From contig JAGVLJ010000017.1 in NCBI GenBank assembly GCA_020049855.1, positions 65,239 through 129,238 of the forward strand: 64,000 nt of DNA, read 5' to 3'. Below the pieces are notes generated by a model. It was not told where the DNA came from and did no database searches. It was given only the letters and a program-made list of their open reading frames with translations. Below, in pieces: positions 1 through 64,000 of this stretch (its first letter is position 1; each line of letters opens with the position of its first letter). A program made the translations under genes and the position numbers. Source of the stretch: Bacteroidia bacterium (lineage in GTDB: Bacteria; Bacteroidota; Bacteroidia; UKL13-3).

Positions 1-1
1 T

Positions 2-1105
2 TTTTTGTTACCCTTCAGGTCCATTGTGCCGGGCGATGACGAGATAAAATTGTTTCCCAAGCACAGCGCCCGTTTTAAAATGATTCACAAAACCGATTGT
101 TTTATCATTGATGAAGCCTCGATGCTACGTGCCGATTTAATTGACGCCATTGACCATTGCCTTCGCCTCAATTGCGGGCAACCAAATTTGCCTTTCGGAG
201 GTAAACAAGTGATATTTTTTGGTGATTTATTTCAGTTGGAGCCGGTGGTACAGCAAAACGAAGTAGAGCGTTATCTTTTTACCGAGCATTACCGCAGCCA
301 TTATTTTTTTGATGCAAAGGTGTTTGACGAATTGCATATGCACTGCCTGGAATTGCGCAAGGTGTTCAGGCAAAATGATCCTGATTTTATCAAACTACTC
401 GATGCCATTAGGCTGAACCGTGCCGATGAATTTGAATTAACAGCACTCAACCAGCGTGTGAACCGTACATTTCATCCAACCAAAGACGATTTGTATATTA
501 CTGTTACCACCCGCAATCAGGTGGCATCAGGTATTAACGAGTTTGAATTGGATAAACTGCAGGGACGCGAACAGATTTATAATGGTTCGGTAGAAGGCGA
601 TTTCAGTGAAAAAAACCTACCCACGGATTTGCATCTGGTGTTGAAAGAAGGGGCACAAATTATTTTTATAAAAAATGAGGTGGGCAACCGCTGGGTAAAC
701 GGTACCATTGCTATTATTCACGCATTGGATGAAGATACCTTGAAGGTAAAAATGGCCAATGGGGATATTGAAGAAGTGAAACGCGAAACATGGGAAAACA
801 AACGATACAGTTGGGATGCTTCCAGAAGAAGAGTAGAGAGCGAAGTGATAGGCAGGTTTAAACAGTTTCCGGTAAAATTGGCGTGGGCCATTACCATTCA
901 TAAAAGTCAGGGGTTAACATTTGATAAAATGGTGGTGGATTTAGCCGGAGGTACGTTTGCACATGGGCAGTTATATGTGGCATTGAGCCGGTGTCGTTCG
1001 CTTGAAGGGTTGGTATTACGCGAGCCTATCAGGCAAAAAGATATTATTATTGATGAGCGGGTGGTGCGATTTGCCCGTAACTTTGCCGCATTGAAGGACT
1101 CATAA
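2..1105 (+). CDS. Pif1/RecD-like ATP-dependent DNA helicase, 5' part cut off by window edge
   Basis: The frame is open to the left edge, so the N-terminus, including the Walker A ATP-binding loop, lies outside the window. What is present starts at the conserved LPF..IVPGDDEI region. It has a Walker B box IIDEASML near residue 37 and a sensor-type FFGDLFQLEPV stretch near residue 70. The C-terminal UvrD_C_2-type helicase block (AWAITIHKSQGLTFDKM, then GQLYVALSRCRSLEGLVL) falls around residues 293-345. These motifs in this order are typical of superfamily 1B helicases of the Pif1/RecD group, which unwind DNA 5' to 3' using ATP. The specific job is not visible. A REP-like repeat follows directly after the stop codon. 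Confidence 0.85.
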   Translation, partial: FLLPFRSIVPGDDEIKLFPKHSARFKMIHKTDCFIIDEASMLRADLIDAIDHCLRLNCGQPNLPFGGKQVIFFGDLFQLEPVVQQNEVERYLFTEHYRSHYFFDAKVFDELHMHCLELRKVFRQNDPDFIKLLDAIRLNRADEFELTALNQRVNRTFHPTKDDLYITVTTRNQVASGINEFELDKLQGREQIYNGSVEGDFSEKNLPTDLHLVLKEGAQIIFIKNEVGNRWVNGTIAIIHALDEDTLKVKMANGDIEEVKRETWENKRYSWDASRRRVESEVIGRFKQFPVKLAWAITIHKSQGLTFDKMVVDLAGGTFAHGQLYVALSRCRSLEGLVLREPIRQKDIIIDERVVRFARNFAALKDS

Positions 1106-1110
1106 TAGCT

Positions 1111-1191
1111 CGTCATTGTGAACCATGTACTCATGGTGAAGCAATCTTTCTTTGACAAAGAGATTGCTCTGCATGTTACTTTACAATGACG
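1111..1191. repeat. REP-like imperfect palindrome
   Basis: The outer arms CGTCATTGT (1111-1119) and ACAATGACG (1183-1191) are exact reverse complements. The inner arms AGCAATCT (1140-1147) and AGATTGCT (1161-1168) also pair, and CTTTGACAAAG sits in the centre. The element occupies the gap between the helicase stop and the acetyltransferase start. Its form (GTCATTG...AGCAATC...GATTGCT...CAATGAC) resembles dispersed palindromic elements found in many bacterial genomes. That it is one of a family in this genome is inference, since only one copy of this type lies in the window. Confidence 0.7.
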
Positions 1192-1205
1192 GTGAAGGTG
1201 CAAAT

Positions 1206-1727
1206 ATGAAGGAAGAACTAACATTCAGAAAGGCGAAAGACAGCGATGCCAAACAATTGGCTAAAATCGCCAATAATAAAAACATCGCCCGCAATATGCG
1301 CGATCGGTTTCCGTATCCCTACACGCTGGCCGATGCGAAGGAGTACATCAAAAATGTAAAGGAAAATCCGCTTTTTGAGCATGTGTTTGCCATTACCTTG
1401 CAAAATGAAATAATTGGTTCGGTAGGCGGTTTTCGAGACGAAGATGTGTATGCATACAATATGGAAATAGGCTACTGGATAGCTGAGGAGCACTGGAACA
1501 AAGGTTACGGAACAAAAGCTTTGCAATGGATAACCAAATATCTTTTTGAGCTCACCGATGTGAACCGCTTGTATGCCGGAGTGTTTGAATACAATGTCGC
1601 TTCTGCCGATGTATTGGAGAAATGTGGTTTCAGGCATGTAGCCCGTGTGCGGCAAAAGGTGTATAAAGAAGGCAACTATTACGATGAGTTTTTGTTTGAT
1701 CTGCTGCGCGAAGATTTTGAAGACTGA
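1206..1727 (+). CDS. GNAT family N-acetyltransferase (RimJ/RimL type)
   Basis: This 173-aa protein has the RimL-type acetyltransferase layout: [20 protein letters not shown] at the N-terminus, [18 protein letters not shown] as the acetyl-CoA binding motif A, then [20 protein letters not shown] near the C-terminus. The substrate cannot be told; relatives acetylate protein N-termini or small amines. An ATG further upstream at 1152 would extend the protein through the palindromic repeat with no family similarity, so the ATG at 1206 was chosen. pdxJ begins 5 bases after the stop, so the two genes are probably co-transcribed. Confidence 0.85.
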
Positions 1728-1732
1728 GAGCC

Positions 1733-2455
1733 ATGACTAAACTGAGTGTAAACATTAATAAATTTGCCACCCTTCGCAATTCACGTGGCGGAAATAATCC
1801 GGATGTGGTAAAAGCAGCTTTAGACTGCGAGCGTTTCGGGGCACAGGGAATAACGGTACATCCCAGACCCGATGAACGGCATATACGTTACAGCGATGTG
1901 CGTGAACTAAAAAAAGTGCTCACCACCGAGTTGAATATAGAGGGCAATCCGAAAGAGCAAAAATTTGTGGAACTGGTGATGGAAGTAAAACCTGCACAGG
2001 TAACATTAGTTCCGGATGCGATGGGGCAACTAACATCCGATCATGGCTGGGATACACTTTCCAACAAGTCGTATCTTGCCGAAACTATAGCCATGTTTAA
2101 GCAGGCTGGTATTCGTACTTCCATTTTTGTAGATGCCGATTTGCGCATGGTAGAAGGAGCGAAAGAAACCGGAACCAACCGGATAGAACTTTACACAGAA
2201 TTATATGCACGAGATTATGCTGCCAACCGAGTCAAAGCCATTGCTCCTTTTGAAAAAGCAGCATTAGTGGCATTTGATTTAGGTATAGGATTAAATGCAG
2301 GACACGATTTGAGTTTGGAAAACCTAAATTATTTTCATTCGCATGTGCTTGGCCTGCTCGAAGTATCCATTGGTCATGCGTTGGTATGTGATGCGCTCTA
2401 CTATGGTTTGGAGAATACCATTCAGCTTTACCTGCGTCAGTTGACTATGGTGTAA
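1733..2455 (+). CDS. pdxJ: Pyridoxine 5'-phosphate synthase
   Basis: PdxJ condenses 1-deoxy-D-xylulose 5-phosphate with 3-amino-2-oxopropyl phosphate to make pyridoxine 5'-phosphate, the last ring-forming step of the DXP-dependent vitamin B6 route. The 240-aa length is normal for the family. Signature segments are [15 protein letters not shown] at the N-terminus, [17 protein letters not shown] (substrate and phosphate contacts), [22 protein letters not shown], and [13 protein letters not shown] near the C-terminus. The end overlaps the convergent lipoprotein gene by 19 bases. dxr elsewhere in the window shows that the organism makes DXP. Confidence 0.97.
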
Positions 2456-3069
2456 CTATTTTTTTGTTTTACTGTTTCTATCAGCTTTCCGTTTTTATAT
2501 TTTTTCCACGTTCCGGTGTTTTTTTTGGTAGTTTGGTTGATGTAGATGTAAAATCGCTCTTCCAGTAATTGTCCCGTATAATCGTATTCTGTTTCTGAAA
2601 CGAGTCTGGTTTTTTCGTTAAAATTACTATACAGCCGCAAGATTCCGTTTTTGTCAAACTGCCGTGAGTCTCCTGTAAGAGTGCGGTTGGTATCAATGCT
2701 GTCGGCTTTGTAATATCCATAGGAAGCCATTCTTCCGTTGGGGTGATAGGTAACAACCAGTTCGCCATGTTGGGTTATCATTCGTTCCGAACTTATTTCG
2801 GCATTGGTAACTAATCTTTCGCGAAGCACATGTTCAGTAGCATCATATAGTTCTTCGGCTACAAGTTGTCCGTGTTGATTGAAAGATTTCCACCAGCCGT
2901 TTTTTTTATTATTCAAAGTGGTGCCGGTGGTATAGCCGCTATCTGGGTTGTAACGAGTTGATTGATTTTGGGTGGTGGTTTCTTCCTGTGGCTCAGCTTC
3001 TTTTTTTTGATTGTTGCACGAGGCAAACATAAAAATAGCGGTTAGCGCAATTGTACATTTCATTTTCAT
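2437..3069 (-). CDS. MORN_2/YwqK-like repeat lipoprotein
   Basis: About 210 aa, beginning with a lipoprotein signal (basic MKMK, hydrophobic stretch, then MFASC with the lipidated cysteine). A Gln/Glu-rich linker follows. The body consists of short repeats of the type G-W-W-K-S-F-N-x-x-G-Q-L: [50 protein letters not shown]. Such MORN_2-type repeats, often annotated as YwqK antitoxin-like, form beta-hairpin arrays of unknown function in exported Bacteroidota proteins. The start at 3069 puts the signal peptide at the N-terminus; an upstream start at 3105 would add 12 residues with no support. It is divergent from the broken AHSA1-like gene. Confidence 0.75.
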
Positions 3070-3095
3070 TTGTAATTTTAGGCAAATTTGGGAAT

Positions 3096-3506
3096 ATGAA
3101 AACAAAAATAATCCGGCAGGAAGTAATTTTTAATGCGTTGCCCGATGAAGTGTATAATTTACTGATAAATGAAGACCTGCATTCAACTTTTACGGGCAGC
3201 GAAACCATGATGCCCCACAAAGAAGGGAAATCATTTTCTGTTTATGGGGGATATATCACCGGAAAAAATGTTGAGTTGATACCGGGCGAAAAAATTGTTC
3301 AGGAATGGAGAGCAGAAGAATAGGGCTGGCCCGGAGATCATTTTTCAAAGGTGATCTTCACTTTTGTGCGCCATGGAAAAGGCAAAACAAAACTGTTTTT
3401 TCAGCAAAGCGGTATTCCTGCCCACAAAGCAGCCTCTATTGGGAGAGGATGGCACAAGTACTATTGGCAACCCATGAAAGATTTACTTCAACATTTGCGG
3501 GATTAG
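3096..3506 (+). pseudogene. AHSA1/SRPBCC-family gene interrupted by an in-frame TAG
   Basis: From the ATG at 3096 the frame encodes an Aha1-type START/SRPBCC protein: VIFNALPDEVYNLLINE, SFSVYGGYITGKNVELIPG, then KIVQEWRAEE. A TAG follows at 3321-3323. The same frame continues without any shift as GWPGDHFSKVIFTF and GIPAHKAASIGRGWHKYYW, ending at TAG 3504-3506. The full 136 codons match the usual family length and order, including the conserved W-R-A...W-P-x-x-H junction that the stop splits. A single nonsense mutation is the simplest reading. A sequencing error or readthrough is not excluded. The 3' end overlaps the convergent mmcQ-type gene by 4 bases. Confidence 0.85.
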
Positions 3507-3856
3507 CGTATCAACATAGCTCTGTCTTTTTTTGGCATTTTTTTTATTACCTCCTCATACGAGTGGTCAATCAGTTGATGCAGGAGCCATTGTGGCAGTT
3601 TGGCATTTAGTTGTACAGTATTCCACAAACTTTTATTCATATGAAAGCCCGGTTGAATGGCATCTGGAAATTCAGCCCGCAGTTCAATGGCTCGATTGGG
3701 GTCGCATTTAAGGTTTACATAGTCTGGTTTGTTCAATGAAATGAGGGCAAATATTTTATTCATCACTTTAAATACAAGTACATCTTCTCCAAAGGGAAAA
3801 CTTTCAGTTACGGCTTCCTTTTGCAGGCAATATTCACGAAGTGTTTCAATGTTCAT
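3503..3856 (-). CDS. MmcQ/YjbR family DNA-binding protein
   Basis: A 117-aa single-domain protein with the family pattern: MNIETLREYCLQKEAVTESFPFG, VFKVMNKIFALISL, VNLKCDPNRAIELRAEF, PGFHMNKSLWNTVQLN and a C-terminal DHSYEEVIKKMPKK. Members have a CyaY-like double-wing fold. Some are called DNA-binding, but the cellular role is not established. Length and motif order are complete. The gene is transcribed towards the broken AHSA1-like gene. Confidence 0.9.
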   Translation of the reverse strand: MNIETLREYCLQKEAVTESFPFGEDVLVFKVMNKIFALISLNKPDYVNLKCDPNRAIELRAEFPDAIQPGFHMNKSLWNTVQLNAKLPQWLLHQLIDHSYEEVIKKMPKKDRAMLIR

Positions 3857-3961
3857 GTAAATTATTGACTTACAGTAGCAGTAAAATTCAGCTTTTTCTC
3901 GCGTTTAAACAAACAATTTGTATTTTAGCAACCAGTTTAATCAAGTGAAACCATAACTAAT

Positions 3962-3989
3962 AAAGGCAATTATATTATTGCCTTTTTTT
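3962..3989 (+). terminator. Rho-independent terminator-like hairpin upstream of ruvA
   Basis: A perfect 9-bp stem, AAAGGCAAT (3962-3970) with ATTGCCTTT (3977-3985), has a 6-base loop and is followed by more T residues. It sits only 16 bases before the ruvA start and no plus-strand gene ends just upstream. It may act as an attenuator, end an unannotated short transcript, or be inactive. Confidence 0.55.
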
Positions 3990-4001
3990 ATTGATAAGTA
4001 T

Positions 4002-4583
4002 ATGATCGAACACCTTGAAGGCATTCTTACCTCATTAACACCAGCCTATGCAGTAATAGACTGTGGCGGAGTGGGCTATGGCATACATATATCGCTGCAA
4101 ACCTACGAAAAGGTTAAAAATAGGAGCAAGGCAAAGTTGCTTACCCACTTAGTGGTGCGGGAAGATGCCCATGTACTTTTTGGCTTTTCTGAGGAGAGTG
4201 AGCGGGTGGTGTTCAGGCAGTTGATTTCGGTACAGGGTATAGGCCCCAATACCGCAAGGATGATTTTATCTTCATTGTCGTCCAGCGAATTGCAAAGCGC
4301 AATAATATCAGGGAACTTATCGTTATTGAAATCCGTAAAAGGCGTAGGCCCAAAAACTGCACAACGTTTACTAATTGAGTTGCAAGACAAAATGAAATTA
4401 TCCGGAGTAGGACATACAGTTTCTTATAATTATTCAGGTGCTAATCTTGAAGAAGCATTAGCGGCACTGACTATGCTTGGGTTTTCAAAAGTTGAATCAG
4501 AAAAGGTACTGTTACGTATTATTAACAATGGGGGAGAGCTTCCAGTAGAAGAATTGGTAAAACAAGCTTTAAAAACATTGTAA
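4002..4583 (+). CDS. ruvA: Holliday junction branch migration protein RuvA
   Basis: RuvA binds four-way DNA junctions and loads the RuvB motor during recombination repair. The 193-aa protein starts with MIEHLEGILTSLTPAYAVID (OB-fold domain I). Two helix-hairpin-helix motifs follow, LISVQGIGPNTARMILSSL and LLKSVKGVGPKTAQRLLIEL, around residues 70-125, and the C-terminal domain III carries NLEEALAALTMLGFSK. The ATG at 4002 fits the family N-terminus; an upstream in-frame start at 3978 would add eight residues encoded within the hairpin. sprA starts 17 bases downstream. The ruvA-sprA-gcvH-vanZ order is a common Bacteroidota arrangement. Confidence 0.97.
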   Translation: MIEHLEGILTSLTPAYAVIDCGGVGYGIHISLQTYEKVKNRSKAKLLTHLVVREDAHVLFGFSEESERVVFRQLISVQGIGPNTARMILSSLSSSELQSAIISGNLSLLKSVKGVGPKTAQRLLIELQDKMKLSGVGHTVSYNYSGANLEEALAALTMLGFSKVESEKVLLRIINNGGELPVEELVKQALKTL

Positions 4584-4600
4584 TAAGAAAATAAGATACG

Positions 4601-7600
4601 TTGGCACCTGAGTTCAAAAATATTTTTCTAGTTACACTTTCATCAGCGGTTGTTTCGCTGATGTGGGGTGCCACACCCACCGGAAAAATTACAAGAACTA
4701 ACTTAGGTAGCCTGTATAACTGGGTGGAAGAGGATGGTCCGAAAGGGGATAGTACTAAAAAAAATATATTACCTTATCCTCTAAAAGATAGGAAGCCCTG
4801 GGAACGAAAAAAGAAAAATCCCCTCGACTTGCAAGACCCTCCTAATGTAGAGGAAGAAGTAGTGCTTGATGAAGAAGGGAAAAATTTTAATATCACTAAC
4901 AAAGTAGGAAATCAGCCCTACGGTTTGCCTGCCACAAAGGAGTTTAATCAGTTTTTAAAAGACGAGCAGAAAAAAACACAACAACAATATTTTCAACAGC
5001 GCTCTAAAGCACAAAACTTTGTTAAGGGAGGGGGAATCATTCCCCCGTTAAATGTTGGGCCTAAAATTTTCGACCGCATTTTTGGAAGCGGGGTAATTGA
5101 TATCAAACCACAAGGTACAGCCGAGTTAATTTTCTCGGGAAATTTTAATACGGTTCGAAATCCTGCTTTCACTGCCCGTCAGCAGCGTACGGGTCAGTTT
5201 GATTTTAAACAAAAAATTCAATTGAATGTGCAGGGAAGTGTGGGCGATAAACTGAAGGTAAGCATGAATTATGATACCGAAGCTACTTTTGATTTTGAGA
5301 ACCAGACCAAATTAAATTACTCAGGGAAAGAAGACGAAATTATCAAAAAAATTGAACTTGGTAATGTGAGTTTACCTTTACAATCATCTTTGATACAGGG
5401 TAGTCAAAGTTTGTTTGGTGTTAAAACACAAATGCAATTTGGGCGACTTACCTGGACCTCGGTTTACTCCCAGCAAAAAGGTAAAATTACTGAGACCGAA
5501 ATTTCTGGCGGGGCACAAATTACCAAGTTCGATATTCAGAGTGATAACTATGAAGCCAATAAGCACTTTTTTCTCTCCCACTTGTTTCGTAATAATTACA
5601 ATTCGTGGTTGTCAAAATTGCCCATTATTTCTTCTCCTGTTTTAATTACGCGGGTAGAAGTATGGGTAACCAACAAATCGGGGGCGTATGAAGGAGTAAG
5701 AGATGTGCTTGGAGTGCAGGATTTTGGAGAATGGGACACAGCATACATGGCAAATAAAACCCCCGATGTGGTTGATTTTAATGGGGAGCGCGTACCTTCC
5801 AACAGGTCAAATAAATTATACAATACGTTTGCACTTAGCGGTGATTCTTCTCTTCGTAATTCGTATGAAGTAATTCAAACTTTGCAGAATCAGAATAAAA
5901 TTTATTCTACCTATCTGGTACCGGTTCGCGATTATCAGTTGCTCAACTACGCCCGCCAGTTATCAAGTAATGAATATACTTTGAACGAGAAGTTAGGGTA
6001 TATTTCTCTAAACAACGCACTGAATTCAGATGAGATGCTGTGCGTAGCCTATGAGTACACGATTAACGGAGTTCCTTATAAGGTTGGTGAATTTTCTACC
6101 GATATTCCAGCTAATTCCGCCCGTCCGAATGTATTGTTTTTAAAAATGTTGAAAGGACAAAACATCAGACCCGATTATCCCATGTGGGATTTAATGATGA
6201 AAAATATTTATTCGTTGGGCGCGTATCAGGTACAGCCCAAAGATTTCAGATTAAACATTATTTATGCTGACGACCCTTCAGGATCGGATTTAAACTATAT
6301 ACCTGCTGCCGGAGAAAGCAAATTACAGGGCGTTCCTTTGCTAACTGTACTTAATCTTGATCGAATTAATGTACAACAGGAACCTACACCTGATGGTAAT
6401 TTTGATTTTTTGGAGCGGTATACGGTGATTTCGTCAAGCGGACGAATTATTTTTCCTGTCACAGAACCGTTTGGAAGCTATCTTCGAACGAAATTTGTAG
6501 ATTCAACGAAAGCCAACTATTATACTTTTCAGGAACTGTATGATTCTACTCGATTTGCTGCAATACAAATCCCTCAAAAGAATAAATTTTTTCTTAGAGG
6601 GAGTTACCAAAGTGCTGCCGGATCAGAAATTCCATTGGGGGCTATCAACGTACCTAAAGGTTCGGTAAAAGTTACCGCCAATGGAACACTGCTTACTGAA
6701 GGTTCGGATTTTATTGTAGATTATTCTGCGGGTCGTGTTCGTATCATCAATTCCGGGTTATTATCATCAGGTGCGGTGATTAAGGTTTCTTCCGAAAGCA
6801 ATACGATGTTTAATATCCAGCAAAAAACACTTATCGGTTCACGTTTTGATTTTAAAGCAAGCAACAATGTGATTTTTGGGGGTACGGTGATGTACCTGCG
6901 CGAAAAACCACTTACGCCAAAGGTAAATATTGGGGAGGAGCCTATTGCAAACATGGTGATTGGGGTTGATGGTTCAGTAAATAAGCAATCTCGATGGTTA
7001 ACCAAAATGGTTGATAAACTTCCGTTCATTGAAACCAAGGAGATGTCGTCAGTTCAGTTTGGAGGTGAATATGCGCGTTTATTTCCAGGAGTACAGAAAA
7101 TGATTGGAAAGGGGGGTAATGCCTATATTGACGATTTTGAAGGAAGTGAAACCCCCATTGATTTAAAGGGACAGAGTAACTGGATGCTTGCAAGTATTCC
7201 GCAAGGGCAGCCAACTTTATTTCCAGAAGCAAGTCTGGGGAATAATAATCTTGGGTTAGGCTTCAAGCGAGCCTTATTATCGTGGTATAGTATTGATCCG
7301 TTGTTTACCCAAGATATGAATCTTACTCCAAAACATATTAAGGAGGATTTGAACCAACGAAGCAGTCACATGGTTCGAGCAGTAACTATTGATGAAATTT
7401 GGCCAAGTAAAAAAATTCAACAAGGTATGCCCACCACCCTTCAAACATTTGATTTGGCTTTTTACCCGTACAAACGCGGGCCGTATAATTATACCATTAA
7501 CGGGTTGAATGGAGCCGGGCAATTAACCAATCCTCAAAGTAATTGGGGAGGTATAATGCGAAGGTTAGAAACAAACGATTTTGAAGCCGCTAATATTGAT

Positions 7601-10600
7601 TACATTGAAATATGGATGATGGATCCGTACTTGGAATATAAAAAATACGGGATTGCCAATCCCGGAGAATTATATATTAACCTCGGAAATATTTCGGAAG
7701 ATGTATTGAAGGATTCGCGTAAGAGCTTTGAAAATGGATTACCAAAAGATATAGACTTAGCGGGAGTCAAAACGGATACCACTGCATGGGGAAGGGTGCC
7801 AACAGTGCCTACTATTAATTTTGCGTTTGATTCTGATCCGAATGCACGCAAAAGGCAGGACGCAGGCTTAGACGGGCTGATTGATGACGATGAATTAGGC
7901 TATTTTAATGCGAGCTATCTTGATAAAGTACAAACGGCTTTTGGTTCGGCTTCGCAGGCTTACCTCAATGCGCTTGAAGATCCATCAGGCGATAATTTTC
8001 ATTATTACCGGGGTACTGACTTTGACAATAACAGTGTCCCTATTTTGGTTCGCTACCAGCGTATCAATTCCCACGAAGGAAACTCACCAACCCCCGATCA
8101 ATCACCTGAAAGTTATCCAACCGCCATTACCAATACCCCCGATGATGAAGACTTGAATAAAGATTTCACCGTTAATGAGTTGGAGGAATATTATCAATAC
8201 AGGCTGGACATAAGTGAAAATGGATTACAGGTAGGTAAGAATTATGTTACTGACCGGGTAGTGAAATATGATAAAGAACTTGCAAATGGGAAAAGAGATA
8301 GTGCCGTGTGGTTTCAAATAAAAATTCCTGTACACGATTACGAAAGCAAGATTGGTCAGATAACGGATTTTAAATCCATCCGTTTTATGCGTATGTTTTT
8401 GCGAGGATTCTCCGATAGTATGGTTCTTCGTTTTGCACAAATTAATCTGGTTCGTGCCGACTGGAGGAAATACACCAATTCACTAATACGACCCGGGGAA
8501 CATATCCCCATTGACCCAAATGATTTAACAGATTTTGTTGTATCAACTGTAAACATTGAAGAGAACAGTAAACGAACCCCAATTATTTATACGTTGCCTC
8601 CCGGCATTATTCGGGAGCAGGATATATCCAATCCGCAACCGGTACAGCTAAATGAACAATCGCTTTCGTTAAAGGTTTGTAACCTTAAGGATGGAGATGC
8701 AAAAGCAGTTTTTAAAACCACCGTTTTTGATATACGAAATTATAAAAAACTTAAGATGTTTTTGCACGCAGAAGGTGATAATCTCAAGCCGGGCGAGTTG
8801 ACTGCATTTATTCGGTTAGGTACTGACCTTACCAATAATTACTATGAGTATGAAATTCCATTAACCCCTACTGCTTATGGAACGGCTGATCCGAACTTAA
8901 TTTGGCCTTCGGTAAATGAAATAAGTGCCGATATTGAGGATTTTTATTTAGCTAAACAGAACAGAACAAGCAATAACGTAAGTCCGACTGTTCCGTACAC
9001 TATGAACATAGGCAGCAGAAAAATTACGGTACTTGGTCTTCCCGACTTAAGCAGCGTAAAGGTGATTATGCTTGGTATTCGCAACCCGAAACGCGGTGAC
9101 GATAACCCATTAGATGATGCTTTGCCAAAGTGTGGTGAAGTTTGGTTTAATGAATTGCGTGTATCAGATTTTGTTAATAGAGGAGGATGGGCTACTACCG
9201 GTCGTGTTGTTACAAAACTGGCTGATTTCGGAACATTAAACGGTTCGGTTAACTATTACAGTGTAGGCTGGGGTGGTATTGATAAAAAATTAAATGAAAG
9301 AAGCTTAAAAGAGCAATTGCAATTAAGTTTTGCTTCTAACTTTGAGTTAGGTAAATTTTTCCCGGTTAAATCCGGAATAAGTATTCCTATGTTTTATTCT
9401 TATTCACAAACTTCAATTAAACCGCTTTACAATCCGTTAAATCCTGACATAAAATTAAGCACTGCCTTAAAAACAAGTAACCCAACGGAACAACTTCGTA
9501 TTATTGCGGCATCTGAAGATTTTACTACACAACGAAGTATTAACTTCACCAATATAAGAAAGAACAGAGTTGGTAGTCAAAAATCGCATGTGTATGATGT
9601 GGAGAATCTGAGTTTCTCGTATTCGTATTCGGAAGTTTATAAGCGAAACGAGTTTATTGAATACCAACTTACTAAAAACTATCAGGTTGGAGGGGCTTAT
9701 TCTTTCAACTTTCAGAATAAACCAACGCAACCGTTTAAAAAAATTAAACCCAAAAGTTTAGTTTTAATTAAGGAGTTTAATTTTAACTTACTGCCCAGTG
9801 TGGCCACTGTGCGGTACACTTTTGATAGAAGGTATGGCGAAACTATTTACCGAAATAATGATAGTAAAAATACCATTATTGCACCACTGTATGATAAGAA
9901 TTACACCATGACTCGGTTTTACGAATTGCGATGGGATTTAACACGATCCTTAAAGCTCGATTATACCGCCACAGTAAGTGCTCGTATTGATGAACCTGCC
10001 GGAAAAATTAATTCACAGGAGGCTAAGGATAGCATACGAGCCAATTTATTCAGGCTTGGCCGTACAACAAATTTTAATCAAACAGCTGCGTTAACGTATA
10101 ATGTACCGATTAATAAAATCCCGGCTTTAAACTGGGTAACAGTAAGCACGAGGTACAGTGCTCAATATACCTGGCAAACTGCCCCGCCCGCTGCCGATAG
10201 TTTGGGGAATACAATTACCAACCAACAAGCTAAATCACTTAATGGTCAGTTAAACATGACTGGACTTTATAACAAGTCGAAATTTTTACAAAAAATAAAT
10301 AACCCTGCGTTAGCTAAAAAACTTGAAGAAAAGGCAAGGGAAGATGAAAGAAAAAAACCGCGAAAGTACACCCTGAAAACGCGCCCCGGATCAAGTAAAA
10401 AAGACACAATTTGGGAAAAGGTAAAAGCGAAGAAAAAATTTGAAGCTTCACCAATAGTTAAATCAGGATTTCGTTTATTGATGTCATTGAGGAGTGTTAC
10501 TTTTTCGTATGGACAAAGCAATAACACCACGTTACCGGGTTTTAATCCCAAGCCAGGTAATTTTGGGCAGGATTGGGGCTTAAATGCACCTGGGTTGGAC

Positions 10601-11800
10601 TTTATTTTTGGTTCACAAGATCCGGATTTTAGGTATCGGGCAGCACGAAATGGTTGGATTAGTAATGATCTGCGAATTGCATCACAATTTTCTCAGGGTA
10701 AAACCACCAATTTTAATATCAGAGCAATTCTTGAACCTGTGCCCGATATGCGGGTAGAGATAACCATGAAGCGTGATTTTAATATAACACGAAGTGCAAA
10801 TTTTAAATTTGATACCACAGGTAATTTTAATGATTTCAGAGACCTTGCTGCTATTGAAAGTGGCACTTATAGTATGACATTCAATATTTTTAATACGGCC
10901 TTTAAGGATCCTAATGCAACGTTTAAAGAATTTGTAGGAAGCAGGTATTCTATTGCCAAACGTTTGCAAAACAGCAATTCGTTCTATTCGGCCGGAACAG
11001 ACCCTAAAGGTTTTCCCAAGGGATATAGCGGTGGGCAGCAGGAGGTCTTGTTGTATTCCTTCCTATCGGCTTATTCGGGTAAAAGTGCCGACCGACAAAA
11101 ACTTCAGCTTTTTCCAAGTTTACCCGATATGAATTGGCGAATTACTTATAACGGATTAAGTAAAATGGAGTTGTTAAAGGAATACACCTCCAATGTAAGC
11201 ATTAGTCATAGTTATAGTTCAGTGTATAGTATTCCCAAATACACCACCTCTGTAAATTATTTTCCGGGTCTTGATAGTTCAGGACTTATTCAACCTAAAT
11301 ATATTGTTTCATCAGTAGTTATAACTGAACGGTTTGCCCCTTTGCTTGGTGTTGATGTCACGTTTTTGAATAGTTTAACAACCAGTTTCAGTTACAATAC
11401 TGACCGTAGTTTAAATCTGGCTATAACCAATTCACAAATTACTGAGTCAAGAAATAAGGAATATACATTAGGAATTGGGTACAGACCTAGAAAACTTACA
11501 ATACCTTTCATAAGCGCCCGAGGACGCCAAACGGTATTAAGAAATGATATTAATATGCGAATGGATTTTTCGATTCGCGATAATAAAACCATAGTTCGAA
11601 AAATTGACCAGTCGGCAGAAAATCAACCTGTGAATGGGAATAAAGTAATAACTATACGCCCCACAATTGATTACATGATTAATGAGAAGTTGAACATGCG
11701 AATTTTTTACGACCGAAGGGTAACAAAACCGGCTACTTCAGGTACATTCCCAACCGCCATTACAAGTGGTGGATTTTCGATGAGGTATACAATTCAGTAA
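4601..11800 (+). CDS. sprA: Cell surface protein SprA, type IX secretion translocon
   Basis: At 2,399 aa this is the size of SprA, the very large outer-membrane beta-barrel that forms the type IX secretion pore and is needed for gliding in flavobacteria. The N-terminus has a signal-peptide-like stretch (FLVTLSSAVVSLMWGA). Recognisable SprA_N regions contain GTAELIFSGNFNTVRNPAFT and QQRTGQFDFKQKIQLNVQGS near residue 180. KGGNAYIDDFEGSETPIDLK lies near residue 840. GRVVTKLADFGTLNGSVNYY begins the second barrel half, and the C-terminus is a beta-strand, GGFSMRYTIQ. The only usable start is TTG at 4601, because an in-frame stop lies 9 bases upstream. It is probably co-transcribed with ruvA and supplies the exporter for the T9SS cargo at 27.8-31.5 kb. 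Confidence 0.97.
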   Translation: MAPEFKNIFLVTLSSAVVSLMWGATPTGKITRTNLGSLYNWVEEDGPKGDSTKKNILPYPLKDRKPWERKKKNPLDLQDPPNVEEEVVLDEEGKNFNITNKVGNQPYGLPATKEFNQFLKDEQKKTQQQYFQQRSKAQNFVKGGGIIPPLNVGPKIFDRIFGSGVIDIKPQGTAELIFSGNFNTVRNPAFTARQQRTGQFDFKQKIQLNVQGSVGDKLKVSMNYDTEATFDFENQTKLNYSGKEDEIIKKIELGNVSLPLQSSLIQGSQSLFGVKTQMQFGRLTWTSVYSQQKGKITETEISGGAQITKFDIQSDNYEANKHFFLSHLFRNNYNSWLSKLPIISSPVLITRVEVWVTNKSGAYEGVRDVLGVQDFGEWDTAYMANKTPDVVDFNGERVPSNRSNKLYNTFALSGDSSLRNSYEVIQTLQNQNKIYSTYLVPVRDYQLLNYARQLSSNEYTLNEKLGYISLNNALNSDEMLCVAYEYTINGVPYKVGEFSTDIPANSARPNVLFLKMLKGQNIRPDYPMWDLMMKNIYSLGAYQVQPKDFRLNIIYADDPSGSDLNYIPAAGESKLQGVPLLTVLNLDRINVQQEPTPDGNFDFLERYTVISSSGRIIFPVTEPFGSYLRTKFVDSTKANYYTFQELYDSTRFAAIQIPQKNKFFLRGSYQSAAGSEIPLGAINVPKGSVKVTANGTLLTEGSDFIVDYSAGRVRIINSGLLSSGAVIKVSSESNTMFNIQQKTLIGSRFDFKASNNVIFGGTVMYLREKPLTPKVNIGEEPIANMVIGVDGSVNKQSRWLTKMVDKLPFIETKEMSSVQFGGEYARLFPGVQKMIGKGGNAYIDDFEGSETPIDLKGQSNWMLASIPQGQPTLFPEASLGNNNLGLGFKRALLSWYSIDPLFTQDMNLTPKHIKEDLNQRSSHMVRAVTIDEIWPSKKIQQGMPTTLQTFDLAFYPYKRGPYNYTINGLNGAGQLTNPQSNWGGIMRRLETNDFEAANIDYIEIWMMDPYLEYKKYGIANPGELYINLGNISEDVLKDSRKSFENGLPKDIDLAGVKTDTTAWGRVPTVPTINFAFDSDPNARKRQDAGLDGLIDDDELGYFNASYLDKVQTAFGSASQAYLNALEDPSGDNFHYYRGTDFDNNSVPILVRYQRINSHEGNSPTPDQSPESYPTAITNTPDDEDLNKDFTVNELEEYYQYRLDISENGLQVGKNYVTDRVVKYDKELANGKRDSAVWFQIKIPVHDYESKIGQITDFKSIRFMRMFLRGFSDSMVLRFAQINLVRADWRKYTNSLIRPGEHIPIDPNDLTDFVVSTVNIEENSKRTPIIYTLPPGIIREQDISNPQPVQLNEQSLSLKVCNLKDGDAKAVFKTTVFDIRNYKKLKMFLHAEGDNLKPGELTAFIRLGTDLTNNYYEYEIPLTPTAYGTADPNLIWPSVNEISADIEDFYLAKQNRTSNNVSPTVPYTMNIGSRKITVLGLPDLSSVKVIMLGIRNPKRGDDNPLDDALPKCGEVWFNELRVSDFVNRGGWATTGRVVTKLADFGTLNGSVNYYSVGWGGIDKKLNERSLKEQLQLSFASNFELGKFFPVKSGISIPMFYSYSQTSIKPLYNPLNPDIKLSTALKTSNPTEQLRIIAASEDFTTQRSINFTNIRKNRVGSQKSHVYDVENLSFSYSYSEVYKRNEFIEYQLTKNYQVGGAYSFNFQNKPTQPFKKIKPKSLVLIKEFNFNLLPSVATVRYTFDRRYGETIYRNNDSKNTIIAPLYDKNYTMTRFYELRWDLTRSLKLDYTATVSARIDEPAGKINSQEAKDSIRANLFRLGRTTNFNQTAALTYNVPINKIPALNWVTVSTRYSAQYTWQTAPPAADSLGNTITNQQAKSLNGQLNMTGLYNKSKFLQKINNPALAKKLEEKAREDERKKPRKYTLKTRPGSSKKDTIWEKVKAKKKFEASPIVKSGFRLLMSLRSVTFSYGQSNNTTLPGFNPKPGNFGQDWGLNAPGLDFIFGSQDPDFRYRAARNGWISNDLRIASQFSQGKTTNFNIRAILEPVPDMRVEITMKRDFNITRSANFKFDTTGNFNDFRDLAAIESGTYSMTFNIFNTAFKDPNATFKEFVGSRYSIAKRLQNSNSFYSAGTDPKGFPKGYSGGQQEVLLYSFLSAYSGKSADRQKLQLFPSLPDMNWRITYNGLSKMELLKEYTSNVSISHSYSSVYSIPKYTTSVNYFPGLDSSGLIQPKYIVSSVVITERFAPLLGVDVTFLNSLTTSFSYNTDRSLNLAITNSQITESRNKEYTLGIGYRPRKLTIPFISARGRQTVLRNDINMRMDFSIRDNKTIVRKIDQSAENQPVNGNKVITIRPTIDYMINEKLNMRIFYDRRVTKPATSGTFPTAITSGGFSMRYTIQ

Positions 11801-11855
11801 AAAATATTAGGTATTCCTGTAAGATTGTTTTTAATTAGCCGAAAATTTGAACTAT

Positions 11856-12236
11856 ATGAATTTTCCAGACACATTCAAGTACACTAAAGACCACGAATGG
11901 GTATCCGTTCAGGGCAATATTGCAACCATTGGAATCACCGATTTTGCCCAGAGCGAATTAGGGGATATTGTTTTTGTTGACATTAATTCGGTGGGCACAA
12001 CCATCGCTCAACACGGGGTGTTCGGAACAGTTGAGGCCGTTAAAACCGTTTCTGACCTTTTTATGCCGGTTTCAGGTAAAGTGGTTGAGAAAAATGGCAA
12101 CCTTGATTCAAACCCCGAATCGGTAAATCAAGATGCCTATGGAACCGGGTGGATGGTAAAGGTGGAAATGACAAACATTGCTGAGTTAGCTGATCTGATG
12201 GATGCCGCTTCTTACCGCGTCCTTATCGGGCAGTAA
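11856..12236 (+). CDS. gcvH: Glycine cleavage system H protein
   Basis: GcvH carries the lipoyl arm that shuttles the aminomethyl group between the P, T and L proteins of the glycine cleavage system. The 126-aa protein shows [15 protein letters not shown] at the start, [17 protein letters not shown], and the lipoylation site [16 protein letters not shown] with the attachment lysine at residue 63. [16 protein letters not shown] closes the domain. The ATG at 11856 is preferred over an in-frame TTG 9 bases upstream. It lies between sprA and vanZ, well apart from gcvP at 18.3 kb; gcvT is not in the window. Confidence 0.97.
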
Positions 12237-12241
12237 TTTTT

Positions 12242-12646
12242 TTGATTAAAACTTTTTTCAAATATTATATAAATGCGATAGCTTGGGGAGCAGTTATACT
12301 GCTCCTTTGTGCTTTACAAGGCGACCAGTTTCCATCATTTCGTTGGGATTTTTCGTTTTCGTTTGATAAGCTGATTCATTTCTTTTTTTACGCGGTATTA
12401 AGTTTATTACTTATTGTGGCGCGGGTAAAACAGCATAGGTCTTCTCCCAGACGCTTCAGTGCCATACGTGTGGCTTTGCTGGTGAGCATACTTTATGGGA
12501 TACTGGTAGAGGCATTACAGGCACTTGTTTTTTTTCAACGCTCGGCTGACTGGAATGATGTTTTTGCAAATACTATCGGTAGTTTTATAGGGGTTGTACT
12601 GTTTTACCTGATCTACGGCAATTCGTCCCTTAAAAAGAAAGAATAA
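12242..12646 (+). CDS. VanZ-like family membrane protein
   Basis: A 134-aa protein with about four membrane helices. Family features are FDKLIHFFFYAVLSLLL (the conserved D-K-x-x-H-F entry to helix 2), SILYGILVEALQALVF, then RSADWNDVFANTIGSFIGVV with the conserved D and N. The VanZ family was named after a teicoplanin-resistance protein, but its chromosomal members in Bacteroidota have no known function. The start is TTG, 5 bases after the gcvH stop, so it is probably the last gene of the ruvA-sprA-gcvH transcript. Its stop codon directly abuts the stop of the convergent menC. Confidence 0.88.
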   Translation: MIKTFFKYYINAIAWGAVILLLCALQGDQFPSFRWDFSFSFDKLIHFFFYAVLSLLLIVARVKQHRSSPRRFSAIRVALLVSILYGILVEALQALVFFQRSADWNDVFANTIGSFIGVVLFYLIYGNSSLKKKE

Positions 12647-13705
12647 TTACACCATCCACTTTTTGCCGTAGCGATAATGCAGGGCTCCTCCTTCAATTTC
12701 AAGGGGGGATTCAAAATTACTAACATAAAGTTGCCCTGTACCTAATCCCTGTGGAATTTCAATTGGTAATGTTGCCGTAAACTGTGCAATAGCGTTTAAA
12801 CCGATATTGCTTTCCAGTGCAGAGGTTATCCAGTAACCAATGGATAATTTATTTGCTCGTTTAATCCAGTTTTGGCAATGTGTAAAACCTCCAAGCAAGC
12901 CAGGTTTAAGAATGAGAAAGGAAGGGCTGATTTTTTTTAACACCATATCGTCTAACTTTGCCTCGGCTAAACCAATAAGCTCTTCGTCCAGCGCAATCGG
13001 AATCTTACTTTTATGACAAACTTCATTCATTAATTCCCATTGTCCGGCTTTAACAGGTTGTTCAATGGAATGGATATCAAATCGGGCTAAATCGGTTAGT
13101 TGTTCGGCAACGGAATCTGCGTCAAATGCTCCGTTGGCATCCAGCCTTAATTCAATATGAAACGCATTGTATTTTTTTCTTACGGTTTCCAGCAACCTGC
13201 ACTCTTCATCAAAATCAAGAGCGCCTATTTTTAGTTTCACACTAGTGAATCCGGCATTGATTTTTTCCTCTACCTGTTTAAGCATGTTTTCGGCAGTATC
13301 CATCCACACAAGTCCATTTATTGGGATTGCCTTTTTTGATTGGCTGAATGACGAGTTAAAAAGGATGAACCGGCCTCCGTTTTTCCAATCAAGTACGGCA
13401 CTCTCAATGGCAAATAAAATAGACGGGTAAAAACGAATATCGAGCGCATAGGCAAGTTCTTCTACCGGGAGGGAAAGCAAGGTGGGATTTTCGGTAAGCC
13501 TTTGGCATGTTTTTGTAATAATTGATTCGTACTCCGGTTTATCATCCAAGCTCAGACCGGGTATAGTGCCCGCCTCTCCCCATCCGGTTGTTACCCCATC
13601 ATCAATTTTAATCAGGTAGAAAGTGCGGGTTGTCAATATTCCTCGCGAAGTAGTTGCAGGCTTTTTAAAATGAAAGCTATACGGATAATACGAGCAGGTA
13701 ATCAT
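12647..13705 (-). CDS. menC: o-Succinylbenzoate synthase (enolase superfamily)
   Basis: MenC dehydrates SHCHC to o-succinylbenzoate in classical menaquinone synthesis. The 352-aa protein has the enolase-superfamily barrel residues in order: SVKLKIG (catalytic K-x-K) near residue 155, RLDANGAF, DIHSIEQPV, PIALDEEL (metal ligands D, E, D), then FLILKPGLLGG with the second catalytic lysine. Dipeptide epimerases share this fold. The position immediately after menA decides for MenC: the menA stop TAA is followed at once by the menC ATG. Confidence 0.88.
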   Translation of the reverse strand: MITCSYYPYSFHFKKPATTSRGILTTRTFYLIKIDDGVTTGWGEAGTIPGLSLDDKPEYESIITKTCQRLTENPTLLSLPVEELAYALDIRFYPSILFAIESAVLDWKNGGRFILFNSSFSQSKKAIPINGLVWMDTAENMLKQVEEKINAGFTSVKLKIGALDFDEECRLLETVRKKYNAFHIELRLDANGAFDADSVAEQLTDLARFDIHSIEQPVKAGQWELMNEVCHKSKIPIALDEELIGLAEAKLDDMVLKKISPSFLILKPGLLGGFTHCQNWIKRANKLSIGYWITSALESNIGLNAIAQFTATLPIEIPQGLGTGQLYVSNFESPLEIEGGALHYRYGKKWMV

Positions 13706-14641
13706 TTAAATGAAGATGCCGTATGAAAAAAACAGAAAACTAAGCAAATTACTTGCGCCAAATAATAGAACAAGTAGTAGAGTACTCAACGAAAGTTGCT
13801 TCAGGAATCCGTTGTACAGGAGGGAAGGAGGGTTTTTTACTATCCGCATGCTGTTAATGATAATGAGCGGGAAACCGAGTATATAAATAAAATCAAAAAA
13901 ATTACTGTAACGGATAACTGAGAAAATAAGCAATAAACCCAGAGCAGTGGCAATAAGAATAACGTGATATTTTTTAGCGGCTTTTTCCCCAAGCCTCACC
14001 GGGATGGTGATTTTTCCACTAGCCTTGTCATTTTCAATATCACGAATATTGTTTACATTCAAAACGCCTACCGCAAGTAGTCCGGTTGAGGCTGCCGGAA
14101 GTACCATAATCCATTTCAGGTAACCGATTTGCAGAAACGCTGAGGCTAACACTGCAAAAAAACCGAAGAATATAAATACCGCAAGGTCACCAAATCCTTT
14201 ATAGCCATAGGCAGTCTTACCCATAGTATATTTTACAGCAGCAGCAATAGAAACAAGTCCAAGTGCGAACAGGAATAAAAACGGGTAGTTCAATTCTCCA
14301 AAAGCCTTTATCAGCAGGGTAACTCCGGTGACCAACGAAATCACAACAAAGAAAATAATCATCCATTGCATTTGTTTCGGACGTATAACTCCGCTTTGTA
14401 ATGAGCGCATATTCCCGATTCGCCTGTCATTATCCGTACCTTTCATAAAGTCACCGTAATCATTCGCCAAATTGGATAAAATTTGCAACTCGAATGCAGT
14501 AACAAGGGTAAGAAAAAAAATGGTAAAAGACGAGGTGTTTGTACTATCATAAATGAATGCCAGAATATTTCCCATGAGCACACTGGATGTAGCCAAGGGA
14601 AGGGTTCGTAATCGGAATGCATTTATCCAGGCTTTGTTCAT
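13706..14641 (-). CDS. menA: 1,4-Dihydroxy-2-naphthoate polyprenyltransferase
   Basis: MenA attaches the polyprenyl tail to 1,4-dihydroxy-2-naphthoate in the cytoplasmic membrane to form demethylmenaquinone. The 311-aa UbiA-family protein has eight or nine hydrophobic helices. It carries the two aspartate-rich prenyl-diphosphate motifs, NLANDYGDFMKGTDNDRR near residue 58 and NVNNIRDIENDKASGK near residue 195. The N-terminal AFRLRTLPLATSSVLMG is typical of MenA rather than UbiA. It forms a two-gene unit with menC, which follows without a spacer. Confidence 0.93.
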   Translation of the reverse strand: MNKAWINAFRLRTLPLATSSVLMGNILAFIYDSTNTSSFTIFFLTLVTAFELQILSNLANDYGDFMKGTDNDRRIGNMRSLQSGVIRPKQMQWMIIFFVVISLVTGVTLLIKAFGELNYPFLFLFALGLVSIAAAVKYTMGKTAYGYKGFGDLAVFIFFGFFAVLASAFLQIGYLKWIMVLPAASTGLLAVGVLNVNNIRDIENDKASGKITIPVRLGEKAAKKYHVILIATALGLLLIFSVIRYSNFFDFIYILGFPLIIINSMRIVKNPPSLLYNGFLKQLSLSTLLLVLLFGASNLLSFLFFSYGIFI

Positions 14642-14652
14642 TTCTTCTCGTA

Positions 14653-15201
14653 TTATTTTATTTCGCTCAGTTTTTTGCCGTATTGGATCACTAGAAGTAA
14701 AAACTGTTCTTTTAATTTCCCATTACTGAAGTTAGGCGGGTATGGAGAACTATGCCCTTTAGAAATTTTTTGAATAAAGCGGTCATCTTTGATGTAGTAA
14801 CTACAACTGAAAATTACGGAAGGCTTTTTTCGTATTTCACCGTTTGAGAACGTATCGGATTTTAATGCTTGAATTTGCTCATAAACGAAAATAAGTTTCC
14901 CTTCGTATAAATAGAATTCTCTGGTGCGTCTCCCCAAGTCGTGTTTAGTATGTTCTTTGATAATGCAAAGTTTACTTTTGTTATAGTATCCGAATAGTTC
15001 GCCAACTATATAACTTTTATTGTTTTCCAAATCAACTTCACTAATAAACGTTGATTTTTTTAAGTAGTTGGGAAACTCAGCCAGTTCAAGGTACTTGTAT
15101 TTTATATTGGCTATATCCTGCTTAAAATCGGTTTGAGCAAAAACAAATTTTACGTTGCTTGCCAGCAGAAACATAAAGAAGAATATTCTTATACGGTTCA
15201 A
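14653..15201 (-). CDS. Exported protein of unknown function, last gene of the CsgG/LPP20-like operon
   Basis: I do not recognise a family. The 182-aa product has a cleavable signal peptide (IRIFFFMFLLASNVKFVFAQ, cleavage after the AQ region) and no later membrane segment. The body is rich in Lys, Tyr and Phe and looks like a beta-rich periplasmic domain. The start is TTG at 15201, overlapping the TGA stop of the upstream lipoprotein gene by 4 bases, which indicates translational coupling. The context suggests it works with the two lipoproteins encoded before it. Confidence 0.6.
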   Translation of the reverse strand: MNRIRIFFFMFLLASNVKFVFAQTDFKQDIANIKYKYLELAEFPNYLKKSTFISEVDLENNKSYIVGELFGYYNKSKLCIIKEHTKHDLGRRTREFYLYEGKLIFVYEQIQALKSDTFSNGEIRKKPSVIFSCSYYIKDDRFIQKISKGHSSPYPPNFSNGKLKEQFLLLVIQYGKKLSEIK

Positions 15202-16610
15202 TTGAAAATCAGTTTATATAAATCAGGAATAATAATATTCGAAATATACTCAGTAGCATTTTTATAGGCGTTCATGCCTGCTTCCTCAGCAGTTAATTTA
15301 ATTCCTTTAATATCTGTTTTAGATTGGGTGTAAATAACCTCATTTCTTCTTTTTACAGTTAAGTTCAATTTTAACTGAGCGTTTACCATTTCGTAAGCCA
15401 CACTTCCCTTTGTAGTGTTGGCATCAAGTTCTATAATATAATCAGCTTCCTTTTTGTCGAGGGTGAGTTGTAAACCTGCATCAAAAAGTTTCTTATCAAT
15501 TAATTTCATCAAAATGGGTTCTTCAAGGTCGGTATTTATATTTTTTTCAATACTTCTGCTGTAAAATTTTGGCGGAATCACGGTTAATAAAATGCTGCCG
15601 GTTGGCTTTACAATGCGGTCAATGAAAGGTTTTATATCGGTCCAGTTGGTATCAGTTGCACAAATGGCATCTATATCAGGGGTAGCATCAATTTGCTGAT
15701 AGGCCTGATTGCTGCTGAGTTTTTTCAATATGAAATTAATTTTTCCCTGTTCATTTGAACTGGCCTTTTCTAACAATTCTCCTTTGCCCGATGAGAACTT
15801 AAAGACCACGGGAAAGTTAGCGGCTTTTTGTCCTGATAAGGTAGTGTTTACAATTAAAACTTTATTTAACGGCATTCCAAATTTTACGGTCGCAGCACTT
15901 TCAGCAAAGTTTATCCTTATGGAATTAATAAGACTTTGCAAGTTATTGAAAGACTCATTCACTAAAAATATCTGTTTACCCTTGTAGTCTGCTTCTACTG
16001 CTTCATTCAGGTAGTTTTTCATTGAAGCTAATGCCTTACAGTAAAATAAAATAGCTGATGCATATTGATTGCCGGCTTTGAATTTATCGGCTTGTTCGAA
16101 AAAGTTTAAGGAGGTGCTTGAGGCGCGTAACAGTTTTTCTTGCTGTCTTTTTTTGTACTCGTATTTCGACAGGCGGAGAAACACCCAGTATTCTTTTTCT
16201 CCGTCATATTCATCAACAATGGTATATCCTTCTATATTCGTATTTACACTGGCTTTTGACGCAGTGAGGTAATCCTGTTGAAACTTATAATCACGGTTAA
16301 TGGTGATGAGGTATGAATTGCTGTTAATCTTTACCTCAATCTGTGAACCAAGCATATATAAAGCTTGTTTTCGCGCCTGATTTTTGTACTCGCGGTCACC
16401 GGGCTTTTTTTCAACACCAGCTATACCAATATAATAGTCCGGGTCAATGGGCTGCTTCACTGCCCAAGAAGGCAGGTTAGCAACTGTGGTAATTTCAACG
16501 GATTCTTTGGGTTGGTTATTTTTTTTTGAACGCTGCGCATGGCATCCTGTCAGCATTAAAAATAGAAAGCTCCCTGTTATATATACTACAATTGATTTTT
16601 TTTTGGGCAT
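15198..16610 (-). CDS. LPP20-family lipoprotein with FlgT-like layout
   Basis: The 470-aa product has a lipoprotein signal ending LMLTGC (lipidated Cys near residue 23). The region from about residue 45 to 165 matches the LPP20 fold: LPSWAVKQPIDPDYYIGIAG, then KNQARKQALYMLGSQIEVKI and EYWVFLRLSKYEYKK. A middle beta-rich segment (VFKFSSGKGELLEKASSNEQ) looks Ig-like. The C-terminal half, with LIDKKLFDAGLQLTLDKKEA and AGMNAYKNATEYISN, resembles the C-terminal part of FlgT/LPP20-type proteins. The ATG overlaps the stop of the upstream CsgG-like gene in a TAATG junction. No precise function can be assigned; an outer-membrane assembly role is inference. Confidence 0.7.
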   Translation of the reverse strand: MPKKKSIVVYITGSFLFLMLTGCHAQRSKKNNQPKESVEITTVANLPSWAVKQPIDPDYYIGIAGVEKKPGDREYKNQARKQALYMLGSQIEVKINSNSYLITINRDYKFQQDYLTASKASVNTNIEGYTIVDEYDGEKEYWVFLRLSKYEYKKRQQEKLLRASSTSLNFFEQADKFKAGNQYASAILFYCKALASMKNYLNEAVEADYKGKQIFLVNESFNNLQSLINSIRINFAESAATVKFGMPLNKVLIVNTTLSGQKAANFPVVFKFSSGKGELLEKASSNEQGKINFILKKLSSNQAYQQIDATPDIDAICATDTNWTDIKPFIDRIVKPTGSILLTVIPPKFYSRSIEKNINTDLEEPILMKLIDKKLFDAGLQLTLDKKEADYIIELDANTTKGSVAYEMVNAQLKLNLTVKRRNEVIYTQSKTDIKGIKLTAEEAGMNAYKNATEYISNIIIPDLYKLIFN

Positions 16611-17980
16611 TATTGGTAGCTAATCTGGCGGTGGTATTCTATAATATCAAAAGCAATATTGCGCGCAATTTTTCGAAGAAGTTCACTCTGCAACTCTTCG
16701 TTTGTTTTCAGTTGCTGCCTGCCTGAAAACATAGTTCTGAATGAATTGACTGTGCTCATATTTCCGTAAATCATATCATTAATTGGGTATATCTGATTCA
16801 ATTTAACGGTTCTTGCTGGGATAGCATAATGAATTTCATCGGTTTGTTTATCGGCAAGGGTTTTGTTGTATAAAATTTTCCCTGTCTCGGATGAAACAAG
16901 TTTAAATTCGGCAGCAAATTTAAAAGTAATAGATGAATAATATTCATTGTAATAGAATGGAGATGACTCCCTGCGGAGAAGTGTTTCGCCCGTAGCACTT
17001 TTGTAGCTTACGTTATAAATTTCGTATCCCAATTTATAATTTTTTGTCGGCTTTGTTTCGCTGGTAGTGTATTCAATAATATTGATAAAAAATGCATTTT
17101 GGATACCAATAAGTTTTCCGGCACTGATGGCTTTGTTTTCGTCAACTACTCCTGTCATATTCAGTTTTTGTTCGGCAATAAGCTTATCAATATTGTCCCG
17201 GTCAATTAGTTGTATGAATGGGTTGTTTGCTTTTGTAATTTCATTTGTAATCAATCCGGCCATTACCCGTTGTACAGCCTTATTTGCCTTTTTATCATCA
17301 ATGAAAAAGCCAATGGTAATTGTTCCTTTCTCCAAAGCTTCTGCTTGCAGTTGTTCTGTATTTTTATACTTACATGTGTAGCTGCATATTTTAGTAAATT
17401 GGTCATATGCTTTTACATATTTCTTTTGATTTAATAAATCAACCCCCGATCTGTACAAAGGCTCAAGGGTAGCTGTTTCTTTAAGCGACTTAACATCTTT
17501 ATACGAGGGGTCGAAGTTCAGTACTTCTTTAAAACATTTTTCAGCTTCTTCAAAGTTATCTTTTTTTAAAAACTCAAGCCCCTCATTATATTTTTGCTCA
17601 AGATATTTGCCTACGGCAGTTTTATAATCGGTTATGTAATTGTCGTCCCATTTGAGGTAAACACCAAGTAATCCCAAATCCTTAAAGTATTTTTCTGCAC
17701 TTCGGTAAGCGTAAACAGCTTCTTTCAGTTTATCTGTATTGTATGACCTGAAAAATTCTTCGAAATAATCATTTAGCACCTTTTGACCCGTATTTTTTAG
17801 GCCAATTTGTGCCTCAATATTTCGATTATTGTATCTAACAGCATCGAAGTAATAATTGGCAGCTTCCCTGTACATTCCGGCACTTTCTAATTTTTGTCCT
17901 TTCTTGGTCAGCGACCGTGATGGGTTGCAGGCAAACAGTAAAAGGGGAGCGAAAAGGAAAAGGAGGTATTTTTGCTTCAT
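16610..17980 (-). CDS. CsgG-like lipoprotein with TPR-type repeats
   Basis: A 456-aa protein beginning MKQKYLLFLFAPLLLFAC, a lipoprotein signal with Cys18. Residues 30-195 contain tetratricopeptide-type helices (REAANYYFDAVRYNNRN, NFEEAEKCFKEVLNFDPSYK). From about residue 205 a CsgG/HfaB-like domain follows: TITIGFFIDDKKANKA, QLIDRDNIDKLIAEQKLNMT, then GVVDENKAISAGKLIGIQNA, the typical CsgG block. CsgG proteins form outer-membrane export channels or act in envelope assembly. Here the gene leads a tightly overlapping operon with an LPP20-type lipoprotein and an exported protein. No curli genes are visible. Confidence 0.75.
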   Translation of the reverse strand: MKQKYLLFLFAPLLLFACNPSRSLTKKGQKLESAGMYREAANYYFDAVRYNNRNIEAQIGLKNTGQKVLNDYFEEFFRSYNTDKLKEAVYAYRSAEKYFKDLGLLGVYLKWDDNYITDYKTAVGKYLEQKYNEGLEFLKKDNFEEAEKCFKEVLNFDPSYKDVKSLKETATLEPLYRSGVDLLNQKKYVKAYDQFTKICSYTCKYKNTEQLQAEALEKGTITIGFFIDDKKANKAVQRVMAGLITNEITKANNPFIQLIDRDNIDKLIAEQKLNMTGVVDENKAISAGKLIGIQNAFFINIIEYTTSETKPTKNYKLGYEIYNVSYKSATGETLLRRESSPFYYNEYYSSITFKFAAEFKLVSSETGKILYNKTLADKQTDEIHYAIPARTVKLNQIYPINDMIYGNMSTVNSFRTMFSGRQQLKTNEELQSELLRKIARNIAFDIIEYHRQISYQ

Positions 17981-18294
17981 ATTCGGCTACAATCTTAGCT
18001 TTTTAAGTGCTTTATGCAAAGAAAGAGCCAATTTAGTTGCTATTGAGTTTCAGAGTTTTTGCCCAGCGAAGAGAAAAAGTTCGTTAACACGATCCGAAAT
18101 AGCAGGGTAAATTGAGCTAATCTTTAGCCAAAAAACAGATTAAGAATTGATTAATCAGAATGTGTCGGTTGAGCCATTAAACTGCTATTTAGTGATATAT
18201 TTTCCTGAAAATAATCATAAATCTAAAATGGGCGAACCCTGTTATGCTTTAGCTAAAAAGTTTACTTTTGCTGGACTTTTAAAATATTCATTAC
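17981..18294. other. Intergenic region between the divergent CsgG-like operon and gcvP
   Basis: 314 bases without a convincing gene. A 60-codon frame at 18147 overlaps the gcvP start and shows no protein features. The region must hold the promoters of both divergent transcripts. It contains a perfect 10-bp palindrome TGATTAATCA (18148-18157) and the likely gcvP -7 box at 18263. Nothing else was recognised. Confidence 0.6.
18263..18270 (+). promoter_or_regulatory. Candidate -7 box of the gcvP promoter
   Basis: TACTTTTG matches the Bacteroidota housekeeping -7 consensus TAnnTTTG and lies 24 bases before the gcvP ATG. No clear TTG -33 box at the usual 19-20-base spacing was found, so support is partial. 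Confidence 0.45.
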
Positions 18295-21189
18295 ATGAGT
18301 TTGAACATAAACAATCCCGATCACTTTGAAAGAAGACATATCGGACCTGATGCAGCCCAAACGGCAGAAATGCTCAAAGCAATTGGTGTTAAATCCTTGG
18401 ATCAGTTAATTGATGAAACCATTCCTCAGCATATCAGGTTGAAAAAACCTATGGACATTGGCGAATCTTATACCGAGCAGGAGGTGCTAACCGAATTGAA
18501 GAAAGTTGCGTCCAAAAATCAAGTGTTCAAATCATATATTGGATTAGGGTATTATGATACATTAACACCCGGAGTAATTCTTCGTAATATTATGGAAAAT
18601 CCGGGATGGTACACCCAGTACACCCCTTATCAGGCCGAGATTGCTCAAGGGCGTTTAGAAGCATTACTTAACTACCAAACTATGGTTATTGATTTAACGG
18701 GAATGGAAATAGCTAATGCTTCTCTCCTTGATGAGGGGACTGCGGCAGCCGAGGCCATGCACATGTTTCATGCATTGCATACCGAAGCTAAACGTGTGAA
18801 ATTATTTGTTTCAGCAGAATGTTTCCCTCAAACTATTGATGTTTTAAAAACACGTTCAGAGCCATTAAATATTGAATTAGTTATAGGAGATCATCGAAAA
18901 GTTGAACTTAATGATGCGTTTTTCGGTGCCATAATTCAATATCCGGCCGGAAATGGTTCTATTTATGACTACACCGACTTTACTAAAAATGCACATGAAA
19001 ACGGAGTTTATGTTTGTGTAATTGCCGATATTTTAGCACTAACACTTTTAACACCTCCTGGTGAGTGGGGAGCCGATTGCGTGGTGGGTTCATCCCAACG
19101 TTTTGGTGTTCCAATGGGATATGGTGGCCCTCACGCGGCTTTCTTTGCAACTAAAGATGAATATAAACGGCAAATGCCCGGACGTATTATCGGGGTGTCG
19201 ATAGATGCAAATGGAAATCGGGCATTGCGTATGGCACTTCAAACCCGCGAGCAACATATTCGTAGAGAAAAAGCAACATCGAATATTTGTACTGCTCAGG
19301 TATTGCTTTCCATTATGGCCAGTATGTACGGAGTTTATCACGGACCGGACGGATTAATAAAAATTGCAGGTAAAACACACGGACTGGCTAAAACACTGGA
19401 AAAGGGGCTGAGCACTCTGGGGGTAAAACAAACCAATAAATATTATTTTGATACATTAACCCTCGAATTGAAGGACGAAGCCTCTGTTGAGAAAGTGAAA
19501 AAAGAGGCTCTTGCCAATAAAATAAATCTGAACTATATTGATGCCACACATATTGGAGTTTCTATTGATGAAACAACATTACTGAATGATGTAGCCGATT
19601 TGCTTTCGGTATTTGCTAAAGCCTTGGGGGGAAATGTTGATGATGTGAAAACATTAAGCAGCAATCTTTCCATTGAATGGGATGCCAAATTTAAACGCAC
19701 AAGCAAGTTTCTTACACATCCGGTATTTAACAGCTACCACAGCGAACATGAAATGCTTCGTTATATCAAATCGCTCGAGGCAAAAGATCTTTCCCTTTGC
19801 CAGTCTATGATTTCTTTGGGTTCATGCACCATGAAGTTGAATGCAACTACCGAAATGATTCCTGTAACCTGGCCCGAATTTGGAGCACTGCATCCATTTG
19901 CTCCAATTGAGCAGGCAAAGGGGTATCACCAAATATTTGACGAACTCATTCACCAGTTAAAAGAAGTCACAGGTTTTGCCGGAATTTCACTACAACCCAA
20001 TGCCGGTGCACAGGGCGAATATGCCGGATTAATGGTGATTCGTGAGTATTTTAAAAATAAAGGAGAGTCACATCGTAATATAGCACTTATTCCCGCATCT
20101 GCACATGGAACCAATCCGGCTTCTGCAGTAATGGCGGGTATGCAGGTTGTAGTTACCAAAACCGATGAACGCGGAAATATTGACGTTGCTGACTTGAAGG
20201 CAAGAGCCGAACAATTCAAAGATAATTTGGCCTGTTTAATGGTTACTTACCCATCAACCCATGGTGTGTTTGAAGAAACCATTAAGGATATATGCGATAT
20301 GATTCATCGCTTTGGCGGGCAGGTATATATGGATGGAGCCAATATGAATGCTCAGGTAGGCTTAACAAGTCCGGCTACCATAGGTGCCGATGTGTGTCAC
20401 CTGAATTTGCACAAAACATTTTGTATTCCTCATGGCGGTGGTGGCCCCGGAATGGGGCCTATCGGAGTTGCTGGGCATTTGGTGCCGTTTCTTCCGGGTC
20501 ATGCAGTAGTTAAAGTTAGTAGTGATAAGGCCATACATGCCGTTTCTGCCGCCCCTTTCGGAAGTGCGAGTATATTATTAATTTCATATACCTATATCAA
20601 AATGATGGGTACCAAAGGCCTTGAGAACGCTACTAAATATGCAATTCTCAATGCAAATTATATTGCATCCCGTTTAGAGGGGCATTACCCTATTTTGTAC
20701 AAAGGGAACAAAGGTCGTTGTGCACATGAAATGATTCTGGATACGCGTGGATTTAAATATTCGGCCGGAGTGGAAGTAGAAGATATTGCCAAAAGGTTAA
20801 TGGATTATGGATTCCATGCGCCTACGGTTTCTTTCCCTGTGGCAGGCACCGTAATGATTGAGCCAACCGAAAGTGAAGCTAAAGCGGAATTGGATCGTTT
20901 TTGCGAAGCCATGATTGCCATTAAAAAAGAAATCGAAGAAGTAGAGACTGGTGTAGCAGATAAAGTCGATAATGTACTGAAAAATGCACCGCATACCGCT
21001 TCTGTAGCCACTGCTGCCGATTGGACACATAAATATTCAAGAGAAAAAGCTGTTTTCCCTGCTGCATGGGTAAAAGCATATAAATTTTGGCCTACTGTGG
21101 GGAGAGTGAACAATACCTATGGCGATAGAAATCTTGTATGTTCATGCCTTCCGGTTGAAGCATACGAAACAGCCTCAACGGCCAGCTAA
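18295..21189 (+). CDS. gcvP: Glycine dehydrogenase (decarboxylating), P protein
   Basis: GcvP decarboxylates glycine with PLP and passes the aminomethyl group to lipoylated GcvH. At 964 aa it is the fused single-chain type common in Proteobacteria, Bacteroidota and eukaryotes. The start [20 protein letters not shown] is typical. [20 protein letters not shown] and [15 protein letters not shown] mark the N-terminal half. The PLP lysine lies in [20 protein letters not shown] (K707), preceded by [13 protein letters not shown]. The protein ends [14 protein letters not shown]. It is encoded apart from gcvH and followed by a terminator-like hairpin. Confidence 0.98.
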
Positions 21190-21210
21190 AAACTGTAATA
21201 ATACTTAGAC

Positions 21211-21270
21211 AAATAAGCCTGATTGGGGATAATATTAAAAGATTACTCCGGGTAGGCTTATTTATTTTTG
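21211..21270 (+). terminator. Terminator-like inverted repeat after gcvP
   Basis: The arms AAATAAGCCT (21211-21220) and AGGCTTATTT (21254-21263) are perfect 10-bp complements around a 33-base loop, followed by ATTTTTG. The large loop makes it weaker than a classical terminator. Its position, between the gcvP stop and the next gene start, fits transcription termination. Confidence 0.55.
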
Positions 21271-21289
21271 TTCAACTAATTGTTTTATA

Positions 21290-22552
21290 TTGACTTTACT
21301 TCATATTGCAGCTAATTACCTTGCCTGGTTTGTCACGCTTTTTAGTGTGGAGTTTACTCCGCAACCGCTCATTCAAAAAAGACCTTACCTCGTGGCCGAA
21401 TTGGATTTTACAGGCAAACCAGTAAAGCTTACCCAAAATGTTATAAAACTGAATTTCGGTGACGAACTGGATATGTGGCTGGCCCAATGTGATACAGGGA
21501 TGAGTGGTGATGGGAAAATTAATATCATGCATTTGGGAGATTCCCATATACAGGCAGATTATTTGTCCGGCCGTATGCGCGAACTCTTACAGTTCTCCTT
21601 TGGAAATGGCGGAAGAGGATTGGTATTTCCTTATCGAGCGGCTGGAAGAACCAATACTCCCGACAACTATAAACTGCTGGTTGGTGGAGATTGGAAAGGA
21701 TGCAAAAACGTAAGCTACTTTAAAATTTGTGATATAGGAGTCAACGGAATCATGGTGTATACTTTTGATACATCTGCTTATTTTTACATTAATCCCAACA
21801 CAAACCCATGGCTCAATTACAGTTTTAATCACGTAAAACTTTTCACCAAGAACACATCCGGACAATTTGATTATTTTATTAAAAAAGATTCGGTAACACT
21901 TATTCCGGTTGAGGCCACTAAACGCGATAGTTTTTTTACAGAATTAAGATTTAAAGAGGATCAATCGGTATTTGGACTATCATTGGCACGCAAAGATACC
22001 TTGCAGAGGGAATTTAATTTCTTTGGAGCAAGTTTGGAGAATGATACACCGGGAGTGCTTTATCATATGGCCGGTATAAACGGTGCTGAATATTTTTCTT
22101 TTCTAAGGTGTAATTTACTTGGATTACAATTGCGACATTTGAATCCGCACTTAGTAATTATCTCGTTAGGAACAAACGAGGGTTTTAACCCATACTATAC
22201 TGACGAGGACTTTAAAATTAATGCATCATTACTTATTGACCGAATTCGGGAGGCCAAGCCCAAGGTATCTATTCTGCTTACTATGCCGGGTGAAAGTTTG
22301 CAAAAAAGGAAATATCCAATTAAACGACTCAATTCAGTTCGAAAAGTATTATATGAAGTAGCGGCAGAAAAACACTGTGCCGTGTGGGATCTATATGAGG
22401 TGATGGGTGGTTTAGGCTCAATGAAAAGATGGCATTCAAAAGGTCTTACTGCAAAAGATCTGGTTCATTACAACGCGGCAGGCTACCGCTTGCAGGGCGA
22501 ATTGCTTTACAGCGCTCTTTTAACATATTACACACAGAAAAGAAGTAACTAA
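21290..22552 (+). CDS. Exported SGNH/GDSL-family hydrolase paired with an MBOAT gene
   Basis: A 420-aa protein with an N-terminal hydrophobic segment (HIAANYLAWFVTLFSVEF) and an SGNH esterase fold. Block I is MHLGDSHIQADYLSGRMREL with the nucleophile Ser85. Block III is IISLGTNEGFNPYY with the Asn. Block V is DLVHYNAAGY with Asp390 and His393. Such enzymes transfer or remove acyl groups on extracellular glycans or peptidoglycan. The MBOAT acyltransferase gene begins 5 bases after the stop, which suggests a two-part O-acylation system: the membrane protein moves the acyl group outward and the SGNH protein places it. The start is TTG at 21290. The acceptor polymer is unknown. Confidence 0.82.
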   Translation: MTLLHIAANYLAWFVTLFSVEFTPQPLIQKRPYLVAELDFTGKPVKLTQNVIKLNFGDELDMWLAQCDTGMSGDGKINIMHLGDSHIQADYLSGRMRELLQFSFGNGGRGLVFPYRAAGRTNTPDNYKLLVGGDWKGCKNVSYFKICDIGVNGIMVYTFDTSAYFYINPNTNPWLNYSFNHVKLFTKNTSGQFDYFIKKDSVTLIPVEATKRDSFFTELRFKEDQSVFGLSLARKDTLQREFNFFGASLENDTPGVLYHMAGINGAEYFSFLRCNLLGLQLRHLNPHLVIISLGTNEGFNPYYTDEDFKINASLLIDRIREAKPKVSILLTMPGESLQKRKYPIKRLNSVRKVLYEVAAEKHCAVWDLYEVMGGLGSMKRWHSKGLTAKDLVHYNAAGYRLQGELLYSALLTYYTQKRSN

Positions 22553-22557
22553 AAGGC

Positions 22558-24075
22558 ATGTTTAGCTGGCACGATCTTTTAGCTTACAAAGAAAATGCAC
22601 CGCTCATTTTTTCTCAGTACCTTTTTCTTTTTATCTTCACTATTTTCTTTTTTATATACACGCTCATCTATAAAAATATTACGGTTCGTAATGTATACCT
22701 GCTGTTTTTTAGTCTTTTCTTTTATTACAAATCCGGGGGAGGCTATTTCTTGATTCTTATTTTCTCTACCATAGTTGATTTTAATCTGGCCAATTGGGTT
22801 TTTCTGGCTAAAACCCATCCTCGCAAAAAGTTTTTTTTTATTCTTAGTATAGGAATGAATTTAACCTTACTCGGATTTTTTAAGTATTCGTACTTTTTTG
22901 TGGACCTCATAAATCAGGCTTTTCATACCAAGCTTAAGGCCTATAATTTTCTTAGCGGATTGTCAAATATTATGGCAGGCACCAGTTATGATGTGAGTGA
23001 AATAATACTTCCAGTGGGTATTTCATTCTACACGTTTCAGGCTATGAGTTACACTTTTGATATTTATCTAGGCAATCTTAATCCTGTAAAAAATATATGG
23101 GACTTTGGTTTTTTTATTTCATTTTTCCCGCATCTGGTTGCAGGCCCAATTGTGAAGGCGGCCGATTTTATTCCGCAGGTTTACAAATCCTACCACGTAA
23201 CACGATCTGAAATGGGAGCCGCCATTTATATGATTGTAAAGGGACTGGTTAAAAAAGTACTGATTAGTGATTATATCAGCATTAATTTTGTAGACCGGGT
23301 GTTTGATGCACCACAATTGTACTCGGGGTTTGAGAACCTGATGGCTGTTTATGGGTATGCACTTCAGATTTATTGTGATTTTTCAGGTTACAGTGAAATG
23401 GCTATTGGTTTAGCACTCTTAATGGGATTTCGTTTAGGGCTGAATTTCAATTCTCCATATACGTCTTTAAATATTACAGAATTCTGGCACAGGTGGCATA
23501 TTTCTTTGTCAAGTTGGTTGCGCGACTACCTCTATATTTCGCTTGGGGGAAACAGGCAGGGTAGGGTACGAACCTATATAAACTTATTTTTAACCATGCT
23601 GCTTGGAGGATTGTGGCACGGGGCATCTGTTAAGTTTATATTATGGGGCGGTTTGCATGGACTGGCTTTGGTGATTCACAAATTATGGAAAAAAATGTCG
23701 GGTTCATTTGTCAAGATTCCTAAGTCAATTGCTGTTTTTCTTTCCTGGGTTATTACTTTTCACTTTGTAGCCTTTTGTTGGATTTATTTCCGAGCACCTG
23801 ATATGGCAACTGTTTATTCTATGGCAGGGCAAATTATCAATCATTTCACATTTGGAGATTTTTGGATAAAGGTAATGGCCTATAAAGCCGTGATGAGTTT
23901 ACTTGTACTTGGTTTTGGCATTCATTTTCTGCCAGCCGTTTGGAAAAAGCAGTGGGAATTATACTTTATTCAACTTCCTGATGTTTTAAAAGCACTGGTG
24001 GTGGCCGGGGTAATTTTTATGTTGTATCAGATAGCTTCGTCTGCTGTGCAACCATTTATTTATTTTCAGTTTTAA
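22558..24075 (+). CDS. MBOAT family membrane O-acyltransferase (AlgI-like)
   Basis: 505 aa with about ten to twelve membrane helices. Family signatures are FFPHLVAGPIVKAADFIPQV, AVYGYALQIYCDFSGYSEMA, LNITEFWHRWHISLSSWLRD and the catalytic-histidine block LLGGLWHGASVKFILWGGLH (His354). AlgI-type MBOATs move acetyl or other acyl groups across the cytoplasmic membrane to modify exported polymers such as alginate or peptidoglycan. The neighbouring SGNH protein is the likely periplasmic partner. No alginate polymerase genes lie nearby, so the substrate is open. Confidence 0.92.
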   Translation: MFSWHDLLAYKENAPLIFSQYLFLFIFTIFFFIYTLIYKNITVRNVYLLFFSLFFYYKSGGGYFLILIFSTIVDFNLANWVFLAKTHPRKKFFFILSIGMNLTLLGFFKYSYFFVDLINQAFHTKLKAYNFLSGLSNIMAGTSYDVSEIILPVGISFYTFQAMSYTFDIYLGNLNPVKNIWDFGFFISFFPHLVAGPIVKAADFIPQVYKSYHVTRSEMGAAIYMIVKGLVKKVLISDYISINFVDRVFDAPQLYSGFENLMAVYGYALQIYCDFSGYSEMAIGLALLMGFRLGLNFNSPYTSLNITEFWHRWHISLSSWLRDYLYISLGGNRQGRVRTYINLFLTMLLGGLWHGASVKFILWGGLHGLALVIHKLWKKMSGSFVKIPKSIAVFLSWVITFHFVAFCWIYFRAPDMATVYSMAGQIINHFTFGDFWIKVMAYKAVMSLLVLGFGIHFLPAVWKKQWELYFIQLPDVLKALVVAGVIFMLYQIASSAVQPFIYFQF

Positions 24076-24106
24076 TGCAATTCTGCCTTAAGTTTGTTGT
24101 GGAGAT

Positions 24107-24622
24107 ATGAAATTGACCGAAGAAGTTATTTTAGTAAACGAGCAGGATGAACCAATAGGGGTGATGGAGAAATTGGAGGCGCACCAAAAAGGTTTGCTGC
24201 ATAGGGCATTTTCAGTCTTTATTTTCAATGCAAACGGAGAATTGTTGCTTCAGCAGCGTGCTTTGACAAAGTACCATTCACCGGGTTTGTGGACTAATAC
24301 CTGTTGCAGTCACCCCCGTCAGGGAGAAGAAAATTTGGATGCGGCTCACCGAAGGTTGAGGGAAGAAATGGGATTTGATTGTGACCTGTTCTATGAAGGA
24401 TTTTTTATATATAAAGTGCAGTTTGAAAATGGCTTGTTTGAGCACGAACTTGATCATTTATTTATTGGAATTTTTAACGGGATGCCCAAGTTAAATAGCA
24501 ATGAGGTTGCAGCCTGCCGATGGGTTGGAATGGATGATCTAAAAGAGGAAGTTAAACAGCATCCTGATCGTTTTACTTATTGGGTGCGTTTAATCCTTCA
24601 GCAAAATAATTTTCACCTTTAA
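24107..24622 (+). CDS. idi: Isopentenyl-diphosphate delta-isomerase, type I
   Basis: Idi interconverts isopentenyl and dimethylallyl diphosphate, balancing precursors for the polyprenyl tail used by MenA. The 171-aa Nudix-fold protein shows LLHRAFSVFIFNANGELLLQ and RALTKYHSPGLWTNTCCSHP with the catalytic cysteine at residue 66 or 67. The modified Nudix region is AHRRLREEMGFDCDL, and ELDHLFIGIFNG follows. It is complete and typical in length. A TAAGTTTG box (24089-24096) matching TAnnTTTG lies just upstream and may give it its own promoter. Confidence 0.95.
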   Translation: MKLTEEVILVNEQDEPIGVMEKLEAHQKGLLHRAFSVFIFNANGELLLQQRALTKYHSPGLWTNTCCSHPRQGEENLDAAHRRLREEMGFDCDLFYEGFFIYKVQFENGLFEHELDHLFIGIFNGMPKLNSNEVAACRWVGMDDLKEEVKQHPDRFTYWVRLILQQNNFHL

Positions 24623-24646
24623 GAGTAATTCGAAATTTTCTGTCAA

Positions 24647-26947
24647 TTATTGCTCTAAACTTAGCGTAATATTCTCAAAAAATGCATTTCGGTCCTCACC
24701 CGATGATGGGATAGAGAGGTCGTTATCCATTTGAATTTTTATCATGCTTTTTTGAGTATTTTTTACTTCAAAATTAAATTCAAAATTTTGATAAAACGAA
24801 GCACTTGGCATTTCGCCAATTTTTTTGTTGTTAATATATAAATTAATATGCGGAAATATGTTCCCGGCAGGTGTTCCTTTGAGTTTCAGGGTAAGTTTGT
24901 ATTTCCCTTTTTTAAGTAACATTGGTTTTGATTGTATTGGGTCTGCCCAAATTGCAATTACCTTTTCATTGTTAAGGTTAAAGAAATATTTTTCTTCAAA
25001 AATGGAGTTCAATATTTGTGAAGAATGAGTTGAGCTTTCCCCGATGTCAAAAGCATTGGTTTTGTAATACTCAATTTGTACTAAAGGCTCAAAATACCTG
25101 AGGTCGCCATTCACTACTAATTCAGTGATGTTTTTCAAGCTCTCTGGTTCTGAAAATAATTGAGCAAAATCGTAATTATCAGTAATGAATTTCCCGGTAA
25201 AAGCACCTGCTTTTAGCAATTCGCTCGAATTTCGGTGACTTCTCCATGCTCCATTCTCAGCTTTATAGGATAATTGTACCAATGGGAGTTTATCCAATAA
25301 ATTTCGTAGTTTACCCAATGATGTGTGATTTACAAATACTTTTACAAAGGAGCAATTGAAGGGAAGCTTTATGTTATGATTCAAATTAATTTTTTCAACT
25401 TTTATTCTGGTATAAATAACTGTTGAAAGTTGTTTTTTTTTCTTCAACAGCAATCTCCACCGTTCATTTGAGTAAAATGTATCTGCTATTTGGTAGTTTT
25501 TTATAATAAATAAACTTAATGCACATTCGTCATTAAATGGATTTCTGTTGTCAATTGCATCATAGTCGTAAATTATAAATTCCGGAGGGTGCTGTCGGTA
25601 AAATTCCAGATTTAGTTTTTGCAGATTAGGAGTATATGCACTGAATGATTGAAGAACGGGTCGGGGCTGATAGTTAAGTTTGTTTTGAAGAAGGTATTGG
25701 ATATCCCATGGAAAAATATCAACGGTATGGTGGTTAATCGCTGTCAATATTCTTTCCGGAATATATCGTTTGTTTGCCTGTCCAAAATAGTCAATTGAAT
25801 TTCTATTTCGAAAACTGTTAACATAATTTTTAGGGGTTTGAAATATTGATAATAGTACCTCCGAAACAGTGATGCGGCTCGATTTCAGAAGCAAACAACT
25901 TAATGCGATTAAAAGAGATATTTTTAGATGTCGGATTTGTAGACCGGGAGAAGTGAACGACCTGTTTTGAATGAGTAGTATTAGTGGGGCGTAGGCAAAA
26001 AACTCCATCATATGTTGTTCATCGCTCCTTATTACTGCTTGTTTGCGTAGTACAAAAATATAAATGGCCGAAATTGAAATATGAAGCAGATTGGAGTATT
26101 TTTTTTGTTTCACCAGAAAAATGAAGTAGTAAATCAAAAGCAATATCATTCCTCCAAAAATTACCGTCATTCCATCAGTCCATCCGGATACATCAGAGCT
26201 AAGTCCCATTATTTCCTGATAACCTTTTATGTGTTCACCTGCACCGGAAAGATAGCCCGGAAGATTAACGTGAAATGGGAATGAAAGAGCCAATATGAAT
26301 ACAAATGGAAGGAAAAGAACACTTAATGTTTGTTTAAAGGTAATCTCCCGTAAAAAGTTTAGAAATAAGAGTAGGCTTACAAACAGTACTATTCCAATTA
26401 ATCCGGTGTTGAGTTTTAAATAGAATGAAGCAGTGGTTAAAATAGCAATATAGATGTAAAGGTTGAATCTGAATTTTTCAGCCGCTTTATTTAACCAGAA
26501 ACAATTAAAAAAAAGTATTATCCATGCAACCCCAACCTGTGTATGAATTCTTATTAAAAGGATATTGAAAATAATGAATAGTAGGGCTAAGAACTTATCT
26601 TTTGATTTGCTTAAAAAGTCATTAAAAACAATAAAGAAGTTGGCCACTAAAAAAGCATCGAATATGATAAATGATAAGGCAGGAATGTGGTAACCTATTC
26701 GGGTGGCAAGAAAACCCAGCGGGCCATAGGTATAAACTATATCTTTTCCCCAAACCCAATTTTTAAAAATTGCAAAGTTTAAAGTAAATGCCCAAGAAGA
26801 ATCAATGCCATACCATGTTGGCCCCTTATCGGCTAGCAGCGGGGTTAGATTAAATGAAGTGGGGAGAGTTGCTATAGCAAAGAAAAATGATATCAGTAGC
26901 CATATACGTTTATGGGTAAACTTCTCTGATAGGTTTTTTCTTCTCAC
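24647..26947 (-). CDS. Large polytopic membrane protein of unknown function, GT-C-like
   Basis: 766 aa. Residues 1-370 contain about ten hydrophobic helices. A conserved-looking early loop, GIDSSWAFTLNFAIFKNWVW followed by YTYGPLGFLATRIGY, resembles loops of GT-C-type glycosyltransferase-like membrane proteins. The C-terminal half is soluble and rich in beta strands (KGKYKLTLKLKGTPAG, then INLYINNKKIGEMPSASFYQ), probably a carbohydrate-binding-like sandwich facing the periplasm. I do not recognise a specific family. The start is GTG at 26947. It lies 22 bases after the Fe-S protein gene and may belong to the same transcript. Confidence 0.65.
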   Translation of the reverse strand: MRRKNLSEKFTHKRIWLLISFFFAIATLPTSFNLTPLLADKGPTWYGIDSSWAFTLNFAIFKNWVWGKDIVYTYGPLGFLATRIGYHIPALSFIIFDAFLVANFFIVFNDFLSKSKDKFLALLFIIFNILLIRIHTQVGVAWIILFFNCFWLNKAAEKFRFNLYIYIAILTTASFYLKLNTGLIGIVLFVSLLLFLNFLREITFKQTLSVLFLPFVFILALSFPFHVNLPGYLSGAGEHIKGYQEIMGLSSDVSGWTDGMTVIFGGMILLLIYYFIFLVKQKKYSNLLHISISAIYIFVLRKQAVIRSDEQHMMEFFAYAPLILLIQNRSFTSPGLQIRHLKISLLIALSCLLLKSSRITVSEVLLSIFQTPKNYVNSFRNRNSIDYFGQANKRYIPERILTAINHHTVDIFPWDIQYLLQNKLNYQPRPVLQSFSAYTPNLQKLNLEFYRQHPPEFIIYDYDAIDNRNPFNDECALSLFIIKNYQIADTFYSNERWRLLLKKKKQLSTVIYTRIKVEKINLNHNIKLPFNCSFVKVFVNHTSLGKLRNLLDKLPLVQLSYKAENGAWRSHRNSSELLKAGAFTGKFITDNYDFAQLFSEPESLKNITELVVNGDLRYFEPLVQIEYYKTNAFDIGESSTHSSQILNSIFEEKYFFNLNNEKVIAIWADPIQSKPMLLKKGKYKLTLKLKGTPAGNIFPHINLYINNKKIGEMPSASFYQNFEFNFEVKNTQKSMIKIQMDNDLSIPSSGEDRNAFFENITLSLEQ

Positions 26948-26969
26948 CTAAAATATCTTTGAGGGTCAT

Positions 26970-27758
26970 TTACAAGTCAGCAGCCTGAGCTACCAGTTCG
27001 GCAATATCCAGTACCTGTATTTCCTGCTCTTTATTATGATGTTTAATGCCGTCTCGCAACATAGTCATGCAAAACGGGCAGGCTGCTGCCACTACTGTTG
27101 GGTTAACTGCCAGAATATCGTTGGTCCGTTCAATATTTACCTCAGTATTTCCATTTTCGGCTTCTTTAAACATTTGGGCACCACCCGCACCGCAACATAA
27201 ACCATTTGCTTTATTTCGTTTCATCTCTACTAGTGCGGCATCTAATTTTTGTATCACGTCACGGGGTGCTTCATAAATATTATTTGAACGACCTAGGTAG
27301 CAACTATCGTGATAGGTGATGCGTTGCCCTTTAAATATACCCCCTTCTATCTTTATTCTGCCTTCATTTAATAATTGATTGATAAGCGTGGTGTGATGGA
27401 GTACCTCGTAGTTTCCACCCAAAGTAGGATATTCGTTTTTAAGGGTATTAAAACAGTGTGGGCAGGCGGTAACAATTTTTTTTACCTCATAGGCACTCAT
27501 CACTGCTATATTTTGCATAGCCAGCATCTGAAACAGAAATTCATTGCCAGCTCTTTTTGCAGGATCTCCTGTACAACTTTCTTCAGTTCCCAAAATGGCA
27601 AATTTGATCTGGGCGTGATGTAATATTTTAGCAACTGCTTTGGTTATTTTTTGTGCCCGTTCATCAAAACTTCCGGCACACCCTACCCAAAACAAAACTT
27701 CGGGTTGTTCACCGCAGCTCAAGTAGTCGGCCATTGTTTTTACACTAAATTCACTCAT
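26970..27758 (-). CDS. CCG-domain Fe-S oxidoreductase subunit (HdrB/GlpC/LutA-like)
   Basis: 262 aa with cysteine-rich CCG-type motifs spread along the chain: FWVGCAGSF near residue 24, TACPHCFNTL near residue 113, HDSCYLGRSN, GLCCGAGGAQMF near residue 205 and AAACPFCMTML. Such domains bind the iron-sulfur or disulfide-reducing site in heterodisulfide reductase B, glycerol-3-phosphate dehydrogenase C and lactate-utilisation proteins. The natural partner is the ferredoxin-type membrane subunit at 31476-32771, but a T9SS cargo gene stands between them. The electron donor and acceptor are not evident. Confidence 0.85.
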   Translation of the reverse strand: MSEFSVKTMADYLSCGEQPEVLFWVGCAGSFDERAQKITKAVAKILHHAQIKFAILGTEESCTGDPAKRAGNEFLFQMLAMQNIAVMSAYEVKKIVTACPHCFNTLKNEYPTLGGNYEVLHHTTLINQLLNEGRIKIEGGIFKGQRITYHDSCYLGRSNNIYEAPRDVIQKLDAALVEMKRNKANGLCCGAGGAQMFKEAENGNTEVNIERTNDILAVNPTVVAAACPFCMTMLRDGIKHHNKEQEIQVLDIAELVAQAADL

Positions 27759-27759
27759 G

Positions 27760-30700
27760 TTACTTTTTAAGTAGTTTTATTATGCTTGTCTTATTTTCTT
27801 TATCCGTCACCAATACAAAATAAAGTCCTTTCGGTAAACCGCTCAACTCAATAAGGTGAGAACCGTTACCCGCTGTCCCGCTCATCCATATTTTGCCTTG
27901 GGTATCTGCAATGCGGTAATTCAATTGCGTTGCTAACTCGTCAGTGTGTAATAGGGCATAGTCGTCAGCTGGATTAGGTGAAACGGTTATTTTTTTAGTA
28001 GAGGTTATACCTACAGATTTTATTGGTGAAAGAGTGCTCGTTCCGTCAAAATCAATTTGATTAAGCCGGTAGTAAAGTTCGCTTCTTCCGGTAAGTTCAA
28101 ATGCACTCATATCGGTAAATCTATAGGAGTTTATTACTGAGGAGTTATTATATCCTTTCACAAACGTAATTTCATCCCATGCTTTTCCGTCTGGGCTGCG
28201 TAGCAAAGCAAAGCCACGGTTATTTTTTTCAGATGCAGTTGCCCAAGTTAATTCAACATTTTTATTTTGCCTTGTGGCATTAAAATACATCAATTCAACC
28301 GGTAAAGGTGTGTTAGAAGGGCCTGCAACCTGAAAGTCATCAATCATAAAACCATCGGCTGCATAGGCCGAGGCAAGGTATCCGCTTAACGCTGTAAATA
28401 CCAATCGGAAACAAACACGGTTATTGCCTTTCAAAAAGGATACATCATAACTCATGGTTGCATTGTTGTACGAGGCATTCCATCCATAGCGGTCAGGAAA
28501 AATTGACGCATTTAGCACACAGCCAGCGGTAGGGTAGGACGTGTACCAATTCGTTCCTAATCCGTTTATACCAAGCCTGTTCCAGGTGGTTCCATGGTCG
28601 GTTGAGTATTGCATTTGAACACCGAATGGTGCATTGCAAAATACCAACGCCATGCTACCTTTAAAGCTAAGGGAGTAGGTGCCATTAGTGGTAAAATTAA
28701 AGCTAGGGGAATACAAGGCACAACTATAACCTCCTTGTGTTACATTGGCATTCAATAAAGTTTTCCATGCATTAGGGGTAGAGTTTACAGTTGTAAGTGT
28801 GTTACCAGGAACTCCGCGTTCCCATAAGTTGATGCCGCCTGAAACAGCATCTCCGTCAAAATGGGATGCTGTACCTGCATTATCAAAATTCCCACCATTT
28901 GCCGGGGTATAGGGTGTGCCCTGATAAGGCAATACATGAATACAATTGTTGCAGGTATAAGCTACACTTCCGTTTATGGTTAATTTTACACTGTAGTATC
29001 CGGGTGTACTGAAAGTATAAGTTGGATTTTGTATCACAGCATCGGTGGTTCCATTATTATCAAAATCCCATGCCCAGGTAGAGGCTCTGGTTGAAAGGTC
29101 GGTAAATGTAACGCTTGCTCCAGGGTATATCACTCTTTTAGGAGTAGAGAAATTCGATTTTACCGAAGTAAATCCATCGGTAGAGTAAAGCCCTCTTCCG
29201 TGAGTGGCCGCAATTACAATGCTATCGCTGTTGCGAACTTTTAGCATATCTACCCGCACATTGGCCAATCCGGTATTAGTAGAACCCCAATTGGTTGTTC
29301 CCGTATTAAGATTATCGGTAGTCCAAACTCCAAGCTCGGTTGCTAAAATAGCCTGATCATTATTTGATGGATTAAACAAACACCACCTTACGGGCATATC
29401 TGGAAGGTTTCCTTCTACCGAAGTCCAGTTTGTACCGTTATTAGTAGATTCCCACACACTGTTCACTCCAAAATTAGAAAATGTAACCAGCATATGATTT
29501 TCATTTCCTTTTTCTACCTCAATACAGGAAACACTTGCAGCAGGAAGCCCGGTATTAATGGCCGTTTCTGTTGGCGAGGCTCCATTGGCATTAGTTACTT
29601 TTATTACTTTTCCGTTTGAGGTACCTATGTACAGAGTGGTTGCGGTATTAGGTGAAACTTTTAAATGAGTTACTGTTCCGCCTCCCATGGTAAAAGTATG
29701 GGTAGTTTTGGTAGGAGCACCCGAAAAAATATTCGTCCACCGCTGAATTTGATTGGCAGCTTTTGCTGAATAAAGAATATCGTTTATACCATCTAAATCA
29801 CTTGGATTTACAAAAGAGCCTGAATTGTCTGTGGCCAACCCGGAAAATGTAGCACCCCCATTGGTTGAGTAGTAAATATTATTATAGACATACGAGGTAA
29901 GTTGATTGTTTCCATTGTTTATATCAATGTGGCAGAAAACTCCATCTCCACCCGAAACCTGAGTGGTGGCATTTATTCCTGAAGTTGTAAATTTATGCGA
30001 CCCATTGTCTTGAGCCCCTGCCAGAAAATAATTTGTTCCAACAGTGGGGTGAATCGCGCAGGCATAAAACTGAGCAGTGTTATAATTGTAGTCTTTTCGG
30101 GAAATAGTAGGCGATACGGCATTGGCATTAGCAGTACTATATATTCCACCATCGTTGGTAAAATAGCAAATGGATGAACTTCCAGGGCTGTAAAAGGCAT
30201 TGTGTTGATCGGCATGCACATATTGGAAACCGAATCCACCGTACCAATGGGAAACTTGAGTCCATGAAGTACCTCCATTGGCAGTTTTAAATAGATCAAC
30301 TCCACCAACAAAAACAATATCACGGTTGTTGGGATCTACCGCTATTGATAAATCATACCATGCCTGTGTTCTGGAAATATCGGCTGCAGGAATTCCTCCA
30401 TCGGCATCAACGGGTTTGGTAAGTGAAACAAAAGTACCACCTGCATTAGTAGATTTAAGTATGGCATTCACTGTTCTTGCCTTTTCAAGTATCACATATA
30501 CGTAATTGCTATCGTTAGCAGCAAGCCCCAGTTCCATTCGGCCGGGCGATGCAACCGGAAGCGTTAAGGGATTATTCCAGCTGGTGCCCGCGGGGGTAAT
30601 TGATTTATGAATGGTACCATTCGAACCAAGCGAAGTTCCCATGGTGGCATACAAAATACCGCTGCGGGCCATTTCAATATCCCAACAATTATTTGCTGCA

Positions 30701-31467
30701 GCTCCGGCTATGCCCGATCCAAGTACTTTAGCAAATGAAGTTCCTCCGGTGGCCGAGCGGTACAAACCATTACTGGTAGCTACATATAGTACTCCTGATG
30801 TGTTGCAGAAAATTTTATTGCAATAATAAAAATTAGCGTTATTGGTAGCAGTCAGTTGATTCCATGTGGCTCCACCATCGGTGCTTTTCCAAACGCCAAG
30901 GCCTCTAATGGCATCTGCATTTGAATATCCTTCACCAGTACAAAAATACATGATGGAAGGGGAGGAGGGATCTTGGGTGATGGAGGTAATGGCCAAATTT
31001 CCGAACAAATCGTTGACAACAGTCCACACAGGTGTAGTTGAGGTAATATCTGTTGTTTTCCATAATCCTCCCCCCACACTTCCAACCCAAACGGTTTTGC
31101 CCGAGGCATCATTCAGGTCTACCCAAATAGCCCGGGTTCTTCCCCCTTGATTATTTGGCCCGCGCTCAGTCCAGTTCACAAATGAAACGGCTGCATTGGT
31201 TTTATATTTGCCTTGCCTGTTTAGTTGTTCGTAGGCAATAAGCAGTCTCTCGGTTGGAACCGTATTTGTTTTCGGGTCTTTTGTTTTTTCAAATTCCTGT
31301 TTGAGCGCTTCCAAGGGATTGTCTCTTTCTTCCTCCTCTAATTGTTTATTAGCGGCAATAACATTTTTATTGTTGATTGATGAATCATTTTTTATAAGCC
31401 AAAATAATCCGGACGATACACTTGCCAGAGTAAAAATGGTAAAGTAATAATCAATCTTTCTTTTCAT
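27760..31467 (-). CDS. Secreted T9SS cargo protein with BNR/sortilin-like propeller, PKD and C-terminal sorting domain
   Basis: 1,235 aa. The N-terminus has a membrane-signal stretch (YYFTIFTLASVSSGLFWLI). Residues 80-760 contain many Asp-box/BNR-type repeats (GVWKSTDGGATWNQL, IYYSTNGGATFSGL, SVWESTNNGTNWTSV), predicting beta-propellers as in VPS10/exo-sialidase-like proteins. A PKD domain (VTFTDLSTRASTWAWDFDN) follows near residue 790. A carbohydrate-binding-like region comes next, then a type IX sorting domain (KITVSPNPADDY...LPKGLYFVLVTDKENKTSII). The protein should leave through SprA and be anchored or released at the surface. Its substrate is unknown. The spacing is 1 base to the downstream and 8 bases to the upstream Fe-S gene. 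Confidence 0.9.
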   Translation of the reverse strand: MKRKIDYYFTIFTLASVSSGLFWLIKNDSSINNKNVIAANKQLEEEERDNPLEALKQEFEKTKDPKTNTVPTERLLIAYEQLNRQGKYKTNAAVSFVNWTERGPNNQGGRTRAIWVDLNDASGKTVWVGSVGGGLWKTTDITSTTPVWTVVNDLFGNLAITSITQDPSSPSIMYFCTGEGYSNADAIRGLGVWKSTDGGATWNQLTATNNANFYYCNKIFCNTSGVLYVATSNGLYRSATGGTSFAKVLGSGIAGAAANNCWDIEMARSGILYATMGTSLGSNGTIHKSITPAGTSWNNPLTLPVASPGRMELGLAANDSNYVYVILEKARTVNAILKSTNAGGTFVSLTKPVDADGGIPAADISRTQAWYDLSIAVDPNNRDIVFVGGVDLFKTANGGTSWTQVSHWYGGFGFQYVHADQHNAFYSPGSSSICYFTNDGGIYSTANANAVSPTISRKDYNYNTAQFYACAIHPTVGTNYFLAGAQDNGSHKFTTSGINATTQVSGGDGVFCHIDINNGNNQLTSYVYNNIYYSTNGGATFSGLATDNSGSFVNPSDLDGINDILYSAKAANQIQRWTNIFSGAPTKTTHTFTMGGGTVTHLKVSPNTATTLYIGTSNGKVIKVTNANGASPTETAINTGLPAASVSCIEVEKGNENHMLVTFSNFGVNSVWESTNNGTNWTSVEGNLPDMPVRWCLFNPSNNDQAILATELGVWTTDNLNTGTTNWGSTNTGLANVRVDMLKVRNSDSIVIAATHGRGLYSTDGFTSVKSNFSTPKRVIYPGASVTFTDLSTRASTWAWDFDNNGTTDAVIQNPTYTFSTPGYYSVKLTINGSVAYTCNNCIHVLPYQGTPYTPANGGNFDNAGTASHFDGDAVSGGINLWERGVPGNTLTTVNSTPNAWKTLLNANVTQGGYSCALYSPSFNFTTNGTYSLSFKGSMALVFCNAPFGVQMQYSTDHGTTWNRLGINGLGTNWYTSYPTAGCVLNASIFPDRYGWNASYNNATMSYDVSFLKGNNRVCFRLVFTALSGYLASAYAADGFMIDDFQVAGPSNTPLPVELMYFNATRQNKNVELTWATASEKNNRGFALLRSPDGKAWDEITFVKGYNNSSVINSYRFTDMSAFELTGRSELYYRLNQIDFDGTSTLSPIKSVGITSTKKITVSPNPADDYALLHTDELATQLNYRIADTQGKIWMSGTAGNGSHLIELSGLPKGLYFVLVTDKENKTSIIKLLKK

Positions 31468-31475
31468 TTGATTGG

Positions 31476-32771
31476 TTAAGTATTTATCCAGTTTGCTCTG
31501 TCAGCAGGGCTAAACTGCCATGGAGCCTGATTATTTTCCATATTTGAAAACATACTGTTGAGCGAAGCCGGAGCCGATGATTTTTCCATCACTAAATATC
31601 TGCGCATTTCCACAATTATTTCTACCGGATTTATATTTACAGGGCATGCTTCCACACAGGCGTTGCAGGTGTTGCAGGCCCATAATTCCGGTTCGCTTAT
31701 GTAACTATGCAAATTTTTCCCGTCATCATAATCCGGTCCCAGTTTATCAATATTATTTCCAACCTCCACCAATCGGTCGCGGGTGTCCATCATTATTTTT
31801 CTGGGCGAAAGTATTTTTCCTGTTACATTTTGCGGACACACCGATGTACATCTGCCACACTCTGTACAGGTATAGGCTTCCATCAAATTTTTCCAGGTAA
31901 GATCCTTTACATCTTTTACCCCAAAACTAGAGGGCGTGGTGTAGTTATCTGGTGGTTGAGCCGTGGGGTCTAACATTAGTTTTACCTCCGTTGTCACGGA
32001 TTCCATATTGCTAAGTTTTCCTTTTGGATTCAGGTTAGAATAGAAGGTATTGGGGAATGCAAGTATCACATGAAAGTGTTTGGAGAATGGAAGGTAGTTC
32101 ATAAACGCAAAAATCCCAATGATATGAAACCACCAGGCGCTTTGTTCAATAAGTTCGAGGCTATTGGCCGAATAATTTTCCATGAATGGAGCAGTAAGCC
32201 ATTCACTTACCGGGAAATTGGGGAGGTTTCCCTCAGTTGTAAATTTAGTGTGGGAAACAAATTCTGCCCCATTCATAATCAGTAGTGCCGCCATCAATAT
32301 AATTTCAGTAAAAAGAATTGTGGCAGCATCTTTTTGGGGAAATCCCCTTAGTTCAGCCCCATGAAACCTCTTTATTTTTACGATATACCTGCGGGAAAGA
32401 AAAACCACGCAAGCGATAAGCACAGCAATTGCCAAAATTTCGAAAAAGCCAATGGCAAAAGTATAAAGGGGACCCATAAAAGATAATACTCTATGTGAGC
32501 CAAAAATCCCATCAATTAAAATCTCAAGTACTTCAATATTTATAAGAATAAAACCGACATACACAATAAAATGCAGTACGAATGGAACAGGTCTTGCAGC
32601 CATCTTAGTTTGGCCAAATGCTACCAAAAGCATGGTTTTAAGACGTAAATCTTTGTTACTGCTTAGGTCAATATCTTTTCCTAACAGAATATTCCTTCTA
32701 ATTTTACGAACATTGCGAATAAATAAAGAAACTGCGGAAACGGTAAGAAATAAAAAAAGAATCTGACTCAT
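31476..32771 (-). CDS. Membrane-bound 4Fe-4S ferredoxin-type oxidoreductase subunit (HdrC/E-like)
   Basis: 431 aa. The first 230 residues hold about five hydrophobic helices, resembling a nitrate reductase gamma/HdrE-type cytochrome b domain. Two 4Fe-4S clusters follow: CTECGRCTSVCPQNVTG near residue 307 and CNTCNACVEACPVNINP near residue 368. This layout is common in Bacteroidota, where the next gene is usually the CCG-domain subunit. Together they would pass electrons between quinones and a soluble partner. The physiological reaction is not known. It is the first gene of the minus-strand cluster. Confidence 0.88.
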   Translation of the reverse strand: MSQILFLFLTVSAVSLFIRNVRKIRRNILLGKDIDLSSNKDLRLKTMLLVAFGQTKMAARPVPFVLHFIVYVGFILINIEVLEILIDGIFGSHRVLSFMGPLYTFAIGFFEILAIAVLIACVVFLSRRYIVKIKRFHGAELRGFPQKDAATILFTEIILMAALLIMNGAEFVSHTKFTTEGNLPNFPVSEWLTAPFMENYSANSLELIEQSAWWFHIIGIFAFMNYLPFSKHFHVILAFPNTFYSNLNPKGKLSNMESVTTEVKLMLDPTAQPPDNYTTPSSFGVKDVKDLTWKNLMEAYTCTECGRCTSVCPQNVTGKILSPRKIMMDTRDRLVEVGNNIDKLGPDYDDGKNLHSYISEPELWACNTCNACVEACPVNINPVEIIVEMRRYLVMEKSSAPASLNSMFSNMENNQAPWQFSPADRANWINT

Positions 32772-32859
32772 ATTTAAGTGTTAACGCGATAAATGAGGAT
32801 TGTATAAATCAATTTATCTGCAAGTTAATGATTACTTTTTAAATTTTCGCAAAGATGGG

Positions 32860-32890
32860 TTGCTCAAAACATGGAAAACCTATACTTTTG
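32860..32890 (+). promoter_or_regulatory. Promoter of tRNA-Phe
   Basis: TTG at 32860-32862 and TACTTTTG at 32883-32890 are separated by 20 bases, matching the Bacteroidota sigma-A form TTG-N19/20-TAnnTTTG. The tRNA begins 13 bases after the -7 box. Confidence 0.75.
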
Positions 32891-32903
32891 CCATCCGTTA
32901 ATT

Positions 32904-32979
32904 GGTGCGGTAGCTCAGTTGGTAGAGCAAAGGACTGAAAATCCTTGTGTCGGGGGTTCGATTCCCTCCCACACCACCA
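32904..32979 (+). tRNA. tRNA-Phe (GAA), CCA encoded
   Basis: Cloverleaf parts are visible. The acceptor arm is GGTGCGG (32904-32910) with CCACACC (32969-32975). The D-arm contains AGCTCAGTTGGTAGAGC. The anticodon stem-loop is AAGGA-CTGAAAA-TCCTT with anticodon GAA. The T-arm is GGGGG-TTCGATT-CCCTC. The discriminator is A, followed by an encoded CCA. Base 5 of the acceptor (C) faces A rather than G, so one pair in the stem is mismatched. Confidence 0.95.
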
Positions 32980-33001
32980 GAACACTTAACAAAATGTAGC
33001 A

Positions 33002-33036
33002 AAGTCCATCAGATTCAAACACTGATGGGCTTTTTT
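33002..33036 (+). terminator. Rho-independent terminator of tRNA-Phe
   Basis: AAGTCCATCAG (33002-33012) pairs with CTGATGGGCTT (33022-33032) with one G-T wobble and a 9-base loop, followed by a run of T residues. Confidence 0.8.
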
Positions 33037-33232
33037 GTTTGTATTGACTATACAGAATTGAATGCTTTGAAGCAGTATTTTTCATAGTTTATCCAGTTCG
33101 ATAAACGGGGTACTTACAATTTTGTATTGCAAATTCGAGGCTGGCTGTTTTGAAGTATTTAATCACCCTCTCTAATCATTACTTCGCTTTATCAGGGGTA
33201 ATCAGTTGGGCATTTTTTACTTTTACGACATG

Positions 33233-33280
33233 TAAAAATAAAAGTGACAAGTGCCTCTTGTGCTGACACCTGCCACTTTT
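33233..33280 (-). terminator. Terminator-like hairpin downstream of tRNA-Leu
   Basis: The arms at 33240-33253 and 33267-33280 (AAAAGTG-x-CA-x-GTG against CAC-x-TG-x-CACTTTT) form a 14-position stem with two mismatches. On the minus strand a T-rich stretch (TATTTTTACA) follows. It lies about 40 bases beyond the 3' end of tRNA-Leu. The segment between it and the tRNA-Phe terminator (33037-33232) holds no recognisable feature. Confidence 0.65.
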
Positions 33281-33321
33281 GGTTGAGTGTTAAAGCCTCA
33301 TTTTATAGGGCTTTACTAGCG

Positions 33322-33406
33322 TGCCCAGGATCGGAGTCGAACCGATACGAGGGTTGAGCTCACTGGTGTTTGAGACCAGCGCGTCTACCAATTCCGCCAC
33401 CTGGGC
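33322..33406 (-). tRNA. tRNA-Leu (CAA)
   Basis: On the minus strand the acceptor GCCCAGG (5' end at 33406) pairs with CCTGGGC. The anticodon stem-loop CTGGT-CTCAAAC-ACCAG gives anticodon CAA. A long variable arm (class II) follows, then the T-arm with GGTTCGACTCC. The discriminator is A at 33322. CCA is not encoded, unlike in the neighbouring tRNA-Phe. Confidence 0.95.
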
Positions 33407-33463
33407 AAATGGGAGTGCGAAAATATTACTTTCTGCTGTTACCGGCAAATGAAAAAACCTATT

Positions 33464-34804
33464 TTATGTATTGAAAAGTTTTTGAATAAATTCAAGTTTT
33501 CGCATATCGTTTAAAACGGCAAATGCCATAAGACTTAGCAATATCGCCATTCCAATGGTTTGTGCCCGCTCTTGAAACTTAAGGCTTAGCGGCCTGCCAA
33601 TAATCATCTCTACAAAAAGGAAAATAACGTGGCCTCCATCCAAAGCCGGAATAGGGAGAATATTCATAAATGCCAGAATCATGGAAATGAGTCCGGTGAG
33701 ATGCCAAAAGTTATTCCAGTCCCATACGCCTCCATAAATTTGCGCCATTCCTATTGGGCCTTGTACCGATTTGCTGAATGCAACCTTGCCTTTAAAAATT
33801 TTACTGAACCCTCTGATATTATCTGTAAGTACACTCCACGCTTTATGGGCTCCCACCGGAAACGCTTGCGACAGGGAGTATTTATCAATTTTTAATTCAA
33901 AGTCTTTGGTATCTGGGGCAAAACCAAGTTTACCTTCTTCATTCACATCTACTTTTAGCGTAAGCGTTTCATTGTTTCTTATTAGCGTAAGCGTTACCGA
34001 TTTTTCATTGTTTTTTTTAAGTATTTCTTGAAATTCATCAAAAAAACTAAAGGCAATTCCGTTCACTGCAATAATTTTATCATTAGCTTTCATGCCAGCC
34101 TTGGCTGCGTTAGAACCCGGTTGCACTTTACCCACAAAAAAGGTCATTCGTTTATCTAAAAACTGGTCTTTGGAGTCAGTAAGTCTGTTCACAAAATCAT
34201 CGGGTACCGGAATGTCAATATTTTCTCCGTTCCGGTTAATGTTGTACACAATTCCCTCTCCTAATAGTACCTTCGTATTTGCTACATCACCAAAACGTTC
34301 AATGGGTTTCCCGTTAATGCCTATAAATCTATCTCCTGTTTTTAATCCTATTTCCTGTGCGAGTTTGTAAGCTACAATGCCGTTTTTTACCTGACTATTG
34401 GGGATGTACGGGTCGCCATAATAAACAAACATAAACGTGAAAATAAGAACTGCTAACACGGCATTCACCACCACACCTGCAATCATCACGATAAGTCGCT
34501 GCCAGGCTGGTTTAGTACGAAACTCCCATGGTTGCGGTGGTAGTTTCATTTGTTCACTGTCCATTGACTCATCTACCATCCCGGCAATTTTCACATACCC
34601 GCCTAATGGTAACCAGCCAATGCCATATTCTGTTTCGCCACGTTTAAAACTGAATAATTTCTTTCCCCATGCATCAAAAAAGAGGTAAAATTTTTCCACC
34701 TTAATCCCAAACATGCGTGCCGCGGTGTAGTGACCTAACTCGTGAAAAAACACCAGAATTGATAATCCGAGGATAAGCTGGCCAATCATTACAAGTACTT
34801 CCAT
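33464..34804 (-). CDS. rseP: RIP zinc metalloprotease, site-2 protease family
   Basis: RseP-type proteases cut membrane-spanning substrates such as anti-sigma factors and leftover signal peptides within the bilayer. The 446-aa protein has the zinc motif HELGH in the first helix (SILVFFHELGHYTAARMFGI), about residue 21. A PDZ region around residues 205-280 includes VQPGSNAAKAGMKANDKIIA. The third metal-ligand motif is NILPIPALDGGHVIFLFVEM near residue 390. The ATG at 34804 is preferred over a TTG one codon earlier. A TATTTTTG box (34830-34837, minus strand) may be its -7 element. No anti-sigma gene is adjacent. Confidence 0.95.
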   Translation of the reverse strand: MEVLVMIGQLILGLSILVFFHELGHYTAARMFGIKVEKFYLFFDAWGKKLFSFKRGETEYGIGWLPLGGYVKIAGMVDESMDSEQMKLPPQPWEFRTKPAWQRLIVMIAGVVVNAVLAVLIFTFMFVYYGDPYIPNSQVKNGIVAYKLAQEIGLKTGDRFIGINGKPIERFGDVANTKVLLGEGIVYNINRNGENIDIPVPDDFVNRLTDSKDQFLDKRMTFFVGKVQPGSNAAKAGMKANDKIIAVNGIAFSFFDEFQEILKKNNEKSVTLTLIRNNETLTLKVDVNEEGKLGFAPDTKDFELKIDKYSLSQAFPVGAHKAWSVLTDNIRGFSKIFKGKVAFSKSVQGPIGMAQIYGGVWDWNNFWHLTGLISMILAFMNILPIPALDGGHVIFLFVEMIIGRPLSLKFQERAQTIGMAILLSLMAFAVLNDMRKLEFIQKLFNT

Positions 34805-34829
34805 CAACTATCTTTAGTTAGTAAAACGG

Positions 34830-34837
34830 CAAAAATA
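34830..34837 (-). promoter_or_regulatory. Candidate -7 box upstream of rseP
   Basis: On the minus strand TATTTTTG matches TAnnTTTG, 26 bases before the rseP ATG. No TTG at the usual upstream distance was found. Confidence 0.35.
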
Positions 34838-34860
34838 GGGAAATAACTGCAGGATTACCC

Positions 34861-34874
34861 ACATTTGCAAATGT
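34861..34874. promoter_or_regulatory. 14-bp perfect palindrome between divergent rseP and outer-membrane gene
   Basis: ACATTTGCAAATGT is a perfect palindrome located between the two divergent starts and could be an operator. The downstream gene also has a TAnnTTTG-type box, TACATTTG, at 34900-34907, just ahead of its ATG. Confidence 0.35.
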
Positions 34875-34911
34875 GATCAGAAGTAAACCGCTATTTTTTT
34901 ACATTTGCGCG

Positions 34912-35499
34912 ATGAAAAAGAATTTTGAATTGCTTGCCTTACTGGCTATTTTGCTTAGTCCGGTTCTGGTTTCTGCTCAGGTAGAGCGAGGTACTCAGTT
35001 GGTTGGAGCCAACGTGAATCTTGATTCTAAAAATATTGATACAGGAGCGGTTCGTAATCTGGGAAGTTCAAGCTATAACCTCAACCTGAGGTATGGCCGT
35101 TTTATGGCCAACAATTTTGCAGCAGGTTTGGCTTTGCCGCTTACATTCAGTAAAATTGATCAGCAGAGTAATCTTAGCTGGGGGGCCGGGCCGTTTATCC
35201 GCTATTATTCTCCGTTTGAAGGAGAGGAAGGAAATGGAGCCAAATTATTTTTGTTACTTGAGGCAAGAGCTACTTATAATCAAAACACATTTGAAGATAG
35301 GGCACTAAAATTAAAAAGAGAAACCACTTATTTTGGAGCAGGGGGAGGTTTTGGAGTTATTTATTTTTTAAACGAAAGTGTGGGCATTGAATCGTTGCTG
35401 GACTACAACTATCTTTCATCTTTAAATAATTCAAACAAGAGTGCCGGTTTCAGTTTAAATATTGGATTTCAAATTTATCTTAATCGCTACGGTTTTTAA
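34912..35499 (+). CDS. Outer-membrane beta-barrel protein, OmpW/porin-like family unknown
   Basis: 195 aa with a clear signal peptide (LLALLAILLSPVLVSAQ). A small beta-barrel follows, with alternating strands such as SSYNLNLRYGRFMANNFAAG and SNLSWGAGPFIRYYSPF. It ends in a strand with terminal Phe (FSLNIGFQIYLNRYGF), as outer-membrane barrels do. The specific function is unknown. The ATG at 34912 places the signal peptide at the N-terminus; an earlier in-frame start at 34873 would add 13 residues with no support. The last 4 bases overlap the convergent dxr. Confidence 0.8.
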   Translation: MKKNFELLALLAILLSPVLVSAQVERGTQLVGANVNLDSKNIDTGAVRNLGSSSYNLNLRYGRFMANNFAAGLALPLTFSKIDQQSNLSWGAGPFIRYYSPFEGEEGNGAKLFLLLEARATYNQNTFEDRALKLKRETTYFGAGGGFGVIYFLNESVGIESLLDYNYLSSLNNSNKSAGFSLNIGFQIYLNRYGF

Positions 35500-36650
35500 A
35501 TAAGTGAAGTTGCTATCATTCTGGTTTCTTTGTTAGTGAGTACATAATCATCGTACGTAGGTTTTTTAATAAACTTAACTTTATCCATACAGGTTTCGTT
35601 AATTTCTGCTATCTGTAAAAATTTTATTTTTTCGTTAAGAAAAGCATCTACGGCTATTTCATTGGCCGCATTTAATATGCACGCCTTATTGCCACCGCTG
35701 TGCATGGCTTCGTATGCCAGTTCAAGGTTTCGGAAGGTTATTTTATCAACAGGCTCAAACGTGAGAGTTGGATAATTCATGAAATCAAACCTGGGGAATT
35801 TTGATAAAAAACGGTCAGGGTAAGTAAAAGCATATTGAATGGGAAGTTTCATGTCGGGTAATCCCATTTGAGCTTTCATGCTTCCATCTGTCATTTGCAC
35901 AATTGAGTGTATGATGCTTTGCGGGTGTACAATTACATCTATTTGTTCTGTTTTTAAACCAAATAACCATTTTGCTTCAATTACTTCAAGCCCTTTATTC
36001 ATTAATGTAGCTGAGTCAATGGTAATTTTTGAACCCATGATCCAGTTAGGATGTTTCAACGCCTGTTCTTTTGTAACCGACTCTAGTTCCTTTCTTTTTT
36101 TTCCTCTGAAGGGGCCACCCGATGCAGTGAGGTATATTTTTTCAATGCGATGCAAAGGCTCTCCAACTAAACATTGAAAAATAGCCGAGTGTTCTGAATC
36201 AACCGGAATAATGGCGGCATGTTTTTTTATAGCCAGTTCAGTAATGAGTTCGCCTGCTACTACCAACGTTTCTTTATTTGCCAGTGCAATGGGTTTACCT
36301 GCGCTCAAGGCACTAATAGTAGGTTTTAATCCGGCATACCCAACCATGGCGGTAAGTACCAGATGTACACTATCAAACTCTACCACCTGATCAATGGCAT
36401 TATTGCCTGCATATACTTTAATATCATGAGGGGTTAGTGCGTTTTTTACCTGCAGGTATTTACTTTCATCGGCAATCACCACGCAGTTTGGTTGAAACTT
36501 TAACGCTTGCGTGATGAGCAAATCTGCATTTGAATTAGCAGTGAGAACTTCAACGGCAAAATTTTCACTTTGTTCGGCAATTACTTCAAGTGCCTGAGTA
36601 CCTATGGAGCCTGTGGAGCCAAGAATGGCTATGTTTTTCCGTTCTGTCAT
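35496..36650 (-). CDS. dxr: 1-Deoxy-D-xylulose 5-phosphate reductoisomerase
   Basis: Dxr (IspC) converts DXP to methylerythritol 4-phosphate with NADPH, the first committed step of the non-mevalonate isoprenoid route. The 384-aa protein begins with the NADPH-binding loop IAILGSTGSIGTQALEVI. PIALANKETLVVAGELI follows, then the metal-site region PVDSEHSAIFQCLVGE, LTASGGPFRGKKR, and HPNWIMGSKITIDSATLMNK. The length is normal when translation starts at the ATG at 36650; a longer frame upstream adds 27 residues with no family support. idi and menA in the window use its products. Confidence 0.98.
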   Translation of the reverse strand: MTERKNIAILGSTGSIGTQALEVIAEQSENFAVEVLTANSNADLLITQALKFQPNCVVIADESKYLQVKNALTPHDIKVYAGNNAIDQVVEFDSVHLVLTAMVGYAGLKPTISALSAGKPIALANKETLVVAGELITELAIKKHAAIIPVDSEHSAIFQCLVGEPLHRIEKIYLTASGGPFRGKKRKELESVTKEQALKHPNWIMGSKITIDSATLMNKGLEVIEAKWLFGLKTEQIDVIVHPQSIIHSIVQMTDGSMKAQMGLPDMKLPIQYAFTYPDRFLSKFPRFDFMNYPTLTFEPVDKITFRNLELAYEAMHSGGNKACILNAANEIAVDAFLNEKIKFLQIAEINETCMDKVKFIKKPTYDDYVLTNKETRMIATSLI

Positions 36651-36786
36651 GTTCTGGCAAATATGGGAAAGGTTTTGGATAAGACAAACTGAACTGTCAT
36701 AAAAGAAATAGCCGCCAGTTGATTCGGGCATGAAATCAATCTGGCGGGCTATTTAAACAAACCTAAACCTATCTTTAGAACTTTCT

Positions 36787-37341
36787 TTATTGATATTGTA
36801 CCTGTTTTACTTCAATTACCGGATTTAAGGTGAACTCTTTTCGGCCTGTGAGTCGTAATGATTTTTTTGCATCAAAGTCGAATATAAAACTAGTGGTTAA
36901 GCCATTTACTATTCTGGCCTCTATTGGGATGTTAATTTTTCCGTTTTTCAACTTATCCAGTACAACCGGATAGGTTATACGATCTATCTCAACCGAGTTC
37001 CAATTACCTGTTTCCAAATAAATCCCATTTATTTTTCCTGTCGGGATATGGTGAGCTTTTGCTAACATCACTGAAAGGCCGTTCTGAAAATCGAGTAAAT
37101 TATAGATACCTTTTTTAGTTTCAAGTACCATCCATTCCATTTTATCTGCATAACAGATTTTTACTGACAGAATTTCAATATTCACACGGGAGTAATTTAC
37201 GGGAGAGTCTGTTAACTTTACTACAATACTTCCATTTAACTGCTTCGTTTCACTTTTGGCAGAGTTGCAGCCCATAAGTATAATTGTTAAAATAAAAAGT
37301 ACGTAAATAAAAATTAAAATCACTAAACCTGATCGTTTCAT
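36787..37341 (-). CDS. DUF4382 domain lipoprotein
   Basis: 184 aa with a lipoprotein signal ending TIILMGC. The DUF4382 pattern follows: VVKLTDSPVNYSRVNIEILS, GIYNLLDFQNG, HIPTGKINGIYLETGNWNSV, FIFDFDAKKSLRLTGRKEF and a final LNPVIEVKQV. DUF4382 proteins are exported beta-sandwiches of unknown role. An AAGGAGG sequence sits 4 bases before AGTT-ATG, a strong Shine-Dalgarno match that is unusual for this phylum. It lies downstream of the outer-membrane protein gene and next to the sigma-54 regulator genes. Confidence 0.85.
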   Translation of the reverse strand: MKRSGLVILIFIYVLFILTIILMGCNSAKSETKQLNGSIVVKLTDSPVNYSRVNIEILSVKICYADKMEWMVLETKKGIYNLLDFQNGLSVMLAKAHHIPTGKINGIYLETGNWNSVEIDRITYPVVLDKLKNGKINIPIEARIVNGLTTSFIFDFDAKKSLRLTGRKEFTLNPVIEVKQVQYQ

Positions 37342-37378
37342 AACTCCTCCTTTTCATTTTTGTCATCGCCTCATTGTA

Positions 37379-37942
37379 TTAAAATGCTATTTTAATGCCC
37401 ACCCCCGGATCAAAAGATAGAATTGAATACCCACGGGTATTGATTTCAAAAAAAGGTTTAAGGTCAAAACTTATTGCAACCGGAGCTTCTTTAATTTTAT
37501 ATTCCAGTCCGATAATTCCGTCAATGCCGATGCCCATTCCACCACTTGAGTAATACGTGTAACTGCGTAAATTTTTACGTGGGTCGCCATATAGCAAATT
37601 GTTATTATATCCCGATTCAAACATAGCTATATGGCCACCCAACCCATAATACCAATTGAAGCCTGGATCGGCAAAAGCTCGGGCATATTTCTCTATCATA
37701 CCAGTAATACTAAATCCCCGTTGCTGTGCGCTAAGAATCCCTTCAAAAGCAGTAATATTGGACGTAAAATGTTTAAAGGTAAAGCCTGAGGTGGCTCCAA
37801 TCCTTAAACCTGCAGCAGAATTGTAATAATGAGTGGAAGTAGTTACTCTGTTTGATTCTATTTTACGGTTCTGGTTCTGCGCATGCACAATTAAATTACT
37901 CATGGTTAGAATCGGTAAGAATAAAATAAATTCACGTTTCAT
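37379..37942 (-). CDS. Small outer-membrane beta-barrel protein
   Basis: 187 aa from the ATG at 37942, with signal peptide FILFLPILTMSNLIVHAQ. Glycine- and aromatic-rich strands follow: GLRIGATSGFTFKHFTSNIT, WYYGLGGHIAMFESGYNN, GGMGIGIDGIIGLEYKI and a final FDPGVGIKIAF ending in Phe. This is the pattern of an outer-membrane barrel. The function is unknown. A sigma-54-like promoter (37981-37999) lies about 40 bases upstream, and the adjacent sigma-54-dependent regulator is a likely activator. The DUF4382 gene follows 37 bases downstream and may be co-transcribed. Confidence 0.78.
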   Translation of the reverse strand: MKREFILFLPILTMSNLIVHAQNQNRKIESNRVTTSTHYYNSAAGLRIGATSGFTFKHFTSNITAFEGILSAQQRGFSITGMIEKYARAFADPGFNWYYGLGGHIAMFESGYNNNLLYGDPRKNLRSYTYYSSGGMGIGIDGIIGLEYKIKEAPVAISFDLKPFFEINTRGYSILSFDPGVGIKIAF

Positions 37943-37980
37943 AACTTCGGTCGGTGAGAATGTTTTTGTTTTTCTCGTTG

Positions 37981-37999
37981 TTGCCAATAAAAGGCCAAA
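37981..37999 (-). promoter_or_regulatory. Sigma-54-like promoter upstream of the outer-membrane protein gene
   Basis: On the minus strand TTTGGCCTTTTATTGGCAA contains TGGC and GGC with the GG-N10-GC spacing required for sigma-54 -24/-12 elements. The -12 part reads TGGC instead of TTGC. It lies 39-57 bases before the ATG at 37942, beside a gene for a sigma-54 activator. Confidence 0.4.
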
Positions 38000-38107
38000 T
38001 GTTTAATAGATGCTTGGGATAAGAAAATCAGCCTGTTGAATTCAGATCTGAGAAATAGGTTCTAAAAAAATGAGAGGTGGTTTCGCAAATTGATAAAGGC
38101 GGGGGCA

Positions 38108-39454
38108 CTATTTCATTTCTTTTAACATTCGGTAAATGGTAGCCTGACTGATATCAAGTTTTTGTGCTACCAACGGAATGTTGTGGTCATATTTTTTTAA
38201 ATAAGTTTCTACGATTTTCAGGTTGTACTCTCTTAAGGTAATTTCATTTCCAATAATTTCGGGAAGTATATCATCGCTGCCTAAATGCAAATGCTCGGCT
38301 TTTATATAATTGTCTGAGGCTACAACTATGGCAAGTTCAATCATTGATTTTAATTCTCTGATATTTCCGCGCCAGGCATAACTCAGCATTTTTTGTTGTG
38401 CAGAATCGTCAATTAACTTAACCGGGATATTGTTTTCATTGCAAAATTTCTCAATAAAATATTTGGCAAGAATAAGTACATCTTTTCCTCTTTCTCTCAA
38501 AGGCGGAAGGTCAATGGGTAAACCAAGCAGTCGGTAGTAGAGGTCTTCTCTGAAATTTCCACTTTTTGTTTCATCTCTAAGATTCTTATGGGTGGCTATA
38601 ATAATGCGGCAGTCAACCGGAATATTTTCATTGCTTCCAACTCGTGTTATTTCACGCTCTTGCAGTACCCGCAGTAATTTAGCCTGCAGGCTAAGGTTCA
38701 TTTCCCCAATTTCATCAAGAAAAATAGTGCCTCCGTTGGCTTCTTCAAATTTTCCAATTCTACGGTTATTTGCACCTGTAAATGCTCCTTTTTCGTGGCC
38801 AAATAATTCGCTTTCTATAAGTTCATTTGGAATAGCTGCAATATTTACCGCTACAAACGGTTTTTTACTTCTTTTTGAATTGTAATGAATTGCTTTTGCT
38901 ACCAATTCCTTTCCTGTTCCCGTTTCTCCGGTGATGGAAACATTGATACTCGTTTGTACCGCTTTTTCCATTAGCGAAAAAATATTTTTAATAATTTCGC
39001 TTTGGCCAATAATGGTATGGCTGAAATTGTATTTATTCTCTACTTCTTTTTGCAGTTCATCAATTCGTACTTTAAGCGAACGCTGATTTTTAAGTTTGCT
39101 CAGGATATTCAGCAAGCGGTCGCGTATGTCTGGTGTTTTTACGAGATAGTCGTATGCCCCTTCTTTAAGCAATTCAACGGCTGTTTCAATATTCTCCTGT
39201 TCGGATATAATGATAATTTCAATCTGGTCGTTAAACTCTTTTACTTTTTTCAATACATCTAAACCGGTAGAATCGGGTAAACGGTAATCTAAGGTTATAA
39301 CATCAGGATGGACTGAAAGGCTTTGGTAAAACTCTTTGGCTGTTTTAAAACCCTTTACAATATACTCGGGGTTTAATGAAACAGTGTAGGTAAGTAAATT
39401 ATTGTACCAGTCATCGTCTTCAAGAATAAATATAGTGAATGGTTTATTTCTCAT
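38108..39454 (-). CDS. Sigma-54-dependent response regulator, NtrC family
   Basis: 448 aa in three domains. A receiver domain covers residues 1-120, with acidic ED at 12-13 and phospho-acceptor Asp56 in DVITLDYRLPDSTG. An AAA+ ATPase follows, with Walker A GETGTGKE (176-183) and the sigma-54 contact loop GAFTGA (223-228). The C-terminal Fis-type helix-turn-helix contains LKKYDHNIPLVAQKLDISQA. Such proteins hydrolyse ATP to open sigma-54 promoter complexes once phosphorylated. The hybrid kinase gene lies directly upstream with a 3-base gap, so the two form one two-component system. Confidence 0.97.
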   Translation of the reverse strand: MRNKPFTIFILEDDDWYNNLLTYTVSLNPEYIVKGFKTAKEFYQSLSVHPDVITLDYRLPDSTGLDVLKKVKEFNDQIEIIIISEQENIETAVELLKEGAYDYLVKTPDIRDRLLNILSKLKNQRSLKVRIDELQKEVENKYNFSHTIIGQSEIIKNIFSLMEKAVQTSINVSITGETGTGKELVAKAIHYNSKRSKKPFVAVNIAAIPNELIESELFGHEKGAFTGANNRRIGKFEEANGGTIFLDEIGEMNLSLQAKLLRVLQEREITRVGSNENIPVDCRIIIATHKNLRDETKSGNFREDLYYRLLGLPIDLPPLRERGKDVLILAKYFIEKFCNENNIPVKLIDDSAQQKMLSYAWRGNIRELKSMIELAIVVASDNYIKAEHLHLGSDDILPEIIGNEITLREYNLKIVETYLKKYDHNIPLVAQKLDISQATIYRMLKEMK

Positions 39455-39457
39455 TTT

Positions 39458-41926
39458 TTAATGGTGTAAGGTAAGTTCTTTTTGCAAAGCCTCCGAAATT
39501 TTTCCGGCTTCGATTGTTACTTCAGGTAATAGACTAATGATTGAATCTATGCTGCCTTCATTGGCATGGTTTTCTATCATCTTAAAATGCTTTAAAAGGA
39601 TATTCGCTTCGACAAACCGACAAGAAGGACATATTTTATGCGCGGCATCGGCTATAGCAAGGAGGTTATTCTGTTGCAGGGATTGATTAATAATTTCGAT
39701 GCTAGAGCTAAGGTTATTGATGAATGTTTGAATCATATCAGTCAGAAATACCTTGTCGTTATTAGCAAGTTTTTGCAGATGGGATAAACTGTATAGTTCA
39801 TGTTTAGCTGCAGATGTTGACTGAAAGGGGGTAATCGAATGATCGACTACAAAACTTCCGCCTTCAGTTATTTGCACCATTTTTTCTAATAGGTCAAGTT
39901 CATTAAATGGCTTGGTTAGAATGGCATTTACTCCGGCTTCTTTGCATGCTTTCAAATGCCGATTATTTGCAGATGCAGTTAAGATAATTACAGGAACAAG
40001 TGATTTATACTCGGGTTTCATGGCTCGTATTTTTCTGGTTGTTTCAATGCCATCAATTTCGGGCATGCGCAGGTCTAAAATAATCAGATCATAATCTTCC
40101 TGCTCTATCAATTCAAGCACTCTTGTGCTGCTGTTTACTGTTTGTATTCTAATTTCAAGTTTGTTGAATATTGCCTGAAGTAATTTAATATTCCATTCTT
40201 CGTCATCAGCAATCAGAATCCGTTTGGATTGGAGAATGCTCTTTATGATGGCCAAATCATTGCTTTTTTGTTCGGTTAATTCGTTGCCGATACTATATGG
40301 TAGGGTTACGTGCACAGTTGTTCCGCTTCCTGAAACACTACTTATTTGAATGGAGCCCTGTTGAATTTCAACGAGCTTTTTAGTGATGGAAAGCCCCAAA
40401 CCCGATCCGCCATAGGTACGGTTGGTTGATGTGTGTGCTTGTTCAAATGGATCAAAAATTCGTTTCAGGTTTTCTGCTTCAATGCCAATACCTGAATCCG
40501 AAATTTTAAGTTGCAGTTCAGTGGTTTTACCTGCATTTTTCTGAGTTGTTACCTCTACCTTTACGTAGCCCTGTTTTGTAAATTTAACGGAATTTCCAAT
40601 AAGGTTAATGAGTATTTGCTTTAAACGGGAAGGATCCCCGTTTAATATGGGGGGTGTTTTTTCATCGTAAATTAAATCAAGTGTGATTCCTTTTTTTACA
40701 GCAGATTCGTTTATAAGGGTAACAGCATCAGTGAGCACTTCTTTCGGAGCGAAATTGATCTGTTCAATAACCAGTTTGCCGGCTTTCAGTCGCGAGTAAT
40801 CCAATATGTCGTTGATGATTACTAATAGATGTGTCACTGATTTTCGTACAATATCCAGATAGGTTCGTTGCTGACCGGAGAGGTTCGTTTGCAAAACCTG
40901 ATCTGTGAAACCCGAAATAGCATTCATTGGGGTTCTTATTTCATGGCTCATGTTTGCCAAAAATATTTCCTGCATTGACGAGTAGTTTTCGGCTTCATTA
41001 CGGGCTTTTATTAATGCTTTTTCATATTCCTTGCGCTTACGTACATTGATAAAAATAATCCACCCGGTGGTGAACAGCAGGAGGGAAGCGGCCATAGAGA
41101 AAATGGCAATCATTCTATTGGTGTCTTTATGCCGTTGTTCGTTTAACACCATTAAGTCATTGGCTGCTTTTATTTCTATTACCTCCATACTTGTAACCAA
41201 ACTTCTGATTCTGTCTGAAAGCAGTTTGTTTTTTTGAGTGAGTGAAAGTTCATGCGTATCAAATGACCTGAGTTTTGTCGATTGTTTTTTCTTTACCTCG
41301 CTCACATCACTTTTCACTTCATCAAGTAGCGATAGTTGTTTTTTACGGGTGTCTTCTGCTTTTTTTGTCGACTTTAGTGTCTTCTGCTCCTTCTTTTTTT
41401 CTTTTCTTGAAAAGAGTTTTTTAAAGATGTTTGCTTTTGGCACTTCGGGCTCTTTTTCCGAAGCTACCTTGTTTCTTTTTTCATCCAGTTTGGCAGCAAG
41501 TAAATTCAGTTCGTTTATAATCAGTCCTCTTTTTTCAAGCGAAACGTAGCCTTCCAGAAGACTTATTTTTTCATTTAAAGCAGCACCCATCGAGTCAAGT
41601 TTGTTATTCTGCACGGCATTGTCGCTGGTGAGCGTGTCGAGTTTGCTTATTTTATCTCCTAAACCTTCGAGCGAACTTTTATACAGTTGCAGGTATTCGG
41701 GGTCTGAGGTCAATGCAAATGATTTCACGCTGCTTTCGGCCGAGGAAATATCTGTATTGACACCTTTTAATAACAGCAGTTTTAACTCAGGCGTATTGCT
41801 TTTTCTTACAATTTCGGATAAACGTGAAAGATTCCGGAATGCCAAAATCCCGGTCGCTACCACAATAATGGTGGTGAATAAAAAAAACAAGGCAACCTTA
41901 ACCTCATCTGTTAAACGCAACTTCAT
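39458..41926 (-). CDS. Hybrid sensor histidine kinase with receiver and Hpt domains
   Basis: 822 aa. TM1 lies at residues 11-31 and TM2 at about 273-295. The roughly 240-residue loop between them is helical, CHASE3-like in its first part and very Lys/Glu-rich at 150-215. HisKA follows, with FLANMSHEIRTPMNAISGF (His328). The HATPase domain has N-box INLIGNSVKFT and G-box GGSGLGLSITKKLVE. The receiver has IILDLRMPEIDGIE. The Hpt-type tail is IADAAHKICPSCRFV. The chain of phospho-transfer sites indicates a phosphorelay, ending on the NtrC-type regulator encoded next. The signal sensed is unknown. Confidence 0.95.
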   Translation of the reverse strand: MKLRLTDEVKVALFFLFTTIIVVATGILAFRNLSRLSEIVRKSNTPELKLLLLKGVNTDISSAESSVKSFALTSDPEYLQLYKSSLEGLGDKISKLDTLTSDNAVQNNKLDSMGAALNEKISLLEGYVSLEKRGLIINELNLLAAKLDEKRNKVASEKEPEVPKANIFKKLFSRKEKKKEQKTLKSTKKAEDTRKKQLSLLDEVKSDVSEVKKKQSTKLRSFDTHELSLTQKNKLLSDRIRSLVTSMEVIEIKAANDLMVLNEQRHKDTNRMIAIFSMAASLLLFTTGWIIFINVRKRKEYEKALIKARNEAENYSSMQEIFLANMSHEIRTPMNAISGFTDQVLQTNLSGQQRTYLDIVRKSVTHLLVIINDILDYSRLKAGKLVIEQINFAPKEVLTDAVTLINESAVKKGITLDLIYDEKTPPILNGDPSRLKQILINLIGNSVKFTKQGYVKVEVTTQKNAGKTTELQLKISDSGIGIEAENLKRIFDPFEQAHTSTNRTYGGSGLGLSITKKLVEIQQGSIQISSVSGSGTTVHVTLPYSIGNELTEQKSNDLAIIKSILQSKRILIADDEEWNIKLLQAIFNKLEIRIQTVNSSTRVLELIEQEDYDLIILDLRMPEIDGIETTRKIRAMKPEYKSLVPVIILTASANNRHLKACKEAGVNAILTKPFNELDLLEKMVQITEGGSFVVDHSITPFQSTSAAKHELYSLSHLQKLANNDKVFLTDMIQTFINNLSSSIEIINQSLQQNNLLAIADAAHKICPSCRFVEANILLKHFKMIENHANEGSIDSIISLLPEVTIEAGKISEALQKELTLHH

Positions 41927-42022
41927 ATTTTAGTAAAGACACCTTTTTTGAGATTGCAGATCATCAGGCGTGTTGAACAATGATAGGGAAAAGTTCAGGA
42001 AAACGCTAATTATTGATAGAAT

Positions 42023-43519
42023 TTATACAATATAGGCTTTCAGACTGTCGGCAATTTTCCGGTCGTTGCTTAGTCTGGGCACTTTGTTTTGGCCGCCCAG
42101 TTTGCCTTCACTTTTCATGTAATCAATGAATGTATTTTTTTTCATGGCATGCATTACCAAAGGTTGCAAAATATTTCCTCCAACTAGATCGCGGTAGTAA
42201 ATATTTTTTTCCTGCATGGCATCATCCACTTTTTTGGCAAAACGGGATAAATCAGATGGTTTTTGTCCGAATTCCACAAACCACTCGTGATAAGGCAAAC
42301 CCTGATTTGGATTTACCTGTGGTGCTACTGTGAATTCAATAATTTCACTTTGTTCTTGCGCGGCTACTGCTAAAATGGCCTGTTCTACCTCTTCGCCTAT
42401 TACGTGCTCCCCAAAAGCCGATATATAATGTTTGATGCGGCCGGTTACTAAAATGCGGTATGGATTTTTAGACACAAATTTTACCGTATCACCAATATTG
42501 TAGCCGAATAATCCGGCATTGGTGTTTAAAATAATTGCATAGTTTTTATTCAGCTCCACCTCTTTTAGCGAAATGCGGGTAGGATTTTCAGAAAAGTATT
42601 CATCGGTAGGTATAAACTCATAAAAAATTCCATTGTTAATTAATAAAAGCAGCCCCTTTTCCGTTTGCGAATCCTGATAAGCAATGAATCCTTCTGATGC
42701 TGGATACGTTTCAATACTATCTACCCGTTTACCAATCGCTTTTTCAATTTTTGCTCTATAGGGTTCATAATTTACTCCACCAAAAACAAAAAGATTGAAG
42801 TTTGGAAAAATGTCTTTAATCGGTTTGCCACCTGCTTTTGCCGATAACTTATCAAAATACATTTGCACCCAAGGGGGAATGCCACTGATAAGGGTCATGT
42901 TCTCATTGAAAGTTTCTTCAACAATAGCATCTACTTTTTGTTCCCAGTCGTCAATGGAATTAGTGGCGTATGACGGCATTTGGTTTGTGCGCAGGTATTG
43001 CGGCACATGGTGGTTTACAATTCCTGATAAACGGCCAACTGGAATTCCGTTTTTCATATCAAGTGCAGGACTTCCCGAAAGGAAAATTAATTTACCGTCA
43101 ACCCAATCTGCCTTTCCTGTTTCAGCAATATAACATAACAGGGCATTGCGAGCCGATCTGATATGATATGGGATGGAATCTTTGGTGATTGGAATATACT
43201 TTACACCTGATGTAGTTCCGGAGGTCTTGCTCCAGTATAAAGGTTTTTCGGGCCATAAAACATTTTCTTCTCCGTGAAGTGCTTTTTCTACATATTCGCG
43301 AAATCCTTCGTAGTCTCGAACAGGAACGCGCTTTTTGAAATCTTCATAATTGCTGATGGAATCAAAATGATGGTCTTTACCAAACAGGGTTTTTGTGCCG
43401 TTAGCCAGTAGTTGTTCAAACCAGTATTGCTGCCATTGCAGGGCATTTGTACTTTCATTTGTTACTTTTTTGCTAATGTATTTTGCAAACGGTTTGGCAA
43501 TAATTGATTTGAGTCCCAT
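42023..43519 (-). CDS. GH3 auxin-responsive promoter-like family protein
   Basis: 498 aa from the ATG at 43519. GH3 proteins are acyl-adenylate-forming enzymes; plant members conjugate amino acids to hormones, and the bacterial ones have no known substrate. Family signatures are TLFGKDHHFDSISNYEDFKK, YWSKTSGTTSGVKYIPITKD (the ATP-binding motif), TYPASEGFIAYQD, YAIILNTNAGLFGYNIGDTV and HYISAFGEHVIGEEVEQAIL. All parts of the fold are present. It lies between the kinase gene and the DUF4139 gene, with spacers of 96 and 38 bases. Confidence 0.92.
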   Translation of the reverse strand: MGLKSIIAKPFAKYISKKVTNESTNALQWQQYWFEQLLANGTKTLFGKDHHFDSISNYEDFKKRVPVRDYEGFREYVEKALHGEENVLWPEKPLYWSKTSGTTSGVKYIPITKDSIPYHIRSARNALLCYIAETGKADWVDGKLIFLSGSPALDMKNGIPVGRLSGIVNHHVPQYLRTNQMPSYATNSIDDWEQKVDAIVEETFNENMTLISGIPPWVQMYFDKLSAKAGGKPIKDIFPNFNLFVFGGVNYEPYRAKIEKAIGKRVDSIETYPASEGFIAYQDSQTEKGLLLLINNGIFYEFIPTDEYFSENPTRISLKEVELNKNYAIILNTNAGLFGYNIGDTVKFVSKNPYRILVTGRIKHYISAFGEHVIGEEVEQAILAVAAQEQSEIIEFTVAPQVNPNQGLPYHEWFVEFGQKPSDLSRFAKKVDDAMQEKNIYYRDLVGGNILQPLVMHAMKKNTFIDYMKSEGKLGGQNKVPRLSNDRKIADSLKAYIV

Positions 43520-43557
43520 ATATAAAAGAGTCAATTTCCCCAATCAGCTTTCGGTTA

Positions 43558-45183
43558 TTAATATTGATTAATCTGTTTGTCTTTCGGGTATTTTACGTCA
43601 AAACTGAAACGCACTTTTTGTATTTGAGAACTTTGAATGGTGAATACCCAACTGAGTTTACCGGTTTCGGTATTGTATTGTGCATTGCCAGTGTTTGCAA
43701 CTTCAACGGTGATGTCTTTATTTTGCGAAACCGGAATCTGGTCTTCAATTAAAATATCAATGGGCTCTTTTTTACTGTTTCGAATGGTAATTTCCCAGGT
43801 GCTGCTTTCTTTTATATTACCGCCCACTTTACTTTTCGAAGAGAATTCTTTTACCTGTGTGCGTTCAACCGAAATGCGTTTGTCTCGGCCAAGCGATAGT
43901 TCAAGCGTATCGGCAGCCCCCGGATTTATTTCAGTTTGTCCCACGTAAGTTCCTTCGAAATAAATATTGGCTGTGCCACGCAGGTTGTAGAGGTCGTTAT
44001 TCCCACTAATGCGGGCAACCAAAAATGCATCTTTATCTAATTTGGGAGTAACAATGTATCCGTATTTAGCCTGCAAATCCACCGTGCGTATATCCACTGT
44101 TTGCTGATTTCCATCGGGAGCTATGGTGTAGGGATTGGCAATATCAAATTCAATATTGGAAGCGGTTTGGTTCACGGTAGTTCCACCTGCCACCCGTACA
44201 CCGTCAATATAGTAAGCAGTTCCGTCTTCGCGTGCTCCACGATAAGTTGGTTGGCCGGAAATAGGGGCACTGCTCTTATCTTCATTTTTTTGTTTCAATA
44301 TCTGATTATATTGATAACTGTAAAAATCGATAAAATACGGATTCAGCACCGGGCGTGTTCCGTTCATGGTAGGATTTCCAGTAGAGAGTTTAATTTTTAC
44401 CTGTTTCCACTCTTCATTGCTTCTTTGTACAATACGTGCTTTGTAAAACAACTGCACCGGTGATTGGGTGTTTTTTACCCGTACATCATAAAAGGGCTCC
44501 CACGATGCGGCCGCTGTAAAATAACTGAGCTGCATATGTGCATTCGTATTTGTTTCGCATTTAATGGTTACTACTGCTTCATGCGAAGGGGTGTTTTTTT
44601 GCTGATTAAACTCTTCGAGATGATTGTTGAGGTTATCAATGATGCATTGCAGTTTGCGTTCTTCTTTTGTGAGGATGAGCCATTCTTCCGCAATAGTCAT
44701 CATGCGTTTTCTGAAAAAATCAGCTCCGTCTTCCAGTTCGGCAATCTGCACCCCATTATTGTGCCCGCCTATAGATTTATTAGAAAGAATCATTGATTTC
44801 TCTTCTTCGTAAGCACGTTTCTTCCCCTTTACTAATTCGAGTTTAAAGGAGGTTATTTCCAGCGAATCTTCCATGGTAATAATTTCAGGTGTTTTCTCCT
44901 GATTTCGCAAGTGATTTACGCGGTATTGCACCGAGAGAATTGTAATATTTCCCTCCACATTGGCCTGTATGCTTTGTGCATTTATAGCGGGAGAAAGGTT
45001 GCTGAAAAGTAACCGATGAGTGCCTGCATTCAGGTTTCCTTTCCAGTCGCGGGTAACCTGAGCCCCGTTAAGATAAACTACCACTAATTGAACGGGGGCG
45101 TTTACCTTCTGCTCGATTTCATTCTGTGCCTGTAGTGTTTGCAGAGATAAAACAGCCACGATAAAAAGCGCAATTTTTTTCAT
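43558..45183 (-). CDS. DUF4139/DUF4140 domain protein, MuiA-like
   Basis: 541 aa with signal peptide KIALFIVAVLSLQTLQAQ. An N-terminal DUF4140 region (VQLVVVYLNGAQVTRDWKGN) is followed by a coiled-coil segment around residues 125-200. The C-terminal DUF4139 beta domain has AAASWEPFYDVRVKN, FYKARIVQRSNEEWKQVKI and ITIRNSKKEPIDILIEDQIP. Proteins of this build are called mucoidy inhibitor A-like, but the function is not established. A central YIDGVRVAGGTT stretch resembles the repeated-motif linkers of SusC-type plug segments. The start at 45183 places the signal peptide first. Confidence 0.85.
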   Translation of the reverse strand: MKKIALFIVAVLSLQTLQAQNEIEQKVNAPVQLVVVYLNGAQVTRDWKGNLNAGTHRLLFSNLSPAINAQSIQANVEGNITILSVQYRVNHLRNQEKTPEIITMEDSLEITSFKLELVKGKKRAYEEEKSMILSNKSIGGHNNGVQIAELEDGADFFRKRMMTIAEEWLILTKEERKLQCIIDNLNNHLEEFNQQKNTPSHEAVVTIKCETNTNAHMQLSYFTAAASWEPFYDVRVKNTQSPVQLFYKARIVQRSNEEWKQVKIKLSTGNPTMNGTRPVLNPYFIDFYSYQYNQILKQKNEDKSSAPISGQPTYRGAREDGTAYYIDGVRVAGGTTVNQTASNIEFDIANPYTIAPDGNQQTVDIRTVDLQAKYGYIVTPKLDKDAFLVARISGNNDLYNLRGTANIYFEGTYVGQTEINPGAADTLELSLGRDKRISVERTQVKEFSSKSKVGGNIKESSTWEITIRNSKKEPIDILIEDQIPVSQNKDITVEVANTGNAQYNTETGKLSWVFTIQSSQIQKVRFSFDVKYPKDKQINQY

Positions 45184-45230
45184 ATGTATTTGCATTAATG
45201 CAGGTGTCTTAGTCAAATTTGATGCCCGTA

Positions 45231-46769
45231 TTATAACGGAATATTGCCATGTTTCTTGCGTGGAAGTTTCACCGCTTTATTCTCGAGCATTTTAAATGCT
45301 TTAATCAGTTTGCTTCTGGTTTCTTCGGGCATAATCACTTCATCAATAGAACCACGTTCTGCCGCACGATACGGATTGGCAAAAATATCTCCGTATTCTT
45401 TTTCTTTTTCAGCAAGTGCTTTGGCAGTATCGGCCGCAGCGGCTATTTCACGCTTGAAAATAATTTCGGCTGCACCTTTGGCTCCCATTACGGCAATCTC
45501 GGCAGTGGGCCACGCAAAGTTCATATCCGCCCCAATATGTTTACTGTTCATTACATCATAAGCTCCCCCATACGCTTTACGTGTAATTACGGTTACGCGC
45601 GGCACGGTGGCTTCGCAAAAGGCATAAAGCAGTTTGGCTCCGTTGGTAATAATGGCATTCCATTCCTGATCGGTTCCGGGTAAAAATCCGGGTACATCTT
45701 CAAACACGAGTAACGGGATATTAAATGCATCACAAAAACGTACGAAGCGGGCTGCTTTTTGAGACGAATGAATATCGAGTACCCCGGCAAGAAATGCGGG
45801 TTGATTGGCTACAATACCAATGCTTCTTCCTGCCAAACGTGCAAAGCCTACCACAATGTTTTCGGCATAGTCCTTATGTACTTCAAAGAAACTTCCTTCA
45901 TCGGTTACACTTGTAATCACTTCTTTTATGTCATACGGCTGGTTGGCATTGTCAGGAACAATGTTTTTTAATTGTTCGCGTGTTTCATTGCTTGTTTCGT
46001 AGGGTAAAAAGTCGGGTTGCTCTTCGCAGTTTTGAGGAATATAGCTTATTAGCTTTCGGATATTTTGCAAACATTCAATTTCATTGGCAGCGGTAAAATG
46101 TGCTACCCCCGATTTGGTTGAATGAACCGATGCGCCACCTAATTCTTCTGAGGTAACTTCTTCGTGCGTTACGGTTTTTACCACATTGGGTCCGGTAACA
46201 AACATGTATGAGGTTTTTTCTACCATCATAATAAAATCGGTGATGGCAGGGGAGTACACCGCACCCCCGGCACATGGCCCCATGATGGCAGAAATTTGCG
46301 GAATGACTCCCGAAGAAAGCGTGTTGCGGTAAAAAATATCGGCATAACCTCCTAATGAAACCACTCCTTCCTGAATGCGCGCCCCACCAGAATCGTTGAG
46401 CCCAATAAACGGAGCCCCGTTTTTCATGGCAAGATCCATCACTTTGCAAATTTTTTCGGCATGAGTTTCAGAGAGCGATCCTCCAAAAACGGTAAAGTCC
46501 TGAGAAAATAAATACACCAGTCGCCCATTGATGGTTCCGTAGCCTGTTACCACCCCATCTCCCGGAAACTGTTGTTTTTCCATCCCAAAATCGCGGCTGC
46601 GGTGGGCTACAAATGTTCCTATTTCTTCAAATGAACCTTCGTCTAGTAAAAAGTGAATACGTTCCCGTGCGGTGAGCAATCCTTTTTTGTGACGGGCTTC
46701 TATTTTATCTTTGCCTCCACCTAAAAGCGTTTTGGCTCTCAGGTTTTCCAGTGTTTTACGTTTATCCAT
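45231..46769 (-). CDS. Acyl-CoA carboxylase carboxyltransferase (beta) subunit, propionyl-CoA type
   Basis: 512 aa with the crotonase-like carboxyltransferase halves. [20 protein letters not shown] lies near the start, [20 protein letters not shown] follows, and the first oxyanion region is [34 protein letters not shown] comes next. The second half contains [14 protein letters not shown] and [20 protein letters not shown]. It transfers carboxyl from biotin to propionyl-CoA or a related acyl-CoA, giving methylmalonyl-CoA. The biotin-carrying alpha subunit is not in the window. PccB or MmdA cannot be told apart without partners. Confidence 0.93.
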
Positions 46770-46830
46770 GAAATTATTAATCAACGCCCGAAATTAGATG
46801 TTTTTCGGCAATAAGAAAGCGGGGCACACC

Positions 46831-46842
46831 GGGGATATCCCC
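46831..46842. repeat. 12-bp perfect palindrome between pccB-like gene and rsmG
   Basis: GGGGATATCCCC lies just after the rsmG stop on the minus strand. Together with the nearby CGGGGC it could form a GC-rich hairpin ahead of a T-rich stretch, but the structure is not that of a standard terminator. Confidence 0.3.
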
Positions 46843-46846
46843 ACAA

Positions 46847-47479
46847 TTAATGAACGTAAAGTAACTTCTTGGTTTCGAAGAACTCTTCAGTAAAAATTTC
46901 TTTCAGTAAATAAGTTTCTGTTTTAAGGTGAGGGGTGAGTTGCGCCATGGTTTTTATTTCTTCGTTCAAATCACCACCTTTTAAACATATCCAACCGTTG
47001 GGGTGGTTGTTTTTCCATTCGAGTTTAAGCAGGTGTTTGCTCCATGCGTATAGTTCGCTTAAGGGAGCTACCGCCCGGCTCACAATGAAATCAAATTTTT
47101 TGTGCAACTGCTCCACGCGTCCGGCATGAGTGGACAGGTTCTTTAGTTGAAGTGCATGAGCTACTTCATTTACTACCTTTATTTTTTTAGCTATTGAATC
47201 GCAAGCGGTAATTTTCATCTCCGGAAACATAATGGCCAGCGGAATGGCAGGAAAACCACCGCCTGTGCCTATATCGAGCAATTGAGTGTTGGGGATAAAC
47301 GAAAAGCATTTTGCAATGGCAAGGGAATGTAATACATGATGCTCATAAAAGTACTCCATATCCTTGCGGGAAATTACATTGATTTGCGCGTTCCAGTGTG
47401 CATACAATTCGGCCAATTGTGAAAAATGCTCCTTCTGTTGGGAAGTAAGGTTAGGGAAATATTTGAGGAGTAATTCCAC
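46847..47479 (-). CDS. rsmG: 16S rRNA (guanine527-N7)-methyltransferase
   Basis: RsmG (GidB) methylates G527 of 16S rRNA with S-adenosylmethionine. The roughly 210-aa protein shows YAHWNAQINVISRKDMEYFY, the SAM loop LLDIGTGGGFPAIPLAI, ITACDSIAKKIKVVNEVAHA and the catalytic-region FDFIVSRAVAPLSEL. The GTG at 47479 gives a start MELLLKYFPNL typical of the family. It overlaps the TAG stop of the upstream glycosyltransferase by 1 base. A TTG two codons earlier is the alternative. Confidence 0.95.
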   Translation of the reverse strand: MELLLKYFPNLTSQQKEHFSQLAELYAHWNAQINVISRKDMEYFYEHHVLHSLAIAKCFSFIPNTQLLDIGTGGGFPAIPLAIMFPEMKITACDSIAKKIKVVNEVAHALQLKNLSTHAGRVEQLHKKFDFIVSRAVAPLSELYAWSKHLLKLEWKNNHPNGWICLKGGDLNEEIKTMAQLTPHLKTETYLLKEIFTEEFFETKKLLYVH

Positions 47480-48612
47480 TACCAAACTTTTTGTTTAACA
47501 AACAAAGCCCTGACTCCGTTAATGAGAAAATAGAAAATGTAAAACAAATCAAGAAACGGCAGAAAGAACAGCAGACTGGCTTCTTTTAATCGTTTGGCTG
47601 CCATAAAGCCTATAACATACTGCACCAGCAAGCGCAGCCCGTAAAATATCCCAATAGCCTGTAGCAATTCGGTATAGGGCATACATAAAAAAAGAGAAGC
47701 GATAAGTGAAGCATAGAAACAGAACAAACTACCATAATATAATCCGAGCCTGAATTTGTCTCCGGATTTATAATATTTTCCGGTGCTCATATGCCTTGTT
47801 TTTTGCCTCATCCAGTCGCCCCAGTTTTTTTTAGGTTCGGTGCTCACAAAACTTTCAGGATTTAATTCAATGGCTACATTGGTTTTGGTGGCAGTTTCGT
47901 TTACAAACAAATCATCATCGCCACTAAGAATGTGCTGGTGGCTGGCAAATCCTTTTACTTTAAAAAATAAACTTTTACTGTAGGATAAATTGCGACCCAC
48001 ACCCATATACGCTTTCCCTTTAAGTGCCCATGAGAAATAAAGCAGGGCTGTCATAAATGTTTCGTAGCGGATGATAAGGTTTAAAAAAGTATTGCTACGG
48101 GTGTACGGAGAATAACCCAGTACAATTTGCGTTTGGCTGTTATAACTTCCTGCCATTTGCCGTATCCAGTTATTACTGGTAGGTGTGCAATCGGCATCGG
48201 TAAAAAGTAATACTTCGTTTTTGGCAGCTTTAATACCCAGCATGAGCGCAAATTTTTTCCCTTTCGGATATTTTTCCTGCTCTTTGTAATCAACAATTTT
48301 AAGGTGAGGATATTCTTTTTCCAGTGTTTCCAATACCTCAAGGCTATTGTCCCAACTGCCGTCATTTACTACTACTACTTCGTAGTCGGGGTAATCTTGC
48401 TGTAGAATTGCGGGAAGATTTTTGCTTAAATTTTTGGCCTCATTGCGTGCTGCAATAATCACCGATACTTCGGGTGTTTCTATATATCCGCGACTTGCCG
48501 GCTGATAAAAGGCTACTTTGCCAAAAACAGTGAGGTAATAATATAACTGAATCACCAAAGCTGCTACCAGCAGCCCTAATATCCCCCATAACCACAAAGG
48601 AATTTGTTCCAT
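47479..48612 (-). CDS. Family 2 glycosyltransferase, membrane-bound
   Basis: 377 aa. It has an N-terminal membrane helix (LWLWGILGLLVAALVIQLYY) and a GT-A catalytic domain. Substrate and metal motifs are EVSVIIAARNEAKNL, YEVVVVNDGSWDNS, LLFTDADCTPTSN (D-x-D) and a QxxRW-like QKTRHMSTG near residue 265. Two or three C-terminal membrane helices follow. It resembles processive or polyprenyl-linked glycosyltransferases acting on the inner face of the membrane. The sugar and acceptor are unknown. It is coupled to rsmG by a 1-base stop/start overlap. Confidence 0.88.
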   Translation of the reverse strand: MEQIPLWLWGILGLLVAALVIQLYYYLTVFGKVAFYQPASRGYIETPEVSVIIAARNEAKNLSKNLPAILQQDYPDYEVVVVNDGSWDNSLEVLETLEKEYPHLKIVDYKEQEKYPKGKKFALMLGIKAAKNEVLLFTDADCTPTSNNWIRQMAGSYNSQTQIVLGYSPYTRSNTFLNLIIRYETFMTALLYFSWALKGKAYMGVGRNLSYSKSLFFKVKGFASHQHILSGDDDLFVNETATKTNVAIELNPESFVSTEPKKNWGDWMRQKTRHMSTGKYYKSGDKFRLGLYYGSLFCFYASLIASLFLCMPYTELLQAIGIFYGLRLLVQYVIGFMAAKRLKEASLLFFLPFLDLFYIFYFLINGVRALFVKQKVW

Positions 48613-48804
48613 ACCGAGGGGCAAAGCTATTTATTTCATCAACCTTGGCTAACAATGGAATTTCCACAGGTGTTTACAATTAAAACCTCTCTTTCTTTGC
48701 CATTTTAGAGCCTATACGTTTATAGTCTGTTCTTTCGTTTAAAGGTAAAACCCTCAGGTATGTAACCGTTTTTACACTTTCCATTCAACCCAAATATTGA
48801 TGTT

Positions 48805-49704
48805 ATGAAAAGTGTAAAGATTGCAGGCGTGCTACTATTGGTTTTGATGGTGTGCACCTTAAGGGCTTCTATCCCCTTGGCTCTTGAAAAGGCCATTAAG
48901 CAAAAGCAGGTTAAATTTTCAGCAGTAGGTAAGGGGCAAGTAGCCGGGTTAAACCAAAGTGCTCATTACGGCAAATGTGTGGAAGTGTGTTTGCAGAATT
49001 TAACAAATAAGCCTTTAACTGTAACCCTTGAAAGCGGACTGATGATGATACCTGATGATCCCGGGGTGCAAAATATGCTGGTTACTCAAAAAAGTGTTTT
49101 TGCACTGGCTCCAAATGCTTCTCAAAAAAAAACCGTGTATGCCATGTGCAGCGAACATAGTGATGTAAGCCCGCGAAGGGGAACATTGTTTGGTAAATTA
49201 TTTATTTCTGATAGTAACCTGATAAAAATGGCCTGGTTTATTGCACGCCATCAATTTCAGGATGAGGATGGTCAATCGGCCGTATGGTGTGTAGCAGCTA
49301 AAAATCATCCGTCAACCATCAATTGTCGGGACTGTGTGCGTACAAAACTGCTGCGAAATTTTATTTCAAAACTTCCCGGAATTCCTAATGCTGCCCACGC
49401 AGAGCAAACGGGAAATAGTACTACCCGCACAGTTGACACACACAAAACCGTTTTTCACTTTGGTTTTACACTTGACTACAGACGGCAGGTGAGTCTTATT
49501 TTATACGATGCCGGGGGAAATATAGTAAGCAAACTGATAGATAACCGATGGTTGGACAAAGGAAGTTATAATAGTAACTATAATATTACTACCGAAACGG
49601 CTCTCAACGGTCGCTATTTTGTTCAATTGGTTATGGATGGCAGGGAATTATTTCAACGTGAACTTCTCATGGGGCAGGCCGTGCATAGTACACAGGAGGA
49701 GTGA
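48805..49704 (+). CDS. Exported protein of unknown function
   Basis: 299 aa with signal peptide (VKIAGVLLLVLMVCTLRAS). The N-terminal half (QSAHYGKCVEVCLQNLTNKP, then LESGLMMIPDDPGVQNMLVT) looks like a beta-sandwich and is rich in cysteines that could form disulfides. The C-terminal segment (VSLILYDAGGNIVSKLIDNR, LNGRYFVQLVMDGRELFQRE) resembles FlgD-like or T9SS-type sorting domains but ends with an atypical tail. I do not recognise the family. It stands alone, followed by a bidirectional terminator shared with the cold-shock gene. Confidence 0.7.
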   Translation: MKSVKIAGVLLLVLMVCTLRASIPLALEKAIKQKQVKFSAVGKGQVAGLNQSAHYGKCVEVCLQNLTNKPLTVTLESGLMMIPDDPGVQNMLVTQKSVFALAPNASQKKTVYAMCSEHSDVSPRRGTLFGKLFISDSNLIKMAWFIARHQFQDEDGQSAVWCVAAKNHPSTINCRDCVRTKLLRNFISKLPGIPNAAHAEQTGNSTTRTVDTHKTVFHFGFTLDYRRQVSLILYDAGGNIVSKLIDNRWLDKGSYNSNYNITTETALNGRYFVQLVMDGRELFQRELLMGQAVHSTQEE

Positions 49705-49718
49705 AACTGAAGGTAAAT

Positions 49719-49752
49719 AAAAAAGGCATCTCATTGCTGACATGCCTTTTTT
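49719..49752. terminator. Bidirectional Rho-independent terminator
   Basis: AAAAAAGGCAT (49719-49729) pairs perfectly with ATGCCTTTTTT (49742-49752) around a 12-base loop. T-runs follow in both directions, so it can end the exported-protein gene (plus) and the cold-shock gene (minus). Confidence 0.85.
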
Positions 49753-49771
49753 TGAAAAATGAGTTTAAGTA

Positions 49772-49966
49772 TTAACGAACTGTTTGTACTCTAACAGCGT
49801 TGATTCCTTTTTTACCTCTTTCTGTTTCAAATTGTACACTGTCATTCTCGCGAATGCGGTCGATTAGACCTGATGAATGTACGAAAATGTCTTCACCGCC
49901 ATTTTTCGGGGTGATAAATCCGAAGCCTTTCGTTTCGTTGAAAAACTTCACTGTTCCTTCTTGCAT
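49772..49966 (-). CDS. Cold-shock domain protein, CspA family
   Basis: 64 aa, a single cold-shock domain that binds single-stranded nucleic acid and melts RNA structures. It has GTVKFFNETKGFGFITP (RNP1) and EDIFVHSSGL (RNP2). The length is normal for the family. It has its own promoter (49993-50022) and a terminator, so it is monocistronic. Confidence 0.97.
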   Translation of the reverse strand: MQEGTVKFFNETKGFGFITPKNGGEDIFVHSSGLIDRIRENDSVQFETERGKKGINAVRVQTVR

Positions 49967-49992
49967 TGTATTGTGTTATTAAAATTATGGAT

Positions 49993-50022
49993 CAAAGATA
50001 GGGATAAATATTTGATAAACAA
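49993..50022 (-). promoter_or_regulatory. Promoter of the cold-shock gene
   Basis: On the minus strand TTG (50022-50020) and TATCTTTG (50000-49993) are separated by 19 bases, an exact match to TTG-N19-TAnnTTTG. The -7 box ends 26 bases before the ATG, leaving a short leader. Confidence 0.75.
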
Positions 50023-50149
50023 GATATATATTTTAAGTAATGGATAGTGCCTTAAAACATACACAACAATTAGAAAGGTATTGGCCAACAAAGTGCCTGT
50101 GAATCCGCGAAGAAGTGCATAAAACCGTTCATACTAACCGAAGGCAGAT

Positions 50150-51328
50150 TTATTTTTTTAACGTAAACGAAAAGGCCGAACCCTGCCCCGGGGTACTCTT
50201 AATATTTAATGTGCCCTGATGTTTGCCAATAAACTCATGCGAGAGCAATAAACCCAAACCGGTGCCTTTCTCTTTTTGTGTTCCCTGGGTAGTGTATCTG
50301 TTTTCAGCGTTCAGCAATTTACCTATTTGTTCCTTAGTCATCCCTGTTCCGGTATCGGTTACGGTTATTTCCCAATAATCGGGTTTGGAAACAGCCGACA
50401 ATTCAATACGGCCTGTTGCTGTAAATTTAATTGCATTGGTAAGCAGGTTTCTAAGAATAAACTGCACCATGGCTTCATCGGCATCAACACTAAAATTATC
50501 CGGAATATGATTGATTAGTATGAGGCTTTTGTTTTCAGCCATAGGCTTTACCAGACTTATACATTTTTTTGCTGTATCAGTAAGGTTGAAAGTGGTTTTG
50601 TTTAATTCCTTATAGCCGGCACCTTTTGCCCAATCCATCATGTCGTTCAAAAGGGTTAAAACAATTTTTACCTGTCCCGATGCATCAATCATGATATCCT
50701 GAAAATCTTCTTTACTTATATCACCTTCGGTCATCATAGTCAGGAGTCCGTCAATACCAACTAACGGGTTCCGCATATCATGCGAAAGAATGGAAAGCAG
50801 CCGGTTTTGTAATTCATTTAACTGAGCCAGCTTTTTGTTTTGCAGGGAAAGTTCAAAATGCTTAATCACCTGCTTGCTCAGGGTTTTCAGTGCAAACTTC
50901 TGCTGCTCGGTCAGTTTACGTGGTTTATTATCAATAATGCATAGCGTACCCAGTTTAAATCCATCCTGAGTAACTAAAGGCGCGCCCGCATAAAAGCGAA
51001 TGTTGGGGTCGGAAGTAACCAAAGGATTATCTGCAAAACGAATATCCTCTAGGGCGTTTTCCACTACCATCACATCTTTTTCCAGCAATACATGCGAGCA
51101 AAAGGCTACATCCCTGTTGGTTTCGGGCACATCTAGTCCTAATCGGGCTTTAAACCATTGCCGGTTTTCGTCAATAAGGGAGACCAGTGATATGGGAGTT
51201 TGACAAATGGCTGAAGCGAGTTGTACAATTTCTTCCAGGTCTTTCTCCGCATCCGTGTCAAGTATTTCGTAGCGCCTTAATTCTTGAAGGCGTTCCTTTT
51301 CATTTGAGGGTATGGGCGCAGCTATCAT
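50150..51328 (-). CDS. GAF-domain sensor histidine kinase
   Basis: 392 aa with no membrane segment, so it is cytoplasmic. A GAF domain covers residues 25-165 (CQTPISLVSLIDENRQWFKA, FCSHVLLEKDVMVVENAL, FYAGAPLVTQDGFKLGTLCI). HisKA follows, with LLSILSHDMRNPLVGI (His183). The HATPase domain has N-box FILRNLLTNAIKFTATGRIE, DTGTGMTKEQIG and a G-box KGTGLGLLLSHEFIG. The GAF domain probably binds a small molecule or senses redox state. No response regulator is adjacent, so the partner is unknown. Confidence 0.93.
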   Translation of the reverse strand: MIAAPIPSNEKERLQELRRYEILDTDAEKDLEEIVQLASAICQTPISLVSLIDENRQWFKARLGLDVPETNRDVAFCSHVLLEKDVMVVENALEDIRFADNPLVTSDPNIRFYAGAPLVTQDGFKLGTLCIIDNKPRKLTEQQKFALKTLSKQVIKHFELSLQNKKLAQLNELQNRLLSILSHDMRNPLVGIDGLLTMMTEGDISKEDFQDIMIDASGQVKIVLTLLNDMMDWAKGAGYKELNKTTFNLTDTAKKCISLVKPMAENKSLILINHIPDNFSVDADEAMVQFILRNLLTNAIKFTATGRIELSAVSKPDYWEITVTDTGTGMTKEQIGKLLNAENRYTTQGTQKEKGTGLGLLLSHEFIGKHQGTLNIKSTPGQGSAFSFTLKK

Positions 51329-51345
51329 TGTCGTGGGTTAGTATT

Positions 51346-51376
51346 CAAATATATAGTTGTTGCGGAAAGAAAACAA
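51346..51376 (-). promoter_or_regulatory. Promoter of the GAF histidine kinase gene
   Basis: On the minus strand TTG (51376-51374) is followed after 20 bases by TATATTTG (51353-51346), matching TTG-N19/20-TAnnTTTG. The -7 box ends 17 bases before the ATG. Confidence 0.65.
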
Positions 51377-51562
51377 TAGAAGCATACAAATGAAATCTTA
51401 CGGGAACCGAATGTAAAGGAACCTCTTATAACAGCATAACATTTGCCGGCTAAAACGGGTGGCCGGGTTCCTCTATTGTTTTTGCAAAGGATTTGTACAG
51501 CCTTTACACAAAGCAAGATGGATGATTTTGCAACCTAACCTTATGTAGAAAGTAAAACTTGT

Positions 51563-51971
51563 ATGAGGCATTTGTTGATTCTTACTCTTCTCCTTTTTAT
51601 CGATCGTGTAGCTTACGGTCAGGTTAACTCTACTGTAGTTGAAAAGAAAGTAAAAGGAGAAAAAATATACAAACGAGAAGAATAAAGAACTGATACTAAC
51701 AATGTAACATTCTTGTCCGGGGTAACCAGTTATGACACGCTAGGTAGAGTTGTCAATGAGGTAAGTTATGACTTTGCAAAAAAAAGTGAAAGATGAGAAC
51801 AGGTCTATTTTTGGTGGAGACACAATTGTTATTACAATTTTTTAATATAATAAAAGCGGACTTGTTGAGTCGAAGAGAGAATTCCATTCTAATGGAAAAC
51901 TGGAAAAGACCCGCTATAAATATTATAAAATAAATTTCCATATAGCAGGGTCAGGGTCGCAAACACATTAG
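51563..51971 (+). pseudogene. Decayed gene for a small exported repeat protein
   Basis: The ATG at 51563 opens a signal-peptide-like stretch (HLLILTLLLFIDRVAYGQ), then runs into TAA at 51683. The same frame continues with FLSGVTSYDTLGRVVNEVSY, a YD/MORN_2-like motif. A shift near an eight-A run (51778-51785) is needed to join VKDENRSIFGGDTIVITIF. A second TAA stands at 51843, and the new frame goes on with YNKSGLVESKREFHSNGKLE to TAG at 51969. Two nonsense codons and one frameshift show that the gene is no longer functional. It resembles the MORN_2-type lipoprotein at 2.4-3.1 kb. Confidence 0.75.
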
Positions 51972-51994
51972 CTCTTGTCAAATCCGGTTTTTTA

Positions 51995-52030
51995 CAAACA
52001 AAAAGCCCCGTAAGATTTCTTACGGGGCTT
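51995..52030 (-). terminator. Rho-independent terminator of dnaK
   Basis: The arms at 52003-52015 and 52018-52030 (AAGCCCCGTAAGA against TCTTACGGGGCTT) form a 13-bp perfect stem with a minimal loop. On the minus strand a T-rich run follows. It lies 43 bases after the dnaK stop. Confidence 0.88.
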
Positions 52031-52048
52031 GTATTAATCTTTTATGTT

Positions 52049-52076
52049 GTCACACTGAGCGAAGCCGGAGTGTTAC
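52049..52076. repeat. Short REP-like inverted repeat overlapping the dnaK stop
   Basis: GTCACACT (52049-52056) and AGTGTTAC (52069-52076) pair with one mismatch around GAGCGAAGCCGG. The form GTCACACTGAGC...GGAGTGT resembles a second kind of dispersed palindrome seen in many bacteria. The right arm covers the dnaK stop codon. Confidence 0.5.
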
Positions 52077-53980
52077 TTCACTTCTTCAAAATCCACATCC
52101 TGCACATCGGCTGTTTTATCACTTCCCGCGTTGTTGGCATTGCCATCCGCAGTAGTGTTATTAGCTTGTTGCTCTTGTGTGGCTTTGTATAAGTCTTCCG
52201 AGGCAGCTGCCCAGGCAGTGTTCAGCTTTTCAGTGGCTGCATCAATCTCGGCAAAGTTTTTATCGGCATGAGCTTTTTTCAAGGCTTCTTTCGCTTCTTC
52301 AATCGCTGTTTTTTTATCAGCAGGTATTTTCTCTCCGTATTCTTTCAGTTGTTTTTCGGTAGAGAACACCAGTGCATCAGCGGTATTCAGTTTTTCTACT
52401 TCTTCCTTGGCTTTACGGTCGGTTTCGGCATTGGCTTCGGCTTCTTTTTTCATTTTCTCAATTTCTTCCTTGCTCAATCCGCTCGAAGATTCAATGCGTA
52501 TTTTTTGTTCTTTACCGGTGCCTTTGTCTTTAGCGCTCACATGCAAAATACCGTTGGCATCAATATCAAAAGTTACCTCTACCTGTGGCACACCACGTGG
52601 TGCCGGTGGAATACCGTCTAAGTGAAAACGGCCAATGGTGCGGTTGTCGCGGGCCATAGGGCGCTCGCCTTGTAACACATGTATTTCTACCGAAGGCTGG
52701 TTATCGCTTGCAGTAGAAAAAGTTTCACTTTTCTTGGTAGGGATGGTGGTGTTCGATTCAATCAAGCGGGTCATTACACCGCCCATGGTTTCAATACCCA
52801 GAGAGAGCGGAGTTACGTCAAGCAACAACACATCTTTTACTTCACCGGTTAATACACCACCTTGAATAGAGGCGCCAATAGCTACCACTTCATCGGGGTT
52901 TACGCCTTTGCTGGGAGCTTTACCGAAGAATTTTTCTACAGCAGCCTGTATAGCAGGGATACGGGTTGATCCACCTACTAAAATGATTTCATCAATATCA
53001 GAGGTTTTGTAACCAGCATTTTCCAGAGCTGATTTACAAGGAGCAATGGTACGTTGAATTAAATCGTCAACCAGTTGTTCAAACTTGGCGCGGCTTAACG
53101 AGCGAACCAGGTGTTTCGGTATTCCGTCAACCGGCATAATATAGGGTAGGTTTATTTCGCTGGTGGTTGTGCTTGATAATTCTATTTTGGCTTTTTCGGC
53201 AGCTTCTTTCAAACGTTGTAAAGCCATCGGGTCTTTGCTCAGGTCGAGCCCTCCGTTTTCGTCTTTAAATTCCTGAACTAACCAGTCAATAATTTTCTGG
53301 TCAAAGTCATCACCACCTAGGTGGGTATCCCCATCGGTTGATTTTACTTCGAATACACCATCACCCAAGTCAAGTACTGATACGTCATGCGTACCACCAC
53401 CGCAGTCAAATACCACTATTTTCTGATCCTTGTGCTTTTTATCCATACCGTAAGCCAAGGCGGCAGCCGTTGGTTCGTTGATGATACGTTTTACGGTAAG
53501 TCCGGCAATTTCTCCGGCTTCTTTGGTAGCCTGACGCTGGGCATCGTTAAAGTAAGCAGGAACGGTAATAACCGCTTCGGTTACTTCCTGTCCCAGATAA
53601 TCTTCAGCCGTTTTTTTCATTTTCTGAAGAATCATGGCCGATATTTCCTGAGGTGTAAACAGACGTCCGTCAATATTTACTCTCGGGGTGTTGTTTTCTC
53701 CCTTGTCAACAATATAGGGTACGCGTTTAATTTCGGCTGTTACCTGGTCGTAGCTGTTTCCCATAAAACGTTTAATAGAGAAAATGGTGTTTTTAGGGTT
53801 AGTGATTGCCTGACGTTTGGCAGGGTCCCCAACTTTGCGTTCACCGTCTTTCATAAAAGCCACAATGGAAGGAGTTGTTCTTTTTCCTTCGCTGTTGGCA
53901 ATTACCACCGGTTCGTTTCCTTCCATTACCGAAACACAACTGTTGGTGGTTCCTAAGTCAATTCCTATAATTTTTCCCAT
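52073..53980 (-). CDS. dnaK: Chaperone DnaK (Hsp70)
   Basis: DnaK is the ATP-driven Hsp70 chaperone working with DnaJ and GrpE. The 635-aa protein starts [20 protein letters not shown]. Other landmarks are [60 protein letters not shown], the linker region [18 protein letters not shown] and the substrate-binding part [20 protein letters not shown]. It ends with DVDFEEVK, close to the EEVD-like tails. dnaJ and grpE are not adjacent. A strong terminator follows, so it appears monocistronic. Confidence 0.99.
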
Positions 53981-54017
53981 AAATGTAAAAGTTTCTTTGT
54001 TCGTTGTGACCTGTGCT

Positions 54018-54036
54018 TATCAAGCCGCTTGCCAAA
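54018..54036 (-). promoter_or_regulatory. Sigma-54-like or heat-shock-specific element upstream of dnaK
   Basis: On the minus strand TTTGGCAAGCGGCTTGATA resembles TGGCAC-N5-TTGCA (TGGCAA, 5 bases, TTGAT), but the invariant -12 GC is GA. A second TTGGCA lies 22 bases upstream. It starts 38 bases before the dnaK ATG and may instead be part of another stress promoter. Confidence 0.3.
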
Positions 54037-54118
54037 GGGGTTTTCTGCCAAAAAGAGCAGGGAATGTCAGGAAATTAAATTGAGATGTAAAAAAATACGG
54101 TGTCAAAAAGGCAGAGTT

Positions 54119-55147
54119 CTAGAAGAAATTAAGGCTTTTGAGCGGGGCTGCATTAGCCATAATGGACTGCATATTGGCTGAGAAAGGAATGCCACTAATT
54201 TCATTCGTGTTGCGGCTACTGAAAATGCCCAGTCCGTTTTTGATATTGGTATAGGTCACATTTTTTTGAACCACGCCAAAGCTGGGGGCATTTAACCGTA
54301 CATAAGTTGATAGTTCTTCAGATGAACTCGATACTCTGAAGTCGAGCGAATAAGCTCTGCGTTTTACATTTGGTTTAACCGGAATATTGGCAAGTAGGAA
54401 ATTGAACAATTCGTTTTGCGCAATATTTCTCGATACGGCATCGCCACCGCTTCGGTTGCGTGTGGGGATATCAGGCTCAATTGGCCAGTCTAATATTTGC
54501 TTAACCGAATCAATAATTTGTCCCTGAGGGTTCAGTGTATAATCAGTGTAGTGAATACGAGCCATTAAATCGCTGGCATAGGCATAGGCGGCAGTTTTCC
54601 AACTTACCGGATAGTATTGCTCCTTTCCGTTAAGGCTATCTGATTTCACCTCAAACGGAAGCACAAGGGCGCGAGAGGGGTTTTTCCAGGTTATCGAATC
54701 AATTAGATTAACCGGACTTTCATTCTGAAATGTATCTTTGGTGTCGTTATCGGTGATGAGCAGGTTGTAAGCTGCGTATTTATCCAATAACACATCGGTG
54801 TAGTAAATAAAGTTGCTGTCACTGGCAAAGGTTCCGGGCTTCATGGGTATTGAGTTGTCCTTTCTCAAAATTATTTCGCTGCCATTTACCACATTTATCA
54901 GCTTTACCGTAATATTTTTGAAATAGAGCGAATCCGTAATTTTTGCATAATCATATGCATTGCCACTACCATTTTGGAAGGTTTTCATAATGCGTATGTA
55001 CTGGCGGGGCTGGTTAATGTCGAGTAACCCGTAAACCACAGCCGTAGCTTTATAAGGGGCATTGATATCAAGCTTGGTAGAGCATGAAATACTGAACAAA
55101 ATAAGCAACACTGTTGTGCCGATTGCCCACAGGCTGTGTTTAAACAT
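54119..55147 (-). CDS. DUF4249-like lipoprotein
   Basis: 342 aa from the ATG at 55147, with a lipoprotein signal ending LFSISC (Cys near residue 21). The body shows the DUF4249 style of Bacteroidota surface lipoproteins: YKATAVVYGLLDINQPRQYI near the start, a long beta-rich middle, and PVNLIDSITWKNPS. Members often occur beside TonB-dependent receptors, but none is here. The function is unknown. A TAAATTTG box (55153-55160, minus strand) lies just before the start. The gene is divergent from the nonsense-broken gene at 55203. Confidence 0.72.
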   Translation of the reverse strand: MFKHSLWAIGTTVLLILFSISCSTKLDINAPYKATAVVYGLLDINQPRQYIRIMKTFQNGSGNAYDYAKITDSLYFKNITVKLINVVNGSEIILRKDNSIPMKPGTFASDSNFIYYTDVLLDKYAAYNLLITDNDTKDTFQNESPVNLIDSITWKNPSRALVLPFEVKSDSLNGKEQYYPVSWKTAAYAYASDLMARIHYTDYTLNPQGQIIDSVKQILDWPIEPDIPTRNRSGGDAVSRNIAQNELFNFLLANIPVKPNVKRRAYSLDFRVSSSSEELSTYVRLNAPSFGVVQKNVTYTNIKNGLGIFSSRNTNEISGIPFSANMQSIMANAAPLKSLNFF

Positions 55148-55202
55148 AGGGGCAAATTTAATCCTAAATAGCAAATTTTGAAGTACCTTATTTTTTTTAT
55201 TC

Positions 55203-56018
55203 ATGATGTTTAAAAAAATCATCGGTTGTGTGTGCATAGTCCTGTTTATCCAGATAAGGGTTGCATGGGCTCAAACGGTTATGTCCGATTTTAGCAAAGA
55301 GGTGGTGACCGAAACATTTGATAACAACCAAATGCTATGGGAGTAAAACAGCAATGCGGATAAATTTTGTATCATAAGTGAGGGACTGTATTGTGTAAAG
55401 CGTCACAATACCGAAACGGGGGAGTTTTATTTAAACCCACTTATTCCTGCTCTTCATAGTTTTGTTCTTACTGTTCACTTTGCTCTTGATGCCAATAGCA
55501 ATAAAAATCAATCGGCCGGGGTGGTTTTTATGGCCGATGCCGATTTATTGAATCTGATGGTGCTGGAGATAAATGCCAACAAAGAATATAGACTTTGGAG
55601 TAAACGTGGTGATGAAAAAAAATACCTGAGCCTGGGTAATGAGCAGGGTTGGAAATAATCTACTTTACTTAAGGGAGGAAGTACTGCCAATACTCTGGAA
55701 ATACGAAGCGACAGTGGGAACTATGATATATTTTTTAATGGCTACCTTGCATGTAGCTTTGCAACGGAAAACTTTATAAGCGGCAATATTGGGTTGTATG
55801 TGGCAGCCAATACCTACGTAAATTTTGATTTCTTTTCGATTTTAAAAAAGAACATGCCAATGCAACAGGTGGTAAAACCCGTTGACGATGTGGGTAAGCA
55901 AAATGCAACTACCCCTGACGGTTTGGCCCTTACTCACCACCAAAGGCTCATTCTACTCGAAAATGAGGTAGAGGAATTACGCAAGCAGTTGGAAGCGTGC
56001 AAGTCACAAAAGCCGTAA
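55203..56018 (+). pseudogene. Exported lectin-fold-like gene broken by two in-frame TAA codons
   Basis: One frame runs unbroken from the ATG at 55203 to TAA at 56016 (271 codons) except for TAA at 55344 and TAA at 55656. It encodes a signal peptide (IIGCVCIVLFIQIRVAWAQ) and a beta-sandwich domain (FVLTVHFALDANSNKNQSAG, VVFMADADLLNLMVLEI, NIGLYVAANTYVNFDFFSIL), as in 3-keto-disaccharide hydrolase/concanavalin-type domains. It ends with a coiled coil (LILLENEVEELRKQLEAC). Codon frame and protein features persist across both stops, which suggests recent inactivation. Sequencing error or suppression is not excluded. Confidence 0.82.
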
Positions 56019-56073
56019 AAAACTTGCCCCTGCTTAAAAACTGCTAACTTCGCAGTTTCAAACATATTGTTTT

Positions 56074-56895
56074 ATGTCAACCCAAACCCATAAAGAAGCT
56101 AAAAAGGTGACTACGCACGTTTTGCAGGAAATGAAAATACGTGGGGAAAAAATTTCCATGCTCACCGCTTATGATTACAGCATGGCCAAAATTTTTGACG
56201 CTGCTAAAATAGATGTATTGCTGGTAGGCGATAGTGCAAGTAATGTGATGCACGGCCACCAAACTACCTTACCCATTACGCTGGATGAGATGATTTCTCA
56301 TGCAGCCTCAGTTATTAAAGCTGTTGACAGAGCCTTAGTGGTGGTAGATTTGCCATTTGGCTCTTATCAGGGAAATTCGAAAGCCGCGCTCAACTCCTCT
56401 ATCCGTATTATGAAAGAAGCAGAGGCGCATGCAGTAAAATTAGAGGGCGGAGAAGAAGTAGTAGAATCGGTGAAACGCATATTAACTGCGGGCATACCTG
56501 TTATGGGGCATTTAGGACTTACCCCGCAAAGCATTTATAAATTCGGCACGTATGAAGTGCGTGCTAAAGAAAATGCTGAAGCCGCCAAGTTGATTAACGA
56601 TGCAAGACTTTTGGAACAGGCCGGTTGTTTTGCACTGGTGCTCGAAAAAATTCCGGCAGCATTGGCCAAGCAGGTGGCAGAGTCGGTAAAGATTCCCATC
56701 ATAGGCATAGGAGCCGGCCCGCATGTTGATGGGCAGGTATTGGTGAGTCATGATATGCTTGGTATTAACAAAGATTTTTCACCCAAATTTTTGCGCAGAT
56801 ACCTTAACCTGTACGATGAAATTCAAAAAGCAGTGGAACATTACGTGGCTGATGTAAAATCAAGCGACTTCCCTAACGAAAAAGAACAATACTGA
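56074..56895 (+). CDS. panB: 3-Methyl-2-oxobutanoate hydroxymethyltransferase
   Basis: PanB transfers a hydroxymethyl group from methylene-tetrahydrofolate to alpha-ketoisovalerate, giving ketopantoate for coenzyme A synthesis. The 273-aa protein has [40 protein letters not shown] (metal and substrate site), [43 protein letters not shown] and [20 protein letters not shown]. The family length is complete. No other pantothenate genes are nearby. Confidence 0.98.
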
Positions 56896-56933
56896 AGCTT
56901 GAAAAACTGAACAAAAACTTTAGGCTGTAATAT

Positions 56934-57662
56934 TTAAAACAAAACGCCAATTTTAGGGTGAAGTCTCAATACATCTCGACTTGGTTTGTATGTGCTGAAG
57001 TAGTATGGGTCGTCTTTGGGAAGCCTTGATTTCTCAAAGTAATGTGTGTATCCCATAAGTGCACCCACGTAAATGCGGTTGCCTAACACAATATCCAAGT
57101 TTGTACCTGTACCTAAGCCAATGCTGTTGTAGCGACAACCGCAGGTGTACAAAACATCATTAAATGCATTTTGGGATAAATACACCCATTCCTCGCCCCA
57201 CCTATAAGATAGTCCAGATGATACGTAAGAATTGAGCATTATGTACTTATTAATATTAATTTGCTTCAAATGATAATCAAATGACAAAGTAATGTCTGCA
57301 AAAGTTATAGCTAGAAGTTCACCTTTTTTTGCTTCACCAGTATTCAGTTTTGCCCAAGTATCATAGGATTCTCCAAATGAATATGAAGAAATACCAATCA
57401 TAGTCTTTTGACCAATTTTGTGTGCATATTTAATGTATGATGGGATTAAGGGTGATGTCGCTTCCATTCGAATAGGTAGCCAAGCTAACCATCCTTCACT
57501 TTGGTAACTCATTGGTTGCCGGTTAAAGAACAAAGCGGCACTTCCACCTACTTCAAATAAGTTTTTATGTATTCTTTTTTTAGTAGCTATGCTGTCAGCC
57601 AACGAAGCAGAATATGCGTGATAACTTATTACGCAGAGCGACATCAGTAGCAACTTTTTCAT
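56934..57662 (-). CDS. Outer-membrane beta-barrel protein of unknown function
   Basis: 242 aa with signal peptide (KLLLMSLCVISYHAYSAS). A barrel-like body follows, with alternating strands such as FEVGGSAALFFNRQPMSY and ADITLSFDYHLKQININKYI. The C-terminal strand RLHPKIGVLF ends in Phe. Two adjacent cysteines (CGCRYNS) are unusual in such proteins. I do not recognise the family. It is a single gene, convergent with panB. Confidence 0.72.
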   Translation of the reverse strand: MKKLLLMSLCVISYHAYSASLADSIATKKRIHKNLFEVGGSAALFFNRQPMSYQSEGWLAWLPIRMEATSPLIPSYIKYAHKIGQKTMIGISSYSFGESYDTWAKLNTGEAKKGELLAITFADITLSFDYHLKQININKYIMLNSYVSSGLSYRWGEEWVYLSQNAFNDVLYTCGCRYNSIGLGTGTNLDIVLGNRIYVGALMGYTHYFEKSRLPKDDPYYFSTYKPSRDVLRLHPKIGVLF

Positions 57663-57801
57663 AAAGTTATTCTTTTATAATATTTGCCGTAATCCTTCAA
57701 ACGTTTTTTCAAATGCAGTTTAAAAGTAAATAAAATAGTTGAAATAAGTAGATTTGAAAATTCTTAACTGAAATACAATTTGTATTAAATATGGTATCCA
57801 A

Positions 57802-58464
57802 TTGAATGCTCCTAAAGTTTTATTCGAAGACAATCACCTGATAGCCGCTTTTAAGAAAGCAGGCCAAACCGTACAACCCGAACCCGGGAAACCACTTAGT
57901 TTGGAAGACGAGGTGAAACACTACATCAAAGAAAAATACCAAAAACTGGGTGAAGTTTTTCTGGGAGTCATTCATCGGTTAGATATGCCTGTAAGCGGAG
58001 TGGTATTGTTTGCCCGAACTAGCAAGGCACTTGAGCGTATGAACAAACTGTTTCACGACAGAGAGGTACAAAAATGGTATATCGCTAATGTACATGGATC
58101 TCCGGATAATGACAATGCTTTGGTGACACACTACCTGAAGCGTGATGAGAAACGTAATTTTACCAAAGCATTTGTGAACGAAGCTCAGGGAACACAAAAA
58201 GCGCAACTTGAATATGAGGTGCTGTTGCATAAAAAAAATAGTACCATCCTGAAAATAAAATTACTTACCGGGCGCAAACATCAGATACGGGCTCAACTCG
58301 CTGCATTAGGTTGCCCAATAATCGGAGATACCAAATACGGTTCTGATAAACCATTGCCTGAACATGCTATACGCCTTCAATCGGCCGAACTTTCTTTTAA
58401 CCATCCGATTACAGGAGTAGAAATTGTTATTAAAGCCGGAGAACCTTCGTGGGGTAATGCATAA
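57802..58464 (+). CDS. RluA-family RNA pseudouridine synthase
   Basis: 220 aa. Pseudouridine synthases isomerise uridine in rRNA or tRNA. The catalytic motif is GVIHRLDMPVSGVVLFA with Asp61. LEYEVLLHKKNSTILKIKLL and TGRKHQIRAQLAALGCPIIG follow, then KYGSDKPL. No N-terminal S4 domain is present, and the short length fits the RluC/TruC-like single-domain group. The target RNA cannot be told. The start is TTG at 57802, giving MNAPKVLFEDNHLIAAFKKA, the normal family N-terminus. Confidence 0.93.
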   Translation: MNAPKVLFEDNHLIAAFKKAGQTVQPEPGKPLSLEDEVKHYIKEKYQKLGEVFLGVIHRLDMPVSGVVLFARTSKALERMNKLFHDREVQKWYIANVHGSPDNDNALVTHYLKRDEKRNFTKAFVNEAQGTQKAQLEYEVLLHKKNSTILKIKLLTGRKHQIRAQLAALGCPIIGDTKYGSDKPLPEHAIRLQSAELSFNHPITGVEIVIKAGEPSWGNA

Positions 58465-58656
58465 TAGTTATGCAAACCGTTGCGACTTTAGAAAGGCTTA
58501 ACATTCTTATTACACCCAATTAAATTAAATAGTGTCCTATTCTATGCGGTCTGGGTATGGCTTTGAAAAAACTGATATTATGTTTATTATCAACAACACA
58601 ACCTATTTTTAACTTATACATAACACATCGCTTCTAATGTTAATTAATCGCAAATT

Positions 58657-58684
58657 TTAACATTAACTTAACATTGTATTAAAC
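58657..58684 (+). promoter_or_regulatory. Pho-box-like direct repeats upstream of the phosphate operon
   Basis: TTAACA (58657-58662), TTAACA (58668-58673) and TTAAAC (58679-58684) recur at exactly 11-bp steps. PhoB and PhoP regulators bind direct repeats spaced by one helical turn; the Bacillus PhoP site is TTAACA-like with 5-base gaps, as here. They lie 70 bases before the porin start. The rest of this 290-base intergenic region (58465-58754) is AT-rich, with no gene seen. Confidence 0.6.
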
Positions 58685-58754
58685 TTCAGGTCACAATTTA
58701 TTAAGACGTTTGCATCATAAAATTTGTTAATCAATAAATAAATTAATTAATAAT

Positions 58755-60014
58755 ATGATAATACAAGGAAATTCCCTAGGTGGGTTAAATTTCAAAAGCC
58801 TCAGATATGGGATACTATTGTTTTTATTAACGGGCTTCACTTCTTTACTTGGTGCTCAAACACCAGGGGATAGCCTGGCTTTTAAAAAGCCACAATCAAC
58901 CAAAAAGTGGTTTGAAGCAATTTCAATAAGGGGTTATGCACAGGTACGATATAATAGACTTTTTGAAACAAATGGTAAACTTAAGTGTGAGCAATGTGAC
59001 AAGAGTTGGGGTCAGAACGGAGGTTTTTTTATAAGACGCATGCGAATTATTTTTTATGGGCAAATTAGTTCTAATGTTTATTTTTACGTTCAGCCAGATT
59101 TTGCCAGTTCGGCTTCTTCTACAAATCTTCACTTTAGTCAGTTACGTGATGCGTATTTTGATATCGGACTTGATAGGAATAATGAATTTAGATTAAGAGT
59201 AGGTCAGAGTAAGGTTCCGTTTGGGTTTGAAAACATGCAGTCAAGTCAAAATCGACTTCCTCTTGACAGAAATGATGCTCTTAATAGTGCGTTATCAAAT
59301 GAACGAGATTTGGGAGTGTTTTTTTATTGGGCTCCACAGAAAACTAGAAAATTGTTTTCAGATTTAGTAAAGGATGGGTTAAAGGGGTCAGGAGATTATG
59401 GAGTAGTTGGTTTTGGCGTTTATAACGGGCAAACTGCCAATAAACCGGAATTAAATAATGAACTTCATACTGTTGCGCGGGTTACTTATCCATTTACAAT
59501 AGGAAAACAAATAATTGAGCCCGGCATTCAAGGTTATTCTGGGATGTTTGTGATACCAAAAGATCAGCTAACCGCAGGTGTGAAAACTAATAGCAATAGA
59601 AGTTATGCAGATGAAAGGGTAGCCGCTTCATTTATTATGTATCCAAAACCAATAGGGATTCAGGCTGAATACAATGTGGGACGGGGACCTGAGTATAATA
59701 AGAAAACTGATTCTATTGAAGTGAAAAACCTTAAAGGAGGCTATATAACACTTTCCTACCTGACAAGAATAAAAAGCCATATTCTAATTCCATTTAGCAG
59801 GATACAATATTATGCAGGTGGGAAAAAACATGAAACTGATGCACGTAGCTATAAAGTAAATGAACTGGAAATTGGAGTGGAGTGGCAACCTGTACCCCAA
59901 TTTGAACTGGTTACTATGTATACTATTTCATCCCGTAGATTTGAGGACTTTGCAACAAAGCTCAATTTTCAACGGGGTAATTTGTTGCGTTTGCAGGCAC
60001 AAATCAATTTTTAA
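58755..60014 (+). CDS. Phosphate-selective porin O/P family protein
   Basis: 419 aa with a signal segment (YGILLFLLTGFTSLLGAQ) and a 16- to 18-strand-type barrel of the OprO/OprP group. It shows FFIRRMRIIFYGQISSNVYF, QLRDAYFDIGL, FRLRVGQSKVPFGFENMQSS and a C-terminal FQRGNLLRLQAQINF ending in Phe. OprP-type porins admit phosphate or polyphosphate through the outer membrane. The gene opens a run of Pst genes in the same direction with 23 bases to pstS, so it should serve phosphate uptake. Confidence 0.9.
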   Translation: MIIQGNSLGGLNFKSLRYGILLFLLTGFTSLLGAQTPGDSLAFKKPQSTKKWFEAISIRGYAQVRYNRLFETNGKLKCEQCDKSWGQNGGFFIRRMRIIFYGQISSNVYFYVQPDFASSASSTNLHFSQLRDAYFDIGLDRNNEFRLRVGQSKVPFGFENMQSSQNRLPLDRNDALNSALSNERDLGVFFYWAPQKTRKLFSDLVKDGLKGSGDYGVVGFGVYNGQTANKPELNNELHTVARVTYPFTIGKQIIEPGIQGYSGMFVIPKDQLTAGVKTNSNRSYADERVAASFIMYPKPIGIQAEYNVGRGPEYNKKTDSIEVKNLKGGYITLSYLTRIKSHILIPFSRIQYYAGGKKHETDARSYKVNELEIGVEWQPVPQFELVTMYTISSRRFEDFATKLNFQRGNLLRLQAQINF

Positions 60015-60037
60015 TCTTTGTAAAGTTTGATAATATT

Positions 60038-60853
60038 ATGAAAAGAATTATTTCAATTGGAGTGCTGAGTATAATTACATTCTATAATGTGAATGCTCAG
60101 AAGCTAAAAGGAAGTGATACAGTGCTGCCACTTGCCCAAAAAGAAGCAGAGGCGTATATGAAAAAAAATAAAGCCGCCCGAATTACTGTAACAGGTGGTG
60201 GAAGCGGGGTAGGAATATCGGCACTTTTAGAAAACACTACCGACATAGCGATGGCTTCGCGTAAAATGAAGCTTAGCGAGAAAATGAAAATAACTGAAAG
60301 TAAAAGGTCGGTTGTAGAAACGGTAGTGGCCTATGATGCATTGGCTGTAATTGTGAATCCTGCCAATGCGGTGAGCCAGTTAACACGTGAGCAATTAGAA
60401 GGTATTTTTACAGGTAAAATTAAAAACTGGAAAGACCTAGGTGGTGAAAATATGCCAATTGTGGTATATGGAAGGGAAAGCAGTTCGGGTACTTATGACT
60501 TTTTTAAGGAGCATGTGCTTAATAATAAGAATTATGCACCATCTGTTATGAGTATGCCTGCTACCGGAGCTATAGTTCAATCGGTTAGTCAAACAAAAGG
60601 GGCTATTGGGTACGTAGGTTTAGCTTATGTTGAAACCAATGTAAAGGCCTTAAAAGTTTCATTTGATAAAGGGAAAAAATACATTGTGCCTACCGTTGCT
60701 ACTGCAAAAGATAAATCATATCCTATTGCTCGCCCCTTGTTTTTTTATTATGTTGCCAGTTCAGCAAAAATGGTAAAGCCTTTTGTTGACTTTATTCTAT
60801 CGCCCGAAGGACAACGAATTGTTGAACAGGAAGGATTTATTACATTGAAGTAA
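60038..60853 (+). CDS. pstS: Phosphate-binding periplasmic protein
   Basis: 271 aa with signal peptide (ISIGVLSIITFYNVNAQ). PstS captures phosphate and hands it to PstCA. Phosphate-site loops are LKGSDTVLPLAQKEAEAY, GGGSGVGISALLENTTDIAM, YGRESSSGTYDFF and an ATGAIVQSVSQTKGAIGYVG segment. The region around residues 107-137 (VNPANAVSQLTREQLEGIF, then NWKDLGG) is echoed inside the PstC permease encoded next. The gene is complete and 5 bases from pstC. Confidence 0.96.
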   Translation: MKRIISIGVLSIITFYNVNAQKLKGSDTVLPLAQKEAEAYMKKNKAARITVTGGGSGVGISALLENTTDIAMASRKMKLSEKMKITESKRSVVETVVAYDALAVIVNPANAVSQLTREQLEGIFTGKIKNWKDLGGENMPIVVYGRESSSGTYDFFKEHVLNNKNYAPSVMSMPATGAIVQSVSQTKGAIGYVGLAYVETNVKALKVSFDKGKKYIVPTVATAKDKSYPIARPLFFYYVASSAKMVKPFVDFILSPEGQRIVEQEGFITLK

Positions 60854-60858
60854 CTGGT

Positions 60859-62061
60859 TTGAAAAAAATATTCGAAAAAGCAGCACATGCTGTTCTTTTT
60901 ACCAGCAGCACGGTAAGTATAATTACGGTGCTGCTGATTATTTTGTTTCTTTTCCGTGAGGGGGTAGGGCTTTTCGGTAAAAAACCAATTGAAGATGGTC
61001 AGGTTTTACTGGTAAATAAATTAAATCCAGTTTCTAAATTAACTTCCGATGAATTGAAGAATATTTTTGATCAGGAATATACCAATTGGAGAAAGGTAGG
61101 TGGCACTAATGACAGCATCCTGCTTTTTCGAATAGACGACATTTTTAATTATTACACGGAAGAAGAACTAGCCGGAATAGATACCAATATACAATTGCTT
61201 AATGAAAAGGTGAGCGAACTGGTTGGCAAACAAATTGGGATGGTGGCATTTATTTCCAAAACGCAGTTGGTACTGAATAATAAAGTGAAAATAATTGAAG
61301 TGGAACCCGTATCGGTGTCAGGTTTTTTTGGAGGAGAATTATGGTTTCCTACTTCTCAGCCGGCTGCACAATTTGGTGTTTTGCCGTTGCTTTTGGGAAC
61401 ATTGTGGGTTAGTTTACTGGCTATTTTAATTGCCTTACCTTTTGGATTGGCTACTGCGGTTTATATGGCTGAAATTGCACGTCCGTCTGTTCGTAGCATG
61501 TTAAAACCTGTTGTAGAACTTTTAGCCGGAATCCCTTCTGTGGTGTATGGATTTTTCGGATTGATTGTCATTGTGCCATTGGTTCAGCAGCTATTCAATT
61601 TGCCTGTAGGAGAAACCGGATTGGCCGGAAGTATTGTGTTAGCCATAATGGCTCTCCCTACTATCATCACCGTAGCCGAAGACTCTATCCGAAATACACC
61701 CCGTTCAATGAAAGAAGCTAGTTTGGCGTTAGGTGCAACTCACTGGCAAACCATTTACCGGGTTATAATCCCATATGCGTCATCGGGAATTACGGCTGCG
61801 GTTATTCTTGGCATTGGGCGTGCCATAGGCGAAACAATGGCGGTTCTAATGGTAACCGGGAATGCGGCCATCATACCTCATACCATTCTGCAACCTATGC
61901 GTACCATTCCGGCTACCATAGCTGCTGAATTGGGTGAAGCAGCTAAAGGCGGAATGCATTATAAAGCCCTTTTTGCGTTGGGGTGTATTTTGTTTTTGAT
62001 TACAATGCTGGTGAATATAACAGTTGAGTTTATTTCAGGGGGTAAAAGAATTAAACGATGA
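60859..62061 (+). CDS. pstC: Phosphate ABC transporter permease PstC with a PstS-like insertion
   Basis: 400 aa, roughly 80-100 residues longer than common PstC proteins. TM1 is at residues 12-33. Residues 45-150 form a soluble insertion with VNKLNPVSKLTSDELKNIF and NWRKVGG, closely resembling residues 107-137 of PstS. About 14 of 31 aligned positions are identical by eye, and a later GKQIGMVAFIS echoes KGAIGYVGLAY of PstS. The transporter core follows with five more helices and the EAA-type loop MKEASLALGATHWQTIYRVI. The start is TTG at 60859. pstA overlaps its end by 4 bases. Confidence 0.95.
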   Translation: MKKIFEKAAHAVLFTSSTVSIITVLLIILFLFREGVGLFGKKPIEDGQVLLVNKLNPVSKLTSDELKNIFDQEYTNWRKVGGTNDSILLFRIDDIFNYYTEEELAGIDTNIQLLNEKVSELVGKQIGMVAFISKTQLVLNNKVKIIEVEPVSVSGFFGGELWFPTSQPAAQFGVLPLLLGTLWVSLLAILIALPFGLATAVYMAEIARPSVRSMLKPVVELLAGIPSVVYGFFGLIVIVPLVQQLFNLPVGETGLAGSIVLAIMALPTIITVAEDSIRNTPRSMKEASLALGATHWQTIYRVIIPYASSGITAAVILGIGRAIGETMAVLMVTGNAAIIPHTILQPMRTIPATIAAELGEAAKGGMHYKALFALGCILFLITMLVNITVEFISGGKRIKR

Positions 62062-62915
62062 AGACAAAAAATATCTCTGAGTTTATAGCATTCAATATTT
62101 TTAGGCTGCTCAGTTTGATTATTGTATTGGTATTAGTTGCTATCCTTTCCTTCATTGTAGTACGGGGCGTCAAGGTAATTAGTTGGGAATTTATCACTTC
62201 TATGCCCAAAGAGGGAATGACTCAAGGAGGTATTTTTCCGGCAATAGTTGGTACACTTTGTTTAGTTACCGGCAGTATGGTATTTGCTTTCCCTCTTGGA
62301 GTGCTCTCCGGAATCTATATGAACGAGTATATGAGAGCCACCTGGTTTAAGAAATTTATGAAGCTTATGACAAATAATCTGGCTGGTGTTCCTTCTATTG
62401 TCTTCGGTTTATTCGGGATGAGCTTGTTTGTAAATACGCTTGGCTTTGGAGATAGTATTCTTGCGGGTTCGCTTACCTTAGGCTTGCTTTCGCTGCCCGT
62501 AATTATTCGTACTACAGAGGAAGCTTTAAAAGGGATTGACAATACCTATCGCGAAGGGAGTTATGCACTAGGTGCAACAAAACTACAAACCATTCGCAGA
62601 GTTATTTTGCCAATGGCCTATCCAAATATCATTACCGGATTTATTCTCTCAGTAGGAAGGGTATCGGGCGAAACTGCCCCTATTTTATTTACTGTTGCAG
62701 CCTATTTTTTACCCAAACTTCCATCTGGAGTTTTTGATCAGGTAATGGCTCTTCCATATCATTTGTATGTAATTACCACCAGTGGAACCAACGTAGAAAC
62801 CAGTCGGGGAATGGCTTACGGAACCGCTTTGGTTTTAATAATTATGGTACTTGTATTAAACATTTCGGCTACTCTTATACGAAAGAAGCTGAATAAAAAA
62901 ATGAAAGCAAATTAA
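62058..62915 (+). CDS. pstA: Phosphate ABC transporter permease PstA
   Basis: 285 aa with six membrane helices. PstA-specific segments are [52 protein letters not shown], the EAA loop [20 protein letters not shown] and [18 protein letters not shown]. It forms the phosphate channel with PstC. The ATG lies inside the last codons of pstC (ATGA overlap), showing translational coupling. pstB begins 1 base after its stop. Confidence 0.97.
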
Positions 62916-62916
62916 C

Positions 62917-63666
62917 ATGATTGAGTCTAAAAATCTGAATTTATATTACGGGCAATACCATGCGTTAAAAGACATTTCGCTTTCAATGCCACCTAAATCT
63001 GTTACGGCTTTAATAGGTCCTTCAGGTTGCGGAAAATCTACCTTTCTACGCACACTTAATCGCATGAATGATTTGATTCCGGGAGTAAGGATTGATGGTG
63101 ATGTATTGATTGACGGGAAAGACATTTATAAAGATAAAAAAATGGATATTGATGTACTACGGAAAAACGTTGGAATGGTATTTCAAAAGGCTAATCCGTT
63201 TCCTAAATCAATATTTGAAAATGTAGCCTATGGCTTGCGTGTGAATGGAGTACGAGATGAGTCTTTTATAAAGGAGCGGGTAGAAAAAAGTTTAAAACAG
63301 GCGGCTTTGTGGGGGGAGGTGAAAGATGTATTAAAAAAATCAGCTTTGGCATTATCAGGTGGACAACAGCAACGACTTTGCATAGCGAGGGCACTTGCCG
63401 TTGAGCCGCACGTATTGCTTATGGATGAGCCTGCCTCGGCACTCGATCCCATCTCAACTTCAAAAATTGAAGAATTAATTCACGAGCTAAAACGGGATTT
63501 TACGATAGCAATAGTTACACATAATATGCAGCAGGCAGCACGGGTAAGCGATTATACAGCATTTTTTTACCTTGGCGAATTGGTTGAGTTGGATGAAACG
63601 AAGGCCATTTTTATAAATCCTAAAAAGGAGCAAACCCAAAATTATATTACAGGTCGGTTTGGATAA
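62917..63666 (+). CDS. pstB: Phosphate ABC transporter ATP-binding protein
   Basis: 249 aa. PstB hydrolyses ATP to drive phosphate import. It has Walker [31 protein letters not shown]-loop [20 protein letters not shown], the signature [20 protein letters not shown], Walker [14 protein letters not shown] and H-loop [20 protein letters not shown]. It has the usual PstB length and the RTLNRMNDL stretch specific to this subfamily. It is the fifth gene of the phosphate operon, 15 bases before phoU. Confidence 0.98.
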
Positions 63667-63681
63667 TTAATGTAAAACAGA

Positions 63682-64000
63682 ATGACACATTTAGAGGAAG
63701 AATTAAAGGCGTTGAAAAAAGAAGTGACCATCATGTTTATGTTGGTTCATTCGCAGTTGGCAAAAGCAAATAAGGCCTTGCACGAGTTGGATAAGGACTT
63801 GGCACATGAAATATTGCTAACCGAAAAAAGAGTCAATGCTCAGGAATTAAGTATTGATCGCGATTGTGAAAATTTTCTGGCGTTATATAACCCTGTAGCG
63901 GTTGATCTTCGCTATATATTAGCTGTTTTAAAAATTAATAGTAACCTGGAACGCACGGGTGATATTGCTGAGGGGATTGCTCGTTTTCTATTAGAGTCAG
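63682..64000 (+). CDS. phoU: Phosphate signalling complex protein PhoU, cut off by window edge
   Basis: The frame from the ATG at 63682 is open to the right edge (106 codons). It shows the first PhoU helical bundle: LEEELKALKKEVTIMFMLVH, VNAQELSIDRDCENFLALYN, PVAVDLRYILAVLKINSNLE and RTGDIAEGIARF. These residues are the metal- and helix-packing motifs of PhoU, which links PstB to the Pho sensor kinase. It ends the phosphate operon as usual. Confidence 0.92.
   Translation, partial: MTHLEEELKALKKEVTIMFMLVHSQLAKANKALHELDKDLAHEILLTEKRVNAQELSIDRDCENFLALYNPVAVDLRYILAVLKINSNLERTGDIAEGIARFLLES

Follow-up and report, generated by a model that had tools for sequence, protein, structure and literature searches.

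CsgG-type and LPP20-type lipoproteins inherited together in Bacteroidia: a candidate envelope assembly

Three overlapping genes in a 64,000-nucleotide stretch of Bacteroidia DNA (the window) raise the question of what a CsgG-type lipoprotein fused to TPR repeats, and its LPP20/FlgT-like partner, do in an organism with no flagellar or curli genes in view. The sequence-only reading proposed an envelope assembly or export machine built from all three products. The composition and co-inheritance of a somewhat different set, the first two genes (A and B) together with an LPP20-like gene encoded elsewhere (D), are well supported.

The locus and its predicted folds

The open reading frames of the window include three on the minus strand whose frames overlap. 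Gene A (16610..17980) encodes a 456-residue lipoprotein that, by profile and predicted fold, joins a TPR superhelix to a CsgG/FlgT-M-type domain. Gene B (15198..16610) encodes a 470-residue LPP20-domain lipoprotein with its domains arranged as in FlgT, again by profile and fold, and gene C (14653..15201, TTG start) a 182-residue exported protein that is secure only in the genus. A and B share one base (16610) and B and C share four (15198-15201). The export signals and overlaps first described were confirmed. The presence of two lipoproteins was also borne out, with lipobox-like cysteines at C18 in A and C23 in B, while C, judged by eye, has a signal-peptide-like N-terminus and no lipobox cysteine. 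At the corresponding position a cysteine is found in all 23 aligned B proteins and in 35 of the 39 A proteins, where two of the four exceptions are truncated; both alignments include the window. Compared with the nearest species, all three genes show purifying selection (dN/dS 0.028 for A, 0.056 for B and 0.088 for C, rough values given a dS of 1.1-1.8).

The overlap of A and B extends to relatives. Their frames overlap in 20 of 23 pairs, made up of the window and 22 of 39 relative A loci, by 1 base in 8 and by 4 bases in 5; the size of larger overlaps varies with the start codon chosen. B adjoins A in those 22 loci. Another 16 have no B within the stretch examined, 14 of them with an argS cluster just upstream and one (L096) stopping at a contig end, and in the last (L089) A runs off the contig. 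Scans for Sigma-70 promoters and terminators gave only chance-level numbers, and the Sigma-70 type may be a poor choice for this organism.

The predicted fold of A is of the CsgG/FlgT-M/PelC type, preceded by helical repeats. Residues 20-219 (17324..17923, minus strand) are helical in the model and match Pfam TPR_2 at 131-159 (E 2.2e-7). This part also matches 14-3-3 structures, which we read as generic helical similarity. Residues 220-456 (16613..17323, minus strand) form the alpha-beta domain, assigned from the predicted model, Foldseek and structure comparison, in which strands 295-327 and 333-363 pair into a polar beta hairpin of great length. The model of this domain superposes on FlgT (3w1e, Z 12.5, 141 aligned, 3.1 Å), PelC (5t10_C, Z 12.1, 122 aligned, 2.3 Å) and CsgG (4q79_B, Z 11.1, 169 aligned, 6.9 Å); folds without a VIA listing were excluded from the evidence. 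The CsgG-type domain and its fusion to TPR repeats hold up, since CsgG is the top Foldseek match (4uv2_F, E 1.5e-4) and PF03783 (CsgG) matches 35 of the 39 aligned A proteins at E<=0.01. Recovery by profile search is a matter of the family rather than of the window's own protein, which reaches E 0.026 and 14.3 bits, under the cut-off of 20.8, whereas the A protein of L044 scores 34.3 bits. The FlgO and FlgT Pfam models are absent among the matches of A and its aligned relatives.

B has a predicted fold of three parts, an Lpp20 domain, an MG/Ig insert and a FlgT-M-type domain. The first, residues 45-161 (16128..16478, minus strand), matches PF02169 (LPP20) at 27.2 bits against a cut-off of 25.9, and its model superposes on Helicobacter pylori Lpp20 (5ok8_B, Z 9.9, 102 aligned, 4.3 Å); the B profile also finds the LPP20 lipofamily protein 4kzs (E 0.0075). 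Structure comparison of the model makes residues 226-345 (15576..15935, minus strand) an Ig/macroglobulin (MG)-like beta-sandwich insert, close to 8cem_F (Z 10.6, 97 aligned, 2.7 Å) and to intimin (6tqd_F, Z 10.4, 93 aligned, 2.5 Å). By the same means residues 346-470 (15201..15575, minus strand) resemble FlgT-M/LptE/PelC-type domains, matching LptDE (8h1s_B, Z 10.2), PelC (5t10_A, Z 10.0) and a chain of the LPHT ring (8z5n_0, Z 9.9, 120 aligned, 2.9 Å). The description of B as LPP20/FlgT-like is therefore supported, as PF02169 matches all 23 aligned B proteins at E<=0.01 and the model places an LPP20-type N domain and a TolB/CsgG-type M domain as in FlgT, with the Ig/MG insert between them. 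The likeness lies in the arrangement: over the whole span of B, FlgT 3w1e aligns only at 22.8 Å rmsd. The profile library, which presumably contains the FlgT_N/M/C models, gave no FlgT domain for window B (E<=1) or for the 23 aligned B proteins (E<=0.01), and the FlgO model is absent among the matches of B and its aligned relatives.

In-frame stops were reported for B in five genomes of family f9 and a few others. They looked like recoding, but in the one case inspected, G065 (locus L043), A and B both have uninterrupted frames that share 1 base. From this case we take the reported stops to be matches running past the stop codon. The locus is absent from our locus maps because greedy calling of reading frames missed both genes.

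A third partner outside the window

The distribution of the genes redraws the unit: the conserved core is A followed by B, and its regular third partner is D, not C. D is a lipoprotein of about 195 residues, LPP20-like, with two copies in the window's genome, both outside the window. It is invisible from the window's neighbourhood and was found through the position of B in relatives and through co-inheritance. Its LPP20 matches are weak (13 of 16 proteins at E<=1, best 5.2e-5; neither copy of the window's genome at E 0.05), and the D profile finds Lpp20 in the PDB (5ok8) at E 0.12. In 33 of the 56 B-carrying genomes of the class sample, D is encoded on the strand of B and no more than 1.5 kb away, and in the cultured carrier Fulvivirga sp. 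M361 (L091) the trio is co-linear.

That sample comprises 295 genomes, with A in 58, B in 56, D in 62 and all three in 52; none has A and B without D. Complete sets were seen in 11 families, with A immediately ahead of B in 45 of the 52 genomes and in 10 of the 11 families. At least one part is missing in 16 of the 68 carriers. The set of 97 relatives overlaps the class sample in some genomes; in it 44 have all three parts, 43 none and 10 a partial set. At genus level these relatives (53 genera) have A in 14, B in 15 and D in 16, and every genus with A also has B and D. The p-values for co-occurrence ignore kinship among the genomes. Physical linkage alone does not explain the pattern: in the window's own family, 36 of the 40 genomes with both A and B carry them apart, 35 on different contigs and one (G023) 1.3 Mb apart on a single contig, and yet the two co-occur.

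With every row kept, the class tallies are A 61, B 57 and D 62. We left out partial A matches in G361, G431, G481 and contig C103 of G065, additional incomplete A matches (some 160-192 bits) in six f9 genomes that the tally already contained, and the second piece of G388, and merged two pieces of G390; for B, the match of G431 and the second matches of G478 and G358 were left out. A phylum-wide sample, searched with the A profile only at E 0.001 (the class sample used a stricter cut), gave matches in 71 of 198 genomes, nearly all of them partial, TPR-only or CsgG-only. Single full-length matches were seen there only in G000 and G137, and in G270 two adjacent pieces together cover most of the profile.

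C sits in the operon but outside the conserved system. That it is an essential small exported part of the A-B-C machine first proposed draws on its selection and on its four-base overlap with B in all three genus members, where it is secure. Outside the genus, only two weak matches appeared among 97 genomes (1.7e-4 and 9.1e-4). Searching the A loci examined with a profile built from all three C sequences found nothing further, and none of 21 non-genus rows had a C-like gene just downstream of B (best probability 7.7%, L109; seven of the rows are D and some loci are counted twice). We thus rejected C as a core part; its distribution largely refutes the A-B-C machine, which we regard as very improbable. 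Of the proposed three-gene order, the A-B half stood, in 10 families, and the extension to C did not.

A possible non-flagellar assembly and its rivals

We tentatively interpret A, B and D as a three-part lipoprotein assembly on the periplasmic face of the outer membrane, like the parts of the Vibrio H-ring and serving a non-flagellar client, which we consider quite possible. We infer sorting to the outer membrane, ring formation and physical contact between the three. All would attach to the periplasmic face. Like CsgG, PelC and FlgT, A might oligomerise by way of its CsgG/FlgT-M-type domain, with the TPR arm turned towards the client, while B would join LPP20-type and FlgT-M-type surfaces, as FlgT does, and D, LPP20-like and FlgP-like, would extend the ring or disc. 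Without a flagellum, the result could serve as an accessory scaffold that supports a different trans-envelope machine or the integrity of the outer membrane. The CsgG/FlgT-M/LptE fold also occurs in lipoproteins that form no rings, so sharing it is not enough to predict a ring. From the original suggestion of an envelope assembly or export machine, this interpretation keeps a lipoprotein assembly and drops both the export channel and C.

The absence of flagellar and curli genes noted in the window is matched in its relatives as far as three markers go. No relative among the 97 gave a match to FlgI, the sole flagellar marker searched, against 3 of the 14 controls. CsgF and curlin repeats also went unmatched in all 97, with the E. 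coli control positive for each, and export of curli was rejected on the grounds of these two. The wider idea that A forms an outer-membrane pore like CsgG, assisted by B and D and exporting a curli-like or other substrate, could draw on the CsgG matches of A and on the hairpin at 295-363, which directly precedes the TG-motif strand, where we take the first hairpin of CsgG to lie. In CsgG, two transmembrane hairpins from each subunit form the pore. The two insertions of A exceed those of CsgG in length and in mean polarity, which makes a CsgG-like pore unlikely: mean GRAVY is -0.97 and -0.95 against -0.23 and -0.05, and the charged fraction 0.30 and 0.26 against 0.17 and 0.21, with insertion limits set by hand, a single CsgG as yardstick and single A proteins ranging from 0.11 to 0.48 charged. 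Judged from the predicted model and hydropathy, A has one long polar hairpin and a second insertion without strands, which speaks against such a pore. In a direct comparison of profiles, A and E. coli CsgG aligned over the TG-motif strand alone, and with hhalign over just the signal peptide. We set aside a CsgG-type pore as unlikely and regard export through such a channel as improbable.

PF13036 (LpoB) matches 21 of the 39 aligned A proteins (best 5.6e-8), and the TPR arm could bind a partner, so that A might instead be an LpoB-like activator that contacts a peptidoglycan synthase from its place in the outer membrane, its action tuned by B and D. The CsgG model matches more members (35 against 21) over one overlapping stretch, no penicillin-binding-protein gene was among the selection of neighbours scanned, and the patchy distribution seems unlike that of an essential activator; such a regulator is rather unlikely. 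The trio might also form an outer-membrane collar around the type IX secretion/gliding apparatus. GldM is present in 93 of the 97 relatives, and in the window sprA (4601-11800; TIGR04189, 2541 bits) ends 2.9 kb before the low end of the operon. GldM is thus near-universal, whereas only 44 of the 97 have all three parts, so the trio is at most optional to this apparatus. We rejected it as an obligatory client; as a client it is possible, though not indicated by the phyletic pattern, and the collar itself is unlikely.

Related systems and neighbouring genes

The closest known counterpart of the proposed A-B-D assembly is the Vibrio H-ring. FlgO is CsgG-like, and the Vibrio set of FlgO, FlgP and FlgT resembles ours in combining a CsgG/TolB-type domain, a short LPP20-like protein and a long protein with LPP20 and M domains. 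The predicted models of A and B match FlgT and LPHT-ring structures. Our proteins differ in the TPR repeats of A, the Ig/MG insert of B, the lack of matches to the FlgO and FlgT Pfam models and the absence of FlgI from the 97 relatives. The H-ring is described as built of FlgO, FlgP and FlgT (PMC6375700) and FlgP as LPP20-like (PMC11756786).

H. pylori offers a second comparison, one long multi-domain LPP20-type protein and one short. HP1456 and HP1454 are LPP20-type products of one operon that bind FlgP and FapH in pull-down and two-hybrid assays, with no mutual interaction, and deletion of hp1456 leaves flagellation, motility and bacitracin resistance wild-type (PMC11756786). H. pylori is flagellated. 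The passages on the two proteins mention no TPR-CsgG partner (PMC11756786). PelC, an exopolysaccharide lipoprotein that forms a dodecameric ring, is matched by the C-terminal domains of both A and B (Z 12.1 and 10.0) but is not fused to TPRs as A is; a search of PMC4551309 for PelB and PelC found nothing. E. coli CsgG shares with A a lipoprotein's CsgG domain and TG-motif strand, and differs in that A has an N-terminal TPR arm and more polar insertions in place of the pore hairpins; curlin and CsgF, found with it in E. coli, are unmatched in the 97 relatives. LpoB shares the PF13036 match, and lacks the TPR fusion and the partners B and D.

The domain families themselves are already known. An account of the A, B and D combination was not found among the papers listed by a full-text search, mainly of open-access literature. 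That Bacteroidota run a machine of CsgG/FlgO-like, FlgT-like and FlgP-like parts without any flagellum is doubtful. If they do, this would suggest that the machine and the H-ring of polar flagella share an ancestor, an older lipoprotein ring of the outer membrane that motors took over later. Should a ring form, it would put H-ring-type parts to use outside flagella, would give flagellar accessory discs a testable origin and would add an uncharacterised multi-lipoprotein complex to the Bacteroidota envelope.

The selection of neighbouring genes scanned (argS, HSP20, menA, menC, relA/spoT, carboxyltransferase, beta-lactamase-like and patatin) contained no candidate client and no recurrent theme, and we rejected neighbours as a clue to function. 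In the window, menA (13706..14641, minus strand; TIGR00751, 247.3 bits) is a neighbour outside the system that starts 11 bases downstream of C, and in the two sister species it overlaps C by 4 bases. A menC-like gene for o-succinylbenzoate synthase (12647..13705, minus strand; TIGR01927, E 6.6e-35, 120.9 bits, under the cut-off of 130.55) is a further neighbour in the same gene run as the operon.

The operon and its protein families

The sequence-only reading described a run of three tightly coupled minus-strand genes, and the run is present as described. Gene A (16610-17980), encoding a 456-residue lipoprotein with TPR repeats and a CsgG-type domain, overlaps gene B (15198-16610), encoding a 470-residue LPP20-domain lipoprotein, by 1 base, and B overlaps gene C (14653-15201), encoding a 182-residue exported protein, by 4 bases. 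The export signals proposed for all three products are also there, as a lipobox-like cysteine in A and in B and an ordinary signal-like N-terminus in C. Compared with the nearest species, all three genes show purifying selection: dN/dS, rough because dS is high, is 0.028 for A, 0.056 for B and 0.088 for C.

That reading tied its proposal to a CsgG domain recoverable by profile search. Taken literally the outcome is borderline, because the window's A alone scored 14.3 bits, below the CsgG cut-off of 20.8, but with its relatives the domain was recovered, with CsgG matching 35 of 39 aligned A proteins (E<=0.01) and LpoB matching 21 of the 39. LPP20 scored above cut-off in the window's B and matched all 23 aligned B proteins (E<=0.01). 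For C, neither Pfam nor NCBIfam gave a match at E<=1.

Co-inheritance of A, B and a third lipoprotein

The genes had also been expected to stay together in relatives, and this held for the A-B order but not for C. A was found in 50 of 97 relatives and B in 47; C was found in only five, three from the genus and two weak matches. The more constant partner is D, a lipoprotein of about 195 residues that is a frequent neighbour of B in the window's family. Its likeness to LPP20 is weak (13 of 16 D proteins at E<=1, best 5.2e-5), and a D profile aligned with nearly the full length of Helicobacter pylori Lpp20, yet at E 0.12. D is absent from the window; two copies, with no LPP20 match at E 0.05, lie on other contigs of the same genome (G000:C8:50345-50911 and G000:C19:16500-17045, the latter also L125:7489-8043).

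Among the 97 relatives 44 had A, B and D, 43 had none and ten a partial set. Across 53 genera A occurred in 14, B in 15 and D in 16, in a nested pattern. A wider sample of 295 genomes of the class, which shares genomes with the relatives and from which some rows were dropped before counting, gave A in 58, B in 56, D in 62 and all three in 52. The incomplete sets were A only (6), B and D without A (4) and D only (6); A and B without D did not occur among the 295. Fisher tests of co-occurrence gave very small p-values, uncorrected for phylogeny. A conserved A, B and D system is thus well supported, and the three very probably function together.

In the class sample 52 genomes had both A and B; in 45 of these, from 10 of 11 families, A stood immediately before B in the same orientation. 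B and D were co-oriented and no more than 1.5 kb apart in 33 of 56. Of the seven exceptions to A-B adjacency, five came from the window's family, and in another, genome G479, B stands where a contig begins. The window's family has 40 genomes with both genes. They are adjacent in four and on different contigs in 35; in genome G023 a single contig carries both, separated by 1.3 Mb. In this family argS often precedes A. A scan of 84,980 species, one genome apiece, with a single short peptide pattern gave a lower bound of 39 loci, every one from records with Bacteroidota names. B followed A in 22 of the 39, and the frames overlapped in 20 of 23 A-B pairs, the window included.

At the cut applied, five genomes had full-length A but neither B nor D: G416, G482 and G502 (family f83, genus g211), and G314 and G423 (f28, g168). 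These are possibly losses or independent uses of A. In three loci B and D share a run with a divergent TPR protein whose CsgG domain precedes the repeats (PF03783, E 8.6e-15 in L078 and 1.5e-13 in L069). The run also includes a further lipoprotein-like protein and one or two proteins that look exported and match UVR weakly, B and D coming last (L069:2438-9696, L078:5495-11015, L143:5010-12214). The B of L069 and L078 has no cysteine at the lipobox place. The CsgG-first protein in this run suggests an alternative form of A with which B and D can work.

A possible outer-membrane ring or disc

AlphaFold2 models (mean pLDDT 87.8 for A, 82.7 for B) gave A a helical TPR arm (residues 20-219) and an alpha-beta domain (220-456), for which CsgG was the best Foldseek match (E 1.5e-4). 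On re-alignment this domain scored Z 13.0 with the DUF330 protein 2iqi_F, 12.5 with FlgT (3w1e), 12.1 with PelC (5t10_C) and 11.1 with CsgG (4q79_B), values too close together to name a single nearest relative. In the B model, structural matches pick out three parts: one like Lpp20 (Z 9.9), an inserted domain of MG/Ig type (Z 10.6) and, at the C-terminus, a CsgG/FlgT-M/LptE-type domain (Z about 10). This predicted arrangement is like that of FlgT with an added insert. No FlgT Pfam model was among B's matches, and whole FlgT superposed poorly on it (22.8 A).

CsgG has a TG-motif strand flanked by two hairpins. The A model has the TG-motif strand and one very long hairpin at the first hairpin place; strands were not predicted for the second insertion, and both insertions are more polar on average than those of the one CsgG sequence used as a yardstick. 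Hydropathy and model together therefore argue against A forming a CsgG-type barrel. No flagellar or curli genes had been noted in view in the window, and in the 97 relatives FlgI, CsgF and curlin repeats had no matches while positive controls matched. In those genomes an ordinary flagellum or curli is therefore most likely not what the trio serves. Type IX secretion was also considered, sprA being in the window, but GldM occurs in 93 of the 97 relatives, so the patchy distribution of the trio is not explained by which genomes have T9SS.

The closest parallel is the H-ring, which FlgO, FlgP and FlgT form around the L-ring in motors of the Vibrio type (PMC6375700). The parts of the Bacteroidota trio are of the same three kinds. 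FlgP also builds the basal discs of Campylobacter-type motors, and outer-membrane discs have several separate origins (PMC5758724). Our best reading, which we hold tentatively, is that A, B and D would assemble at the outer membrane as a ring or disc working like the H-ring. In H. pylori, HP1454 and HP1456 are encoded in one operon, both have an LPP20-type domain and both interact with FlgP and FapH; the two did not bind each other, and deleting hp1456 left flagellation, motility and resistance to bacitracin unchanged (PMC11756786). A full-text literature search, with most subscription papers outside its coverage, met no account of a CsgG/LPP20/FlgP combination in Bacteroidetes, and in PMC5445135 CsgG is named solely in a reference. 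PMC4551309 gave no match when searched for PelB and PelC.

Neighbouring genes

Beyond C the run also takes in menA and a menC-like gene (12647-15201 with C), and in both sister species the C and menA frames share 4 bases. Genes for menaquinone synthesis and envelope lipoproteins may thus be co-transcribed in the window's genus. sprA, encoding the T9SS translocon (4601-11800), is separated from the low-coordinate end of the operon by 2.9 kb that include a gcvH-like ORF and a VanZ-family gene. In several other loci B is followed by a protein of 730-760 residues (L083:10849-13086, with genes of the same cluster in L088, L090, L095 and L109); no Pfam family matched the copy in L083 at E 0.001, and a carboxyltransferase gene comes next where the contig reaches. 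In many genomes with the trio D has a second copy that is more divergent (about 75-145 bits); in the window's genome this is the C19 copy, which adjoins glycosyltransferase and M61 peptidase genes.
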